NCBI RefSeq assembly: GCF_012911005.2
Contig: NZ_WTVS01000034.1
Span: 1 to 58,596, forward strand
From: Aromatoleum toluolicum
Lineage (GTDB): Bacteria > Pseudomonadota > Gammaproteobacteria > Burkholderiales > Rhodocyclaceae
DNA: 58,596 bases
Reading direction: 5' to 3'
In this document: positions 1 through 58,596 of the stretch, one piece after another
Position numbering within the stretch: position 1 is the stretch's first letter
How the letters are laid out: the number at the start of each line of letters is the position of its first letter
Program-made: the position numbers and the translations under genes
The notes under the pieces: model-generated
Seen by the model: the letters and a program-made list of their open reading frames with translations, nothing else
Told to the model about the DNA's origin: nothing
The model's database searches: none

Positions 1-2
1 CC

Positions 3-743
3 GCCACTCCGGTCGCCTCCACCAGTCGAGTGGCGAGCGCCGGGCCGGCCGCCGCCCCCGAGCTGCCACCCGACGTGGCGGACACGTCCGCATCCGGACG
101 CCCCCCCGAGCATTCGGCGCTCGGATGGGAGACGGAGGAAGACATCTTCGCGCACCCGATATCGCTCGCCCCGATAGCGCCGATCGACCCCATTGCACCG
201 ATCTCGCCCATCGCGGTCGAGGAATCCGCAGAAGAGCACGAATCGGCAATCGAGCTTGCCGAGATCATGATGGGGTTCGGCCGCATCCGCGGCGCAGCCG
301 ACACGCTCGCCGAGTTCATCGCCTCGAATCCGAAGAAGGCGATCACGCCCTGGCTCAAGCTCATGGAGGTATACCGGGCCGCCGACCTGCGCGAGGAGTT
401 CGACGCCCTCGCAAAACAGCTCAACAAGACCTTCAACGTCAAGGCCGTCACCTGGGAGAGCTTCGACGAAGCGCGCCTGGCGACGAACTCGATGGAGCAG
501 ATGGCGCACGTGACCAAGAACGTCCAGCAGATGTGGGGCACGCGCGAATGCCAGGCCTACCTCGAGCATCTGCTGCGCGACAATCGCGACGGAACGCGCG
601 AAGGCTTCCCGCTCAGCGTGATCGACGAGATCCTGATGCTCGAGCTGCTTCTCGAGGACCAGCTTGGCACCTATCGCCCCGAGACCACTCCGCCGCTCCC
701 GGACGGCGACACGTCCCGCGCGACGCCGCCTCAGCTCGTATAA
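3..743 (+). CDS. FimV-like protein, C-terminal part (5' end outside window)
   Basis: The reading frame is open to the left edge, so the gene is probably truncated by the window; a GTG at 30 is an internal candidate start only. The visible part begins with a Pro/Ala-rich low-complexity linker (with repeated API/PIAPI steps near residues 45-62 counted from the GTG). A compact helical region follows (ELAEIMMGFGRIRGAADTL, then NPKKAITPWLKLMEVY), resembling the C-terminal TPR-like domain of FimV-type pilus or peptidoglycan-associated proteins. That domain is known to mediate protein contacts in type IV pilus assembly. The gene ends in TAA at 741-743 and converges with the Nif3-family gene. Family assignment is moderate because the LysM and membrane portion is not visible. 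Confidence 0.6.
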   Translation, partial: ATPVASTSRVASAGPAAAPELPPDVADTSASGRPPEHSALGWETEEDIFAHPISLAPIAPIDPIAPISPIAVEESAEEHESAIELAEIMMGFGRIRGAADTLAEFIASNPKKAITPWLKLMEVYRAADLREEFDALAKQLNKTFNVKAVTWESFDEARLATNSMEQMAHVTKNVQQMWGTRECQAYLEHLLRDNRDGTREGFPLSVIDEILMLELLLEDQLGTYRPETTPPLPDGDTSRATPPQLV

Positions 744-745
744 GT

Positions 746-764
746 CGGAACGAACGCGGTTCCG
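746..764. terminator. Weak hairpin between convergent genes
   Basis: CGGAAC (746-751) and GTTCCG (759-764) form a 6-bp stem between the FimV-like gene and the convergent Nif3 gene. There is no T-tract, so this is only a possible terminator. Confidence 0.25.
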
Positions 765-777
765 CCCAAGGCCTGCT

Positions 778-1524
778 CTATACCGGATTGTCGAGATCGA
801 CGAAACGCGCCTCGATGCCGAAGGTCTGTTCCAGATATTGCGCCAGCGCGTGGATGCCGTAGCGCTCGGTCGCGTGATGTCCCGCGGCTAGATAGGGCAC
901 GCCCGATTCGCGCGCGAGATGCACCGTCTGCTCGGAGATCTCCCCCGACACGTAGAGATCCGCGCCCGCCGCGATCGCCTGTTCGAAATAGCCCTGCGCG
1001 CCGCCCGTGCACCACGCGACGCGGCTCACCGGCCGATCGCCATCCCCCACCAGCAGCGGCTCGCGCCCGAGCCGCGCGGCGAGCGAGCGCGCAAGCTGAC
1101 CCGCGGTTCCGGGCCGTTCGGGACGGCCGATCCACGCGATGTCCTGGTCGCCGAAGCGCCCTTCGCCGACCCAGCCCGCGAGCGCCGCAAGCTGCGCGTT
1201 GTTCCCGAGCTGCGGGTGGGCGTCGAGCGGCAGGTGATACGCGAGCAGGCTGATGTCATGACGCAGCAGGCTCGCGATGCGGCGCTTGCGGATACCGGTG
1301 ATGCGCCCGTCCTCGCCGCGCCAGAACCAGCCGTGATGCACGACGATGGCATCAACCCCTTCCTCGACGGCACGGTCGAGCAGCGCCTGGCTCGCGGTGA
1401 CGCCGCACAGCACGCGATGCACCTCGGCGCGTCCTTCCACTTGCAGGCCGTTTGGGGAATAATCCCGGAACCGCGGGACTTCCAGCAGTTCATCCAGATG
1501 GGCTTGCAGTTCGGCGAGTTGCAT
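778..1524 (-). CDS. Nif3-like dinuclear metal-centre protein
   Basis: A 248-residue protein of the Nif3/YbgI/DUF34 family, the usual single-domain length. Metal-ligand motifs are visible: VVHHGWFW near residue 61 (paired His), LPLDAHPQLGNN near residue 98, and GHHATERYG near residue 215. The family forms toroidal hexamers with a dinuclear metal site. YbgI has been linked to GTP cyclohydrolase I type 2 and repair roles, but the physiological reaction is unsettled. It is divergent from the DegS-like protease with about 73 bp between starts, so the promoters must lie in 1525-1597. Confidence 0.9.
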   Translation of the reverse strand: MQLAELQAHLDELLEVPRFRDYSPNGLQVEGRAEVHRVLCGVTASQALLDRAVEEGVDAIVVHHGWFWRGEDGRITGIRKRRIASLLRHDISLLAYHLPLDAHPQLGNNAQLAALAGWVGEGRFGDQDIAWIGRPERPGTAGQLARSLAARLGREPLLVGDGDRPVSRVAWCTGGAQGYFEQAIAAGADLYVSGEISEQTVHLARESGVPYLAAGHHATERYGIHALAQYLEQTFGIEARFVDLDNPV

Positions 1525-1597
1525 GCGGTCTCCACTCCTGTTTTCCGGGCCTCATGGCGAGCGCGACACCGAGCGCACGCCCAATTCGAGCAACATT

Positions 1598-2761
1598 ATG
1601 CGCCGCCTGTGGCTGATCTTCGCGCAGGCCGTGACGGTGAGCGTCGCGGTCCTGTTTGTACTGAACACCCTGAAACCCGAATGGTTCAAGAACGCTGCCC
1701 CCGCTGCGGTCGTCTCCATCCTCGAGGCCCCCGAAACCGACTCCACGGCGCCCGCCCCGGCGCCGAATTCCTATGCCGATGCGGCCCGGCGCTCGATGCC
1801 GGCCGTCGTCCATATCTACACCGCCAAGGACATCGCGCGCCCGCGCCACCCCCTGCTCGACGACCCCATCTTCCGCCATTTCTTCGGTGACCGGCAGGGC
1901 AACGCACCGTCGCAGCGCGCATCGGGGCTGGGCTCGGGCGTCATCGCGAGCCCCGACGGACTGGTCCTGACCAACAACCACGTCATCGAGGGCGCGGACG
2001 AGATCGAGATCGCACTCAACGACGGGCGCAAGTTCCCCGCGCGCCTCGTCGGCCGCGACCCCGAGACCGATCTCGCAGTGCTCCGCCTGCAGGGCAACGG
2101 CAAGCTGCCGGCGATCGCCTTCGCGAAACAGGATGCGCTGCAGGTCGGCGACGTCGTCCTCGCCATCGGCAATCCCTTCGGCGTCGGCCAGACCGTAACG
2201 ATGGGCATCGTGTCGGCCCTCGGGCGCAGCCAGCTCGGCATCAACACCTTTGAAAACTACATCCAGACCGACGCGGCGATCAATCCGGGCAATTCGGGCG
2301 GCGCGCTGGTCGACAGCCAGGGCAACCTCGTCGGTATCAACACGGCGATCTATTCGCGCTCGGGCGGTTCGCTCGGCATCGGCTTCGCGATCCCTGCGTC
2401 GACCGCGCGCGACGTGCTCGAACAGATCATCGCGACCGGCCAGGTCACGCGCGGCTGGATCGGCGTCGAAATCCAGGAGATCACGCCCGAACTCGCCGAA
2501 TCCTTCGGCATTCGGGGCACCGAGGGCGCCCTCATCGCCGGAGTGTTGCGCGACAGCCCGGCCGAGCACGCCGGCATCCGCCCGGGAGACATCCTGATCG
2601 GCGTCGACGGCAAGCCGGTCCTCGACCCGAAGGGCATGCTGGAACTGGTCGCCGGCCTGATGCCGGGCCACAGCGCGAGTTTCCGCGTGCGCCGCGCCGA
2701 CAGCGAGATCGATCTGAAGGTGGAAATCGGGCGCCGTCCGGCCCCCTCCGTGCAGCGCTGA
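1598..2761 (+). CDS. Membrane-anchored S1C serine protease (DegS/AlgW type)
   Basis: 387 residues from the ATG at 1598, chosen because the protein then begins MRRLW followed by a hydrophobic anchor (about 3-21); an earlier in-frame start would add 25 polar residues. The trypsin-like domain carries His128 (TNNHVIEG), Asp158 (PETDLAVL) and Ser233 (NPGNSGG), all expected of an active protease. A single PDZ domain covers about 287-378. One PDZ plus an N-terminal anchor is the DegS/AlgW architecture, which in other bacteria senses misfolded outer-membrane proteins and starts sigma-E activation by cleaving RseA. No rseA or rpoE is in the window, so that role is inferred from the family. Confidence 0.88.
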   Translation: MRRLWLIFAQAVTVSVAVLFVLNTLKPEWFKNAAPAAVVSILEAPETDSTAPAPAPNSYADAARRSMPAVVHIYTAKDIARPRHPLLDDPIFRHFFGDRQGNAPSQRASGLGSGVIASPDGLVLTNNHVIEGADEIEIALNDGRKFPARLVGRDPETDLAVLRLQGNGKLPAIAFAKQDALQVGDVVLAIGNPFGVGQTVTMGIVSALGRSQLGINTFENYIQTDAAINPGNSGGALVDSQGNLVGINTAIYSRSGGSLGIGFAIPASTARDVLEQIIATGQVTRGWIGVEIQEITPELAESFGIRGTEGALIAGVLRDSPAEHAGIRPGDILIGVDGKPVLDPKGMLELVAGLMPGHSASFRVRRADSEIDLKVEIGRRPAPSVQR

Positions 2762-2766
2762 TCGCT

Positions 2767-2781
2767 AGCCCGCCGCGGGCT
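2767..2781. terminator. Hairpin between protease gene and tatC
   Basis: AGCCCG (2767-2772) pairs with CGGGCT (2776-2781) across a 3-nt loop. It lies between convergent genes and its last base overlaps the tatC stop codon. Confidence 0.4.
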
Positions 2782-3542
2782 TAGTTATTCTCGATGCGCT
2801 CGAGCGCTTCGTCGCCGCCGTCGGGCCGATCCTTGACGAGCAGGCGCGCGATGATCACACCCACCTCGTAGAGCAGGCACATCGGGATCGCCAGCAGCAA
2901 CTGCGACACCACGTCCGGAGGAGTGATGACCGCGGCGACGACGAACGCGCCGACGATCACATAGGGACGTGCCGCGGCCAGCTTCGCCACGCTGACCACG
3001 CCCGTCTTGGCGAGCAGGATCACCGCCACCGGCACCTCGAAGGTCAGACCGAAGGCGATGAACATCGTCATCACGAAGGACAGGTACTGCTCGATGTCAG
3101 GCGCCGGCGTGATGCTCTTCGGTGCGAACTCGGCGATGAACTTGAACACCGTCCCGAACACGAAGAAGTAGCAGAACGCCATCCCGAGCACGAACAGGAT
3201 CGTGCTGCCGAGCACGAGCGGCAGCCCCAGCCGCCTTTCGTGCGCGTACAGGCCGGGCGCGACGAAGGCCCAGGCCTGATAGAGGACGACCGGAAGCGCG
3301 ATCACGAAGGCCGCCATCATCGTCACCTTCACCGGCACGAAGAAGGGCGTGATCACGCCGGTCGCGATCATGTGCGTCCCCTCGGGAAGGGTCTGCATCA
3401 TCGGCAATGCCAGCAGATCGTAGACGTCGCCCGCCCACGGCATCAGGCACAGGAACACGACGAGTACGGCCAGCATCGCGCGCAACAGGCGGTCGCGCAG
3501 CTCGACGAGATGCGAAATGAAGGTTTCCTGCACAGCGCTCAT
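2781..3542 (-). CDS. tatC: Sec-independent (Tat) translocase subunit TatC
   Basis: A 253-residue polytopic inner-membrane protein with about six hydrophobic segments. The conserved N-terminal cytoplasmic segment FISHLVELRDRLLRAM (from residue 8) and the FGLTFEVPV motif of the later membrane region are present. TatC with TatB forms the receptor for twin-arginine signal peptides of folded exported proteins. The start overlaps the tatB stop by 4 bp (ATGA), so tatB and tatC are translationally coupled. It is the last gene of the hisB...tatC run. Confidence 0.97.
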   Translation of the reverse strand: MSAVQETFISHLVELRDRLLRAMLAVLVVFLCLMPWAGDVYDLLALPMMQTLPEGTHMIATGVITPFFVPVKVTMMAAFVIALPVVLYQAWAFVAPGLYAHERRLGLPLVLGSTILFVLGMAFCYFFVFGTVFKFIAEFAPKSITPAPDIEQYLSFVMTMFIAFGLTFEVPVAVILLAKTGVVSVAKLAAARPYVIVGAFVVAAVITPPDVVSQLLLAIPMCLLYEVGVIIARLLVKDRPDGGDEALERIENN

Positions 3543-4039
3543 GCCTTGTCCGTGGTCGTGTTCGCGAGCGGCGCGGCAGCCGGAGCGAGTCCGAGTTCGA
3601 GCTGACGGTTATCGACGACGGGCTCGCCGAGCTGCGCGTCCGGAAGGTGCGCGACCTCCACCGGGATTGCGGCGGGTACGGCCGGCGTGGCCTCCGCCAC
3701 GGGAACGGCGCTCGCTGCAGCCTCCGGCGCAGCCAGGCCGTCGAGCCCGCTCTTCGCCTCGGCAGCTGTCTGCGCGAGATCCGCCTCCACGCTCTGGACC
3801 TGCCCGCGCATCGACGTTTCGAGTTCGCGCGCCTGCTGCTCGACCTGCAGCTGCAACTTCTTCAGCTCCTCGAGCTGCATCTCGCGCTGGATGTCCGATT
3901 TGACGTCGCTGACGTAGCGCTGCAGCCGCCCCAGGAGATGGCCTGCGGTCCGCGCGACCTTCGGCAGCCGCTCCGGCCCGACGACGATGAGCGCCACCAC
4001 CGCTATGACGATGAGTTCAGAAAAACCTAGATCGAACAT
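3539..4039 (-). CDS. tatB: Sec-independent (Tat) translocase subunit TatB
   Basis: 166 residues from the ATG at 4039, chosen because it gives the canonical TatB N-terminus MFDLGFSEL with Glu8; an upstream in-frame start would add 11 atypical residues. A single membrane helix (about 6-22) ends in GPERLP, followed by an amphipathic helix and a charged coiled-coil-like region. The tail is Ala/Pro-rich and of low complexity. TatB binds TatC to recognise Tat substrates. Its 3' end overlaps tatC. Confidence 0.96.
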   Translation of the reverse strand: MFDLGFSELIVIAVVALIVVGPERLPKVARTAGHLLGRLQRYVSDVKSDIQREMQLEELKKLQLQVEQQARELETSMRGQVQSVEADLAQTAAEAKSGLDGLAAPEAAASAVPVAEATPAVPAAIPVEVAHLPDAQLGEPVVDNRQLELGLAPAAAPLANTTTDKA

Positions 4040-4143
4040 GATGTAGAAGCCTTTGCCGGCCGGGTCGAGCATACGGTGACGGCATCAAAACGAAGGGGCG
4101 CACTGACGCCGCGCCCCTTGCCGCCGACATCGCCCGGACAGGC

Positions 4144-4368
4144 TCAGGAATGCAGCTTGTCGGACTTTTCCCGCGCTTGGGCGTCGATGGTTTCGCCGCC
4201 GATCTTCTGCTGCACGTCGTCGGACTTCTCCGACTCCTTCATGCCGTCCTTGAAACCCTTCACCGCACCGCCGAGATCCTGGCCCATGTTGCGCAGCTTC
4301 TTGGTACCGAACACCAGAACCACGATCACCAGGACGATCAGCCAGTGCCAGATGCTGAATGAACCCAT
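4144..4368 (-). CDS. tatA: Sec-independent (Tat) translocase subunit TatA/E
   Basis: A 74-residue protein starting [17 protein letters not shown], with one membrane helix, the conserved FGTKKLR hinge and an amphipathic helix ([13 protein letters not shown]). TatA polymerises to form the translocation element of the Tat pathway. It lies about 100 bp upstream of tatB and 10 bp downstream of hinT on the same strand, consistent with co-transcription. Confidence 0.96.
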
Positions 4369-4378
4369 ACCGCTCTCC

Positions 4379-4726
4379 TTAACGCTTCAACATGGCCGGA
4401 AGCACATCCGGGCCACCGAGGACGTGAACGTGCAGATGATACACTTCCTGCCGCCCCACCCTTCCGGTATTGATGATGGTGCGGAAGCCTTCGCCGCACC
4501 CGTTCTCTCGCGCGAGCCGCGCCACCGTGGTCATCACCTGGCCCATCACCTCGACGTGCTCGGGCCCGAGTTCCGCCATCGACGGAACGTGCAGCTTCGG
4601 AATCACGAGGAAGTGCACCGGCGCGACCGGATTGATGTCGTGGAACGCGAGCACATGCTCGTCCTCGTACAGTTTTTTCGCGGGAATCTCGCCGGCCGCG
4701 ATCCGGCAGAAGATGCAGTCGCTCAT
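4379..4726 (-). CDS. hinT: Histidine triad nucleotide-binding protein (HIT family)
   Basis: 115 residues from the ATG at 4726 (MSDCIFCRI), the standard HinT N-terminus. The histidine triad is visible as [10 protein letters not shown] near the C-terminus, and the [19 protein letters not shown] segment is typical. HinT proteins hydrolyse adenosine phosphoramidates and acyl-adenylates in the cytoplasm. It sits 7 bp downstream of hisE and just upstream of tatA, linking the histidine and Tat genes in one apparent transcription unit. Confidence 0.95.
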
Positions 4727-4733
4727 CGTCACC

Positions 4734-5060
4734 TCAGGCCGTCGTACGGGCCTTCTTCTCGTCAATTCCTGAGACACCCTCGCGGCGCCGGAATTCAGCG
4801 AGCACGTCGTCGACCGACAGGCCGAAGTGCGACAGCAGCACCATCGAATGGAACCACAGGTCGGTGACCTCCCAGACGATGTGCAGCATGTCCTTGTCCT
4901 TGGCCGCCATGATGGTCTCGGCGGCCTCCTCGGCGACCTTCTTGCAGATCGCGTCGGTGCCCTTGGCGTACAGGCTGGACACATAGGAGGAATCGGGGTC
5001 GGCCTTCTTGCGCTCCGCGAGGGTCGCGGCGACGCGGTGCAGCACTTCGATGTCGATCAT
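4734..5060 (-). CDS. hisE: Phosphoribosyl-ATP pyrophosphatase
   Basis: 108 residues beginning [11 protein letters not shown]. The all-alpha MazG-like fold signature [15 protein letters not shown] (metal-binding Glu/Asp) and the downstream [12 protein letters not shown] are typical of HisE. It hydrolyses phosphoribosyl-ATP to phosphoribosyl-AMP, step 2 of histidine synthesis. The ATG overlaps the hisI stop (ATGA). HisE and HisI are separate proteins here, unlike the fused HisIE of enterics. Confidence 0.95.
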
Positions 5061-5458
5061 TTGTAGATGTCCTTGGGATCCTTCAGCACGGGGTCCACGG
5101 CCTCCCACGAACCCGCGCTCAGATAACGCTGGAAAAAGCAGCTGTGGCGACCGGTGTGGCAGGCGATACCGCCGACCTGCTCGACCTTGAGCAGGACCAC
5201 GTCGTTGTCGCAATCGATGCGGATCTCGTGCACCTTCTGCACGTGGCCGGACTCCTCGCCCTTGTGCCACAGCTTGCGGCGCGAGCGCGACCAGTAGATC
5301 GCCTCGCCCGTCTCGGCGGTGCGCTGCAGGGCGTCGCGGTTCATCCACGCGAACATCAGCACGTCGCCAGTCGAGGCCTCCTGGGCGATCACCGGCACGA
5401 GACCCTGGTCGTCCCAGCTGATCTCGTTGAGCCAGCGGGCGGAAATGGCGTTGCTCAC
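5057..5458 (-). CDS. hisI: Phosphoribosyl-AMP cyclohydrolase
   Basis: 133 residues with a GTG start at 5458 that overlaps the hisF stop as GTGA. Signature segments include [26 protein letters not shown] and the metal-binding DCDND and [14 protein letters not shown] cysteines. It opens the purine ring of phosphoribosyl-AMP (step 3 of histidine synthesis). The spacing indicates translational coupling with hisF and hisE. Confidence 0.95.
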
Positions 5459-6213
5459 AGTCGTACCTCGATGCCGCGGCTGCGCATCAGCTCCTTCGCC
5501 TCACGCACCGTATGCTGGCCGAAATGGAAGATGCTCGCAGCGAGCACGGCGTCAGCGCGGCCTTCCGACACGCCTTCGGCCAGATGCTCCAGCGTACCGA
5601 CGCCGCCGCTGGCGATCACCGGGATCGGGACGGCATCCGACACCGCACGCGTGAGGGCAAGATCGAAGCCGATCTTGGTGCCATCACGGTCCATGCTGGT
5701 AAGCAGGATTTCGCCGGCGCCAAGCGCGGCGACCGTCTTCGCCCACTCGATCGCATCGAGTCCGGTGTTGTTGCGCCCGCCGTGCGTGAACACTTCCCAC
5801 TTGCCGGGAGCGGTCTGCTTGGCGTCGATCGCGACGACGATGCACTGGCTGCCGACCTTGCCCGCCGCGTCGGCGACGACCTGCGGGTTATTCACCGCGG
5901 CGGTGTTGATGCTGACCTTGTCGGCGCCGGCATTGAGGAGGCGCCGCACATCCTCGACCGTGCGCACGCCGCCGCCCACCGTCAGCGGAATGAAGACCTG
6001 CTCGGCGACCTGCTCGACAACGTGGATGATCGTGTCACGCGCATCGGAGCTCGCGGTGATATCGAGGAAGGTGATCTCGTCGGCGCCCTGCTCGTCGTAG
6101 CGGCGCGCGATCTCGACCGGATCGCCGGCGTCGCGCAGTTCGACGAAATTGACGCCCTTGACCACACGCCCGGCATTCACGTCCAGACAGGGGATGATGC
6201 GCTTGGCGAGCAT
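5455..6213 (-). CDS. hisF: Imidazole glycerol phosphate synthase, cyclase subunit
   Basis: 252-residue TIM barrel starting [15 protein letters not shown] with catalytic Asp11; the second catalytic Asp lies in VVAIDAK. Phosphate-binding loops are visible as [10 protein letters not shown] and [11 protein letters not shown]. With HisH it converts PRFAR and glutamine-derived ammonia to imidazole glycerol phosphate and AICAR. Its ATG shares one base with the hisA stop (TGATG). Confidence 0.97.
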
Positions 6214-6962
6214 CAGGCCGTTTCGCCGCTGAGTTCGTCCGCGCGCGCCTGCGCGGCGGCGAAGTCCAGCGTGCCTTCGTAGATCGCACGGCCAGTGATC
6301 GCGCCGGTGATGCCTTCGGATTCGACCGCACACAGCGCGTCGATGTCCGTCAGTGTGGCGATGCCGCCGCTGGCGATGACCGGAATGCGCAGGGCCTGTG
6401 CAAGGCGCACGGTCGCTTCGATGTTCACGCCCGAGAGCATGCCGTCGCGACCGATGTCGGTGTAGATCACGGCTTCGACGCCGTAGTCCTCGTACTTCTT
6501 CGCGAGATCCACGACGTCGTGTCCGGTCATCTTCGACCAGCCGTCGACGGCGACCTTGCCGTCCTTGGCGTCGAGGCCGACGATGATGTGGCCCGGGAAG
6601 GCGCCGCACGCGTCATGCAGGAAGCCCGGATTCTTCACCGCGGCGGTCCCGATGATGACGTAGGTGATGCCGTTGTCGAGGTAGTGCTCGATGGTGTCGA
6701 GATCGCGGATGCCGCCGCCGAGCTGGACCGGGATGTCGTCACCGACTTCATCGGCGATTGCGCGGATGGCGGCCCCGTTCTTCGGCTTGCCGGCGAAGGC
6801 GCCGTTGAGGTCGACAAGGTGCAGGCGGCGTGCGCCGAGGTCGATCCAGTGCCGCGCCATCGCGGCCGGGTCCTGGGAAAACACCGTGGCGTCGTCCATT
6901 TCGCCCTGCTTGAGGCGGACGCAATGGCCGTCCTTCAGATCGATAGCGGGAATCAGCAGCAT
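6213..6962 (-). CDS. hisA: ProFAR isomerase
   Basis: 249 residues starting [20 protein letters not shown], with the general base Asp8 and a second catalytic Asp in [14 protein letters not shown]. Phosphate-binding repeats [11 protein letters not shown] and [11 protein letters not shown] mark the half-barrel duplication shared with HisF. It performs the Amadori rearrangement of ProFAR. It lies between hisH and hisF. Confidence 0.97.
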
Positions 6963-7025
6963 ACGGGGATGAGTGGCATCAGAGGAGTGGAAGGGAAGCT
7001 ACAGACGGGGTCCGGACGGCGTTCG

Positions 7026-7664
7026 TCAGGGTGCCCAGGAAATGAAATTCGCAAGCATCCGCAGGCCCGCCTGCGCACTCTTTTCGGGATGGAACTGAAC
7101 CGCGAAGATGTTATCCCGCGCTACCGCACTGGTAAACATCAAACCGTAGTCGGTCTCGGCCGCGACCAGCGACGGCACGTCCGGCCGGACGAAATAGCTG
7201 TGCACGAAATAGAAGCGTTCGCCATCGGGAATGCCTTCCCACAACGGGTGCGCGATGCGCTGATGCACGCGATTCCAGCCCATGTGCGGCACCTTGAGGC
7301 GTGAGCCGTCGGCCGCAACCATGTTCGCGTCGGGAAAGCGCACGACATTGCCGGGGAGGATACCGAGGCCGGGGACGTCGCCCTCCTCGCTGTGACCGAA
7401 AAGCATCTGTTCGCCGATGCAGATGCCGAGGAAGGGCTTGGACGCAGCCGCCTCGAGCACCGCTACGCGCAGTCCGCGCAGATCCAGTTCGCGCATGCAG
7501 TCGGGCATCGCGCCCTGGCCCGGAAACACCACCCGACCAGCCGCCGCGACCACCGCGGGGTCGGAGGTCACGACCACGGTCTTGCCGGGCGCTATGTGTT
7601 CGACCGCCTTGGCAACCGAACGCAGGTTGCCCATGCCGTAGTCGATGATGGCTACGTCGCTCAT
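7026..7664 (-). CDS. hisH: Imidazole glycerol phosphate synthase, glutaminase subunit
   Basis: A 212-residue class I glutamine amidotransferase. The nucleophile Cys82 lies in [13 protein letters not shown], and the His/Glu pair in AVQFHPEKS. The N-terminus [17 protein letters not shown] is typical. It supplies ammonia to HisF. About 60 bp separate it from hisA downstream and 54 bp from hisB upstream. Confidence 0.96.
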
Positions 7665-7718
7665 CGCGGAATCGCTCGCTGGAAAATCAGAAGGTTGGGC
7701 GGGGAGTCTGGCGGAAAC

Positions 7719-8306
7719 TCAGAGGGCGCCCTTGGTCGAGGGGATCACGCCGGCCGCGCGCTCGTCGCGCTGGGCGGCCATGCGCAACGCGCGACCGAAG
7801 GCCTTGAAGATGGTCTCGCACTGGTGATGGGCATTGTCGCCGCGCAGGTTGTCGATATGCACGGTTACGCCGGCATGATTGACGAAGCCCTGGAAGAATT
7901 CGCGCGCGAGGTCCACATCGAAATTGCCGATGCGCGCACGCGTGTAATTCACGAAGTAGTGCAACCCCGGGCGGCCGGAGAAGTCCACGACCACACGCGA
8001 CAGCGCTTCGTCGAGCGGCACGTAGGCGTGGCCGTAGCGGAAGATCCCCTTCTTGTCGCCGAGGGCCTTCGCGAAGGCCTGCCCCAGCGTGATGCCGACG
8101 TCCTCGACGGTGTGGTGGTCGTCGATGTGGGTATCGCCCTCGGCCTTGACGTCGAGATCGATTGCGCCGTGACGGGCGATCTGGTCGAGCATGTGATCGA
8201 AGAAGGGCACGCCCGTGGCGAGACTGGCCTTGCCGCTGCCGTCCAGGTCGATGCGGACGGTGATCCGGGTTTCCAGGGTGTCGCGAGTTACTTCGGCTTG
8301 CCGCAT
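7719..8306 (-). CDS. hisB: Imidazoleglycerol-phosphate dehydratase
   Basis: 195 residues, the length of the monofunctional dehydratase without the HAD phosphatase domain of enteric HisB. Metal-binding His clusters are visible: [26 protein letters not shown], and a C-terminal [15 protein letters not shown]. It dehydrates imidazole glycerol phosphate to imidazole acetol phosphate. It is the first gene of the minus-strand run hisB-H-A-F-I-E-hinT-tatABC and is divergent from hisC. A separate histidinol-phosphate phosphatase is needed and is not in the window. Confidence 0.96.
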
Positions 8307-8360
8307 GAGGATCTGCTTCGAAATGTAGGGTTCGGACGCGCACGGGCGTCACTCTTGGGC

Positions 8361-8391
8361 ATGATACCATCGCCTGACTGTCCCGCCGCAA
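8361..8391 (-). promoter_or_regulatory. Possible hisB promoter
   Basis: On the minus strand a TATCAT -10-like hexamer (8361-8366) is preceded by TTGCGG (8386-8391). The 19-nt spacer is long, so this is tentative. The whole 8307-8457 gap must hold promoters for both hisB and divergent hisC. Confidence 0.25.
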
Positions 8392-8457
8392 TGCCGGCCG
8401 TAGCGGCCGCCGCGCCTGCGCGGGCCCCCTTCCGACAATCCTGCATCCGATCTGCCG

Positions 8458-9528
8458 ATGAGCCAATACTGGAGCGCCGTCGTTAACGGCCTGACCCCTT
8501 ATGTTCCGGGCGAACAGCCCAAGATCGCCAACCTGGTCAAGCTCAACACCAACGAGCATCCGTACGGCCCCTCGCCGAAGGCGATCGAGGCGATCCGTGC
8601 CGAGGCATCCGACGCGCTGCGCCTCTATCCCGACCCGACCTCGGAACGGCTGCGCGCCGCGATCGCCGCACGCCACGGCATCACGACGCAGCAGGTGTTC
8701 GTCGGCAACGGCTCCGACGAGGTGCTCGCACACGCCTTCCTGGCGCTGCTGAAGCACGATCGGCCACTGCGTTTCCCGGACATCTCGTACAGCTTCTATC
8801 CGGTGTATTGCGGGCTGTACGGGATCGAGTTCGAGACGGTGCCGCTCGATGAAGGCCTCGCGATCCGCCCCGACGACTACCTGCCGACCGGCGACCAGGC
8901 CGCGGGCGGCATCATTTTTCCGAATCCGAACGCGCCGACGGGGCGCGTGCTGCCGCTCGCCGAGATCGAGCGCATCGTCGCCGGCAATCCGCAGTGCGTG
9001 GTCGTCATCGACGAGGCCTATGTGGACTTCGGCGGCGAGTCCGCCATTGCGCTCACCGCCCGCTACCCGAACCTGCTGGTGGTGCAGACCTTGTCCAAGT
9101 CGCGCTCGCTCGCGGGGCTGCGCGTGGGCTTCGCGATCGGCCACCCGGACCTCATCGAGGCGCTCGTGCGCGTGAAGGACAGCTTCAACTCCTACCCGCT
9201 CGACCGGCTGGCGATCGTCGGCGCCGTCGCGGCGATCGAGGACGAGGAGTATTTCGAGCGCACGCGCCAGGCGGTGATCCGCACGCGCGGCCAGCTCGTT
9301 TCCGACCTGTCCGCGCTCGGCTTCGAAGTGCTGCCGTCGGCGGCGAACTTCGTGTTCACGACACACCCGACGCGCGACGCGGGCGAGCTCGCGGCCGAGC
9401 TGCGCAAGCGCGCGATCATCGTGCGCCACTTCCGCCAGCCGCGCATCGATCAGTTCCTGCGCATCACCGTGGGCACCGACGAGCAGTGCGGCGCCCTGAT
9501 CGGCGCGCTGCGCGAGATCCTCGCGTAA
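8458..9528 (+). CDS. hisC: Histidinol-phosphate aminotransferase
   Basis: A 356-residue fold-type I PLP aminotransferase. Features include [37 protein letters not shown] (PLP-binding Asp), the [14 protein letters not shown] segment with the PLP-binding Lys, and a C-terminal LRITVGT with the substrate-carboxylate Arg. It transaminates imidazole acetol phosphate to histidinol phosphate. It lies inside the his cluster but in the opposite orientation to every other his gene here, so it needs its own promoter. It is followed by a hairpin shared with convergent hisD. Confidence 0.96.
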
Positions 9529-9533
9529 ACGCA

Positions 9534-9562
9534 GGAAGGGCGCCCGCTCGGGACGCCCTTCC
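9534..9562. terminator. Terminator hairpin between convergent hisC and hisD
   Basis: GGAAGGGCG (9534-9542) and CGCCCTTCC (9554-9562) form a perfect 9-bp stem with an 11-nt loop, 5 bp after the hisC stop. There is no long T-tract. It probably acts on both strands. Confidence 0.55.
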
Positions 9563-9590
9563 GCGATTCACCTGCCAGCGGCGCCGCGGC

Positions 9591-10904
9591 TCACTTGTGC
9601 AGCCGCATCTCCGCCGAGCGCGCGTGCGCCTGCAGCCCCTCGCCGTGGGCGAGCGTCGAGGCGACGCGACCCAGCGTCTGCGCGCCGGCCTCCGAGATCT
9701 GGATGATGCTGGTGCGCTTCTGGAAGTCGTACACGCCCAGCGGCGACGAGAAGCGCGCGCTGCGCATCGTCGGCAACACGTGGTTGGGGCCGGCGCAGTA
9801 GTCGCCCAGCGCCTCCACCGACCAGTGCCCGACGAAGATCGCACCAGCGTGACGGATGCGACCGATCCACGGCTCGGGCTCATCGAGCGACAGTTCGAGG
9901 TGCTCCGGCGCGATGCGGTTCGCGATCGTGCAGGCCTGCTCGAGACTCTCGACGTGGATCAGCGCCCCGCGGTTGGCGAGCGAGGCGGCGATCGTCTCGC
10001 GCCGCGGCATGGTCGGCAGCAGGCGCTCGATCGAGGCCTCCACCGCATCGATGAACGCGGAATCGGTACACAGCAGGATGGACTGCGCGAGCTCGTCGTG
10101 CTCGGCCTGCGCGAAGAGGTCCATCGCGACCCAGTCGGAGTGGCCGCTGCCGTCGGAGATGATCAGCACCTCGGACGGCCCGGCAACCATGTCGATGCCG
10201 ACCGTGCCGAACACGCGGCGCTTGGCCTCGGCGACGTAGGCATTGCCGGGACCGACGATCTTGTCCACCTGCGGCAGGGTCTGCGTGCCATAGGCCAGCG
10301 CGGCGACCGCCTGCGCGCCGCCGATCGTGAATACACGATCGACGCCGGTAATGGCGGCGGCGGCGAGCACGAGCGGGTTCTTCTCGCCGTTCGGCGTCGG
10401 CACGACCATGATCAGCTCGCCGACGCCGGCAACCTTGGCCGGCACGGCGTTCATCAGTACCGAGCTGGGGTAGGACGCGCGCCCGCCGGGCACGTACAGG
10501 CCGACGCGGTCGAGCGGCGTGACCTTCTGGCCGAGGCGCGTGCCGTCGGCCTCGACGTAGTCCCACGACTCGGCACGCTGGCGTTCGTGGTAGATGCGCA
10601 CGCGGTCGGCGGCGATGCGCAGCGCTTCGCGCTGCTCGACGGAGAGGCTGTCGAGTGCGGCCTTCAGTTCGGACTTCGGCAGCTCCAGCCCGGCCATCGA
10701 CTTCACGTCGAGGCGGTCGAAGCGGCGCGTGTATTCGATCACCGCGGCGTCGCCGGTGGTGCGCACGGCACTCAGGATCTCGGTGACGGCCGCGTCGATG
10801 CGCGCATCGGCGCTGCCTTCGAAGGCGAGCAGCGCGTCCAGCGTGGACAGGAACTCGGGATCGCGCGCGTCAAGGCGGCGGATGCTGCGTTCCGAATCGC
10901 TCAT
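9591..10904 (-). CDS. hisD: Histidinol dehydrogenase
   Basis: 437 residues from the ATG at 10904, which overlaps the hisG stop (ATGA). Signatures include [16 protein letters not shown], the long [12 protein letters not shown] segment, [13 protein letters not shown], and the catalytic-region motif RIAPEHLEL. This zinc enzyme oxidises histidinol to histidine in two NAD-dependent steps. It forms a hisG-hisD pair that converges on hisC. Confidence 0.97.
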
Positions 10905-11542
10905 TTCACGGCTCCGGCAAAGGCCTCCAGCACGGGCTGGATGAGTTCGCGCTTCAGCTTCAGCGACGCCTGGTTCACGACCAGGCGCGAGCTGATCTGC
11001 ATGATCTCCTCGACCTCCTCGAGGTTGTTCGCGCGCAGCGTGTTGCCGCTCGAGACGAGGTCCACGATCGCATCCGCGAGGCCGACCAGCGGCGCGAGCT
11101 CCATCGAGCCGTACAGCTTGATCAGGTCGACATGCACGCCCTTCGCCGCGAAATGCGCCTTGGCGCTGTTGATGTACTTCGTCGCGACGCGGATGCGCCC
11201 GCCGGGGCGCGTTGCGGCGGCGTAGTCGAACCCCTTCTGCGTCGCGACGCACAGGCGGCACTTCGCGATATTGAGGTCCAGCGGCTGGTACAGGCCCGCC
11301 CCGCCATGCTCGAGGAGCACGTCCTTGCCCGCGATACCGAGGTCGGCCGCACCGTACTGGACATAGGTCGGCGTGTCGGTCGCGCGCACAATCACGAGGC
11401 GCACGTCGGGACGGTTCGTGCCGATGATGAGCTTGCGCGAGGTCTCCGGATTATCGGTCGGCGTGATGCCGGCGGCCGCGAGCAGCGGCAGCGTTTCCTC
11501 GAAGATGCGGCCCTTGGACAGGGCAAGGGTGATGCTGGACAC
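10901..11542 (-). CDS. hisG: ATP phosphoribosyltransferase, short form
   Basis: 213 residues from the GTG at 11542 ([19 protein letters not shown]). The length and the absence of the C-terminal ACT-like regulatory domain identify the short HisG_S form, which in other bacteria works as an octamer with the HisZ regulatory subunit. Motifs [14 protein letters not shown] and [15 protein letters not shown] (PRPP-binding loop) are present. hisZ is not in the window and is expected elsewhere. A good -10 hexamer lies about 30 bp upstream. Confidence 0.95.
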
Positions 11543-11572
11543 GAAGGGTGCCTCGGGAAAAATCGGGCTGAC

Positions 11573-11578
11573 ATTGTA
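11573..11578 (-). promoter_or_regulatory. hisG: Candidate -10 element of the hisG promoter
   Basis: The minus strand reads TACAAT here, 31 bp upstream of the hisG GTG and correctly placed for a short leader. No convincing -35 box is visible. Confidence 0.4.
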
Positions 11579-11611
11579 ACCTGCCCGCCCTTCTGATAGC
11601 CTTTGGCGACT

Positions 11612-11642
11612 GGCTGAACCGCGCTGCGGTTCGGCCTTTTTT
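11612..11642 (+). terminator. Intrinsic terminator upstream of rnk with no gene before it
   Basis: GGCTGAACCGC (11612-11622) pairs with GCGGTTCGGCC (11626-11636) over a 3-nt loop (11 pairs, one G-U) and is followed by six T. This is a textbook plus-strand terminator. It lies 32 bp upstream of the rnk start and downstream of nothing annotated on the plus strand, since hisG reads the other way. It could end a short transcript or act as a leader attenuator for rnk. Confidence 0.75.
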
Positions 11643-11674
11643 ACTTTTTGCCCGACGCAGGGAGTCGAAACGCC

Positions 11675-12082
11675 ATGAAACCCGAAATCGTGATCTCCTC
11701 GCAGGACCTCGATCGCCTCGAGGGCCTGCTGGCCGCACCGGCCGCACGCAACCGCAGCGACCTGAACGGCCTGCGGGACGAGCTCGCGCGCGCGGACGTG
11801 CGCGAACCCCATGACATGCCGGCCAAGGTCATCACGATGAACAGCCGCGCACGCTTCCGCGAACTGCCCGATGGCCGCGAGCACGAGCTGACGCTGGTCT
11901 ATCCCGGCGACGCCGCGCCGGACGCCGGCAAGGTCTCGGTCTTCACGCCGGCCGGCAGCGCCCTGCTGGGACTGTCGGTCGGCCAGACGATCGACTGGGG
12001 GAACTCCACCAGACAGCCGATCACGCTGGAGGTGCTGGACGTCATGTGGCAGCCGGAGGCTGCGGGACGCTTCGACCTTTGA
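11675..12082 (+). CDS. rnk: Nucleoside diphosphate kinase regulator Rnk
   Basis: 135 residues from the ATG at 11675 ([19 protein letters not shown]). It has an N-terminal helical hairpin and a C-terminal GreA/GreB-like FKBP-fold domain ([20 protein letters not shown], then [14 protein letters not shown]). Rnk proteins bind RNA polymerase and affect nucleoside diphosphate kinase levels. It is the only plus-strand gene between murA and hisG, bounded by terminator hairpins on both sides, so it looks like an independent unit set into an otherwise minus-strand region. Confidence 0.9.
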
Positions 12083-12089
12083 CCGAAGA

Positions 12090-12115
12090 GGGCGCCGGCA
12101 CGACGACCGGCGCCC
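12090..12115. terminator. Hairpin between convergent rnk and murA
   Basis: GGGCGCCGG (12090-12098) and CCGGCGCCC (12107-12115) form a perfect 9-bp stem with an 8-nt loop, just after the rnk stop and before the murA stop. There is no T-tract on either strand. Confidence 0.5.
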
Positions 12116-12122
12116 CTCGCAC

Positions 12123-13653
<1,531 letters not shown>

Positions 13654-13664
13654 TTTGACTACCC

Positions 13665-14432
13665 TCAAGCCCGCAGCTTGTAGCCCCGGGCGAGCATCGC
13701 CAGGGTCAGCACTGCGAGGAACACGAAACAAAGACTCACGACCGCAAGGCTCAGCCACGGCGAGACGTCGGACTGACCGAAGAAGCCGTAGCGGAAGCCG
13801 TCGATCATGAAGAAGAACGGATTGATGTGCGAGACCTTCTGCCAGAACGCCGGCAGCGAGTGGATCGAGTAGAACACGCCGGACAGCATCGTCAGCGGCA
13901 TGATCAGGAAGTTCTGGAAGCCCGCGAGCTGGTCGAACTTGTCCGCCCAGATGCCCGCGATCACGCCCAGCGAGCCGAGGATCGCGCCGCCCATCAGACC
14001 GAACGCGAAGATCCAGCCCGGTGCTGCCATCGGCAAGTCGACGAAGGGAAAGGACACGATCAGCACCCCGACGCCGACGAACAGCCCGCGCAGCACCGAC
14101 GCGATCACATAGGCGGCATAGAACTCGCGGTAGGACAGCGGCGGCAGCAGCACGAAGATGATATTGCCGGTGATCTTGCTCTGGATCAGCGACGAGGAGC
14201 TGTTCGCAAAGGCGTTCTGCAGCAGCGACATCATCACGAGCCCCGGCACGAGGAAGGCCGTGTAGGCGACGTCGCCATACACCGTGACGTGCCGGTCGAG
14301 CACATGCGAGAAGATCAGCAGGTACAGCAGCGCGTTGAGCACCGGCGCACCGACGGTCTGGAAGCTCACCTTCCAGAAGCGCAGCACCTCCTTCTGCAGC
14401 AGGGTGCGGAACCCGACCAGGCGCTCATGCAC
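13665..14432 (-). CDS. ABC-2 type transporter permease (YadH-like)
   Basis: A 255-residue inner-membrane protein with about six hydrophobic segments and the ABC-2 signature in the later half (LIMPLTMLSGVFYSIHSLP). The N-terminus HERLVGFRTLLQKEVLRFW is a cytoplasmic elbow typical of YadH/NodJ-like permeases. It overlaps the upstream ATPase gene by 8 bp, so the two form one exporter. The substrate cannot be read from the sequence; its place between mla and murA suggests an envelope role. Confidence 0.88.
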   Translation of the reverse strand: MHERLVGFRTLLQKEVLRFWKVSFQTVGAPVLNALLYLLIFSHVLDRHVTVYGDVAYTAFLVPGLVMMSLLQNAFANSSSSLIQSKITGNIIFVLLPPLSYREFYAAYVIASVLRGLFVGVGVLIVSFPFVDLPMAAPGWIFAFGLMGGAILGSLGVIAGIWADKFDQLAGFQNFLIMPLTMLSGVFYSIHSLPAFWQKVSHINPFFFMIDGFRYGFFGQSDVSPWLSLAVVSLCFVFLAVLTLAMLARGYKLRA

Positions 14433-15321
14433 GGCTCATTACCTCCACGAACACGCGCTCGAGATCGGCCTCGCCCACGCGCATTTCGAGGATCTTCGCA
14501 CCCGCCTCGCGCAAGCGCGCGAGCAGGGGCTCCAGATCGTCGTAGCGATCGAGGGGAAACTCCGCCCATCCGTTGGCAGCGAGCACGCCGCCCGTGGCCG
14601 CCGCCAGTTCGGGGCGATCGAGGCGCACCGCGAGCGAATGGCTGGCGAAGCGCCGCAACAGGTTCTCGGTTGTGTCCAGCGCGACGACCTTGCCGGATTT
14701 GAGCATCGCGATGCGCCCGCACAGCGCCTCGGCTTCTTCGAGGTAGTGCGTCGTCAGCACGATGGTATGGCCGTCGCGATTGAGCTTGCGGATGAACTGC
14801 CACAAGCCCTGGCGCAGCTCGACGTCGACCCCGGCGGTCGGCTCGTCGAGCACGATCACCGGCGGACGGTGCACGAGCGCCTGCGCGACGAGCACGCGTC
14901 GCTTCATGCCACCCGAAAGCATGCGCATGTTGGCGCCGGCCTTGGCGGTCAGATCCAGATTCTCGAGGATCTCGTCGATCCAGTCGTCGTTGTTGCGGAT
15001 GCCGAAGTAGCCGGACTGGATGCGCAGCAGCTCGCGCACCGAGAAGAAGGGATCGAAGACCAGTTCCTGCGGCACGACACCGAGGTTGCGGCGGGCTTTG
15101 CGGTAGTCCGAGACGACGTTGTAGCCCATGATCTCGAAGACGCCGCCGTCCGGGCGCGCGAGGCCGGAGAGGGCCGAGATGAGCGTCGTCTTGCCCGCGC
15201 CATTCGGTCCGAGCAGGCCGAAGAATTCGCCCTGCGCGACCTCGAGGTCGACGCCGGCGAGCGCCTGGAGCGAACCGTAACGCTTGCTCGCAGCAACGAC
15301 CCTGATTGCGGGAGGATTCAT
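14425..15321 (-). CDS. ABC transporter ATP-binding protein (YadG-like)
   Basis: 298 residues from the ATG at 15321. Walker A is GPNGAGKTT, the signature is LSGGMKRRV, Walker B is VIVLDEPTAGVD, and the H-loop is LTTHYLEEAE. The C-terminal ~80 residues after the nucleotide-binding domain are typical of ABC-2 exporter ATPases. It pairs with the overlapping permease. It begins 13 bp after mlaB and continues the mla run. Confidence 0.93.
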   Translation of the reverse strand: MNPPAIRVVAASKRYGSLQALAGVDLEVAQGEFFGLLGPNGAGKTTLISALSGLARPDGGVFEIMGYNVVSDYRKARRNLGVVPQELVFDPFFSVRELLRIQSGYFGIRNNDDWIDEILENLDLTAKAGANMRMLSGGMKRRVLVAQALVHRPPVIVLDEPTAGVDVELRQGLWQFIRKLNRDGHTIVLTTHYLEEAEALCGRIAMLKSGKVVALDTTENLLRRFASHSLAVRLDRPELAAATGGVLAANGWAEFPLDRYDDLEPLLARLREAGAKILEMRVGEADLERVFVEVMSRA

Positions 15322-15334
15322 CGACGGCAGCGGG

Positions 15335-15619
15335 TCAGGCTTCGGCGGGCAACAGCTCGTCGACACCATAGAGCGCGGCGAGGCTGCGCATCCCCGCCGG
15401 CATGCCGGCCTGGCGAACCCTGTGCCCGCTGACCCGGGCGATGCGTATCCAGTCGAACAGCAGCGCAAGGGCCGACGAATCCGCCGCGGTCACACCGGAC
15501 AGGTCGACGACGAGATCCTCGGCGCGCGCCACGGCACGGCCGCGCTCGATCCATTGCGCGGCAGTCGCCATCGTCAGCTCGCCCTCGATGGCGAGGACCT
15601 TGCCCGTGTCAGCGTTCAT
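15335..15619 (-). CDS. mlaB: STAS-domain protein, MlaB
   Basis: 94 residues, one STAS domain. VVDLSGVTAADSSALALLFDW is the conserved loop-helix with the Ser corresponding to the anti-sigma-antagonist phosphosite. MlaB binds MlaF on the cytoplasmic face and stabilises the MlaFEDB phospholipid transporter. The start overlaps the mlaC stop (ATGA). Confidence 0.88.
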   Translation of the reverse strand: MNADTGKVLAIEGELTMATAAQWIERGRAVARAEDLVVDLSGVTAADSSALALLFDWIRIARVSGHRVRQAGMPAGMRSLAALYGVDELLPAEA

Positions 15620-16236
15620 GAATGGGCCGGCGCCGCGAGGTCGCGGTTCTTCTGCTCGAGCGAGCGGATCAGTCCATCCACGCCACCGGCGCGAATTTCC
15701 TGCGCGAAGGTGCCGCGATAGTTGGTGACGAGGCTCACGCCGGCGACGACCACATCGAAGACTTTCCAGCCCTCGGGCGTCTTTTCCAGCGTGTAGTCGA
15801 TGTTAACCGGCTGCGCACCGGCCTGACGGACTTCGGTCTGCACGCGCACCGAGGTATCGGCCTCGCCGAACTTGGCGGGCTTGTAGCCGATGGTCTGGTC
15901 GCGGTACTGCGTCAGTGCGTTGGAGTAGGTGCGCACGAGCAGGGTGCGGAAGGCTTCGACGAGCTTGCCCTGCTGTTCGGGGCTGGCCTGGCGCCAGTCC
16001 TTGCCGACCGCCAGCATTGTCATGCGACGGAAGTTGAAGTGCGGCAGGACCTTCTCCTCGACCAGGTCGATCACGCGGCGCGTGTCGCCGGACTGGATCG
16101 CCTTGTCCTTGCGCACGATGGTCAGGACGTCGTCGCTGACTTCGCGCACGAGCGCATCGGGCCCCTTGAACGTGTCAGCGGCGAGCGCCGGCAGCACCGC
16201 GAACATCAGGCACAGGGAAAGCAGGAACTTCTTCAT
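15616..16236 (-). CDS. mlaC: Periplasmic phospholipid-binding protein MlaC
   Basis: About 206 residues from the ATG at 16236; an ATG one codon earlier and a GTG at 16242 are alternatives, but the GAGGAG ribosome site fits 16236 best. A signal peptide (KKFLLSLCLMFAVLPALAA) precedes a Tol_Tol_Ttg2 domain (RRVIDLVEEKVLPHFNF, then NIDYTLEKTPEGWKVFDV). MlaC ferries phospholipids between the MlaA-porin complex and MlaFEDB. Confidence 0.93.
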   Translation of the reverse strand: MKKFLLSLCLMFAVLPALAADTFKGPDALVREVSDDVLTIVRKDKAIQSGDTRRVIDLVEEKVLPHFNFRRMTMLAVGKDWRQASPEQQGKLVEAFRTLLVRTYSNALTQYRDQTIGYKPAKFGEADTSVRVQTEVRQAGAQPVNIDYTLEKTPEGWKVFDVVVAGVSLVTNYRGTFAQEIRAGGVDGLIRSLEQKNRDLAAPAHS

Positions 16237-16293
16237 CATCACTCCTCGTGGGCACCGGCACGCATGCAGGTGTCCCAGTTGTCCGTCAGAAAG

Positions 16294-17070
16294 TTATTGC
16301 GCACCGGTTTCCGCGACCACATCGGCGTCATCCTGTTGCCGCCGGGCGCCGTTGAAATCGATCTCCTCGAGCGGCGGATTGCCATCGAACACGCGATAGC
16401 GGCGCTGCTGCAGATAGAAGTCGCGCGCATAGGCATACTTGTCCAGCGTGCCTTCGTCGAGCGTCTTGTCGATGCCGAGCAGGTTGGCGCGCGCATGCAC
16501 CAGACGCAGCGCCGTAAGGCTGTTGCGCGTCGGGACGTCCCTGATGCCCCACACGTCGTCGCCGTACAGGTCGATCGGCAGGACCGCCGCGTCGCGCACC
16601 GTGCGCGGGCCGAAGAACGGCACGACGAAATAAGCCCCTTCGCCCACGCCCCACCAGCCCAGGGTCTGGCCGAAATCCTCGTCGTGCTTGGCCAGATCGA
16701 GTTCGCTCGCAACGTCGAAGAAGCCGAGGATGCCCACCGTCGAGTTGATCGCGAAGCGTAGCAGGTCGCTCAGGCCATCACTAAATTTGCCCTGCAACAG
16801 GTTGTTGCCGCCGATCCACACGTCGCCGACGTTGCCGAAGAAGTTGCCGACACCGGTGCGCAGCGGCAGCGGCGTGACCTTGTCGTAGGCCTTGGCAACG
16901 GGCTCGATTGCGGCCTTGTCCACCTTCTCGTTGAAGGTGAACATCGCGCGGTTGTAGCTTTCGAGCGGATCGTCCGGATTGGCGACGCGCGCCGTGCAAC
17001 CGGCCAGCGCGAAACAGGCGGACACAACGGCGAGTGCCTTGACGATCTTGGGGGACGTAGTTTTTTGCAT
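16294..17070 (-). CDS. mlaA: Outer-membrane lipoprotein MlaA (VacJ)
   Basis: 258 residues from the ATG at 17070. A lipoprotein signal ends at LAGC with the lipidated Cys25. Family hallmarks are DPLESYNRAMFTFNEKVD, PLPLRTGVGNFFGNVGDVW, and LGWWGVGEGAYFVVPFFGP. MlaA removes mislocalised phospholipids from the outer leaflet of the outer membrane. Here it is encoded inside the mla operon between mlaD and mlaC, unlike E. coli where it is unlinked. Confidence 0.95.
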   Translation of the reverse strand: MQKTTSPKIVKALAVVSACFALAGCTARVANPDDPLESYNRAMFTFNEKVDKAAIEPVAKAYDKVTPLPLRTGVGNFFGNVGDVWIGGNNLLQGKFSDGLSDLLRFAINSTVGILGFFDVASELDLAKHDEDFGQTLGWWGVGEGAYFVVPFFGPRTVRDAAVLPIDLYGDDVWGIRDVPTRNSLTALRLVHARANLLGIDKTLDEGTLDKYAYARDFYLQQRRYRVFDGNPPLEEIDFNGARRQQDDADVVAETGAQ

Positions 17071-17098
17071 TTTGTGATTCAGATCGCGTGCGACCGGA

Positions 17099-17572
17099 TC
17101 AGTTCGCGGGCGTCGACCCTTCGGCAGCCTTGTCGAACATGAACTGGCCGATGAGCTTCTCCAGGACAACCGCGGACTGGGTGATCTGCAGCGCGTCGCC
17201 CGTCTGCAGCATCGCCTCGTCGCCCCCCGGCTCGAGCCCGACGTACTGCTCGCCGAGCAGGCCGGAGGTCAGGATGGTCGCGATCGTGTCGCGCGGGAAC
17301 TTGTAACTCGCGTCGAGCGACAGGGCGACGACGGCACGATAGGTCGTGGGATCGAAGCGGATCTCCTTGACCCGCCCCACGACCACGCCGGCGCTCTTGA
17401 CCGGCGCCCTCACCTTCAGGCCGCCGATGTTGTCGAATTGCCCGTTCACGACATAGGTCTCCCCGCCGTTCGCCGCGCCCAGGTTGCCGACCTTGAATGC
17501 GAGGAATATCAGCGCGGCCATGCCGATGATGACGAAGAAACCGACCCACAGGTCGAGCGTTGTACGCCTCAT
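17099..17572 (-). CDS. mlaD: Phospholipid transport MCE protein MlaD
   Basis: 157 residues: an N-terminal membrane anchor (LWVGFFVIIGMAALIFLAF) and one MCE domain (VNGQFDNIGGLKVRAPVKSAG). MlaD forms the periplasmic hexameric ring of the MlaFEDB complex. The ATG overlaps the mlaE stop (ATGA). Confidence 0.94.
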   Translation of the reverse strand: MRRTTLDLWVGFFVIIGMAALIFLAFKVGNLGAANGGETYVVNGQFDNIGGLKVRAPVKSAGVVVGRVKEIRFDPTTYRAVVALSLDASYKFPRDTIATILTSGLLGEQYVGLEPGGDEAMLQTGDALQITQSAVVLEKLIGQFMFDKAAEGSTPAN

Positions 17573-18363
17573 GACTGCCCTCGGAACATTAGAGATGTAA
17601 GCACGAAATCGAGCGCCAGGATCGCCAGCGCGGAGGTCACGACGGTGCGGGTGATCGCACGCGACAGCCCCTCGGCGGTCGGCGTGCAGTCGTAGCCCTC
17701 GAACACGGCGATCAGCGCGACCGTGGCGCCGAACACGAAGCTCTTGATCACGCCGTTCATGATGTCGAAACGGAAGTCCACGGCCGCCTGCATCTGCGAC
17801 CAGAACGCGCCGTTATCGACGCCGATGAACACCACGCCGATCAGCCAGCCGCCCAACACACCCATCGCGGAGAACAGCGCCGCCAGCAGCGGCATCGAGA
17901 TCACGCCGCCCCAGAAACGCGGCGCGACGACGCGGGCGATGGGATTGACCGCCATCATGTCCATCGCGTCGAGCTGCTCGGTGGTCTTCATCAGCCCGAT
18001 CTCGGCCGTCACGGCGAGGCCGGCGCGGCTGGCGAAGAGGAGTCCGGCGACGACGGGACCGAGCTCGCGCGTCAGCGACAGCGACACGAGCACGCCGAGC
18101 GCATCGCCCGAACCGTAGCGCTGCAGCGTCTCGTAGCCCTGCAGACCCAGCACCATGCCGACGAAGAGCCCTGAAACGACGATGATCAGCAGCGAGAGTA
18201 CCCCGCTGAAGTAGATCTCGCGCACCGTCAGGTGGATGCGCGTCAGCGATTGCCCCGAATGGCGCAGCAGCAGCACGAAGAAGCGCGCGGCGAACCCGAT
18301 GCGCCACACGCCTTCGACCGCCGCCGCGCCGAGGCGGCGAATGAAGTTCAGCAGGCCGTTCAC
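17569..18363 (-). CDS. mlaE: Phospholipid transport permease MlaE
   Basis: 264 residues from the GTG at 18363, which overlaps the mlaF stop as GTGA. It has about five membrane segments and conserved MlaE features: ELGPVVAGLLFASRAGLAVTAEIG (quoted in part: ELGPVVAGLLFASRAG), followed by EQLDAMDMMAVNPI, which contacts the ATPase. It is the inner-membrane permease of the Mla system. Confidence 0.95.
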   Translation of the reverse strand: MNGLLNFIRRLGAAAVEGVWRIGFAARFFVLLLRHSGQSLTRIHLTVREIYFSGVLSLLIIVVSGLFVGMVLGLQGYETLQRYGSGDALGVLVSLSLTRELGPVVAGLLFASRAGLAVTAEIGLMKTTEQLDAMDMMAVNPIARVVAPRFWGGVISMPLLAALFSAMGVLGGWLIGVVFIGVDNGAFWSQMQAAVDFRFDIMNGVIKSFVFGATVALIAVFEGYDCTPTAEGLSRAITRTVVTSALAILALDFVLTSLMFRGQS

Positions 18364-19178
18364 GCGGCCCTCCCGCCAATGAGGCTCTCTTCCAGCGCTT
18401 CGGCCGGGTAGTGGAAAGGCACGGGACCATCGGGCTCGGCGTGGATGAACTGGTACACCCACGGATCCTTCGAGGCGCGCAGCTCGTCGGGCGTGCCTTC
18501 CGCGACGATGCCGCCTTCGGAGACGAAATAGATGTAATCGACGATCTGCAGCGACTCCATGATGTCGTGCGTCACCATGATCGTCGTCGCACCGAGCGCG
18601 TCGTTGAGCTTGCGGATCAGCTGGCCGATGACGCCCAGCGAGATCGGGTCGAGGCCTGCGAAGGGCTCGTCGTACATGATCAGCATCGGGTCCAGCGCGA
18701 TCGCCCGCGCCAGCGCGACGCGGCGGGCCATGCCGCCCGACAGCTCCGCCGGCATGAGATCCGCCGCACCGCGCAGCCCGACCGCGTTGAGCTTCATCAG
18801 CACCATGTCGCGGATCAGGCCGAACGGCAGATCGGTGTGTTCGCGCAGCGGGAAAGCGACGTTGTCGAACACCGACATGTCGGTGAATAGCGCGCCGAAC
18901 TGGAACAGCATGCCCATGCGCCGGCGCATCTCGTAGAGTTCGGCGGTGTCCAGGGACGAGACGTCGCGGCCGGCGACGTCAACGGTACCGGCCGTCGCAC
19001 GCAGCTGGCCGCCGATCAGGCGCAACAGGGTGGTCTTGCCGCAACCGCTGCCACCCATGATCGCAACGACCTTGCCCCGCGGCACCTTCAGGTTGACGCC
19101 GCGCAGGATCTCGCGCTCGCCATAAGCGAAGCGGACATCTTTCAGGCTCACCAGCAGATTGTCGGTTTCGGAAACCAA
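18360..19178 (-). CDS. mlaF: Phospholipid transport ATPase MlaF
   Basis: 272 residues. The start is a TTG at 19178, preceded by GAGGGG at a spacing of 7; no ATG or GTG precedes the ABC domain in frame. Walker A is MGGSGCGKTT, the signature LSGGMARRVALARA, Walker B MYDEPFAGLDP, and the H-loop VTHDIMES. It powers the MlaFEDB transporter. It is the first gene of the run mlaF-E-D-A-C-B-ABC-bolA-murA. Confidence 0.95.
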   Translation of the reverse strand: MVSETDNLLVSLKDVRFAYGEREILRGVNLKVPRGKVVAIMGGSGCGKTTLLRLIGGQLRATAGTVDVAGRDVSSLDTAELYEMRRRMGMLFQFGALFTDMSVFDNVAFPLREHTDLPFGLIRDMVLMKLNAVGLRGAADLMPAELSGGMARRVALARAIALDPMLIMYDEPFAGLDPISLGVIGQLIRKLNDALGATTIMVTHDIMESLQIVDYIYFVSEGGIVAEGTPDELRASKDPWVYQFIHAEPDGPVPFHYPAEALEESLIGGRAA

Positions 19179-19211
19179 GTCGACGCCCCTCGGGGATCTT
19201 CAAAACCGGTT

Positions 19212-19220
19212 AGTTTAGCA
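19212..19220 (-). promoter_or_regulatory. mlaF: Extended -10 element upstream of mlaF
   Basis: On the minus strand TGCTAAACT gives an extended -10 (TGn plus TAAACT), 34 bp upstream of the mlaF start. The -35 region is weak, as is usual for extended -10 promoters. Confidence 0.45.
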
Positions 19221-19337
19221 GACGGGCCGGAATCGGCAGCCATCGGCACCGACCGGACGCGGAACGAATACACGAACACAGTGTTGCGCTTCACTGCACA
19301 TCGCGGGCGCGGACGCCGGCTGCGGAGCCGCTGCGGC

Positions 19338-21308
19338 TCACCGCCCCCGCAGCAACCGCCCTTCGGCCTGCTCGAGGTCGGCGGGCACGCCCATCAGGAC
19401 GACGACATCGCCCGCCTGCATCAGCGTTTCCGCACTCGGCGCGAGACCGCGGATGTTGCGTCGGCGCACGGCCGACACGGTCACGCCGAACTCGTCGAGC
19501 GACATCGCCCCCAGGGTGCGACCGACCGCGTGCGCACCGGCCGGCAGCGTCACCGGATGCAGCCGCACCTGGCGCGACTCGGGACCATCCGCAGCATCGG
19601 AAGTGCCATGGAAGAAGCCGCGCATGAGCGCGTAGCGCTGGTTGCGCACGTCGCGGATGCGCCGCACGACGCGATTGAGGGGCACGCCAACGAGCGCGAG
19701 GGCGTGCGACGCAAGCATGATGCTGCCCTCGAACGCCTCCGGCACGACTTCGGCAGCGCCGCCCTGCGACAGCCGATCCATGTCCTTCTCGTCCGAGGCG
19801 CGCGTGACGACGGGCAGGTCCGGCCGCAGCGCGAGCGCGCGATGGAGCACGCGCAACGCAGCCTCGACCTCGCCGAAGGAGATCACCAGCGCGCTCGCGC
19901 GCATGATGCCGGCAGCCATCAGCGTCTCGTGGCGCGAAGCGTCGCCGTAGACCACCGTGTCGCCGGCCGCCGCTGCCTCGCGCACACGCTCGGGGTCGAG
20001 ATCCAGCGCGACGTAGCTGACGTCCTCCTGCTCGAGGAAGCGCGCCATGTACTGCCCACTGCGCCCGTAGCCGCAGACGATGATGTGCTTGCTGGTATTC
20101 ATCGACTGCGCCGCGACGCGCGTCAGCTCCATCGAGCGCAGCAGCCATTCGGACGCGACGAAGCGCAGCACGATCCGGTCGCTCGCCTGCACGACCAGGG
20201 GCGCGAGCAGCATCGACACGACCAGTGCGGCGACCGTGGTCTGCAGCAGCTCCGGCGCCACCAGGCCGAGACCGTCGATCTGCGACACCAGCACGAAGCC
20301 GAATTCGCCACCCGCGCACAGCCACAGGCCGGTGCGCAGCGCCGTCCCGGCGGAGGAGCCGAAGGCGCGCGAGGCCGCGAACACGATCGCGCACTTCACG
20401 ACCAGCAGCGCTGCGACCATGCCCAGCACCGCGAACAGGTGGCTCGCGATCACATGGACATCGAGGAACATGCCGACCGTGACGAAGAACAGCCCCAGCA
20501 GCACGTCGCGGAAAGGCTTGATGTCCTCCTCGACCTGATAGCGGAACTCGGTCTCGGAAATCAGCATGCCGGCAAGAAAGGCACCGAGGGCGAGCGACAG
20601 ACCGACCAGTTGCGAGAGCCATGCCAGCCCCAGCGTGATCAGCAGCACATTGAGCATGAAGAGTTCGCCCGAGCGGCGCCGCGCGACGATGGTGAACCAC
20701 GCGCGCATCAGCCGCTGGCCGAAGCCGAGCACCAAGGTGAGCAGAACGACGGCCTTCAGGGCCGCGATCCCAAGCGTTTCCGCCAGCGCCTCGGCCGGCT
20801 GCGACAGCGCCGGGATCAGGATCAGCAGCGGCACCACGGCAATGTCCTGAAACAACAGCACACCCATGGTCTCGCGCCCGTGCTTGCTGTCGAGCTCCAT
20901 CCGGTCGGAAAGGAGCTTGGACAGGATCGCGGTCGACGACATCGCCAGCGTGCCACCCAGTGCGAGGGAGGCCCCCCAGCCGAGACCGAACAGGTGCCCC
21001 ACCGACATCACCAGCGCGATGCAACCGAGCACCTGGGCAGAGCCGAGCCCGAACACCGTCCGTTTCATCGCCAGCAAGCGCGGCAGCGAGAATTCGAGAC
21101 CGATCGAGAACATCAGGAACACGACACCGAACTCGGCGAGATGGCTCGCACCGTCCGAGGCCGGCACCAGCTTCAGCGCGTGCGGCCCCACCGCCGCGCC
21201 GACCAGCAGATAACCGAGCACGGGCGGCAGATTCAGGCTGCGGAAGATCGCCACCGTGACGACCGCCGCGGCCAGCAGGAGGAGAACCAACTCCAGGGTA
21301 TTCGGCAT
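19338..21308 (-). CDS. CPA2-family monovalent cation:proton antiporter with RCK domains
   Basis: 656 residues. An N-terminal Na+/H+ exchanger domain of about twelve membrane segments covers about 1-390 (PPVLGYLLVGAAVGPHAL; LFQDIAVVPLL). An RCK_N nucleotide-binding domain starts near 410 (IIVCGYGRSGQYMARFLEQ), and a TrkA-C-type domain ends the protein (PVTLPAGAHAVGRTLGAMS). This is the KefB/KefC/YbaL-like layout for K+/H+ exchange; the NAD-binding domain implies redox or nucleotide gating. It is divergent from kdsD with 145 bp between. No KefF/G partner is visible. Confidence 0.9.
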   Translation of the reverse strand: MPNTLELVLLLLAAAVVTVAIFRSLNLPPVLGYLLVGAAVGPHALKLVPASDGASHLAEFGVVFLMFSIGLEFSLPRLLAMKRTVFGLGSAQVLGCIALVMSVGHLFGLGWGASLALGGTLAMSSTAILSKLLSDRMELDSKHGRETMGVLLFQDIAVVPLLILIPALSQPAEALAETLGIAALKAVVLLTLVLGFGQRLMRAWFTIVARRRSGELFMLNVLLITLGLAWLSQLVGLSLALGAFLAGMLISETEFRYQVEEDIKPFRDVLLGLFFVTVGMFLDVHVIASHLFAVLGMVAALLVVKCAIVFAASRAFGSSAGTALRTGLWLCAGGEFGFVLVSQIDGLGLVAPELLQTTVAALVVSMLLAPLVVQASDRIVLRFVASEWLLRSMELTRVAAQSMNTSKHIIVCGYGRSGQYMARFLEQEDVSYVALDLDPERVREAAAAGDTVVYGDASRHETLMAAGIMRASALVISFGEVEAALRVLHRALALRPDLPVVTRASDEKDMDRLSQGGAAEVVPEAFEGSIMLASHALALVGVPLNRVVRRIRDVRNQRYALMRGFFHGTSDAADGPESRQVRLHPVTLPAGAHAVGRTLGAMSLDEFGVTVSAVRRRNIRGLAPSAETLMQAGDVVVLMGVPADLEQAEGRLLRGR

Positions 21309-21453
21309 GGGGCTCCGCGTTGTGCATCGGGTTCGGCGGACCCCGCTTCAGGTATACTCATCCGCCTTGGTGCGCTGCAGCGTCGCCCGATTATCGACGA
21401 CTCATACTGCGCAGCGCCATCTATAAAAGAAAAGTGTAACCGCTCCGAACGCC
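21309..21453. promoter_or_regulatory. Divergent promoter region between antiporter gene and kdsD
   Basis: TATACT at about 21353 and TATAAA at about 21423 are -10-like hexamers on the plus strand for kdsD; neither has a good -35. GTATAC is palindromic and could also serve the antiporter gene. Confidence 0.25.
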
Positions 21454-22449
21454 ATGAACCCACCCCTGCCCAAATCCGCGCGGGACGCCGGCGCCATCTC
21501 CCTCGCGCGGCGCGTGCTGCGCATCGAGGCCGATGCTGTCATCGCCCTCGCTGACCGTCTCGGCGCCGAATTCGAGCAGGCGGTGGACCTGATCCTGCAG
21601 CGCCGCGGGCGCGTCATCGTCACCGGCATCGGCAAGTCGGGCCACATCGGCCGCAAGCTCGCGGCCACCCTCGCCAGCACCGGCACCCCGGCCTATTTCG
21701 TGCATGCGGCGGAAGCCGCGCACGGCGACCTCGGGATGATCACGCCCGAAGACATCGTGATCGCGCTGTCGAACTCGGGCGCGAGCGAGGAAGTGCTCAC
21801 CATCGTGCCGCTGGTCAAGCGCCAGGGCGCAAAGCTCATCTCGATCACCGGCCGGCCGGAATCGCCGCTCGCACGCGAGGCCGACGTGCATCTCGACGCC
21901 GCCGTGGCCGAGGAAGCCTGCCCGCTGAACCTTGCCCCGACGGCGAGCACCACCGCGGCGCTCGCGCTCGGCGACGCCCTTGCGGTGGCGCTGCTCGACG
22001 CGCGCGGCTTCGGCGCGGACGATTTCGCACGCTCGCATCCGGGCGGCAGCCTGGGCCGCCGCCTGCTGACTCACGTCAGCGACGTGATGCGCCCGCGCGA
22101 GGGCGTGCCGCAGGTATCCGAAGACGCCTCGATGATGGCCGCGCTGATCGAGATGTCGCGCGGCGGCATGGGCATGACCGCCGTGGTCGGCGCCGACGGC
22201 CGCCCAATCGGCATCTTCACCGACGGCGACCTGCGCCGGGCGCTGGAACGCGGCTGCGACGCGCGCAGCGCCACGATCGCCGAGGTGATGACGCGCAACC
22301 CGCGCAGCATCGGCCCGGACGCGCTCGCCGCGGCGGCCGCGGAGGTGATGGAACGGCAACGCATCAACCAACTGCTCGTGGTGGATCATCACGGCGCCCT
22401 CGCCGGGGCGTTGACGACCCACGACCTCATGCTGGCGAAGGTGATCTGA
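21454..22449 (+). CDS. kdsD: D-arabinose-5-phosphate isomerase
   Basis: 331 residues: a SIS domain (about 40-180; VIVTGIGKSGHIGRKLAATL and ALSNSGASEEVLTI) followed by two CBS domains (VSDVMRPREGVPQVSED and IAEVMTRNPRSIGPDALA). It converts ribulose 5-phosphate to arabinose 5-phosphate for KDO synthesis. Its TGA overlaps an ATG that opens only a 13-codon reading frame, where the next pathway gene kdsC normally sits. lptC follows after 51 bp. Confidence 0.96.
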   Translation: MNPPLPKSARDAGAISLARRVLRIEADAVIALADRLGAEFEQAVDLILQRRGRVIVTGIGKSGHIGRKLAATLASTGTPAYFVHAAEAAHGDLGMITPEDIVIALSNSGASEEVLTIVPLVKRQGAKLISITGRPESPLAREADVHLDAAVAEEACPLNLAPTASTTAALALGDALAVALLDARGFGADDFARSHPGGSLGRRLLTHVSDVMRPREGVPQVSEDASMMAALIEMSRGGMGMTAVVGADGRPIGIFTDGDLRRALERGCDARSATIAEVMTRNPRSIGPDALAAAAAEVMERQRINQLLVVDHHGALAGALTTHDLMLAKVI

Positions 22450-22500
22450 TGCGCGCCGCCCTGCCCGCCCGTACGACCTGCACCGTCTGACGCCCCAGCC

Positions 22501-23082
22501 GTGAAACCGTCCATCCAGCAACTCTATCCCCTCGCCGGCCTGATCATCGTGGCCGGTGCGTCGCTCTGGCTGGAGCGGGTCACCACTGACGACGAGACCC
22601 GCCCGTCGTCGCGGACGCGCCAGGAACCGGACTTCGTCGCCGAACAGACGCGCCTCATCGCCTTCGACCGCAACGGGCGCCAGCACTACGAACTGCTCGC
22701 AGACAAGATCACACACCACCCGCAGACGGATGCCACGGCGCTCGAGCGCCCCCGCCTGCGCTACGAGGTCGACGGGCGCGAACTGCACCTCAGTTCGCAA
22801 CAGGGCGAAGTGCTCCGCGAGGGCGACGAGGTACGCCTGGCCGGCGACGTGCGTGCGCGGCGCGATGCGGTCGCAGGCAGCCCGGAAATGACCCTCGCGT
22901 CCGCCTCGCTCACGATCTGGCCCGAAGAGGAACGTGCCGCGACGTCCGACCCGGTCGCGATCACCCAGGGCGCGAGCACGGCCCACGCGAACGGCATGAA
23001 ATCCGACAACATCTTCGGCTCGCTCGAACTCATCGGCAATGCGCGCGTGCATATCCCGCGCTCCAACCGGAACCCACCATGA
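22501..23082 (+). CDS. lptC: LPS export ABC transporter periplasmic protein LptC
   Basis: 193 residues with a GTG start at 22501. A membrane anchor (LYPLAGLIIVAGASLWL) is followed by an OstA-like beta-jellyroll domain (LIAFDRNGRQHYELLADKI; GRELHLSSQQGEVL). LptC links the inner-membrane LptBFG pump to LptA in the LPS bridge. It overlaps lptA by 4 bp. Confidence 0.92.
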   Translation: MKPSIQQLYPLAGLIIVAGASLWLERVTTDDETRPSSRTRQEPDFVAEQTRLIAFDRNGRQHYELLADKITHHPQTDATALERPRLRYEVDGRELHLSSQQGEVLREGDEVRLAGDVRARRDAVAGSPEMTLASASLTIWPEEERAATSDPVAITQGASTAHANGMKSDNIFGSLELIGNARVHIPRSNRNPP

Positions 23083-23627
23083 TGCGCACCTCCCTCCCCG
23101 CCCTGCTGGCGCTCGCTCTCGGCCTGCTGTCGCAACCCGTACTCGCCGAGCGCGCCGACCGTGACCAGCCCGTCAACATCGAGGCCAACCGCGTCACCGT
23201 CGACGACCGCAACAAGGTCCACGTCTTCGAAGGCGATGTCGTCCTGACCCAGGGCACCCTGGTGATCAAGGGCGCAAAGCTGGTCGTGACCCAAGGCCCG
23301 GACGGCTTCCAGTCGGGCGTCGCGACCGGCAGCGAGAAACGGCTCGCGAACTTCCGCCAGAAGCGCGAAGGCAGCAACGAATACGTCGAAGGCGAGGCCG
23401 AGCGTATCGAGTACGACAGCCGCGCCGAACGGGCCCGCCTGTTCAACCAGGCCCACGTGAAGTCCGGCGCCGACGAAGTGCGCGGCCACTACATCGAGTA
23501 CGACTCGCTGAGCGAGAACTATCTGGTCACAAACCAGCCCGGCAAGACCGAGACGCGCGCAACCGGCGACGGGCGCGTGCGCGCGGTGATCCAGCCCAAG
23601 AATTCCGGCACCGAGAAGTCCAACTGA
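23079..23627 (+). CDS. lptA: LPS transport periplasmic protein LptA
   Basis: 182 residues. A signal peptide ends around [11 protein letters not shown]; the OstA/LptA domain follows ([36 protein letters not shown]). LptA forms the periplasmic bridge that carries LPS to LptDE. In most betaproteobacteria lptB follows; here an enoyl-CoA hydratase gene follows 29 bp later instead. Confidence 0.94.
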
Positions 23628-23656
23628 CCGCTTCACCCTGCTACGGAGGAGACTGC

Positions 23657-24433
23657 ATGGAGTACAGCAACATCATCGTCGAAACGCGCGGACGAGTCGG
23701 ACTGATAACGCTCAATCGCCCGAAGGCGATGAACGCCCTCAACGACCAGTTGATCGATGAAGTCGGCGACGCGCTCGACGCCTTCGAGAAGGACGAGGGC
23801 ATCGGCGCGATCGTCATCACCGGCTCGGAAAAGGCGTTCGCCGCAGGTGCGGACATCGGCGCGATGGCCAACTACTCGCACATGGACGCCTACAAGGGCG
23901 ACTACATCACGCGCAACTGGGAGCGCCTGAAGAGCTGCCGCAAGCCGATCATCGCGGCGGTCGCCGGCTTCGCGCTGGGCGGCGGATGCGAACTGGCGAT
24001 GATGTGCGACATGATCTTCGCCGCCGACACCGCGAAGTTCGGCCAGCCCGAGGTCAAGCTCGGCATCCTGCCCGGCGCCGGCGGCACGCAGCGCCTGCCG
24101 CGCGCGATCGGCAAGGCGAAGGCGATGGACATGTGCCTCACAGCACGCATGATGGACGCCGCCGAGGCCGAACGTGCCGGCCTCGTTGCGCGCATCGTTC
24201 CAGCGGACCGGCTCGTCGACGAGGCGATCGAGGCCGCCGCGGTCATCGCCGGCTTCTCGCTGCCGATCATCATAATGATCAAGGAATCGGTCAACCGCGC
24301 GTTCGAAAGCCCCCTCAGCGAGGGCCTGCTGTTCGAACGCCGCACCTTCCATTCGGCCTTCGGCCTGGAAGACCAGAAGGAAGGCATGGCCGCCTTCGTC
24401 GAGAAGCGCAAGCCGGTCTTCAAGCATCGCTGA
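23657..24433 (+). CDS. Enoyl-CoA hydratase
   Basis: 258 residues with a strong GGAGGA ribosome site. Crotonase-fold motifs include [12 protein letters not shown] (oxyanion hole), [16 protein letters not shown], and both catalytic glutamates in [16 protein letters not shown] and [12 protein letters not shown]. With both acids present, a 2-enoyl-CoA hydratase of the FadB1/PaaF/Crt type is likely. Its position before a phasin gene suggests a link to beta-oxidation or polyhydroxyalkanoate metabolism, which is inference. Confidence 0.92.
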
Positions 24434-24441
24434 TGCTTTTT

Positions 24442-24467
24442 GCGTCGCCGCAATCCTGCGGCGACGC
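24442..24467 (+). terminator. Hairpin after enoyl-CoA hydratase
   Basis: GCGTCGCCGC (24442-24451) and GCGGCGACGC (24458-24467) form a perfect 10-bp stem with a 6-nt loop, 8 bp after the stop. There is no downstream T-tract. Confidence 0.5.
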
Positions 24468-24558
24468 CCTCCCCCGGTAATTTTCGTGTAACCTTCGCGG
24501 CGCATGCTGCGTAGCGGCATTGATGCCAATGGCACGGAGCTGCAATATTCCGTTCGGC

Positions 24559-24581
24559 ATTTGTTTCATAATGAAACAAAT
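24559..24581. promoter_or_regulatory. 23-bp palindrome upstream of phasin promoter
   Basis: ATTTGTTTCAT (24559-24569) and ATGAAACAAAT (24571-24581) are perfect 11-bp inverted repeats around one central base. It lies 76 bp upstream of the phasin -35 box in an AT-rich island. It resembles a dimeric repressor operator. Confidence 0.55.
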
Positions 24582-24636
24582 AAAAAACAGCTACATAGAA
24601 CAGCCAGAGACATCCGCACGATTTGTAAAAATTTTA

Positions 24637-24651
24637 TTGTGCGACGCACAA
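24637..24651. promoter_or_regulatory. Operator-like palindrome next to phasin -35 box
   Basis: TTGTGCGACGCACAA is a perfect 7-bp inverted repeat around one base, ending 6 bp before the -35 hexamer. Its core TGCGACGCAC recurs at 24697-24706 just downstream of the -10. This suits a regulator such as PhaR, though no PhaR gene is in the window. Confidence 0.5.
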
Positions 24652-24657
24652 AACCGC

Positions 24658-24685
24658 TTGACACGCAGTTGCGTGCACCTATAAT
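24658..24685 (+). promoter_or_regulatory. Consensus sigma-70 promoter of the phasin gene
   Basis: TTGACA (24658-24663) and TATAAT (24680-24685) match both consensus hexamers exactly, with a 16-bp spacer. The predicted start near 24692 gives a leader of about 77 nt before the phasin ATG. Confidence 0.85.
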
Positions 24686-24696
24686 CGAATCCATGC

Positions 24697-24706
24697 TGCG
24701 ACGCAC
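24697..24706. promoter_or_regulatory. Second TGCGACGCAC site downstream of phasin -10
   Basis: An exact 10-bp repeat of the core of the 24637-24651 palindrome, placed at about the transcription start, where a bound repressor would block initiation. Confidence 0.45.
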
Positions 24707-24768
24707 CAAGCACTCCGGCCGTTGCGAAGCAAACCGAATCCAAACGTAACCTTCATCAGGAGATGAAA

Positions 24769-25329
24769 ATGTTTGCAACTCCCGAGCAGTTCGCCGCCAC
24801 CAACAAAGCCAACGTCGAGACCCTGCTGACCCTGGCCAACAACGCCTTCGCCAGCGCCGAGCGTTTCGCCGCCCTGAACCTGAACACCGCCCGTTCGATC
24901 CTCGAAGACGGCTTGGCCAACTCCAAGGCCCTTCTCGGCGCCAAGGACGCCCAGGAATTCCTGGGTCTGCAGGCCGCGCTGGTTCAGCCGCTGGTCGAGA
25001 AGGCCGTGGCCTACAACCGCAGCGTCTATGAAATCGCTTCGCAAGGTCAGGAAGAAGTCTCGAAGCTGGTCGAAGCCCAGATCGCCGAGCTGAACAAGAG
25101 CCTGGCCGCTGCCCTCGACAAGGCTGCCAAGTCGGCTCCGGCCGGTTCGGACGTCGCCGTTGCCGCCGTCAAGTCGGCCATCGCCGCCGCCAACAGCGCC
25201 TACGACAGCGTCAGCAAGGCTGCCAAGCAGGTCGCCGAGATCGCCGAAGCGAACGTCGCTGCAGCGACCAACGCCACCGTCAAGGCAGTGAGCGCCACCG
25301 CCAAGACCTCGTCGAAGAAGGCTGCCTGA
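24769..25329 (+). CDS. Phasin family protein
   Basis: 186 residues from the ATG at 24769, which has AGGAG 6 nt upstream; the ATG at 24763 abuts the ribosome site and is less likely. MFATPEQFAATNKANVETL is the classic phasin_2 N-terminus, followed by a helical amphipathic body and an Ala/Lys-rich C-terminus. Phasins coat polyhydroxyalkanoate granules and control their size. The exact-consensus promoter and the low-diversity codon use (gcc, aag, ctg) fit a highly expressed protein. A strong terminator follows. Confidence 0.93.
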   Translation: MFATPEQFAATNKANVETLLTLANNAFASAERFAALNLNTARSILEDGLANSKALLGAKDAQEFLGLQAALVQPLVEKAVAYNRSVYEIASQGQEEVSKLVEAQIAELNKSLAAALDKAAKSAPAGSDVAVAAVKSAIAAANSAYDSVSKAAKQVAEIAEANVAAATNATVKAVSATAKTSSKKAA

Positions 25330-25381
25330 TCGCCGTCTGATCGAATCGACGCGCCAGCCCCGCTCGGGGCGGCGCGGCAAC

Positions 25382-25415
25382 AAAAAGCCCCGCAGAGCGA
25401 TCTGCGGGGCTTTTT
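25382..25415. terminator. Strong bidirectional intrinsic terminator
   Basis: AAAAAGCCCCGCAGA (25382-25396) and TCTGCGGGGCTTTTT (25401-25415) are perfectly complementary with a GCGA loop. T-tracts exist on both strands, so it ends both the phasin transcript and the convergent pilU transcript. The 25416-25580 stretch before pilU holds nothing else recognisable. Confidence 0.92.
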
Positions 25416-25580
25416 GCTTTACGGCAGAAATCGTGCGGGCGGAGGTCCGTGCGGCCGCGAACCATCACGCCGACAATCCATTAGGGACAACTGTTCGCGC
25501 TGAACTCGGCGAAGGACAGTGGCAGTGCCACGGCAGGCTCAGCACAAACGGTACGGGTTGCTGGATTGACCACTCCCCGC

Positions 25581-26792
25581 CTAGCCGGCGACCTTGGCGC
25601 CCGGAACGGCCGCCCCCTCCGTCTCATCTTCCTCGCCCTTCTCCTCCTCGATCGACAGGCTCAGCTCCGCGGCCGCAGAGGTCTTCGGCTGGCCGCGCTC
25701 GGCCTTCAGCTTGATCTGCAGGCGCAGCTCGTTGGTCGAGTCGGCGTTGCGGATTGCCTCCTCGTAGCTGACGAATCCGGCGTCGTAGAGGTCGAACAGC
25801 GCCTGGTCGAAAGTGCACATACCCAGCTCGCGCGACTTCGCCATGATCTCCTTGATGGACTGGAACTGTCCCTTGAATATCATCTCGGCGATCGTCGGCG
25901 TGTTGAGCAGGATCTCGATCGCTGCCTTGCGCCCCTTGCCATCCTCGGTGCGGATCAGGCGCTGCGACACGATCGCGCGCAGGTTCGACGACAGATCCAT
26001 GAGCAGCTGGTTGCGCCGCTCCTCGGGGAAGAAGTTCACGATCCGGTCTATCGTCTGGTTCGCGTTGTTCGCGTGCAGCGTACCCAGGCACAGGTGGCCA
26101 GTCTCGGCGAAGGCGATCGCATGCTCCATCGTCTCGCGGTCGCGGATCTCGCCGATCAGGATCACGTCGGGAGCCTGGCGCAGCGTGTTCTTCAGCGCAT
26201 GCTCCCACGAATGCGTATCGACGCCGACCTCGCGGTGTGTGACGAGGCACTGCTTGTTGCGATGGACGTACTCGACCGGATCCTCGACGGTGATGATGTG
26301 GCCAGGCCCCGAGCTGTTGCGGTGATCGATCATTGCCGCGAGCGTCGTCGACTTGCCCGAACCCGTGCCGCCCACAACCAGCACGAGGCCGCGCTTGGTC
26401 AGGATGATTTCCTTGAGCACTTCCGGCAGGCCGAGCTTGGCAAGCGTGGGGATCTCGGATGCGATGGTGCGAATGACCATGCCGACGTGCTGCTGCTGGA
26501 CGAAGACGTTCACGCGGAAACGGCACATTCCGGGGATGGAGATTGCGAAATTGCACTCCATCTCGGCCTCGAACTCTTGGCGCTGGCGATCGTTCATCAG
26601 GCTCAGCGCGAGCGAGCGCGTGATGTCGGGCGTCAGCCGCTGCTGGCTGAGCGCCTTCATCGTGCCATGCGCCTTCACGGTCGGAGGGAAATCCACCGAG
26701 ATGAACAGGTCGGACCCGTCCATCTGGTGCATCGCGTTGAGCAGCCTGTGCATGTAGGTGCGGGCTTCTTCTATGCCCAGGACGGACGACAT
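25581..26792 (-). CDS. pilU: PilT/PilU type IV pilus retraction ATPase (PilU-like)
   Basis: 403 residues. Walker A is GGTGSGKSTTLAAMIDH, the Asp box VEDPVEYVH, Walker B DVILIGEIRDRETMEHA, and the His box GHLCLGTLHANNANQT. The acidic C-terminal extension (EEEKGEEDETEG) and the DLFISVDFPPTVKAHG start favour PilU over PilT. PilU is an accessory retraction motor for twitching. pilT is not adjacent upstream here; instead a histidine kinase gene lies 126 bp upstream on the same strand. Confidence 0.9.
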   Translation of the reverse strand: MSSVLGIEEARTYMHRLLNAMHQMDGSDLFISVDFPPTVKAHGTMKALSQQRLTPDITRSLALSLMNDRQRQEFEAEMECNFAISIPGMCRFRVNVFVQQQHVGMVIRTIASEIPTLAKLGLPEVLKEIILTKRGLVLVVGGTGSGKSTTLAAMIDHRNSSGPGHIITVEDPVEYVHRNKQCLVTHREVGVDTHSWEHALKNTLRQAPDVILIGEIRDRETMEHAIAFAETGHLCLGTLHANNANQTIDRIVNFFPEERRNQLLMDLSSNLRAIVSQRLIRTEDGKGRKAAIEILLNTPTIAEMIFKGQFQSIKEIMAKSRELGMCTFDQALFDLYDAGFVSYEEAIRNADSTNELRLQIKLKAERGQPKTSAAAELSLSIEEEKGEEDETEGAAVPGAKVAG

Positions 26793-26918
26793 AAGGGATC
26801 CTTCAGGGAGCGGCCCGGCGCGAGCGTGCCAGACCGCCGGATTCAGACACGGAAAGCGGAATTTTAGGACATCCCCAGCGAAACCGGATGCAGTGCCGCG
26901 GGCCGATCGGTCCGCGGT

Positions 26919-28685
26919 TCAAGAGGCCGGCACGACCGGCACGTCGGCCGGCAGGGCGATCTCGTAGTACGAACGCTCGCGCGTGACCCGGCCGCCCAGG
27001 CTGCGGACACGCCGTCGCACGACGTCGAAGCGGCTGTCCTCGAAACGGACATGCTCCCTGCAGACGCCAGGATAGGCCTTGCATTCGCTGCTGATGCGGA
27101 TGAGTAGCTCGGCCCCGCTCGAAATCGTCTCGACGACGATGGAGCCGCCCTTTCCGCCCGGGCCGGCCGGACATTCCGTGCACGCCTGCAGCAGATTCAT
27201 CAGCACTTCGTTGAGGTAGTCGGGGATCACCGAGACCGCGGGCAGATCGGCGCCGCCCCTGAATTCGAGACGGATCGACCGGAAACGCCGGTCGAAGCCG
27301 AGGAAATCGAGGATCGACTTGACCATCACGTTGATATCGACGAGCTCGCGCGATTCGCGCCGCGCCGCGGCGAATTCCGAGATCTGGCGCGTCATCCCGG
27401 CGATGCGACGGGTCTGCTCGAGAATCAGCGCCGGCTGGCAGGTGTCGCATCCGTTGCGCTGCTTGTTCAGCTGGATCTCCTGCGCGAGCATCGAAATCGT
27501 TGCCAGCGGATTGCCGACCTCGTGTGAGACGTTTGCTGCCATCGTCGCAAGGGCGGCCATCTTCTCGTGATGCCAGCGCTCTTCGCGCTCCGCCGCGCGC
27601 TCCTGCGCCGCTGCCTGCGCGTCGATGATGCGTTGGCCGATGCGCACGATTGCCCACAGGGCGCCATAGAGCACGACCAAGGTGCCCCCGACGATCAGCA
27701 GGAAGACTTCCGAGCTGGCGCTCACCTTGTGTTCGTTCTCGGCGAGGGTCCGCTCCAGCGCTTCCTGGTTCGCATGCGCCAGTCCGCCGAGTTCGGCCGA
27801 AATCGACTGCATGCGCTCGAGAAAGGACGTGACGTCGGAGTAGATCTCGAACACGCCGACGACACGGTCGCCGCCGCGCTCGCGCACGGGAATGTAGCTC
27901 GAAATCAGATCGCGGTTCTCGACCACGCCCTCGAAGGCGCTGAAGCGCTCGCGATGGGTCATCTCGCTGGCGGGCACGCCGGCCGCCGCGTTCTTCCAGC
28001 CCTGGTTGTCCGCCTTGTCCTCGCCGATCTGTGCGTGCTCCGACGAATAGATCGTGATGCCACGCAGGTCGAAGACCTTGATCTTGAACACGCTGCTCGC
28101 CCGCATCGTCTCGTAGGCCTTGGCGTCGAGCTCGGCGAAGCCCGGCAGGGCCATGATCGTCCGGCCCAGCTCCGCAAAGCATGCGCGCCGCAGATCGGGT
28201 TCGCCCGCCGCGGGCGCGGGCAGACTGCGGCAGGGGGCGGCGGAAATGGCCTGCGCCCGTGCGGCAAAGGGCGCGATGTGGGAGTCCCACAGCACGTTGC
28301 CGACCACGCGGGTGAGCGTGACATGGCTGGCCTCGTGCAGGGAGATCAGGCTCGCGCGCGCGGCCTGGTCCTGCTTCGCGGCCAGATTCGTCTGGGCACG
28401 GGCGAAGAATTCCCCCTGTTCGCGCTGGACCTGGGCGAAAAACGTGATCTCGCCGCGTTGCAGGAAATACAGCACGATGGCGACGATCACGAACGCGGCG
28501 AGGCTCGCGAGCGTGAAATAGCGCATCAGGCGGAAATGTCCGACGGCTTCGCGCGCCTGCGGCTCCGCCGGCTGCGACGAAAGCCTGCCACGACGATCCA
28601 TCATCTGCATTTCTTCCGCCCCTTCCATTCCACGCTCCGCGCCCCGAGGGGCGGCTTGCGGGACGACCGAAGCCGCCCGATTCAC
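26919..28685 (-). CDS. Membrane sensor histidine kinase with degenerate, cysteine-bearing catalytic domain
   Basis: 588 residues if translation starts at the GTG at 28685, which overlaps the upstream stop as GTGA; ATGs at 28628 and about 28610 are alternatives. Membrane segments lie near 55-75 and 327-348 and flank a periplasmic Cache-like sensor (FDLRGITIYSSEH; NRDLISSYIPVRERGGD). The dimerisation domain has the phospho-acceptor His388 in VSHEVGNPLATI. The ATP-binding domain departs from the family: the N-box reads LMNLLQACTEC with the Mg-binding Asn replaced, and no DxGxG or GxGLG box follows. Cysteines occur in pairs at 413/416, 502/505 and 535/542. No response-regulator gene is adjacent. 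It may be a non-catalytic or redox-responsive sensor. Confidence 0.8.
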   Translation of the reverse strand: MNRAASVVPQAAPRGAERGMEGAEEMQMMDRRGRLSSQPAEPQAREAVGHFRLMRYFTLASLAAFVIVAIVLYFLQRGEITFFAQVQREQGEFFARAQTNLAAKQDQAARASLISLHEASHVTLTRVVGNVLWDSHIAPFAARAQAISAAPCRSLPAPAAGEPDLRRACFAELGRTIMALPGFAELDAKAYETMRASSVFKIKVFDLRGITIYSSEHAQIGEDKADNQGWKNAAAGVPASEMTHRERFSAFEGVVENRDLISSYIPVRERGGDRVVGVFEIYSDVTSFLERMQSISAELGGLAHANQEALERTLAENEHKVSASSEVFLLIVGGTLVVLYGALWAIVRIGQRIIDAQAAAQERAAEREERWHHEKMAALATMAANVSHEVGNPLATISMLAQEIQLNKQRNGCDTCQPALILEQTRRIAGMTRQISEFAAARRESRELVDINVMVKSILDFLGFDRRFRSIRLEFRGGADLPAVSVIPDYLNEVLMNLLQACTECPAGPGGKGGSIVVETISSGAELLIRISSECKAYPGVCREHVRFEDSRFDVVRRRVRSLGGRVTRERSYYEIALPADVPVVPAS

Positions 28686-29452
28686 TCCGCCTCTTCGACC
28701 TCGCCGGAAACGGCTCCGGTAGTGTCGCGCCCGCTCCGGTAGTGGTGCGGGAACAGGCGGCGCATCTCGCCTTCGATCCATGCCGCAGAGCGGCGGTTGA
28801 CCTCGGCGGCATCCAGCCCCGTCGGATCGATCACGGGACCGATGCTGACGGTGATCTCGCCCGGATACTTGAGAAAGGCGTCGCGCCCCCAGAATTCCCC
28901 GGCATTATGCGCCACGGGCACGACGGGCACACCCGCCTGCTGCGCGAGCGCCGCCCCGCCCGCCTTGTAGCGGCGCTTGGCGCCGGGCGCGGTGCGGGTG
29001 CCCTCGGGGAACACCGCGACCCAGTAGCCTTCCGACAGCCGGGCTCGCCCCTGCTCGACGACCTGGGCGAGCGCGTCCTTGCCGGCGGCGCGATCGATCG
29101 CGATGCCGGGAATCGCCGCGAGCCCCCAGCCGAAGAACGGCACCTTGAGCAGTTCCCGTTTCAGCACGAAGCACAGCGGCGGGAAGATCACCTGCAGGGC
29201 CATCGTCTCCCACGCCGACTGGTGCTTGGAGAGGATCACGGAGGGCACTGAGGGGATGTTCTCGCGCCCGATGACCTTGTAGCGGATGCCCAGGATGCGC
29301 GGGATGAACCACATCATCAGCGGCGCCCAGGCCGTGACGATGCGGTGACGCGTGCGCGGCGAGAGGGGATAGGCGAGGATGCCGAACAGTGCGAACGGCG
29401 GGGTGAAGATCGCCAGGATGATGGCGAACAGCAGGGAGCGCAGGACGACCAC
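28682..29452 (-). CDS. Lysophospholipid acyltransferase family protein (PlsC-like)
   Basis: 256 residues from the GTG at 29452, which has AAGG 5 nt upstream. An N-terminal hydrophobic segment (LLFAIILAIFTPPFALFGIL) precedes the PlsC domain. The catalytic motif appears as KHQSAWE (HX4E rather than the usual HX4D), and the acceptor motif as VFPEGTRTAPG. The family acylates lysophosphatidic acid at sn-2 on the inner membrane. It follows gmhB by 8 bp and overlaps the kinase start. Confidence 0.88.
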   Translation of the reverse strand: MVVLRSLLFAIILAIFTPPFALFGILAYPLSPRTRHRIVTAWAPLMMWFIPRILGIRYKVIGRENIPSVPSVILSKHQSAWETMALQVIFPPLCFVLKRELLKVPFFGWGLAAIPGIAIDRAAGKDALAQVVEQGRARLSEGYWVAVFPEGTRTAPGAKRRYKAGGAALAQQAGVPVVPVAHNAGEFWGRDAFLKYPGEITVSIGPVIDPTGLDAAEVNRRSAAWIEGEMRRLFPHHYRSGRDTTGAVSGEVEEAE

Positions 29453-29460
29453 GGTAACCT

Positions 29461-30000
29461 TCAGGCGGTGAGATCGGCGACCACGGCCGCGAGATCGGGG
29501 TAGATGAGCGTGCCTTCGGGCAGCGCGGGATCGTCGCGCGTCTTCATGCCCTTGCCGGTGAGGACCAGATAGGGCTTGCAGCCGACCGCGACGCCGGCCT
29601 GCAGGTCGCGCAGGCTGTCGCCGACCACGGGCACGCGGTCGAGATTCACGTTGAAGCGCTCGGCGATCTGCAGGAACAGGCCCGGTTTGGGCTTGCGGCA
29701 GTCGCAGGTGGAATCGGCCGGATGCGGGCAGAAGAAGATCGCGTCGAGCCGACCGCCGGCCTGGGCGAGGCTCTTCACCATCTTCTCGTTGATCGCGTTG
29801 AGGGTGTCCATGCCGAAGAGCCCGCGCCCGACGCCGGACTGGTTCGATGCGACGACGACCCGCCACCCCCACTGGTTGAGGCGCGCGATCGCTTCGAGCG
29901 AGCCGGGGATCGGCTTCCACTCGTCGGGCGACTTGATGAACTGGTCGGAGTCGAAGTTGATGACGCCGTCGCGGTCCAGGATGATCAGCTTCTGCGGCAT
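29461..30000 (-). CDS. gmhB: D-glycero-D-manno-heptose 1,7-bisphosphate 7-phosphatase
   Basis: A 179-residue HAD phosphatase. The nucleophile motif is LDRDGVINFD, motif II ASNQSGVGRG, and the zinc loop CPHPADSTCDCRKPKPG carries the family Cys ligands. It dephosphorylates heptose bisphosphate in ADP-heptose synthesis for LPS inner core. It lies 13 bp downstream of glyS and 8 bp upstream of the acyltransferase gene. Confidence 0.94.
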   Translation of the reverse strand: MPQKLIILDRDGVINFDSDQFIKSPDEWKPIPGSLEAIARLNQWGWRVVVASNQSGVGRGLFGMDTLNAINEKMVKSLAQAGGRLDAIFFCPHPADSTCDCRKPKPGLFLQIAERFNVNLDRVPVVGDSLRDLQAGVAVGCKPYLVLTGKGMKTRDDPALPEGTLIYPDLAAVVADLTA

Positions 30001-30013
30001 GAAGGGGTCTCGG

Positions 30014-32101
30014 TCAGGCGGACAGGCGCGACAGGTCGGCGACCTGGTTCATCAGGCCCGCGAGCTGGCGCAGCAGCGCGAGGCGGTTCTGACGCGTCAT
30101 CGGTTCCTCGGCCATCACCATGACCTCGTCGAAGAAGGTGTCGACCGCCGCGCGCAGGCCCGCGAGCACGCACAGCGCGTCGGTGTAGTCCTCGTTGGCC
30201 ATGTGCGAGCGCACCAGCGGCGCGACCTCGACGACGCGGTGGAACAGCGCCTTCTCGGCCTCTTCCTGCAGCAGCGCGACGTCCGGATCGGGCAGTTCGC
30301 CTTCGACCTTCTTGAGGATATTGACAATACGCTTGTTCGCGGCGGCGAGCGCCTCGGCCTCGGGCAGGGCGCGGAAGACGCGCACAGCATCGAGCTTGGC
30401 GGGGACGAGGTCCATGCGCGTCGGGCGCAGCGCGAGCACCGCGTCGACGACGTCGACCGCGTGGCCGGCGTCGCGCAGCAGGTTCTTCAGGCGCTCGAAC
30501 ATGAAGTCGAGGAGTTGCGCCTCGAAGCCGGCGGCGGTCAGCAGGCCCGGCTTGAAGCCGGCGGCCGCTTCGGAGACCAGTTCGGTCAGATCGAGCGGCA
30601 ACGGGGTTTCGATCAGGATGCGCAGCACGCCCAGCGCGGCGCGGCGCAGCCCGAAGGGATCCTTGTCGCCGGTCGGCAGTTGCCCGATGCCGAAGAAGCC
30701 GACCAGCGCGTCGAGCTTGTCGGCAAGCGCGACCGCGCAGGCGACGTTGCCTGCGGGCAGCGCATCGCCGGCGAAGCGCGGCTGGTAGTGCGACTGGATC
30801 GCGTCGGCGACGACTTCGCCTTCGTTGTCGTTGAGCGCGTAGTAGCGCCCCATGATGCCCTGCAGCTCGGGGAACTCGCCGACCATGTCGGTGACGAGGT
30901 CGGCCTTGGCGAGGCGCGCCGCACGTGCGGCCGCCCTGGCGTCGCCGCGCAGCTTGCCGGCGATGGCGCTCGCGAGGCGCTCGAGGCGTTCGACGCGTTC
31001 GAGCTGGCTGCCGAGCTTGTTGTGATAGACGACCGGCGCGAGGCGCGGCAGGCGGCTGTCGAGGGTGTGCTTGCGGTCCTGCTCGAAGAAGAAACGCGCA
31101 TCCGACAGGCGCGGGCGCACGACACGCTGGTTGCCCTTGATGATGTTGGAGGCGTCCTCGAGGCGCATGTTCGAGACGATCAGGAAGCGGTTGCGCAGCT
31201 TGCCGGCCGCGTCGAACAGCGGGAAGTACTTCTGGTTCGCGCGCATCGTCAGGATCAGGCATTCCTGCGGCACGGCGAGGAATTCGGCTTCGAATTCGCC
31301 GACGTACACGGTCGGATGCTCGACCAGCGCGGTGACCTCGTCGAGGAGGTCGGCGTACTCGCCCAGGCTGGAGCCTTCGCGTGCCGCGGTCGCGACGAGC
31401 TGGCGCTCGATCTCGGCACGGCGCTCGGCAAAGTCCGGCATCACCTTACCTTCGGCGAGCAGCGTCGGTTCGTAGGCGTCGGCGGTCGCGAGCGCGATGT
31501 CGCCGCGGCTCATGAAGCGGTGGCCGCGCGTGACGCGGTCGGAGTCGAGGTCGAGCACGCGACCCGGCACGACGCGCTCGCCGTGCAGCATCGACAGCTT
31601 ATGCACGGGACGGACGAACTGCGCGTCCCCCGCGCCCCACCGCATCAGCTTGGGGATCGGCAGCGCCTTGACGGCGTCCTGGACGATCTCGGCGAGCACC
31701 GCGTCGAGCGCGGCGCCGTCCTCGTTCCGGGTGTAGAACAGCGCCTCGGCCTTGCCGTCCATGCGGCGCTCGAAGCTCGCGACGGCATCCGCCGAGATGC
31801 CCTTGGCTTCGAGCTTCTTCAGCAGCGCCGGGGTCGGGCGGTCTTCGGCGTCGAGGGCGACCTGCACCGGCATGATCTTCTCGGTGACTTCGCGCGCCGG
31901 GGCGGCGGCGCGCACCTGCGGCACGGTGATCGCCAGGCGGCGCGGCGCGGCGAACCAGCGGAAGCCGCGGTCCTCGGCGACGAGGTCGCGCGCCTTTAGG
32001 CCTTCGAAGATCTTCGCGGCAAAGGTTTCACCGAGGCGCGGCAGGGCCTTGGGCGGGAGTTCTTCGGTGAGCAGTTCGACGAGCAGGGAGGCGGTCATCA
32101 T
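30014..32101 (-). CDS. glyS: Glycyl-tRNA synthetase beta subunit
   Basis: 695 residues, full length. It begins [20 protein letters not shown], the invariant beta-subunit N-terminus, and has the HD-like core and C-terminal anticodon-binding DALR region. With GlyQ it forms the tetrameric bacterial GlyRS. The ATG overlaps the glyQ stop (ATGA). Confidence 0.97.
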
Positions 32102-33021
32102 GCGGCCTCCGTCTTGGTTGCAGCGGTGTTGAGCATCGGGAAGCCCAGGCTCTCGCGGGAGTCGTGATAGGCCTGCGCGACGGCGCGCGACAGGTTGCGG
32201 ATACGGCCGATGTAGGCGGCGCGCTCGGTGACGGAGATCGCACCGCGGGCGTCGAGCATGTTGAAGCTGTGCGCGGCCTTCAGCACCATTTCGTAGGCGG
32301 GCAGCGCGAGGCCGATTTCGATCAGGCGCTTCGCTTCGGATTCGTAGTTGCCGAACAGCGAGAAGAAGAACTCGACGTTGGCGTGCTCGAAGTTGTAGGT
32401 CGACTGCTCGACTTCGTTCTGGTGGTACACGTCGCCGTACGTCACTTTGCGACCGTCGGGGTAGACCGCCCAGACGAGGTCATAGACGTTCTCGACCCCT
32501 TGCAGGTACATCGCGAGGCGCTCGAGGCCGTAGGTGATTTCGCCCAGCACCGGCTTGCAGTCGAGGCCGCCGACCTGCTGAAAGTAGGTGAACTGCGTGA
32601 CCTCCATGCCGTCGAGCCACACTTCCCAGCCGAGCCCCCAGGCGCCGAGCGTGGGGTTTTCCCAGTCGTCCTCGACGAAGCGCACATCGTGGGCGTTGGT
32701 GTCGATGCCCAGCGCGCGCAGCGAGTCGAGGTAGAGCTCCTGGATGTTCAGCGGCGAAGGCTTGAGCACGACCTGGAACTGGTAGTAGTGCTGCAGGCGG
32801 TTCGGATTTTCGCCGTAGCGGCCGTCCTTGGGGCGGCGCGAGGGCTGGACGTAGGCGGCGTTCCACGGCTCGGGGCCGATCGCGCGCAGGAAGGTCGCGG
32901 TGTGCGAGGTGCCGGCGCCGACTTCGAGGTCGTAGGGCTGCAGCAGCACGCAGCCGCGATCGCCCCAGAATTGCTGGAGCGTCAGGATGACTTGCTGGAA
33001 GGTGGGTTTGTGCAGGGACAT
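32098..33021 (-). CDS. glyQ: Glycyl-tRNA synthetase alpha subunit
   Basis: 307 residues from the ATG at 33021 ([19 protein letters not shown]). The class II catalytic core is visible: [19 protein letters not shown] and [17 protein letters not shown]. It activates glycine. It is the first gene of the run glyQ-glyS-gmhB-plsC-kinase-pilU. Confidence 0.98.
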
Positions 33022-33079
33022 GGTCTCTCGACAGCAGTAGGCGACGACAAGGGCGCCGCGCGGCGGACGCAAAGGGTGG

Positions 33080-33085
33080 ATTTTA
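33080..33085 (-). promoter_or_regulatory. glyQ: Candidate -10 element of the glyQ promoter
   Basis: The minus strand reads TAAAAT, about 60 bp upstream of glyQ. The -35 is poor (TTCGCC at an 18-bp spacing). Confidence 0.3.
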
Positions 33086-33091
33086 ATGGCA

Positions 33092-33123
33092 TTCCGGCGA
33101 CAGGGCGAAGTTCCCCGCCGGAA
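33092..33123 (-). terminator. Possible terminator after lnt
   Basis: TTCCGGCG (33092-33099) and CGCCGGAA (33116-33123) form an 8-bp stem downstream of lnt and upstream of the glyQ promoter region. There is no T-tract. Confidence 0.35.
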
Positions 33124-33151
33124 ATTGCGCGTCTCGCGGGCGAAACGCCGC

Positions 33152-34696
33152 TCACGCCGGGGTCAGATGCCGCTTTCCGGCGCCCGTCTTCCCGTGCTGG
33201 CGCCCCGCGACAAGGAGCGCCAGCACGGCGAGCAGCAGCGCGCCAGAGTCGCCCCAGCGCGCATAAGGGGTGAGCCCTGCGTAGCCCTGCACCGACATGC
33301 TCAGCGCCCCCTGCGTGAAAGGGGGCAGCACCTCTGCGACGCGGCCGTCGGGCTGCACCAGAGCCGTCATGCCCGTGTTGGTCGAGCGCAGCATTGGCCG
33401 GCCGGTCTCCATCGCGCGCACGCGGGCGATCTGCAGGTGCTGGGGCTGGGCGAAGGAGTCGCCGTACCACGCGAGGTTCGACAGGTTCAACATCAGCGTC
33501 GCCTCCGGCAGACTGCGGATCAGCTCGCGGCCGAAGAGGTCCTCGTAGCAGATGTTGATCGCGACGCGCTGGTCGCCAAGGCGCAGCGGCGGCTGGTCGG
33601 GCGCCCCGCGCGTCTGGTCGGACATCGGGATGTCGACCAGTTCGTAGAACCAGCCGAAGAGCGGCGGCGAGTATTCGCCGAAGGGCACGAGGTGCTGCTT
33701 CGCGTAGGTCTGCGAGGGCGAGGCGCCGAGGCTCAGCGCGGCGTTGTAGATTGCGCCGCGGGCGTCGCGCAGGAACACGCCGAACACCAGGTCGCCGCCG
33801 CGCGCCGTGACCGGTGCGGCGAGCTCTTCGAGGTAGCCATCGGGCAGACGGTCGGCAAGCAGCGGCAGCGTCGTCTCGGGCAGCACGACGAGATCCGCGG
33901 GATGCTCGCGCACGAGGCGTGCGTTGCCTTCCAGCCAGTCGGAGAGGAGTTCGGGGCGCCACTTCAGCCCCTGCTCGATGTTGGTCTGGATCAGCGCGAC
34001 GTCGATCGGCTTGCCGGCGGGCGCCGTCCAGGCGATGCGGCCGAGGCCGTAGCCGAGCCCGCTCAGGACGAGGATCGCGCCGAGCGTCGCCGCGGCCGCG
34101 CGCGCGTGGCGCCAGGCGGCAAGGGCGACGAGCGCCGCGAGGAAGGCGACGAGACCGCCGACGCCATACACGCCCAGCACGGGAAAGTACCCGGCGAGCG
34201 GGCTGGGCGGGGTCTGCGAATAGCCGATCGCGAGCCACGGAAAGCCCGTGAACAGCCAACCGCGCAGTGCCTCGGAGACGATCCACAGGCCGGCGAAGAG
34301 CAGCGCGCGCCGCCACGCGGCGCCACGGCCGAAGCGCACGAACAGCGCCCCGACCGCGGCCGGGAAGAGCGCGAGATAGGCGCTGAAGAGCAGGATCGCA
34401 AACGCGGCAAGCGGCATCGGCATGCCACCGTAGCGGTTCAGGGCGACATAGAGCCACGACACGCCGGCCAGGAAAGCGCCCAGACCCCACGCGAATCCGA
34501 GCGCAAACCCGCCACGGGCGCGGGATTCGCGCGCGGCGAGGCCCGCCAGCACGGCGAGGCTGAGCATCGCCAGCGGAAAGATCCCGAAGGGCGAGAAGGC
34601 GAAGACCGATGCGCCGCCGGCGACCAGCGTCGCCAGCACGCCGCCCAACCGCCCGCGCGCCCGCGCGGCGCCCGAGTCCCGCACGCGGTCGGTCAC
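33152..34696 (-). CDS. lnt: Apolipoprotein N-acyltransferase
   Basis: 514 residues from the GTG at 34696, which overlaps the corC stop as GTGA. Several N-terminal membrane helices are followed by a periplasmic nitrilase domain. The catalytic triad is visible as Glu in [11 protein letters not shown], Lys in [12 protein letters not shown] and Cys in NICYEDLFG. It adds the third acyl chain to outer-membrane lipoproteins such as MlaA. The corC-lnt pairing is conserved in proteobacteria. Confidence 0.95.
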
Positions 34697-35526
34697 GCTT
34701 CGGCCGTTCCGGCGACAGGCTGCACGAGCAGGGTATGCACGCGCCGGCCATCGACACGCAGCGCGGTGACGCGCAGCTTGCCGAGCATCACCACTTCGCC
34801 GCGCCGCGGCAGGCGGCCGAGTTGGCAAATGAGCAGGCCACCCACGGTGTCGACCTCGGCGTCGCTGAAGTCGGCGCCGAAGGCGGCATTGAATTCGCCG
34901 ATTTCGGTCGTCGCGCGGACGCGGTAGCGGCCGTCCGCGTCGAGCTGGATGTTGTCGCTGGGCTCGAGCCGGTCGAACTCGTCCTCGATGTCACCGACGA
35001 TCTGCTCGAGCACGTCCTCGATCGTAACGAGGCCGGCGACGCTGCCGTACTCGTCGACGACGATGGCCATGTGGTTGCGGCTGACACGGAAGTCGCGCAG
35101 CAGCACGTTGAGGCGCTTCGACTCGGGCACGAATACGGCCGGACGCAGCAGCGAGGGCATGTCGAAGTCGCGACCCGCGTAGTAGCGCAGCAGGTCCTTG
35201 GCGAGGAAGATGCCGACGATGTCGTCCTTGCTGTTGCCGACCGGAAAGCGCGAATGGCCGGTGTCAACGACGTGCGCGGCGATGCTGTCGACCGGGTCGT
35301 CGAGGCGGATGATGTCCATCTGCGCGCGCGGGATCATGACGTCGCCGACCTGCAGTTCGGACATCTGCAGCGCGCCCTCGATGATCGCCAGCGCATCGGC
35401 ATCGAGCAGGTTGCGCTCGAAGGCCGCGTGCAGCAGGGCCAGGAGTTCCTCGCGGTCCTCGGGTTCGCGCGACAGCAGCGCGGAGAGGCGTTCGAGCAGA
35501 CTAGGTCGGGGTGATGCGGGGTCCAT
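34693..35526 (-). CDS. corC: HlyC/CorC family CBS-domain protein (YbeX)
   Basis: 277 residues: a tandem CBS region (VGDVMIPRAQMDIIRLDD; FVPESKRLNVLLRDFRVSRN) and a C-terminal transporter-associated domain (DTVGGLLICQLGRLPRRGE). It lacks the membrane DUF21 domain, as in YbeX/CorC. It is implicated in Mg2+/Co2+ efflux and in ribosome-related phenotypes of the ybeZYX-lnt cluster. Confidence 0.93.
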   Translation of the reverse strand: MDPASPRPSLLERLSALLSREPEDREELLALLHAAFERNLLDADALAIIEGALQMSELQVGDVMIPRAQMDIIRLDDPVDSIAAHVVDTGHSRFPVGNSKDDIVGIFLAKDLLRYYAGRDFDMPSLLRPAVFVPESKRLNVLLRDFRVSRNHMAIVVDEYGSVAGLVTIEDVLEQIVGDIEDEFDRLEPSDNIQLDADGRYRVRATTEIGEFNAAFGADFSDAEVDTVGGLLICQLGRLPRRGEVVMLGKLRVTALRVDGRRVHTLLVQPVAGTAEA

Positions 35527-35538
35527 ATGTCGGGCGGG

Positions 35539-36033
35539 TCAGGCGGAGCGTTCGGCGTAGGGATCAGGATAGCCCAGTTCGGCGAGAATCCGTGTTTCCA
35601 GCGCCTCCATTTCCTCGGCCTCGTCGCTATCCTCGTGGTCGTAGCCCTGCAGGTGCAGCATGCCATGCACGATGAGGTGCGCGAAATGCGCGGCTAGCGG
35701 CTTGCCCTGCTCGGCGGCCTCGCGCACGACGACCGGCACGCACAGCACGAGATCGCCGGCGAGCGGCGCGTCGCCATCCCGATCCGGCATGCCCTCGCCT
35801 TCACCATAGACGAAGGTCAGGACATTGGTCGCGTAGTCCTTGCCGCGGAAGTCGCGGTTGAGTTCGCGCCCCTCGGTCGCGCCGACGAGGCGCACCGTGA
35901 CTTCGGCATCGCTGCCCAGCAGGGCGGCCTGCGCCCAGCGGCGCATGTCGCCGGAGGACGGCGCGTTCTCGCGATTCTCCTTGCCGATGGCCTTCTGGAT
36001 GGTCAGCGCGAGATGCGGGAGGGAGTCGATCAT
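35539..36033 (-). CDS. ybeY: Endoribonuclease YbeY (16S rRNA maturation)
   Basis: 164 residues with the zinc motif [17 protein letters not shown] and the [16 protein letters not shown] segment. YbeY acts in 16S rRNA 3' processing and ribosome quality control. The ATG overlaps the phoH stop (ATGA). Confidence 0.96.
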
Positions 36034-37013
36034 GACGCCTGATCCTTCTTGGCGAGCGCGGCCTGCATCGCCGCGCGCGTCGCCTGGTTGTCGTAGGCCT
36101 CGACGATGCGCGCGACCAGCGGATGACGCACGACGTCTTCCTTCTGGAACTCGGTGAAGGCGATGCCGCGCACGGCGGCGAGCACTTCGCGCGCCTCCAG
36201 CAGGCCGCTGCGATGGCCGCGCGGAAGGTCGACCTGCGTGAGGTCGCCGGTGACGACGGCCTTCGCGCCGATGCCGATGCGGGTGAGGAACATCTTCATC
36301 TGCTCGGGCGTGGTGTTCTGCGCCTCGTCGAGGATGATGAAGGCGTGGTTGAGCGTGCGCCCGCGCATGAAGGCGAGCGGCGCGATCTCGATGCTGCCGC
36401 GCTCGAAGAGTTTGGCGACGCGATCGAACCCCATCAGGTCATAGAGGGCGTCGTAGAGCGGGCGGAGGTACGGATCGACCTTCTGCGCGAGATCGCCCGG
36501 CAGGAAGCCGAGGCGTTCGCCCGCCTCGACCGCGGGGCGCGTCAGGATGATGCGCTCGACGAGCTGGCGCTCGAAGGCATCGACTGCGCTGGCGACCGCG
36601 AGATAGGTCTTGCCGGTACCCGCCGGGCCGATGCCGAAGGTGATGTCGTGCGCCTGGATGTGGCGCAGGTACTCGACTTGGCGCGGCGTGCGGCCGTGCA
36701 GCTCGGTCTTGCGCGTCATCAGCGCCGGCGCGGCCTGGTCGGACTGGCGCCGGTTGGCGATCTCGATCAGGCCCAATTGCACGTCATCGACGCTGAGGTG
36801 CTCGCTGGCCTGCTCGTAGAATTCGCGCAGCGCCTTCGCCGCGAGCGCCGCCTGCGCGGCCGCGCCCTGCAGCGTGAAGCGCTCGCCGCGACGGGCGATC
36901 GTCACGTCGTATGCGGTCTCGATCTGGCGCAGGTTCTCGTCGAGCACGCCGCACAGGTTCGCGAGTCGCTGATTGTCCAGCGGCTCCAGCACCACTTCGG
37001 TGGGTCGGCCCAT
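36030..37013 (-). CDS. PhoH-like ATPase (YbeZ)
   Basis: 327 residues: a small N-terminal KH-like/PhoH N domain, then a P-loop ATPase with Walker [17 protein letters not shown] and Walker [20 protein letters not shown]. The family is often placed with YbeY and may be an RNA helicase or ATPase partner. Its ATG directly follows the miaB stop (TGAATG). Confidence 0.93.
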
Positions 37014-38351
37014 TCAGATTTCTCTCGTCACGATTTCGCCGCGCAGGCTGTGCGGCAGGGCGGCGGTGATCGTCACGTCGACGAACTGCCCGATCAGGCG
37101 CGGATTGCCGGCGAAGTTCACGACACGGTTGTTGTCGGTGCGTCCGGCGAGCTCGCTCCCGTCCTTGCGCGAGAGCCCTTCGACGAGCACCCGCTCGACT
37201 CGGCCGACCATCGCCTGGCTGATCACCTGCGCCTGCTCGTCGATGCGCTTCTGCAGGCGGGCGAGCCAGCGCAGCTTGGTCTCCTGCGGCACCGGGTCTT
37301 CCAGGTCCGCGGCCGGCGTGCCCGGGCGCGGACTGTAGACGAAGCTGAAGGACGCATCGAAACCGACCTCGTCGATCAGCTTCATCGTCTTCTCGAAGTC
37401 CTCCTCGGTTTCGCCGGGGAAGCCGACGATGAAGTCCGAGGACAGCGACAGATCGGGGCGGGCGGGGCGCAGCTTGCGCACCACCGACTTGAACTCCAGC
37501 ACCGAGTAGCCGCGCTTCATCGCCGCGAGGATGCGGTCCGAGCCCGACTGCACGGGCAGGTGCAGATGGCTCACGAGTTTCGGGATGTTGGCGTAGGCAT
37601 CGAACACGCGCTGCGTCATCTCGCGCGGGTGCGAAGTGGTGTAGCGCATGCGCTCGATGCCCGGGATCTCGGCGACGCATTCGAGCAGGAAGGCGAAGTC
37701 GCCCAACTCAGCGCTGTTCCGCGTGATCGGCCCGCGCCACGCATTGACGTTCTGGCCCAGCAGCGTCACTTCCTTGACACCCTGGTCGGCTAGGCCGGCG
37801 ACTTCGGTCAGGATGTCGTCGAGCGGCCGCGACACCTCTTCGCCGCGCGTGTAGGGCACGACGCAGAAGGTGCAGTACTTGGAACAGCCTTCCATGATCG
37901 ACACGAAGGCGCTCGCCCCTTCGACGCGCGCGGGCGGCAGGTTGTCGAACTTCTCGATCTCCGGGAACGAAATGTCGACCTGCGACTTGCCGCTGTAGCG
38001 CCGCTCGGCGATGAGCTGCGGCAGGCGATGCAGGGTCTGCGGCCCGAACACGACGTCGACGTAGGGCGCGCGCGCGACGATCGCCTCCCCCTCCTGGCTC
38101 GCGACGCAGCCGCCGACGCCGATGATGAGGTTCGGATTCGCCTGCTTCAGGTGCTTCACCCGCCCGAGGTCGTGGAACACCCGCTCCTGCGCCTTCTCGC
38201 GCACCGAACAGGTGTTGAAGAGGATCACGTCGGCCTCTTCCGGGTTGTCGGTCTTGACCAGTTCCTCGGTCGCGCCGAGCACGTCCGCCATCTTGTCGGA
38301 GTCGTACTCGTTCATCTGGCACCCGAAGGTGCGAATGTAAAGCTTCTTCAT
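37014..38351 (-). CDS. miaB: tRNA-2-methylthio-N6-dimethylallyladenosine synthase
   Basis: 445 residues. The N-terminal UPF0004 domain has Cys in [10 protein letters not shown] and [11 protein letters not shown], the radical-SAM motif is [15 protein letters not shown], and a TRAM domain ends the protein. It methylthiolates i6A37 in tRNAs. It is divergent from the tRNA-Met gene and heads the run miaB-phoH-ybeY-corC-lnt. Confidence 0.97.
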
Positions 38352-38363
38352 CGTTACTCGGTG

Positions 38364-38393
38364 TTGACGCGCGGTTTCCCAAACCGCTATATT
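38364..38393 (+). promoter_or_regulatory. tRNA-Met promoter with palindromic spacer
   Basis: TTGACG (38364-38369) and TATATT (38388-38393) with an 18-bp spacer, 13 bp before the tRNA. The spacer contains GCGGTTTCCCAAACCGC, a 7-bp inverted repeat (38371-38387). Confidence 0.7.
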
Positions 38394-38406
38394 AGCAGGC
38401 TCGAGC

Positions 38407-38483
38407 GGTGATGTAGCTCAGACGGTTAGAGCGATGGATTCATAACCCATAGGTCGGCAGTTCGATTCTGCCCATCACCACCA
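38407..38483 (+). tRNA. tRNA-Met (anticodon CAT)
   Basis: 77 nt with an encoded CCA end. The acceptor GGTGATG pairs with CATCACC (38473-38479), the anticodon CAT is at 38441-38443, and the T arm contains GTTCGATTC. The standard paired G1-C72 end points to elongator Met rather than initiator; CAT could also be a tRNA-Ile2 with lysidine, which cannot be excluded here. Confidence 0.95.
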
Positions 38484-38496
38484 GTATTTCCAAGCG

Positions 38497-38526
38497 AAAG
38501 CCCAGTCTTCACCGGCTGGGCTTTTT
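38497..38526 (+). terminator. Intrinsic terminator after tRNA-Met
   Basis: AAAGCCCAG (38497-38505) and CTGGGCTTT (38516-38524) form a 9-bp stem, ending in a T5 tract. Confidence 0.85.
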
Positions 38527-38874
38527 GCTTTCTGGTCGATGTCTGGTCACCGGGCGATCGAGTCCAGCACGGCTGCCAGATCCGGAACCGCGCCAATCCT
38601 CCCCGCGAAACGTCAGCGATCGCCCGTCGGCCCCTGCTGCCGTTGGCGTGTTGCGCAAAATCGGGCGGCAAATGCTTTGCGTACCTGTCGTTCAGCCTTG
38701 ATTCTCACTTCGGCGAACGCAAGCACCGACACGATGCGGACAGCGGCGAGCGCTTGATAGATCGGCGGATGTTCTGACTTTTACTGTCGCAGACAGTATC
38801 GATCGCTTGCACCGTCGCGGCCATGAGCAGCGTTAGCAAACGATCGGTCCTCACGGTGAAGCTCCGCGCAGGCC
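38527..38874. other. Unassigned 348-bp stretch between tRNA-Met and regulator gene
   Basis: No reading frame here resembles a known protein on either strand. The only structure noted is ACTGTC/GACAGT (38783-38797), a short inverted repeat downstream of the regulator gene. Its place after a tRNA 3' end would suit a decayed integration junction, but no integrase remnant or duplicated tRNA end was seen. Confidence 0.4.
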
Positions 38875-40458
38875 TCAGATCCCCAGCCGATCCAGGGCTC
38901 TGCAGATCGTGTCGCGAGTGCCGGTGTCCCGGAACGGGAACGCTTTGAAGAAGAGGTCCTGCCGGTACGTGCTCATGCGCTTCCGAACCTCGGTGGCCCA
39001 AACCTCGGCGGCCGAGTGGTTGCCGGCGAGCTCGTTGACCAGCGCCGCGATGACGAAGATGTGCACATGCGCGTTCGGCGCGCGGGCGCCCCGCTCGGCC
39101 CAGTCGCAGGCCGCGGCGTAGTCTCCCTGCACCAGGCACGCGAAACCCCGCGTAGCCAGATGAGCGTAGCGCAGCGGGTCGATCGGGCTGAGGGACATGG
39201 CCTTGTCGACACCGGCGTCACACTGCTCGCCACTGCGCGCGATCACGTCGGCCAAGGCCCGGTTGTAGTGGGCAAGGGCGTAGTTGGGGTTCAGCTCGAT
39301 ACAACGGTCGTACCAGGGGAAGGCCCGCTCCATATCGCCGTCCAACCAGTCCGCGCGCCCCATGCACAGATTGCTGAAGGGGTCGAGGGGGTCAAGGGCG
39401 AGGCCCTTCTCGGCAAATTGGCGCGCCAACCGGCGCTCAGCCGCCGTGTCCTTCCGGTAGCCGACAAAGGCGTTCTGGAAGTGGGTGAAGGACAGCGCCG
39501 CATGGGCCCGGGCGAAGTGCGGATCGACTGCAACGGCGCGTTCGAAGAGTTGCTGGGCCTGGGTGTTGTCGTGGGCGCTGAAGCGGTACATGTGCCACAG
39601 GCCGCGGTGGTAGGCGGCCCAGGCGTCGAGGCTCTCGGTCGGCACGGTGACCGCGCGCGTGGCCTCGGCGACGGGGATGCGGTAGTCGATGGTGCTGACG
39701 ATGTCGCGCGCCATGGTCGAGCGCAGGCCGAGCAGGTCTTCTACCGGGCCTTCGAAGCGGTCCGCCCAGAGCAGGTGCTGGTCGGCGGCGCGGACCAGTT
39801 CCACGGTGACTGCGCTGCGCTTTCCGTCGACGGCGACCGTGCCGGTAAGGAGGTAGCGGGCGCCGAGCCGTTCGCCGACGGCTGTCAGATCCACCCCGGG
39901 ATCCCGGAACTGGAAGGACGAGCCGCGCGCGATCACGATCAACCAGTGCAGGCGCGAGAGTTCCACGATCAGCTCGTGCGCGACCGCGTCCGCCAGCGTG
40001 GCCCGGACGCCGTCGCCGGACAGCCACTGGAACGGCAGCACGGCGATCGAGGGCGGGCCGCCGGATTCGGTCGGTGGGGCGGCAGTGCTTGCTCGGGGGT
40101 GTGGCGCTTCGGCGGGGTCACAGACGACGGCCTGTACCACATTGGGATGCTCTACTGCGGGCGTGCCGAGGAAACGGAAGCCCCGTCGGTGCACCGTCCT
40201 GATCCGGCGCTGGGCCTTGCCGTCATCGCCGATTGCCTGTCGCGCAGAGCGGATGCGGCTGTTGACCACCGCCTCGGACACCACCCGGCCGTTCCAGATG
40301 CGCTCGTTCAGCTCGTCTTTTGTGATCAGCCGGTCGGGGTTGGCGACGAGCAATTCGAGCAGCGCGAACACCTGTGGTTCCACGGGGCGCACTACGCCGC
40401 CGCAGCGCAGCTCATAGCGGTCGGTATCCAACTCGATGTCGTCAAAACGAAAAATCAT
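38875..40458 (-). CDS. Winged-helix / TolB-like / TPR transcriptional regulator
   Basis: 527 residues from the ATG at 40458. An OmpR/CadC-type winged helix lies at about 1-98 (PQVFALLELLVANPDRLIT; RIRTVHRRGFRFLG), a TolB/FlgO-like alpha/beta domain at about 140-260 (PSIAVLPFQWLSGDG; GARYLLTGTVAVDGKR), then several TPR units (AQQLFERAVAVDPHFARAH; RCIELNPNYALAHYNRAL). No membrane segment separates the domains, so it is probably a soluble one-component regulator. It is divergent from a methyltransferase gene across 243 bp and probably controls it. The ligand is unknown. Confidence 0.85.
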   Translation of the reverse strand: MIFRFDDIELDTDRYELRCGGVVRPVEPQVFALLELLVANPDRLITKDELNERIWNGRVVSEAVVNSRIRSARQAIGDDGKAQRRIRTVHRRGFRFLGTPAVEHPNVVQAVVCDPAEAPHPRASTAAPPTESGGPPSIAVLPFQWLSGDGVRATLADAVAHELIVELSRLHWLIVIARGSSFQFRDPGVDLTAVGERLGARYLLTGTVAVDGKRSAVTVELVRAADQHLLWADRFEGPVEDLLGLRSTMARDIVSTIDYRIPVAEATRAVTVPTESLDAWAAYHRGLWHMYRFSAHDNTQAQQLFERAVAVDPHFARAHAALSFTHFQNAFVGYRKDTAAERRLARQFAEKGLALDPLDPFSNLCMGRADWLDGDMERAFPWYDRCIELNPNYALAHYNRALADVIARSGEQCDAGVDKAMSLSPIDPLRYAHLATRGFACLVQGDYAAACDWAERGARAPNAHVHIFVIAALVNELAGNHSAAEVWATEVRKRMSTYRQDLFFKAFPFRDTGTRDTICRALDRLGI

Positions 40459-40578
40459 GCGGTCGCCTTCGCGCAAGACATCGTGCCTCCGTGGCTCGAA
40501 TGTACGCGCGCTGGCGCCAATCTGTCACCACCCGGACGGCAGGTGTCGCTCATCCTCCAGGCATTGACCGGCGAATAT

Positions 40579-40602
40579 GCAGGATTTATGCAGCGTTCCT
40601 GC
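40579..40602. promoter_or_regulatory. Inverted repeat in the regulator/methyltransferase divergent region
   Basis: GCAGGA (40579-40584) and TCCTGC (40597-40602) are 6-bp inverted repeats with centres 18 bp apart, in the only intergenic space shared by the two divergent genes. It is a possible operator. Confidence 0.3.
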
Positions 40603-40701
40603 AAGTATCGCGGAGCGATGGCGCGCAAGCTGGACCCAGGTCGAAAGGCCGTGCCGACACAGGCGCGACACAGGACCCCGACCCCACCACAGGAGATCAT
40701 C

Positions 40702-41535
40702 ATGAACACCCCTGCTGCCCTCATCGCCGAAACACCCGATTTCGAAGCCATCAAGACAAAGCAGAACGCGGCCTGGTCGTCCGGCGACTACGCCATCGTT
40801 GGTACCACCCTGCAGATCGTCGGCGAGCAGCTCGCCGAGGCGTTGGACTTGCGCGCTGGCCAGTCGGTGCTCGACGTCGCTGCCGGCAACGGCAACTTCA
40901 CCCTCGCCGCGGCCCGCCGCTGGGCAGAGGTAACTTCAACCGACTATGTGCCTGCGCTGCTGGAGCGTGGCGCCGAGCGTGCGAAGGCCGACCGCCTGCC
41001 GGTGACCTTCCACTTCGCCGACGCCGAGGATCTGCCCTTCACCGACGCCATGTTCGACGTGGTGGCCTCCACCTACGGGGTGATGTTTACCCCCAATCAG
41101 GAAAAAGCCGCTGCCGAGATGCTGCGCGTGTGCCGCCCGGGTGGCCGGATCGGGCTGGCCAACTGGACGCCGGATAGTTTCGTGGGGGGCATCTTCAAGG
41201 CCATCGGTCGCTACCTGCCGCCACCGCAGGGCGTGAAGTCGCCGGCCCTGTGGGGCACGCGGGAACACCTGGACGTCTTGTTCGGCGCTGGCGCGCGGGA
41301 GATCCGCGTGACGGAAAAGGACTTCGTCTTTCGCTACCGCTCGCCGCAGCACTTCATGGAAATCTTCCGCGCGTACTACGGCCCGGTCCACAAGGCCTTC
41401 GCCGCGCTCGACGGCGAGCGGCAGGCTGGCCTCCACTCGGATCTGATGGGTCTGATCGACCGCTACAACACCGCCGATGACGGGACCATGGTCGCGCCCT
41501 CGGCCTACCTGGAGATCGTGATCGAGCGGTGCTGA
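40702..41535 (+). CDS. Class I SAM-dependent methyltransferase
   Basis: 277 residues from the ATG at 40702 with AGGAG 6 nt upstream. Motif I is VLDVAAGNGNFTLAAARR, followed by motif II (FHFADAEDLPFTDAMFDVV) and motif III (MLRVCRPGGRIGLANWT), as in UbiE/methyltransferase_11 proteins. The substrate cannot be told from the sequence. The divergent TPR regulator is its likely controller. Confidence 0.88.
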   Translation: MNTPAALIAETPDFEAIKTKQNAAWSSGDYAIVGTTLQIVGEQLAEALDLRAGQSVLDVAAGNGNFTLAAARRWAEVTSTDYVPALLERGAERAKADRLPVTFHFADAEDLPFTDAMFDVVASTYGVMFTPNQEKAAAEMLRVCRPGGRIGLANWTPDSFVGGIFKAIGRYLPPPQGVKSPALWGTREHLDVLFGAGAREIRVTEKDFVFRYRSPQHFMEIFRAYYGPVHKAFAALDGERQAGLHSDLMGLIDRYNTADDGTMVAPSAYLEIVIERC

Positions 41536-41562
41536 AACTTGACGCCGCACACGAAATGAAAC

Positions 41563-41611
41563 GACCCGCCAGGCCAAGACGTTCGATTGCTGAATCACGC
41601 CTAGGCGGGTC
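41563..41611. repeat. Imperfect inverted repeat after methyltransferase gene
   Basis: GACCCGCCAGGC (41563-41574) and GCCTAGGCGGGTC (41599-41611) pair over 12 positions with one bulged base and a 24-nt loop. It could be a terminator or the remains of a mobile-element end. Confidence 0.4.
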
Positions 41612-41655
41612 ACTTTGAAGTTGTTGTTGCCGCCATCAATGGTTAGGAGGGCGCC

Positions 41656-41883
41656 ATGAACACGCTAGTACGCTCAACGGGCACCGAACGGGTCCGCATC
41701 GATACGGTTCGTGCCGTCGCAGCCGGTCTTGCGGCGCGGGCAATCGCTACGCTTAGGGCTTGGGCGCGTCGCAGTCGCACCCGCGGCGAGCTGGCCGAAC
41801 TCGATGACGCGATGCTTCGCGACCTTGGCGTCGCGCGCGCCAACGCCAACTTCGAGGCAAGCAAGCCGTTCTGGCAACCGTAA
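41656..41883 (+). CDS. DUF1127 domain protein
   Basis: 75 residues with a full AGGAGG ribosome site 5 nt upstream. The C-terminal DUF1127 motif is RSRTRGELAELDDAMLRDLG, followed by the typical ASKPFWQP end. Short DUF1127 proteins are Arg-rich and linked in some alphaproteobacteria to small-RNA and phosphate or carbon regulation; the function here is unknown. It abuts a transposase remnant. Confidence 0.85.
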   Translation: MNTLVRSTGTERVRIDTVRAVAAGLAARAIATLRAWARRSRTRGELAELDDAMLRDLGVARANANFEASKPFWQP

Positions 41884-41898
41884 CGCCACGGCTTACGG

Positions 41899-42058
41899 TG
41901 AGGATTTGCAGCAACAGCACCTTGAGCAGCCACTCCGGCGGCACCGAAGGACGCCTCACACGTGCGTAGCTCGCATCGAACTCGGCGTCCATCGAAGCGA
42001 GCACCGCATCGACCAGCACCCGAAGCTTGCGCAGCGGGTGCGAGGCGACCTTGGACCA
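41899..42058 (-). pseudogene. IS5-family transposase N-terminal remnant
   Basis: The minus strand encodes SHPLRKLRVLVDAVLASMD, then RRPSVPPEWLLKVLLLQIL, the conserved N-terminal segment of IS5-group transposases (HPLRxIRxLVDxxL...RPSIPPExLLRxxLLQxL). The frame is interrupted upstream by a stop just before this segment and the DDE catalytic part is missing, so only about 50 codons survive. It marks a past insertion between the DUF1127 and CaiB-type genes. Confidence 0.8.
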
Positions 42059-42132
42059 AACCCAGCATTACCAGATGGGGTTACCCTTCGCGCTCGCCCG
42101 ACCCTGTGGGCCAACAAATGAGGAACGCCACC

Positions 42133-43332
42133 ATGAGCGCCACCACTAAACCCCTCGCCGGCATCAAGGTCATCGAGCTCGGCACGCTGATCGCCGGCCC
42201 CTTCGCGGCGCGGATTCTTGGCGAGTTCGGCGCGGAGGTGATCAAGATCGAATCGCCCGACGGCGGCGATCCACTGCGCAAGTGGCGCAAGCTGTACGAA
42301 GGGACCTCGTTGTGGTGGTACCTGCAGTCGCGCAACAAGAAGTCGGTGACGGTGAACCTCAAGCACCCCGACGGCGTGGAGGTGGTGCGCAAACTGGTGG
42401 CCGGAGCCGACATCGTGGTCGAGAATTTTCGCCCCGGCGTGCTCGAGAAGCTCGGCCTCGGCTGGGAGGCGCTGTCGGCAATCAATCCCGGCCTCGTCAT
42501 GCTGCGCCTGTCGGGTTTCGGTCAGACCGGGCCGATGGCCCAGCAACCGGGCTTCGGCGCGATCGGAGAGTCGATGGGCGGGCTGCGCTACGTGACCGGT
42601 TTTCCGGACCGGCCGCCGGTGAAGACCGGCATCTCGATCGGCGATTCGATTGCCGCGTTGTGGGGGGCGCTCGGTGCGCTAATGGCATTGCGCCACAAGG
42701 AGGTGAATGGCGGCCGCGGGCAGGTGGTGGACGTGGCGCTGTACGAGGCGGTGTTCGCGATGATGGAATCGCTGGTGCCGGAGTTCGACGTGTTCGGTTT
42801 CGTGCGCGAGCGCACCGGCAACATCATGCCCGGCATCACGCCGTCGAACACCCACACCACGAAGGACGGCAAGCACGTGGCAATCGGCGCGAACGGGGAT
42901 GCGATCTTCCGCCGGCTGATGCAGGCCATGGGCCGCAACGATCTCGCCGAAGACCCCGCGCTTGCCGACAACGCCGGGCGGGACGCGCGGCGCGAGGAGA
43001 TCTACGCGCTGATCGACGCCTGGGTCGCCGATCACGACGAGGCTGCCGTACTGGAGGCGCTCGCCACGGCCGAGGTGCCGGCGTCACGCATCTATTCGGT
43101 CGCGGACATGTTCGCGGATCCGCAGTTCCTCGCGCGGGAGATGTTGCAGACGGTGACCTTGCCCGACGGGCGCTCGTGCCGCATGCCCGGCATCATGCCC
43201 AAGCTCTCGCTCACGCCGGGCGCGGCGGAGTCACTCGGCCCCGCGTTGGGCGCGCACACCGATGCGGTGCTTGGTGCGCTCGGATACGACGCGACGGCGA
43301 TCCAGGCGCTAAGGGAGGGCGGTGCGATCTGA
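42133..43332 (+). CDS. CaiB/BaiF family CoA-transferase
   Basis: 399 residues from the ATG at 42133. Family III CoA-transferase hallmarks include GIKVIELGTLIAGPFAARIL, VVENFRPGVLEKLGLG with the catalytic-Asp region near AGADIVVENF, and SGFGQTGP. The active-site Asp commonly lies in this region as YDVVVENF or similar. It moves CoA between carboxylic acids. The substrate is unknown, and no partner lyase or dehydrogenase adjoins it. Confidence 0.9.
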   Translation: MSATTKPLAGIKVIELGTLIAGPFAARILGEFGAEVIKIESPDGGDPLRKWRKLYEGTSLWWYLQSRNKKSVTVNLKHPDGVEVVRKLVAGADIVVENFRPGVLEKLGLGWEALSAINPGLVMLRLSGFGQTGPMAQQPGFGAIGESMGGLRYVTGFPDRPPVKTGISIGDSIAALWGALGALMALRHKEVNGGRGQVVDVALYEAVFAMMESLVPEFDVFGFVRERTGNIMPGITPSNTHTTKDGKHVAIGANGDAIFRRLMQAMGRNDLAEDPALADNAGRDARREEIYALIDAWVADHDEAAVLEALATAEVPASRIYSVADMFADPQFLAREMLQTVTLPDGRSCRMPGIMPKLSLTPGAAESLGPALGAHTDAVLGALGYDATAIQALREGGAI

Positions 43333-43392
43333 AACGCTGCCGGCGTACCGTCAAGGGGTGGCACGCGCCCGGTCCGGAGGTCGCGTCACGCC

Positions 43393-43791
43393 CTAACGGG
43401 AAGCGAGGCGATTCACCCTCGCCACGGCGTCGATCTCGATCCGCGCATCGAGCGGCAGCCGGGTCACCTCCACGCACGAGCGCGCCGGAAAGTCATTCGG
43501 GAAGTAGTTGGCATAGACCGCATCCACGGCTGACAAGTCATCCATGTCAGTCAGGAAGACGGTGACGCGGACGACCTGATTGAGTGCGGATCCGGCCGAT
43601 CGCAGAATCACCTCGATGTTGTGCAGCGCTTGATTGGCCTGCGTCACGGCATCCGGACCGACCAGCGAGCCGGTCGCGGTATCCAGGCCCAGTTGCCCGG
43701 ACGTCCACACCCACCCATCCATCACGACACCCTGCGAACACGGGCCGACAGGAAGGGGTGCGTCCTTGATGAGGACGATCCGCTTGCTCAT
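43393..43791 (-). CDS. RidA family protein
   Basis: 132 residues from the ATG at 43791. YjgF/YER057c/UK114 motifs: LPVGPCSQGVVMDGWVWTSG, QANQALHNIEVILRSAG, and the C-terminal FPARSCVEVTRLPLDARIEI with the Arg that binds the imine or keto acid. Classic RidA deaminates reactive 2-aminoacrylate. It converges on the CaiB-type gene 61 bp away and is divergent from the transglutaminase-like gene. Confidence 0.9.
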   Translation of the reverse strand: MSKRIVLIKDAPLPVGPCSQGVVMDGWVWTSGQLGLDTATGSLVGPDAVTQANQALHNIEVILRSAGSALNQVVRVTVFLTDMDDLSAVDAVYANYFPNDFPARSCVEVTRLPLDARIEIDAVARVNRLASR

Positions 43792-44091
43792 GCACACCTC
43801 CGCAGTGACATTGCGTTCCAGCATACCCCGGCTGATGCCGGTCGCCCCCCATTCGTCCCACCGGTCGATGCATCCGCAGCTCACGACGCAGCCGCACCCC
43901 GTATTCCCCTGTCACATACGGAAGTCGCTGCGCCCCGGGCACGCTTCCCTGCAGTATAGGCACCTACTGCGGGAGCCTTCATGCAGGCAGTCTTGCAGAA
44001 CCGCGCCGCCGGCGATATTTCGTTTACGATGAAAAGCGCATTTCGCACCTATCGCGACCATCAACAGGACTCGAACCTCGCAGGAGACGCC
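43792..44091. promoter_or_regulatory. Intergenic region between ridA-like and transglutaminase-like genes
   Basis: A 300-bp gap containing GCAGTA (43951-43956) / TACTGC (43965-43970), an 8-nt-spaced inverted repeat, and an AT-richer patch near 44015-44040 that could hold the plus-strand promoter. No other gene is apparent. Confidence 0.3.
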
Positions 44092-44760
44092 GTGATTGCT
44101 GACCAGTATCTGAACCCCGGACGCGGTATCGAAAGCGACGCACCGGAGATCGTCGCCTTCGCGCGACAGGCCGCCGGCCCCGCTACGGACGATATCGGCC
44201 GGGCGGTGTCGCTGTATGAAGCCGTGCGGGACCGCATCGCCTACGACCCCTATGACCGGCTCGGGCACGCGGAGTCCTGTTCGGCAAAGCGTGCACTCGC
44301 ACGCGGCCGCGGTTTTTGCATCCCGAAGGCTGCGCTCCTGGTTGCCTGCGCGCGGGCGCTGGGGATTCCGGGGCGATTGGGATTCGCCGATGTGCGCAAT
44401 CATCTGGCATCACGGCGCCTGCTCGAGGCCAACGACGGCGACGTCTTCCGCTGGCACGCCTACGCGGAACTGCATCTCGACGGGAAATGGGTGAAGGCGA
44501 CCCCGGCGTTCGACCTTGCGCTATGCGAACGGGCGGAAATCCAGCCGCTGCGGTTCGATGGCCGCGATGACTCGGTCTTTCACCCCTATGACCAGCGCAA
44601 TCGCAAGCACATGGAGTATGTGCTCGACCGCGGCCAATACGCCGATGTCCCGTTCGACGCGATCGTCGCGACCTGGCGGACTCACAGTCCGCGAATGCTC
44701 GACGAAAGTTATTACGCCGGGGCGAAAGCCTTCATCGACGAGCTTCAGCCTCAGGCGTAA
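44092..44760 (+). CDS. Transglutaminase-like domain protein
   Basis: 222 residues from the GTG at 44092, which has AGGAG 5 nt upstream; in-frame ATGs at 43981 and 44029 would give longer forms with weaker ribosome sites. The catalytic triad of the transglutaminase/NGLY1 superfamily is visible: Cys in GRGFCIPKAALLVACARALG, His in FRWHAYAELHLDGKW and Asp in ATPAFD. No signal peptide is seen. Such proteins are often cysteine peptidases or amidases; the substrate is unknown. Confidence 0.82.
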   Translation: MIADQYLNPGRGIESDAPEIVAFARQAAGPATDDIGRAVSLYEAVRDRIAYDPYDRLGHAESCSAKRALARGRGFCIPKAALLVACARALGIPGRLGFADVRNHLASRRLLEANDGDVFRWHAYAELHLDGKWVKATPAFDLALCERAEIQPLRFDGRDDSVFHPYDQRNRKHMEYVLDRGQYADVPFDAIVATWRTHSPRMLDESYYAGAKAFIDELQPQA

Positions 44761-44824
44761 GGCCGACATTTGACGGAACTCCGGGCTGCGGAGATGCCTC
44801 GCAGCCCGAAGTGCCTGCGCCGGC

Positions 44825-45853
44825 TCACCGCCGCAGGCGTCCGGCCCAGAACGCCGCGACGTCCAGCATGCGCCGCGAGAAGGCCCATTCGTTGTCGAAC
44901 CACAGCATCAGGTTGATCAGGCGCTCGCCGCTGGCGTGAGTCTGGCTGCCGTCGACGATGGCCGAGAAGCCGTTGTGGTTGAAGTCCACCGACGCGTGCG
45001 GGCCGTCCGAGTACGCGAGCACGCCGTGGCGGTCCTCCTCGGCGACGCGGCGCATGAGGCGGTTGATGGTCTCGACCGTGGCGTTGCGCCGGAGCGTCAC
45101 CGTCAGGTCGATGGCCGAGACGTTCGGTACCGGGACGCGGATCGCCTTCGCCACGATGCGCCCTTCGAGCGCCGGCAGCAGACGGGAAATGCCCTTCGCC
45201 AGGCCGGTCTGTACCGGGATCATCGACTGCATCGCCGAGCGGGTCATGCGCAGGTCGGTGGCGTGGTAGCCGTCGATCACGGGCTGGTCGTTCATCACCG
45301 AGTGCAGCGTCGTCGTCAGCGCATGCTCGATGCCGAACGTCTGTTCGAGGATCGCGAGGATGGGCACGACGGCGTTGGTGGTGCAGGAGGCGGCCGAGAC
45401 GATGCGTTCGCTGCCGTCGAGCGTGTCGTGGTTCATCCCGAACACGACGGTGCGATCGACGTCGGCGGCGCTGTGGCCGGGGTGCGACAGCAGCAGACGC
45501 GGACAGCCGGCGTCGAGGAAGGCTTCGAGTTCGTGCCGGTAACGGTAGCGCCCCGAAGCTTCGACGAGGAGGTCGGCATCGAGGGCCCGCCAGTCGACGC
45601 CGTCGGGCGTTGTCGCATGGGTGACCGCGATGTCCTGGTCGTCGATGTGCAGGCGACCGTCACGGATGCCGACGGTGCCGGGGAAACAGCCGTGGATCGA
45701 ATCGAAGCGGGTGAGATAGGCCATGCTCTCGATGTCCGCCGGTTCGTTGATGGCGACGATGGACAGCGAATTGCGCAGCGGCGATTCGTGGAGGGCGCGC
45801 AGGAAGCAGCGGCCGATGCGGCCGTAGCCGTTGAGTACGATGCGGAAGCTCAT
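44825..45853 (-). CDS. epd: Erythrose-4-phosphate dehydrogenase-like protein (GAPDH superfamily)
   Basis: 342 residues. Rossmann start FRIVLNGYGRIGRCFLRAL, catalytic Cys in SAASCTTNAVVPIL, and HSVMNDQPVIDGYH, which matches Epd proteins rather than standard GAPDH. Later, VDFNHNGFSAIVDGSQTH and LWFDNEWAFSRRMLD complete the domain. Epd oxidises erythrose 4-phosphate to 4-phosphoerythronate for pyridoxal phosphate synthesis. It stands alone here, so another aldehyde substrate is possible. Confidence 0.82.
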   Translation of the reverse strand: MSFRIVLNGYGRIGRCFLRALHESPLRNSLSIVAINEPADIESMAYLTRFDSIHGCFPGTVGIRDGRLHIDDQDIAVTHATTPDGVDWRALDADLLVEASGRYRYRHELEAFLDAGCPRLLLSHPGHSAADVDRTVVFGMNHDTLDGSERIVSAASCTTNAVVPILAILEQTFGIEHALTTTLHSVMNDQPVIDGYHATDLRMTRSAMQSMIPVQTGLAKGISRLLPALEGRIVAKAIRVPVPNVSAIDLTVTLRRNATVETINRLMRRVAEEDRHGVLAYSDGPHASVDFNHNGFSAIVDGSQTHASGERLINLMLWFDNEWAFSRRMLDVAAFWAGRLRR

Positions 45854-46030
45854 TCAGGGAAGCGGGACGGATGGCCATGCGGTTGAATGTTCAGACCGAA
45901 GCATAGCCGGAGATAGGGGCTCCCGTCGCGTTCGCCCGATCCGCCTCGCCGTTCGAGAATCATTGCCCCCTCACCGGACGCGCCCGCACTGGGGCGAGAC
46001 ACTTCCGGCAAGGGGGGGGGAAAGCGGACT

Positions 46031-46363
46031 TCAGACCTGCTTCACCGTCGCGCGGCAACGGTCGCTGCCGTGGTCATCGCAGCCGACGTCGTCGGACTCG
46101 GGCTCCGGACGGGGGTCGTCGGCCCCCTTCTTGGCAACGATCGAGCGGCAGATGTCGGTGCCATGGTCGTCGCACCCGGTGTCGTCGGGACGGGGGTGCG
46201 GCTTGGGATCGTCGGCCCCCTTCTTGGCCAGCATCGTTACCGGCACATCTTCCTGGCTGCCTTGCGGCGACGCCGCCGTGGACACGGTGGCGGCGTAGCT
46301 CGCGGAGGTCGCAAAGCCGAGGACGATGATCGCTGCGGCGAGCTTGCGGGGAAAGGTTTTCAT
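46031..46363 (-). CDS. Small secreted protein with two 31-residue CDDHG repeats
   Basis: 110 residues with AGGAGA upstream of the ATG. An N-terminal signal peptide (LAAAIIVLGFATSASYA) is followed by two tandem units at about residues 46-76 and 77-107. Each begins AKKGADDP, is Pro/acid-rich, and ends with GCDDHGxDxCR. The mature part is strongly acidic with four Cys and two His, suggesting disulfides or metal binding. I do not recognise the family. A G9 run lies about 10 bp beyond its stop codon. Confidence 0.75.
   Translation of the reverse strand: MKTFPRKLAAAIIVLGFATSASYAATVSTAASPQGSQEDVPVTMLAKKGADDPKPHPRPDDTGCDDHGTDICRSIVAKKGADDPRPEPESDDVGCDDHGSDRCRATVKQV
46043..46228 (-). repeat. Two 93-bp tandem coding repeats
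   Basis: The units at about 46136-46228 and 46043-46135 encode near-identical 31-residue blocks (AKKGADDP...GCDDHG...CR). This reflects an internal duplication inside the small secreted-protein gene. Confidence 0.75.
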
Positions 46364-46622
46364 TTGGCTTCTCCTGTCGGGGTTGGGGCGCGGGCCGGAA
46401 CGCCCAGTACGGTCTGACGTCGTCGAGTTCGGCCCGACACGCCCTACATGCACTGCATGTGCCAGCCCGTCGCCGCACCGACGAGCAGTCGCCAAGAGCC
46501 TGTTTTATTTAATCAAAAGCAATCTCGAGCGGCGCCGCGACGCACGCCGGCAGCCGTCCCATCGTCCCTCTGCTGCGCGATTCCCCCCACCCGCATGGGG
46601 GATATCAACCAGCCCCCGCCTG
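46364..46622. other. Intergenic region upstream of the small repeat protein
   Basis: 259 bp. An AT-rich patch at about 46500-46522 (minus strand TTTTGATTAAATAAAAC) stands out from the GC-rich surroundings and is the likely promoter area for the small secreted protein. No other feature is seen. Confidence 0.3.
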
Positions 46623-47402
46623 TCAGGCCCCAAATTCCCTCAGCCACGCCAGGCCGTCCTCCGTCCTGCCACGGGGCCGGTATTCGCAGCCGATCCAACC
46701 GGCGTAACCGAGTTCGTCCAGCAGGCGGAACAGGTAACGGTAGTCGAGTTCGCCGTCGTCCGGTTCGTTGCGCGCCGGCACGCCCGCGATCTGTATGTGA
46801 CCGACGTGACGGAGGTAGCGGCGCAGCTTGGTGGTGATGTCGCCTTCCATGATCTGCGCGTGATAGAGGTCCATCTGCACCAGCAGGTTGGGCGCGCCGA
46901 CTTCCTCGCGGATCGCGTGCGCCTCGGCCTGCGTGCTGAGGAAGTAGCCGGGCATGTCGCGCGTGTTGATCGGCTCGATCAGCACCGTGACGCCATGCTG
47001 CGCAGCCGCGCGAGCCGCGTGCCGCAGGTTGTCGACGTACAGGGCGCGCTGCATGCCGGGCGCCGCTCCGGGCACGACGAGGCCGGCCATCACGTGCAGG
47101 CGCGGGGTTCCCAGCGCCTGCGCATACTCCAGGGCACGGACGACGCCCGCACGGAATTCCGCCTCGCGCCCCGGCAGCGCTGCAAGGCCGCGCTCGCCCG
47201 CGGCCCAGTCGCCCGGCGGCATGTTGAAGAGGACGTTAACGAGCCCGTGCGCCTTCAGCCACCCGGCGACCTCCGCCGGCGCGTGCTCGTACGGGAACAG
47301 GAATTCGACGGCCCTGAACCCGGCTTGCGCCGCCGCGGCGAAACGCAGCGGAAACGGGTGCTCGTTGAACATCATCGTCAGGTTGGCGGCAAACTTGGGC
47401 AT
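46623..47402 (-). CDS. hyi: Hydroxypyruvate isomerase
   Basis: A 259-residue TIM barrel of the AP endonuclease 2/xylose-isomerase-like fold. [17 protein letters not shown] is the Hyi N-terminus; [15 protein letters not shown] and [15 protein letters not shown] carry metal-binding Glu, Asp and His; [15 protein letters not shown] and GCEYRPRG finish the site. It interconverts hydroxypyruvate and tartronate semialdehyde. The usual glyoxylate carboligase and reductase genes are not adjacent. Confidence 0.9.
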
Positions 47403-47649
47403 CGCGGCTTCCTCGCGGGACGGCGGAATGAGGTGAGAGCGGGTACCGGGGCGAGCGCCCCGCGGCCCGGCGATTGTCGCGGACTTCCCCGCACCGCGCC
47501 AGCATCGGCGTCGCAGCCCTGCCGCCACCCGCGTCATGACAGGCACCTTTCCGCGGCGCATAATCGGGCGATGCCAATCCGGTACCCGCAGCGCGCCCCG
47601 GCGGCGGCCGGTACCGCATACCAGTTCCAAAGTCGCACGGAGAACACCG

Positions 47650-48135
47650 ATGAGCCAAGTCCTGTTCGAATGGTCCGACAGCTTCAACGTCGGCATCCAG
47701 GAAATCGACGAACAGCATCGCATCCTGGTCGACCTGCTCAACCAGTTGCACGCCGCGATCCGCGACCACAAGGGCAGTCAGGCCTGTCGCGCGATCCTCG
47801 ACCAGCTGGCCGAATACACGCGCACCCACTTCCTGCTGGAAGAGAGCCTGATGCGCGTATCGCACTACCCCGGCCTTGACGTGCACAAGCAACAGCACGA
47901 AGACCTTATCGCCCAGGTCAGGTCGCTGCAGGACAAGCTCGACAGCGGCCAGGCATCGATCAGCTTCGAGTTGCTGCACTTCCTGCAGGTGTGGCTTACT
48001 AAACACATCAACGAAAGCGACAAGCGCTTCGGCAACCACTTCGTCCGCAACACCGACCTGAAGGGCTATTCGGAATGGTCCGAAGAGGTGAAGACGACGA
48101 TGAAGAAAAAGAAGTGGTGGTGGAAGTTCTGGTGA
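47650..48135 (+). CDS. Bacteriohemerythrin with Lys/Trp-rich tail
   Basis: 161 residues. Diiron ligands are visible in [36 protein letters not shown] and [12 protein letters not shown], the complete hemerythrin set. It binds O2 reversibly and may supply or sense oxygen. The C-terminus ends [11 protein letters not shown], a basic and aromatic tail not part of the four-helix domain. It is divergent from hyi. Confidence 0.92.
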
Positions 48136-48284
48136 GCGGCGCGTCGCGGGGAGACGGGGAAACGCACGGGTTTGCGTCGCCCGGCGCGAGCGCTCAGAAT
48201 CGCCGGTAGCGCCAACGCGCCGACAGACCCTGCACACAGGGCACGCCCCCGAACCTCCCGAATCTCCCCCCGACGAGAACACAG

Positions 48285-48776
48285 ATGGATCTTCCCGCAC
48301 ACCAACTCACGATGACGGTGCTGATGACACCGGACATGGCGAACTTCTCCGGCAAGGTGCACGGCGGCGCCGTGCTCAAGCTGCTCGACCAGGTCGCCTA
48401 CGCCTGCGCGAGCCGCTACGCCGCGCGCTATGTCGTCACCCTGTCGGTGGATCAGGTGATGTTCCGCCAGCCGATCATGGTGGGCGAACTCGTGACCTTC
48501 CTCGCAAGCGTGAACTACACCGGCAAGTCGTCGATGGAAGTGGGCATCAAGGTCGTTGCGGAGAACATCCGCACCCAGGAAGTGCGCCACGCCAACAGCT
48601 GCTTCTTCACGATGGTCGCTGTCGACGACGACGGCAAGCCGGTCGCGGTGCCGGCGCTGCGCCCCTTCAGCCCGAAGGAGAAGCAGCGCTTCGAGGCGGC
48701 CGAGGCGCGCAAGACGCTGCGGCTGGAACACGAACGGCGCTTCGCCGAGACCCACGGTTCGGCCGACAAGGCCTGA
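48285..48776 (+). CDS. Acyl-CoA thioesterase (YciA/ACOT hotdog family)
   Basis: 163 residues. Hotdog-fold features: TPDMANFSGKVHGGAVLKLLDQ with the catalytic Asp in LLDQ, and SVDQVMFRQPIMVGELVTF, then CFFTMVAVDDDGKP. It hydrolyses acyl-CoA thioesters. The length and arrangement match YciA-like proteins. It stands alone on the plus strand 48 bp before the next gene. Confidence 0.9.
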   Translation: MDLPAHQLTMTVLMTPDMANFSGKVHGGAVLKLLDQVAYACASRYAARYVVTLSVDQVMFRQPIMVGELVTFLASVNYTGKSSMEVGIKVVAENIRTQEVRHANSCFFTMVAVDDDGKPVAVPALRPFSPKEKQRFEAAEARKTLRLEHERRFAETHGSADKA

Positions 48777-48824
48777 TCCCGCCCCTGCGCCCCGCGGGTG
48801 GCGCAGTCATTCAAAGGAAACCGC

Positions 48825-49976
48825 ATGCAAGATCACCCGCAAATCGTCTGGCAGGACGAGAGCGGCGCCACCCATTCGGCCCGCTGGCGCTCGGAAAGCG
48901 GCAGCCCGCCGCCCAGGCGGGTCGTGCTCGCCGACGACCAGACGCCTGCCGACCTGGCCTACCGGCTCGCGTGCGAAGGCACGGCGCTGCTGTACCGCGG
49001 CGACTTCCACAACGCGAAGCAGCTGCTGCAGGCGATGGCGCGGCGCATCGACCGCAAGCCGCGCCGCCCCGCCAAGCCCGGCGCGGCGAAAAGTGCGACC
49101 GAGACCTTCCACCTGCACCGCCAGGCGCAGGCGCAGCGCGCGCGGGTGCTGGGCATGCTCCTGCTGCCCTTCGATGCCGATCACGGTCTGCCGCTGCGCC
49201 GCGCGCCGGACGTGCGGCAGGCCTGCATGGAAGCCTACGGCGCCGCCGACGAACCGTATGTCGCGTCGCTGCGCGAACTGCTGGGCCTGATCGGCGCGCA
49301 CGAGTGGCGCAAGAAAGGGGTTCCGGTCGCGGCGCTGGGCGCGGCGATCCACCCGCATTACGGCGTGTTCTCGCCGGTGCGCGGCGAATACGTCGATCTC
49401 GTCGCCCAGGCGCCCCTGCCCGCAGCCTTGGCAGGCGATGCGACGGCCTTCGACGTGGGGACCGGCACGGGCGTGATCGCGGCGGTGCTTGCGCGCCGCG
49501 GGGTCGCGCACATCGTCGCGACCGACCAGGATCCGCGCGCACTGGCCTGCGCGAGCGAGAACATCGCGCGCCTCGGCTATGCGGGGCAGGTCGAGGTGGT
49601 ACAGGCCGACATGTTCCCGGAGGGCCGCGCCGCGCTGGTCGTGTGCAATCCGCCGTGGGTGCCGGCGCGCCCGAGCTCGCCCGTCGAGTACGCTGTCTAC
49701 GACCCGGACAGCCGCATGCTGCACGCCTTTCTCGGCGGCCTCGCGGCGCATCTCGCCCCCGGCGGCGAAGGCTGGCTGATCCTGTCGGATCTCGCGGAAC
49801 ATCTGGGCCTGCGCACGCGCGAGGAGCTGCTCGCGGCGATCGACGCCGGCGGCCTGCAGGTGCTCGGGCGGCTAGACGCCCGTCCCCGGCATGGCAAGGC
49901 GAGCGACGCGGAGGATCCACTGCACACGGCGCGGGCCGCGGAAGTCACGTCGCTGTGGCGCCTCGCGGCACGTTGA
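48825..49976 (+). CDS. Class I methyltransferase with long N-terminal extension
   Basis: 383 residues from the ATG at 48825 (AAAGGA upstream). The C-terminal half is a HemK/RsmC-like methyltransferase: AFDVGTGTGVIAAVLARRG near 208, VATDQDPRALACASENI, and the VVCNPPWVPARPS motif, where NPP(W/Y) binds an amide or exocyclic amine of the target. The first ~200 residues show no domain I recognise. The target, protein or nucleic acid, is unknown. Confidence 0.82.
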   Translation: MQDHPQIVWQDESGATHSARWRSESGSPPPRRVVLADDQTPADLAYRLACEGTALLYRGDFHNAKQLLQAMARRIDRKPRRPAKPGAAKSATETFHLHRQAQAQRARVLGMLLLPFDADHGLPLRRAPDVRQACMEAYGAADEPYVASLRELLGLIGAHEWRKKGVPVAALGAAIHPHYGVFSPVRGEYVDLVAQAPLPAALAGDATAFDVGTGTGVIAAVLARRGVAHIVATDQDPRALACASENIARLGYAGQVEVVQADMFPEGRAALVVCNPPWVPARPSSPVEYAVYDPDSRMLHAFLGGLAAHLAPGGEGWLILSDLAEHLGLRTREELLAAIDAGGLQVLGRLDARPRHGKASDAEDPLHTARAAEVTSLWRLAAR

Positions 49977-49997
49977 GGGGCGGCGCGCGCCGGCGCG

Positions 49998-51008
49998 TCA
50001 TTCCTCCTGCAGCAGCTTCTTGAGGTATTCGGGCAGGCCCGACAGTACCAGCGTGTCGCTCGCGCGATCGTAGTGCACGGCGCCCGAATGCAGGCTCGCG
50101 CGATCGAATTCCAGTTTCCACTGCTCGCCGGCGGCGCGGAAGCGCACCAGCGGGCGGATCGCGCGGCGGTCGGGGACGAAGCCACCGGCGAGCGGCGCCT
50201 CGCCTGACGCGAGGGCCGCGTCGAGGCGTTCGGGCTGCTCGGGCCACACCTTGCGCGCGATCTCGTCGAGCGCGAGCGGCGAGCCGGCCTCGCCGAGTTC
50301 GTCAAGGTAGCCGTGCGCGCGCTCGAGCATCGCGTCGCGCGCAGGCGCCTCCAGGCGCTGCGTCTCGGCGAAGTCCGACAGGCGCTGCACGAGCTTCTTC
50401 GTTTCCTTCAGCGCGATCACGACGTCGCCGCAGCCGAGAAAGCGCTTGAACCATGGCGCGACGTCGCTGCGCCCCTTGAGGAAGCTCACGTAGCGCTCGT
50501 CGCCGCGCTGCCAGCCGGTGAGGTCGATGCGCCCGGCCGCGGGCAGCGCCGCGAAATCCAGATGCAGGCAGTCGACGATGTCGAGCGCGCCGGTGACGGC
50601 GCTGCCGACCGCCTCACCGACCACGGCGATCCACAGGCAGTCGTTCGCGCCTTCGAGGATGCGCGCGATCACGACGTAGCCGGACACTTCCGCGCCTTCC
50701 TCGTCCGCGCACAGACGCAGCGCGTCCATCATGCGCAGCGACAGCGCGGCGAAGTCGAGACTCTTGTCGACGACGTGCTCGCGCACCAGACGCGGCAGCG
50801 GCGAGTCGGCCTCCCCCTCCTCCGCGAATCGCCCGTAGCCCCGGCTGCTGCGGTCCGCGTAGTGGCCGCACAGGCGTTCGACCAGGCGCACTGCGGCATC
50901 GTCGACGCGGCAGGCGCCGTCGCGCAACTCGGCGCTCGCGGGGCCCTCGCCGGTGCGGTGGAGCTTGTGGACGACGAGGTGGGTGATGGTGTGCTGGACC
51001 TGGCTCAT
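49998..51008 (-). CDS. Nucleoid-associated protein, YejK/NdpA family
   Basis: 336 residues, the family length. It begins QVQHTITHLVVHKLHRTGE and contains FLGCGDVVIALKETKKLVQ and LALDEIARKVWPEQPE, typical of NdpA. YejK binds the nucleoid and interacts with topoisomerases. It converges on the methyltransferase gene, 21 bp apart. Confidence 0.88.
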   Translation of the reverse strand: MSQVQHTITHLVVHKLHRTGEGPASAELRDGACRVDDAAVRLVERLCGHYADRSSRGYGRFAEEGEADSPLPRLVREHVVDKSLDFAALSLRMMDALRLCADEEGAEVSGYVVIARILEGANDCLWIAVVGEAVGSAVTGALDIVDCLHLDFAALPAAGRIDLTGWQRGDERYVSFLKGRSDVAPWFKRFLGCGDVVIALKETKKLVQRLSDFAETQRLEAPARDAMLERAHGYLDELGEAGSPLALDEIARKVWPEQPERLDAALASGEAPLAGGFVPDRRAIRPLVRFRAAGEQWKLEFDRASLHSGAVHYDRASDTLVLSGLPEYLKKLLQEE

Positions 51009-51075
51009 GGCGGCATCTCGTGCAGACGGGGGCGCGATTCTCGCACGCCCCGGCCCGCCCGGGACCGCCTTCGCG

Positions 51076-51627
51076 TCACTGATGCCAAGCGTTGAAGCGC
51101 GCTTCCGCCTGCTCGAACAGCACCTTCACCTTCTCCACTTCCCACGCCTGCTCGGCCAGCGTCTCGTGGTCCCACAGGCTGCGCGGCTGCGGCGGGGCGA
51201 AGAAATCGCCGCCGTACACGTGGATCGCGCAACTCATCTTGCCGATCGGGTTGAGCACCGAATGGATCGCGTCGCGTTCGAGCGCGGTGACGTCGCCCAC
51301 GCCCAGCGAGCTTGCGCCGATCGCCTCGATGCTGCCCGCGGTCCGCCGCCAGAACACGTTGTCCTCACGCCCGGCGTAGATCCCGACCACCGAGAACATC
51401 TGGTGGTTGTGCGGCATCAGGCTCATGCACGGCGCCCATACGAAGTTGATGATCGTGAGTTCCGGCGAACGGTACAGCGCGTTGATGCCCGCGTGCTTCG
51501 GTTCACCGAGTTGCGCGACGATCGCCGCGCCGTCCGAGACCGCCTCGGCCACCAGTTCGCGCACGGCTGCCGGCCCTTCGGCCACGGCCTGCGTGCAGTC
51601 CTGGATGAATCGCTCCTTGTCGAACAT
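51076..51627 (-). CDS. Cupin-type thiol dioxygenase-like protein (cysteine dioxygenase family)
   Basis: 183 residues from the ATG at 51627. The iron-binding triad of cysteine/3-mercaptopropionate dioxygenases fits His73 and His75 (LMPHNHQMFSVVGIYAG) and His122 (ERDAIHSVLNP), with AIHVYGGDFF at the end of the barrel. Such enzymes oxidise thiols to sulfinates. Alternative: another small-molecule cupin dioxygenase. The 170-bp gap to the LysR gene shows no other feature. Confidence 0.78.
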   Translation of the reverse strand: MFDKERFIQDCTQAVAEGPAAVRELVAEAVSDGAAIVAQLGEPKHAGINALYRSPELTIINFVWAPCMSLMPHNHQMFSVVGIYAGREDNVFWRRTAGSIEAIGASSLGVGDVTALERDAIHSVLNPIGKMSCAIHVYGGDFFAPPQPRSLWDHETLAEQAWEVEKVKVLFEQAEARFNAWHQ

Positions 51628-51798
51628 GATCCATGCTCCCAACCTCGATCCACGTTCCCGCGGCGACGGGCGGCCGCCTGAAGGCCCGGCCGCCTCGCCC
51701 CCTGAATCCGCGCCTTCCCTTGCCATCGGGAACCTCCTCATCCGGGCAGTCCCCCATTCATTAATAGGACACGCCAGCGGGCCGGGCCAGACATCCGC

Positions 51799-52698
51799 TC
51801 ACGCGGACGCCTTCTCCAGTTCGCCGAAGAGCCAGTCCTGGAAATTGCGGATCTTGGGCAGCTCGGCGCGCGCTTTCAGCAGATTGAAGGTGTAGCCCTG
51901 CACCTTCGGCCCGTCGAGCCCGAGCGGCGCGACGAGCCGTCCGGTTTCGAGCTCGCGCTGCGCGAGCAGCAGGCTTTCCAGACACACGCCGAGGCCGTCC
52001 ACGGCCGCGCTGAGCGCCATGAAGGAGCGGTCGAAGCGCAGGCCGCGCGAGATGTCGAGCTTGACCTTGCGGTGCTGGCGCATCCAGTCGCGCCAGCCGA
52101 CGAGGCACACCTCGCTGTGGATCAGCGTGTGGTGGACCAAATCGTCGGGCGTGCGGATCGGGTGCGGGCCGTTCATCAACGCCGGCGAGCACATCGGCAC
52201 GATGGTCTCGGGCGGGAAGGTCAGCACCATCGTGCCGGCCGGCTGCAGCCGCTTCATGCCGTAACGGATATCGATATCCACGGTCTCCGCGACCAGATCG
52301 ACGGTATCGGTCGACGCGTTGAGGCGCACGTCGACGTCGGGGTTGAGCGAGCTGAAGCGCGCGAGGCGCGGCATCAGCCACTGCGTCGCGAAGCTGGGCG
52401 TCGCATGCACCGTGAGGATGTCGCTCTTTTCCGTGCGCCCGAGTTCGCGCGTCGCGAGGTCGATGCGCGCGAAGGCCGCCGACACCTCCTCCGCGTAGCG
52501 CCGGCCCGAGTCCGTCAGCACCACCGCGCGATGCACGCGATGGAAGAGCTGCACCCCGAATTGGTCCTCCAGCAGCTTGATCTGGTGGCTCACCGCCGAG
52601 GGGGTCACGAACAGTTCTTCTGCTGCAAGCGCGAAAGACGACAGCCGCGCGGCGGCCTCGAACGCTTGTATGGCCTTGAGAGGGACTCGATGCTGCAT
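51799..52698 (-). CDS. LysR-family transcriptional regulator (GcvA-like)
   Basis: 299 residues from the ATG at 52698; a GTG at 52725 would add nine residues. The N-terminal winged helix is LKAIQAFEAAARLSSFALAA followed by ELFVTPSAVSHQIKLLEDQ. The effector-binding domain follows. It is divergent from the transketolase-TRAP genes across 200 bp and is their likely regulator. The 52699-52745 patch (TATAAGGCTAATTTATT) is AT-rich and may hold both promoters. Confidence 0.92.
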   Translation of the reverse strand: MQHRVPLKAIQAFEAAARLSSFALAAEELFVTPSAVSHQIKLLEDQFGVQLFHRVHRAVVLTDSGRRYAEEVSAAFARIDLATRELGRTEKSDILTVHATPSFATQWLMPRLARFSSLNPDVDVRLNASTDTVDLVAETVDIDIRYGMKRLQPAGTMVLTFPPETIVPMCSPALMNGPHPIRTPDDLVHHTLIHSEVCLVGWRDWMRQHRKVKLDISRGLRFDRSFMALSAAVDGLGVCLESLLLAQRELETGRLVAPLGLDGPKVQGYTFNLLKARAELPKIRNFQDWLFGELEKASA

Positions 52699-52898
52699 CG
52701 CAAAACCCACATGAATTGAATTCACCTATAAGGCTAATTTATTCGTTTGAGCGACACCGATCAAGGGAATACGCTTTCTCCCACTCGCCGGACGTTGTGC
52801 AGACAGCCCGAGCGAAGGCGGAGAGCCCCCTCTCCTGACAGAGAGCAACGATTCGTCCCAACGCCCCCAGGGCAGCGGACCCAACCAAGGAGAACTGC
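52699..52898. promoter_or_regulatory. Divergent control region, LysR gene / transketolase operon
   Basis: A 200-bp gap. The AT-rich core CTATAAGGCTAATTTATTCG (about 52727-52746) contrasts with the GC-rich surroundings and is the most likely location of overlapping LysR-type sites and promoters. The transketolase ribosome site is GGAG, just before the GTG. Confidence 0.45.
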
Positions 52899-53744
52899 GT
52901 GGATACCAGCGTTACTGCCCCCCGCGCCAAGATCGCCGAGCACGCCTACCGCATCCGCCGCAACGCGCTGCGGATGGGCGAAGTTCAAGGCCAGGGCTAC
53001 ATCGCCCAGGCGCTGGACATCGCCGACGTGCTGGCGACGGCCTACTTTCATGCGATGCGCTACCGGCCGGAAGACCCGGCGTGGGAAGAGCGCGACCGCT
53101 TCCTGCTGTCGAACGGCCACTACGCGATCGCGCTGTATGCGGCGCTGATCGAGGCCGGCATCGTCCCCGAGGAAGAACTGGAGACCTACGGCAGCGACGA
53201 CAGCCGCCTGCCGATGTCCGGCATGGCGAGCTACACGCCGGGCATGGAAATGTCGGGCGGCTCGCTCGGCCAGGGTCTGACGATCGCCGTCGGCCGCGGC
53301 CTGGGCCTGAAGCGTAAGGGCTCGAAGTCCTTCGTGTATACGCTGTTCTCGGACGGCGAACTCGACGAGGGCGCCGTGTGGGAAGGCCTGATGTCGGCCG
53401 CACACCACAAGCTCGACAACCTGATCGCGATCGTCGACGTCAATAACCAGCAGGCCGACGGCCCCTCGTCGCAGGTGATGGCCTTCGAGCCGCTCACCGA
53501 GAAGATGCGGGCCTTCGGCTGGTTCACCCAGCGCATCGACGGCAACGACCTAGACGCCGTGATCGCCGCCTTCGACGCCGCGCGCAACCACCCCGGCCCC
53601 GAGCCCCGCATGATCATCGCCGACACCCTGATGGGCTGCGGCGTGCCCTTCCTCGAAGCGCGCGAGAAGAACCACTTCATCCGCGTCGAGCCGAACGAGT
53701 GGCAGCTGGCCCTCGAAGCGCTGGACGCCGGGAGGAAAGCATGA
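52899..53744 (+). CDS. Transketolase, N-terminal (TPP-binding) subunit
   Basis: 281 residues with a GTG start at 52899. The TPP/Mg motif is FSDGELDEGAVWEGLMSA followed by VDVNNQQADG; an early GHYAIALYAAL and MSGGSLGQGLTIAVG contact cofactor and substrate. It covers only the N-terminal half of a transketolase; the C-terminal half is the next gene, overlapping by 4 bp (ATGA). Split transketolases are used by several catabolic pathways instead of the one-piece pentose-phosphate enzyme. Confidence 0.93.
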   Translation: MDTSVTAPRAKIAEHAYRIRRNALRMGEVQGQGYIAQALDIADVLATAYFHAMRYRPEDPAWEERDRFLLSNGHYAIALYAALIEAGIVPEEELETYGSDDSRLPMSGMASYTPGMEMSGGSLGQGLTIAVGRGLGLKRKGSKSFVYTLFSDGELDEGAVWEGLMSAAHHKLDNLIAIVDVNNQQADGPSSQVMAFEPLTEKMRAFGWFTQRIDGNDLDAVIAAFDAARNHPGPEPRMIIADTLMGCGVPFLEAREKNHFIRVEPNEWQLALEALDAGRKA

Positions 53745-54742
53745 GCACCGTTACCGCACAAAAGCCCAAGCTGAAGACCTCGGCGATGATCGCCTCAATC
53801 GCCGGCGAGGGCCAGCGCACCCAGGCCGCGCCCTTCGGCCACGCGCTCGTGAAGCTCGCCGCAGAGCGGCCCGAGATCGTCGGCATGACCGCCGACCTCG
53901 CGAAATACACCGACCTGCACATCTTCGCGCAGGCCTACCCCGAGCGCTTCTACCAGATGGGGATGGCCGAGCAGTTGCTGATGGGCGCCGCGGCCGGCTT
54001 CGCACATGAAGGCGCGATGCCCTTCGTGACGACCTACGCGGTGTTCGCGACGCGCCGCGCCTACGACTTCATGCACCAGACGATCGCCGAGGACGACCTC
54101 AACGTGAAGATCGCCTGCGCGCTGCCCGGCCTCACGACCGGCTACGGCCCGAGCCACCAGGCGGCCGAGGACCTCGCGCTGATGCGCGCGATGCCCGGCA
54201 TGACCGTGATCGACCCGTGCGACGCACTCGACATCGAACAGATGGTGCCGGCGGTGGCCGAACACAAGGGGCCGGTGTACATGCGCCTCTTGCGCGGCCA
54301 GGTGCCGCTGGTGCTCGACGAGTACGACTACAAGTTCGAGCTCGGCAAGGCCAAGCTCGTGCGCGACGGCCGCGACGTGCTGGTGATCTCGTCCGGGATC
54401 ATGACGATGCGTGCGCTGGAAGTCGCCAAGGCGCTCGCGGCCGACCGCGTCGATGTCGGCGTGCTGCACGTGCCGACGATCAAGCCGCTCGACACCTCGA
54501 CGATCCTGCGCGAGGCAGGCCGCTCCGGGCGCCTGGTCGTCGTCGCCGAGAACCACACGACGATCGGCGGACTCGGCGAAGCGATCGGCACGACGCTGCT
54601 GCGCGCCGGCGTGACCCCGCAGTTCCGCCAGATCGCGCTGCCCGACGCCTTCCTCGACGCCGGCGCGCTGCCGACGCTGCATGACCGCTACGGCATCTCG
54701 ACCGAAGCGATGAGCACAACGATCAAGGGCTGGCTGTCGTAA
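53741..54742 (+). CDS. Transketolase, C-terminal (pyrimidine-binding) subunit
   Basis: 333 residues from the ATG at 53741. The pyrimidine-domain motif with the catalytic Glu is MGMAEQLLMGAAAGFAHEG; TTGYGPSHQAAEDLALMRAM and a C-terminal transketolase_C domain (VISSGIMTMRALEVAKAL) follow. It should form an alpha2beta2 enzyme with the preceding gene. Its donor and acceptor substrates are not determinable, but the operon context suggests a sugar acid or related ketose. Confidence 0.93.
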   Translation: MSTVTAQKPKLKTSAMIASIAGEGQRTQAAPFGHALVKLAAERPEIVGMTADLAKYTDLHIFAQAYPERFYQMGMAEQLLMGAAAGFAHEGAMPFVTTYAVFATRRAYDFMHQTIAEDDLNVKIACALPGLTTGYGPSHQAAEDLALMRAMPGMTVIDPCDALDIEQMVPAVAEHKGPVYMRLLRGQVPLVLDEYDYKFELGKAKLVRDGRDVLVISSGIMTMRALEVAKALAADRVDVGVLHVPTIKPLDTSTILREAGRSGRLVVVAENHTTIGGLGEAIGTTLLRAGVTPQFRQIALPDAFLDAGALPTLHDRYGISTEAMSTTIKGWLS

Positions 54743-54792
54743 CGGCCGCCTGAACCGACTCCAAATCAACTGCAATTCAAAGGACCACTAAC

Positions 54793-55554
54793 ATGTCGCA
54801 ATCCCAACTCCTCGAAGGCAAGGTCGCCGTCATCACCGGCGGCGCCGGTCTCAACGGCCTCGGCTTCGCCACCGCCCGCATGCTCGCCGCACAGGGCGCC
54901 CGCATCGCGATCCTCGACCTCGAGCAGGCGAACCCCGCCGGCGCCGCCGCCGAGCTCGGCCCGCAGCACATCGGCCTCGTCGCCAACGTCACCGACAAGG
55001 CTTCGTGCGACGCCGCTGCCGCCGAGATCCTCAAGCAGCTCGGCCGCATCGACGTGCTGGTGAACAACGCCGGCATCACCCAGCCGCGCAAGACGTTGGA
55101 CATCACCGGCGCCGACTACGACGCGGTGCTCGACGTGAGCCTGCGCGGCACGCTCTACATGTCGCAAGCCGTGATCCCGGCGATGCAGAAGCAGAAGAAC
55201 GGCTCGATCGTGTGCATCTCGTCGGTCTCCGCACAGCGCGGCGGCGGCATCCTCGGCGGCCCGCACTATTCGGCCGCCAAGGCAGGCGTATTGGGCTTGG
55301 CCAAGGCGATGGCGCGCGAATACGGCGCCGACAACATTCGTGTCAATTGCATCACCCCGGGCCTGATCGCCACCGACATCAACAAGGGCAAGATCCCCGA
55401 GGACCGCCGCGCCGCGATCCTCGAGTCGATCCCGCTGGGCTGCATCGGCGAACCCAACGACGTGGCCGGCTGCGTCGTGTTCCTTGCGAGCGAGTTGTCG
55501 AAGTACTGCACCGGCATCACGCTCGACGTCAACGGGGGCATGCTCATTCACTGA
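54793..55554 (+). CDS. Short-chain dehydrogenase/reductase
   Basis: 253 residues. The cofactor loop is ITGGAGLNGLGFATA (TGxxxGxG type), followed by VNNAGITQPRK, the catalytic Ser in VCISSVSAQRGG, Tyr/Lys in YSAAKAG, and INPG-like CITPGLIATDI. Asp at the end of the second strand (ILDLEQ) favours NAD(H). It lies between transketolase and TRAP genes and probably oxidises the imported polyol or sugar acid to a keto form. Confidence 0.9.
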   Translation: MSQSQLLEGKVAVITGGAGLNGLGFATARMLAAQGARIAILDLEQANPAGAAAELGPQHIGLVANVTDKASCDAAAAEILKQLGRIDVLVNNAGITQPRKTLDITGADYDAVLDVSLRGTLYMSQAVIPAMQKQKNGSIVCISSVSAQRGGGILGGPHYSAAKAGVLGLAKAMAREYGADNIRVNCITPGLIATDINKGKIPEDRRAAILESIPLGCIGEPNDVAGCVVFLASELSKYCTGITLDVNGGMLIH

Positions 55555-55634
55555 TCCCATACCCCGCAGCCCCAGGCTCGCGGGGTCCAAGCAGTCCAGG
55601 TGCCGCACAGACGGCTACCTACGAGGAGACACAC

Positions 55635-56621
55635 ATGAACCGCAGGACTTTCAAACTCGCCACTTTCGCGCTCGCCGCCGCCCTCGCCTTCCCGGCCATG
55701 GCACAGACCGTCAAACTCTCGCTCGGCCACGGCGCCGCGCCCGGCAACCCGCGCCACGAGGCATCGGTGAAGTTCGCCGAGCTCGTCAAGGAAAAGACCG
55801 CCGGCCGCATCGAGGTGCAGGTCTCGCCTTCGGCCCAGTTGGGTGACGACGCCGCGATGGTCACGCAGCTGCGCACCGGCGCGCTGGACCTCTCGGCCAA
55901 CTCGCAGGGTGCGGTCTCGACCGCCGTGCCGGAGTATGCCGCCTTCGGCATGCCCTTCCTGTTCGCCTCGCTGCCGCAGGCCTGGAAGCTGCTCGACGGC
56001 CCCCTGGGCCAGGAGCTCGCGCAGAAGTCCGCCGACAAGGGCCTGATCGTGCTCGGCTACTGGGACAACGGCGTGCGCCACATGTCCAACAGCAAGCATC
56101 CGCTGCTCAAGCCCGAGGACCTCAAGGGCCTGAAGATGCGCACCCCGCCCGACGCGGTGACGGTCGACATCATGCAGGCGCTCGGCGCCGAGGCGCAGCA
56201 GATCAAGTTCGCCGAACTGTACGTGGCGCTGCAGCAGGGCGTCGTCGACGGACAGGAGAATCCGCTGATGAACATCCACGCGTCCAAGCTCTACGAGGTG
56301 CAGAAGTACGTCACGCTGACCGGCCACAAGTACGAGATGACGCCCTTCCTGATGAGCAAGCGCTCGTGGGACAGGCTCAACGACGCCGACCGCAAGGCGA
56401 TCACCGAGGCGGCGAAGGAAGCCACCGCGCTGCAGCGCAAGCTGTCGCAAGAGGCAGACGAGAAGCTCGTCGCGGATCTCAAGGCCAAGGGCGTGCGCGT
56501 CGACACGGTCGACAAGGCGGCCTTCGAAAAGGCCACCGCGCCGGTCGATGACAAGTGGAGCTCCGGCCCGATCGGCCCCTTCGTCAAGAAAGTGATCACC
56601 GCCGCGCGCAGCGGCAGCTGA
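55635..56621 (+). CDS. TRAP transporter substrate-binding protein DctP
   Basis: 328 residues. A signal peptide (LATFALAAALAFPAMA) is followed by a DctP fold: SLGHGAAPGNPRHEASVKF, GLKMRTPPDAVTVD with the conserved carboxylate-binding Arg169, and QGVVDGQENPLMNI. The conserved Arg implies a carboxylate-bearing ligand, known from the family. The ribosome site is GAGGAG. It starts the import part of the operon. Confidence 0.93.
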   Translation: MNRRTFKLATFALAAALAFPAMAQTVKLSLGHGAAPGNPRHEASVKFAELVKEKTAGRIEVQVSPSAQLGDDAAMVTQLRTGALDLSANSQGAVSTAVPEYAAFGMPFLFASLPQAWKLLDGPLGQELAQKSADKGLIVLGYWDNGVRHMSNSKHPLLKPEDLKGLKMRTPPDAVTVDIMQALGAEAQQIKFAELYVALQQGVVDGQENPLMNIHASKLYEVQKYVTLTGHKYEMTPFLMSKRSWDRLNDADRKAITEAAKEATALQRKLSQEADEKLVADLKAKGVRVDTVDKAAFEKATAPVDDKWSSGPIGPFVKKVITAARSGS

Positions 56622-56701
56622 GCCCCATCCCTCCCCCAACCTTCGGCTCGCGCCGCCCTCCTGGCGGCGAGGGGCCGGGGGACTCGAGACAGGAGTCCAC
56701 G

Positions 56702-57223
56702 ATGAATCGCATAGAGCGCGGCATCGTTCTCACATGCCAGGCGGTGCTGTGGGTCACCACCATCATCATCTTTTCCATTCTGTGCGCCAACACCATCCTG
56801 CGCTACAGCACCGGCGCCAGCCTGCAATGGGCCGCCGAACTGCCCGAGCTGCTGTTCCCGTGGATGGTCACCGCGGGCATCGTGCTCGGCGCGGCGCACG
56901 GCGCGCACATCACCACCTCCTTCCTGGTGGAGACGCTGCCGGCCACCGCCCGGCGCGTCATCGCAGTGATCGTGTGGCTGTGCGTCGCCGGGCTGTACTT
57001 CACGCTCGCCGGCGCCACCTGGAACATGCTCGAGATCGTTCATGACGAGCGCAGCCCGATCCTGCAGGTGCCCGGCTCGGTGACCTACGGCTGCGTCATG
57101 GTCGGCATGCTGATGCTCGCCGTCCTCGCGCTGCACTCGGCCTGGAACGCCTGGGCGCAAGGCGCCCGCAGCGGCAACGGCAACGCCCCCGTTCCCGAAA
57201 CTCACGTGGTGACGACGACATGA
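56702..57223 (+). CDS. TRAP transporter small permease DctQ
   Basis: 173 residues, four hydrophobic segments, with the DctQ motif YSTGASLQWAAELPELLFPW. It joins DctM in the inner membrane. The 80-bp gap from dctP contains a hairpin (CGCCGCC/GGCGGCG near 56650-56673) that could lower expression relative to DctP. It overlaps dctM by 4 bp. Confidence 0.92.
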   Translation: MNRIERGIVLTCQAVLWVTTIIIFSILCANTILRYSTGASLQWAAELPELLFPWMVTAGIVLGAAHGAHITTSFLVETLPATARRVIAVIVWLCVAGLYFTLAGATWNMLEIVHDERSPILQVPGSVTYGCVMVGMLMLAVLALHSAWNAWAQGARSGNGNAPVPETHVVTTT

Positions 57224-58479
57224 GCGCCCTGATCCTGATGGTATTCGGCATCGCCGCGGTCGCCGCGATGCCCATCGCCCACGCCCTGCTCGCTGCCTCG
57301 ATGGCGGCCGCAGCCACCTCGGACCGCGTCCCGCTCGATCTGATCGTGCAGCAGATGGTCGCGCAGGTTCAGAGCTTCCCGCTGATCGCGATCCCGTTCT
57401 TCATGCTGACGGGCACGCTGATGATGGGCGGCAAGCTCGGCGAATCGCTGATCGGCGTGCTGTCGACGCTTATCGGCCGCTTCCACGGCGGTCCCGGCCA
57501 GGTCGGCGTGCTGTCCTCGACGATCTTCGGCGGCGTCTCGGGCTCGGCGGTCGCCGACGCCTCGGCGATCGGCTCGCTGCTGATCCCCTGGCAGAAGCGC
57601 CTCGGCTACCCGGCGGAGTTCTCCGCGGCGACGCTCGCGGCGGCGGCGACGATCGACATCCTGATCCCGCCGTCGATCCCGATGATCCTCTTCGCGCTGA
57701 GCGCCAACGCCTCGATCGCGGCGCTGTTCGTCGCCGGCATCCTGCCGGGCCTCCTGATGTGCGGCGGCTTCATGGCCGTGTGCTGGTGGGTCGGCAAGCG
57801 CCGCAACTTCCCGCGCGAACTGCAGCCGATCAACTGGGCGGTGTTCCGTCGCCAGCTCGCCTACGCGTCGCCGGCGCTGATCATGCCGGTGCTGGTCGTC
57901 GTGTTCCTGCGCTTCGGCATCGCGACGCCGACCGAGGTCAGCGTGCTGTCGACGCTGTACGCGGCGTTCGTCTCCGCCGTCATCTACCGCGACTTGGGGC
58001 TCAAGCGCCTGCACCACGCGATCGTCGAAGCGGGACTCGCCACCGGCGTCGTGCTGCTCGTGATCATGGCGTCCGCCGCGGTGGGCTGGCTCCTCACCTA
58101 CGACCACATGCCCGACGGTGTGGTGGGCTGGGCCAAGGCCAACCTCGAATCCGGCTGGACGGTGATCGCGCTGATGAACGTCCTGATGCTGGTCTGCGGC
58201 ATGTTCATCGACCTGCCCGCGGCCGTGCTGCTGCTCACCCCGGTGTTCCTGCCGCTCGCCCAGAGCATCGGCATGGATCCGGTACAGCTCGGGATCATGA
58301 TGACGGTGAACCTGGCGATCGGCCTCTACACCCCGCCGGTCGGCACGACACTGTTCATCACGAGTTCGGTCGCCAAAGTGAAGGTCGGCCAGACGGTGCG
58401 CGAGCTCGTGCCCTTCTACGCGGTGGCCTTCGGCATCCTGATGCTGGTCTCGTACGTGCCGGCCTCGATCCTGCGGTAA
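57220..58479 (+). CDS. TRAP transporter large permease DctM
   Basis: A 419-residue polytopic protein. DctM hallmarks: FPLIAIPFFMLTGTLM, FGGVSGSAVADASAIGSLL, and IDILIPPSIPMILFALSAN, then IGLYTPPVGTTLFITSSV. It uses the Na+ or H+ gradient to import the DctP ligand. The start overlaps dctQ (ATGA). It is the last gene of the module. Confidence 0.95.
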   Translation: MSALILMVFGIAAVAAMPIAHALLAASMAAAATSDRVPLDLIVQQMVAQVQSFPLIAIPFFMLTGTLMMGGKLGESLIGVLSTLIGRFHGGPGQVGVLSSTIFGGVSGSAVADASAIGSLLIPWQKRLGYPAEFSAATLAAAATIDILIPPSIPMILFALSANASIAALFVAGILPGLLMCGGFMAVCWWVGKRRNFPRELQPINWAVFRRQLAYASPALIMPVLVVVFLRFGIATPTEVSVLSTLYAAFVSAVIYRDLGLKRLHHAIVEAGLATGVVLLVIMASAAVGWLLTYDHMPDGVVGWAKANLESGWTVIALMNVLMLVCGMFIDLPAAVLLLTPVFLPLAQSIGMDPVQLGIMMTVNLAIGLYTPPVGTTLFITSSVAKVKVGQTVRELVPFYAVAFGILMLVSYVPASILR

Positions 58480-58522
58480 GCCTCGTCCTTCCCTTCGTCA
58501 TCACACGAGCGTCTTAGCAGGT

Positions 58523-58545
58523 TCCTCCCCCTTCAAGGGGGAGGA
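58523..58545. repeat. Perfect inverted repeat after dctM
   Basis: TCCTCCCCCTT (58523-58533) and AAGGGGGAGGA (58535-58545) around one base, followed by GAGGGGGATGGG. It could fold as a terminator stem. The C/G-rich wording resembles dispersed intergenic repeats of related genomes, and a similar stretch (CCCATCCCTCCCCCAACC) follows dctP at about 56624. Confidence 0.55.
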
Positions 58546-58596
58546 CAGGAGGGGGATGGGTTTCAACGGAAGTGCCCGCCCCCTCAAACCCTGTCT

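Follow-up and report, generated by a model that had tools for sequence, protein, structure and literature searches.

The window, meaning the whole stretch of DNA that was analysed, is a complete contig (C217, 58596 bp). Near its end lie a regulator gene, a split transketolase (TK), a dehydrogenase and a TRAP importer:

51799..52725, minus strand: LysR-type regulator of the GcvA subfamily, divergent from the operon (Pfam HTH_1 and LysR_substrate).
52726..52898, no strand: divergent intergenic region of 173 bp, presumed promoter/operator (sequence read directly).
52899..53744, plus strand: TK N-chain, ThDP-binding (Pfam Transketolase_N, 3.6e-35; closest solved chain 6yak, E 4.2e-62).
53741..54742, plus strand: TK C-chain (Pfam Transket_pyr, 1.8e-33, and Transketolase_C, 1.4e-25; closest solved chain 6yaj, E 2.5e-68).
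54793..55554, plus strand: classical SDR (Pfam adh_short_C2, 217 bits; motifs).
55635..56621, plus strand: TRAP solute-binding protein DctP, 328 aa from the ATG at 55635 (1e-89; TIGR00787, 306 bits against a cut-off of 175).
56702..57223, plus strand: TRAP small permease DctQ (Pfam DctQ, 9.9e-26).
57220..58479, plus strand: TRAP large permease DctM (Pfam DctM, 5.1e-111).
58506..58591, no strand: dispersed repeat at the contig end (matches of 58400-58596 within the same genome).

The initial annotation had described a LysR gene divergent from a split TK, an SDR and a three-part TRAP importer, and all seven of these genes lie where it placed them, with family searches in agreement. The regulator scored 314.3 bits with the NCBIfam GcvA model (cut-off 288). 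From the start codon context, the start of the TK C-chain was set at the ATG at 53741; a longer GTG frame opens at 53699. With the ATG start, the two TK genes overlap by 4 bp, as do those of DctQ and DctM.

The dehydrogenase has the features of a classical SDR, with NNAG at position 91, YSAAK at 159 (Tyr159-x3-Lys163) and Asp42 after beta-2, the last of which suggests that it is an NAD-type enzyme. Its closest solved structure, 7krk/7krm (323.6 bits), was named FabG by the depositors (3-oxoacyl-ACP reductase), whereas the window SDR falls below the cut-offs of the NCBIfam FabG equivalogs (224.5 against 296 bits and 218.8 against 332 bits). The 7krk/7krm protein is nearly identical (513 bits over 249 aa) to the SDR of a module ordered LysR, SDR, MFS, TKN, TKC in an A. 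baumannii record, and we presume that Acinetobacter baumannii is also the source of the structure.

The window stops 117 bp past DctM, inside the dispersed repeat. A search with 58400-58596 in the same genome gave 42 matches including itself, several of them within 150 bp of contig starts, and the repeat is the likely cause of an assembly break ahead of the remaining operon. Because the window is the whole of C217 and ends after DctM, the operon is incomplete in it. Another contig of this genome, C252, begins with genes for a full-length TK and for a D-2-hydroxyacid dehydrogenase. In near relatives these two come after DctM, and from this we infer that C252 continues C217. The end of the contig at DctM rules out that the listed genes form the complete pathway, and the short, complete import-oxidise-cleave route proposed for these genes alone is not supported in that form, since near relatives and C252 supply two more enzymes, the second TK and the D-2-hydroxyacid dehydrogenase. 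The earlier remark that there is no kinase, isomerase or aldolase stands insofar as the continuation seen on C252 adds none, but the absence of other genes is partly due to truncation. In other genera the set is extended by an enzyme resembling threonate dehydrogenase, by lactonase-like genes, or by a kinase of the dihydroxyacetone kinase family together with a TIM-barrel isomerase.

The gene set is not a chance assembly, because it recurs across Proteobacteria and also on an Arthrobacter plasmid, where the SDR is 42% identical. One genome scan gave 575 confirmed matches to the module, and 193 plasmid records matched as well; carriers include plant symbionts, soil bacteria, Klebsiella and Acinetobacter, where the annotation goes no further than transketolase, SDR and transporter. 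Among 107 well-flanked loci, counted within 8 kb at identities from 33% (LysR), 50% (SDR), 38% (TRAP) and 40% (MFS), we found the TK N-chain in 107, LysR in 102, the SDR in 100, TRAP in 55 and MFS in 41. At these thresholds a close SDR is missing in 7 and an importer in 12, two of which have an MFS transporter by annotation or Pfam; locus L154 (TK C-chain, 44%) fell below the identity threshold and lies outside the 107-locus counts. The importers are interchangeable, comprising two TRAP types and MFS, with at least 14 changes on a TK tree from which the duplicate genomes L123, L125 and L126 and rows lacking a TK N-chain match above 50% were left out, although these stayed in the locus and residue counts where they passed the thresholds. 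Because importer types differ so widely, substrates may vary among species.

Lactonase-type neighbours and an MFS resembling the D-galactonate class would fit sugar acids as substrates. The neighbouring amidohydrolase reached 107 bits against a cut-off of 400 as an L-fuconolactonase, which leaves it as a lactonase-like lead only. The HIBADH-like genes were rejected as true L-threonate dehydrogenases, with scores (308 and 306 bits) near but below the cut-off of 350. Loci that carry a threonate-/tartronate-semialdehyde-type reductase near the TK at high identity have it at 58-100%; the best match in the window's own genome is only 36% identical. In open-licence literature, a scope that excludes most subscription papers, we found no matching operon or pathway, which agrees with the initial annotation on this point.

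The importer itself points to acids. DctP, DctQ and DctM score above their model cut-offs, and DctP has the conserved carboxylate-binding Arg of DctP-type TRAP systems. Its five best solved relatives are 4p47, 4p9k, 4pdh, 7bbr and 4pdd, which we take to be TRAP binding proteins for sugar acids, erythronate and pantoate. The Arg169 reported earlier is present, together with Arg148, and their 21-residue spacing is that of the conserved arginines R156 and R177 of IseP, as given in the accessible part of PMC11668362. According to the same text, the binding-protein structures compared with IseP held pantoate or erythronate, mostly co-purified, and 4P47 was open. The importers thus belong to acid-importer classes, consistent with the predicted uptake of organic or sugar acids.

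Both TK chains contain domains of the TK superfamily scoring above the Pfam cut-offs (Transketolase_N 122 against 22, Transket_pyr 116 against 27, Transketolase_C 90 against 25.9 bits). With the best NCBIfam TK equivalog model they scored 222 (N) and 234 bits (C) against a whole-protein cut-off of 488, a weak test for chains of about half length. The ThDP/metal and catalytic residues D155, N185, H66, H261, E411 and H473 are kept throughout the 127 N-chains and 129 C-chains counted, and in the window (H66, H261, D155 and N185 in the N-chain; E411 and H473 in the C-chain).

Ordinary TKs have the phosphate-orienting motif R358-S385-F434-H461-R520 (RSFHR), as described in the accessible part of PMC11659671. 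We did not find this motif of canonical TK (EC 2.2.1.1) in the split TK: four of its five positions are replaced in every sequence counted, mostly to give [A/S/P]-Y-Y-L-R, with A, S or P at most R358 positions and R520 alone kept. In the window the changes are R358 to A, S385 to Y, F434 to Y and H461 to L, again with R520 kept. As a control, 25/25 ordinary TKs at 52-55% identity have RSFHR, as does the canonical TK of the same genome, on C219. Beyond the motif, H26 is Tyr and H100 is Ser in 127/127 N-chains, that of the window included (where R91 is also Gly), and in 129/129 C-chains E468 is Tyr and D469 is lost; the D469 column holds Tyr in one alignment and a gap in another, with Asp kept in neither, and in the window the residue is deleted. 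These replacements support the initial annotation's suggestion of an unphosphorylated or non-classical donor, and we infer from the remodelled pocket that the substrates would lack phosphate. A glyceraldehyde-3-phosphate acceptor, by contrast, is less likely because the split TK has lost the phosphate site. Many of the new pocket residues are Tyr or Leu, and a substrate of aromatic or hydrophobic character would fit these too.

The C2 unit may also be acetyl instead of hydroxyacetyl, because loss of H100 (as H100L, with D469T) lets engineered E. coli TK take pyruvate, which lacks the ketol hydroxyl, as donor, according to extracts of PMC10787763. The SDR would then yield a hydroxy acid with a methyl ketone (CH3-CO-C(OH)-R), starting for instance from a hydroxy acid that is deoxy or branched. 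Its cleavage by the split enzyme would proceed via acetyl/hydroxyethyl-ThDP, like an acyloin or acetolactate synthase in reverse, with no hydroxyacetyl transfer. We consider this unlikely. DXS models do reach 185 and 135 bits with the C-chain; however, DXS keeps a His at the H26 position, which is lost here too, so the pocket is not DXS-like. The DctP of the fused TRAP type is nearest to 4oan among solved structures (428 bits), which we assume was modelled with 2-acetolactate. This compound is listed among new TRAP ligands, with the entry unnamed, in the accessible part of a review (PMC5812351). On the other hand, the companion full-length TK keeps H100 (36/36) and by family counts as an ordinary TK (TIGR00232 above cut-off), and kinase-bearing variants of the locus have dihydroxyacetone-family kinases, which act on hydroxy-ketones.

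Family membership notwithstanding, we rejected the companion as an ordinary TK, since its motif is unlike that of the 25/25 ordinary TKs: it reads IPYHR in 35/36, with D469N in 36/36. In a draw of 398 genomes, five had a companion-TK relative at 60% identity or more (a line set after the gap had been seen), and all five were among the 24 with a split TK (hypergeometric 5e-7; 9e-6 excluding the window's own genome). In two of the five, a distance of 1 Mb or more separates the split and companion genes; the unlinked companions, in G705 and G730, have RAFHR with D469N, so that IPYHR occurs in only 3/5 of these genomes.

Two TKs per operon would be accounted for if the split TK moved C2 from the keto acid to glycolaldehyde or formaldehyde. 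The companion TK would then drain the resulting L-erythrulose or dihydroxyacetone (erythrulose plus aldose phosphate), a task that would fall in other genera to a Dha-family kinase and a TIM-barrel isomerase. Such a kinase and isomerase are present in 4/129 loci (L146, L148, L197 and L202), with no companion TK seen in any of them, and an engineered strain described in extracts of PMC12016104 joins TktA acting on 5-ketogluconate to a formaldehyde acceptor and glycerone kinase. Yet there are only these four loci; within the 107, the Dha-type kinase in 3 and the companion in 31 do not overlap, but the numbers are too small to mean much. Moreover, a search of the window's own genome for Dak1 gave no match, and most MFS-type loci have neither enzyme. 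We therefore regard this scheme as improbable, and dihydroxyacetone kinase was discarded as a universal next step.

Judging from sequence, we think it slightly more probable than the reverse that the locus holds the 5' part of an operon, controlled by LysR, for the catabolism of a sugar-acid-type organic acid, providing import, NAD oxidation and ThDP-dependent cleavage of an unphosphorylated keto acid. The acid would be brought in by the TRAP importer (MFS in other species), and the SDR would oxidise a hydroxyl to a ketone, yielding an unphosphorylated keto-hydroxy acid. The split TK with ThDP would attack this ketone and cut the adjacent C-C bond, leaving an aldehydic acid and passing C2 to an acceptor; the companion TK and the D-2-hydroxyacid dehydrogenase at the start of C252 would process the products. 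A C4 aldonate could in this way leave glyoxylate, reducible by the D-2-hydroxyacid dehydrogenase. In relatives with the threonate-/tartronate-semialdehyde-type reductase, a C5 aldonate might instead give a 4-keto-pentonate, cleaved to C2 and tartronate semialdehyde, the latter proceeding through glycerate and hydroxypyruvate to C2 and CO2 via the companion TK.

More tentatively, it is possible, if short of probable, that the whole is a kinase-free route in which the SDR makes a keto acid from an imported aldonic acid, the phosphate-blind split TK ([A/S/P]YYLR, H100S) takes C2 units from it, and the partly phosphate-blind companion (IPYHR) returns the carbon to central metabolism. Such a TK relay would stand in for phosphorylation followed by aldol cleavage, while the enzymatic core stayed constant and importers were exchanged freely around it. 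The reading of the operon as a sugar-acid one, if right, would give a conserved gene set a function and define a route for sugar acids whose core lacks a kinase; it would also reveal an enzyme that cleaves unphosphorylated keto acids in nature, where so far this reaction has been pursued by engineering E. coli TktA.

Split TKs have been described before. That of Carboxydothermus hydrogenoformans (6yaj/6yak; accessible part of PMC7661550) resembles the module TK in having two chains with the same domain split and in keeping the ThDP and catalytic residues; however, 6yak/6yaj keep H26, H100, S385, H461 and D469, whereas none of the five is kept by the module TK in any sequence counted (R358 lies outside the compared 6yaj fragment). 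The sulfo-TK SqwGH, as presented in the accessible part of PMC11659671, is likewise split and belongs to a catabolic cluster; its C2 donor is a ketose with a non-phosphate anion at the far end, and its phosphate-orienting motif is altered. It is set apart by that motif, RAFDR, which we did not find in the module TK, and isomerases and a reductase take part in the sulfo-TK route as described. SqwGH is partnered by sulfoquinovose isomerase and SE isomerase, and the apulose-4-phosphate TK by apiose isomerase and apulose kinase. Clear homology to the Carboxydothermus enzyme, and the donation of C2 to glyceraldehyde-3-phosphate by SqwGH, would be in keeping with ordinary pentose-phosphate support, that is, a duplicate TK that uses phosphates and was taken into an operon for an acid or a sugar, in the manner of the sulfo-TK pathway. 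We find this very unlikely, as RSFHR is changed at 4/5 positions here against 2/5 in the sulfo-TK, the genome has a canonical TK, and the core has no isomerase or kinase.

Parallels to the proposed cleavage of unphosphorylated keto acids come from artificial enzymes. In extracts of PMC12016104 and PMC10787763, E. coli TktA altered at these positions gains unphosphorylated, carboxylated or deoxy substrates: R358I/H461S/R520Q raises activity on 5-keto-D-gluconate by 55.3%, leaving tartaric semialdehyde (PMC12016104), and S385Y/D469T/R520Q takes 3-formylbenzoate, a carboxylated aromatic aldehyde (PMC10787763). The positions changed are those changed in the natural split TK, where S385Y occurs naturally. 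The engineered enzymes are nevertheless single-chain, with other replacing residues at most other sites, and the 5-ketogluconate variant has lost R520, which the natural split TK keeps.

Seven genes had been assigned to the module in the initial annotation, and all were confirmed in the order given; a repeat closes the contig:

51799-52725, minus strand: GcvA-type LysR regulator, divergent from the following genes
52899-53744, plus strand: N-chain of a split transketolase (TK)
53741-54742, plus strand: C-chain of the split TK
54793-55554, plus strand: classical SDR
55635-58479, plus strand: TRAP importer, DctP-DctQ-DctM
58506-58591: dispersed repeat at the contig end

The preferred start of the TK C-chain is ATG 53741, giving a 4-bp overlap with the N-chain, and that of DctP is ATG 55635. 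With the latter start the arginine previously placed at position 169 of DctP is borne out, and Arg148 is a second one. An isethionate binding protein is described as having two conserved arginines with the spacing of Arg148 and Arg169 (PMC11668362).

The A. toluolicum assembly comprises 289 contigs. The window is the whole of one of these, C217, and stops 117 bp past DctM, within the dispersed repeat. Its final 197 bp have 42 matches in the genome (self counted), several of them close to contig starts, and the repeat has probably fragmented the assembly. In Azoarcus sp. Aa7 (L041; locus L126 appears to be from the same genome) and in genome G016 (locus L121), a full-length TK and a D-2-hydroxyacid dehydrogenase lie directly 3' of DctM. 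Another A. toluolicum contig, C252, opens with a full-length TK (58-2034, 93% identity to L041), here called the companion TK, and the next gene is a D-2-hydroxyacid dehydrogenase (2060-3022, 96% to L041). From the gene order of the relatives, we infer that C252 continues the operon past C217. The earlier statement that nothing else is present was thus partly an artefact, because C217 ends at DctM and the relatives' next two genes open C252; the two added genes nevertheless include no kinase, isomerase or aldolase.

Outside the module, neither Pfam nor NCBIfam gave a match at E≤0.001 for the ORF adjoining LysR (51076-51741). A xylose-isomerase-like TIM barrel (46623-47405; PF01261, 177.8 bits), hydroxypyruvate-isomerase-like by eye, lies ~4.4 kb from LysR, and a glyceraldehyde-3-phosphate dehydrogenase family gene (44825-45853; PF00044/PF02800) lies ~6 kb from the module.

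We compared 129 loci (86 from genome scans, 19 plasmid loci and 24 further loci), 128 of which have a TK C-chain at >45% identity. Neighbours were counted in the 107 loci whose C-chain has ≥6 kb of sequence before it and ≥7 kb after it, a set that includes up to three duplicate genomes. A TK N-chain was present in 107, LysR (≥33% identity) in 102 and the SDR (≥50%) in 100, with a TRAP importer in 55 and an MFS importer in 41. Less frequent were the full-length TK (31), the D-2-hydroxyacid dehydrogenase (28), a threonate-dehydrogenase-like enzyme (20), a lactonase-like amidohydrolase (8) and a Dha-type kinase (3). Seven loci were without a close SDR, some of these holding an SDR at 28-42% identity, and 12 were without an importer at the thresholds used, yet two of these do have an MFS, by annotation in L141 and by Pfam in L189. 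These loci count against a perfectly uniform module. The full-length TK was confined to TRAP loci (31/31, one of them with an MFS match as well), and in 27 of the 31 the D-2-hydroxyacid dehydrogenase was alongside.

Other genes join the module in particular groups: a sugar ABC importer and a distant amidohydrolase relative of L-fuconolactonase join the TRAP module in Rhizobium, Sinorhizobium, Agrobacterium and Aminobacter; an SMP-30/gluconolactonase-family gene adjoins it in a Bradyrhizobium locus (L144) and in L182; and a dihydroxyacetone-kinase-family kinase with a xylose-isomerase-like TIM barrel joins it in L146, L148, L197 and L202, the call in L197 being by similarity to L148 only. In Pararhizobium (L148:1-3435), a tetronate-type cluster annotated as otnK, aldolase and TIM barrel, together with a threonate-dehydrogenase-like gene, adjoins the module. 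At L189:8320-12439 and L152:8213-12340, a HIBADH-like dehydrogenase (37% to L044) takes the SDR's place and is followed by an MFS (Pfam match in L189, related ORF in L152). A distant Paracoccaceae plasmid locus (L154:3532-11829, TK C-chain 44%) has two annotated L-xylulose/3-keto-L-gulonate kinases, a Drp35-type lactonase, GldA and KduD, and is perhaps a kinase-bearing cousin pathway.

The enzymes are constant while importers are swapped around them. LysR, TK and SDR are 98% identical between the window and Azoarcus sp. Aa7, whereas DctP, DctQ and DctM are 57%, 30% and 56% identical; against L121 the values are 96-99% for regulator, TK and SDR versus 71%, 48% and 66%. The TRAP cassette (55635-58479) differs from that of Azoarcus sp. 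Aa7 by cassette exchange, and the closest TRAP found is in L195, from another family of the same order (DctP 74%, DctQ 69%, DctM 80%). Importer class requires at least 14 changes on a quick tree built from 123 joined TK sequences; 109 tips are assigned an importer class (35 three-part TRAP, 31 fused TRAP, 43 MFS), and support is poor for 30 of 119 inner branches. The MFS importer scored 318 bits for the D-galactonate class (cut-off 395) and 300 for the 4-hydroxyphenylacetate class (cut-off 615); both are below cut-off, and we therefore treat it as an acid importer of uncertain specificity.

A split-TK C-chain at ≥95% identity was found in 5 of 16 same-genus relatives, and in the remaining 55 of 60 relatives the best match was ≤37%. 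Wider draws gave 1 of 368 other genomes across the class (E≤1e-70) and 23 of 397 across the phylum (E≤1e-90). At E≤1e-60 the C-chain was also found in 193 of 72,556 plasmid records, including 49 from Pantoea, 34 from Rhizobium and 15 from Bradyrhizobium. A named genome collection held at least 575 confirmed matches, from which 80 loci were taken.

E. coli TktA, whose numbering is used here, and the characterised split TK 6yak/6yaj served as references in an alignment of 127 N-chains and 129 C-chains, the window's own among them. H66, D155, N185, H261, E411, H473 and R520 are invariant in all split TKs aligned. Every N-chain has H26Y, R91G and H100S (127/127), and every C-chain has S385Y, F434Y, H461L, E468Y and a deletion of D469 (129/129); no C-chain retains Arg at 358, where Ser occurs in 55, Ala in 40, Pro in 28 and other residues in 5, with a gap in 1. 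The phosphate-orienting motif (R358-S385-F434-H461-R520) is given as RSFHR in ordinary TKs and RAFDR in the sulfofructose TK (PMC11659671), whereas the module's split TK mostly has (A/S/P)YYLR. The companion TK has IPYHR in 35 of 36 sequences, with Asn for Ile in the other, and D469N in 36/36. As controls, RSFHR, D469 and H100 are retained by the canonical TK on A. toluolicum contig C219 and by 25/25 ordinary TKs (52-55% identity to the companion TK).

E. coli TktA R358I/H461S/R520Q is reported as engineered to act on 5-keto-D-gluconate in unphosphorylated form, with tartaric semialdehyde left over; the variant was coupled to a formaldehyde acceptor and glycerone kinase (PMC12016104). An S385Y/D469T/R520Q variant is reported to take 3-formylbenzoate, an aldehyde that bears a carboxylate, and pyruvate to become a donor when H100L is combined with D469T (PMC10787763). 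According to a review, use of 5-ketogluconate by a TK requires that the enzyme recognise one or more unphosphorylated substrates (PMC11066805). By analogy, the residues of the split TK support an unphosphorylated donor. Ordinary phosphate chemistry, with R520 kept and the other motif positions changed, appears improbable. Since the importers belong to acid-importing classes, the donor is probably an acid. The transferred unit may be hydroxyacetyl or acetyl, the active-site changes fitting either. Acetyl-type cleavage by the split TK nevertheless seems doubtful to us.

The two TKs are associated beyond the operon. In what is apparently one and the same 398-genome phylum draw, a companion-TK relative at ≥60% identity occurs in 5 genomes, each of them one of the 24 that carry the split TK (hypergeometric 5e-7; 9e-6 without A. 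toluolicum); the 60% line was chosen after the gap was seen, the next matches, among those listed, being ≤56% identical. In genomes G705 and G730, whose companion TK has RAFHR with D469N rather than IPYHR, contig coordinates separate the two TK genes by ~1 and ~3 Mb, or by ~1 Mb in each genome on the assumption of circular chromosomes, and the co-occurrence is therefore more than linkage.

On balance we lean towards a route in which the module importer would bring in an acid, the SDR would oxidise it to a keto-hydroxy acid, with NAD predicted from Asp42 after beta-2, and the split TK, with ThDP, would cleave that unphosphorylated product; the companion TK and the 2-hydroxyacid dehydrogenase would act downstream. 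For a C4 aldonate, glyoxylate would be released and the genes seen would suffice. A C5 aldonate would also use a threonate-/tartronate-semialdehyde-type reductase known from other loci; no close copy of it was found in the A. toluolicum genome (best match 36% identity), so one of its paralogues would have to serve here. We regard the two schemes as equal, and a C6 substrate may be compatible too. An erythrulose/dihydroxyacetone relay, compatible in part with this cleavage route, is rather unlikely.

The SDR of the A. baumannii module copy (L139:5009-5758) is a near-identical match to PDB 7krk/7krm, entries deposited under the name 3-oxoacyl-ACP reductase. The window SDR falls below FabG cut-offs, and the deposited name is likely a misannotation; the word transketolase is absent from the main text of two papers on A. 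baumannii FabG-like SDRs. We found no assignment of function to the operon in the open-licence papers searched. Its parts all come from established families, and the same arrangement recurs often in sequence databases under generic annotations. What would be new, within catabolism built on transketolase, is a remodelled enzyme that seems blind to phosphate, a natural split TK altered at the same positions as the engineered E. coli TktA variants.
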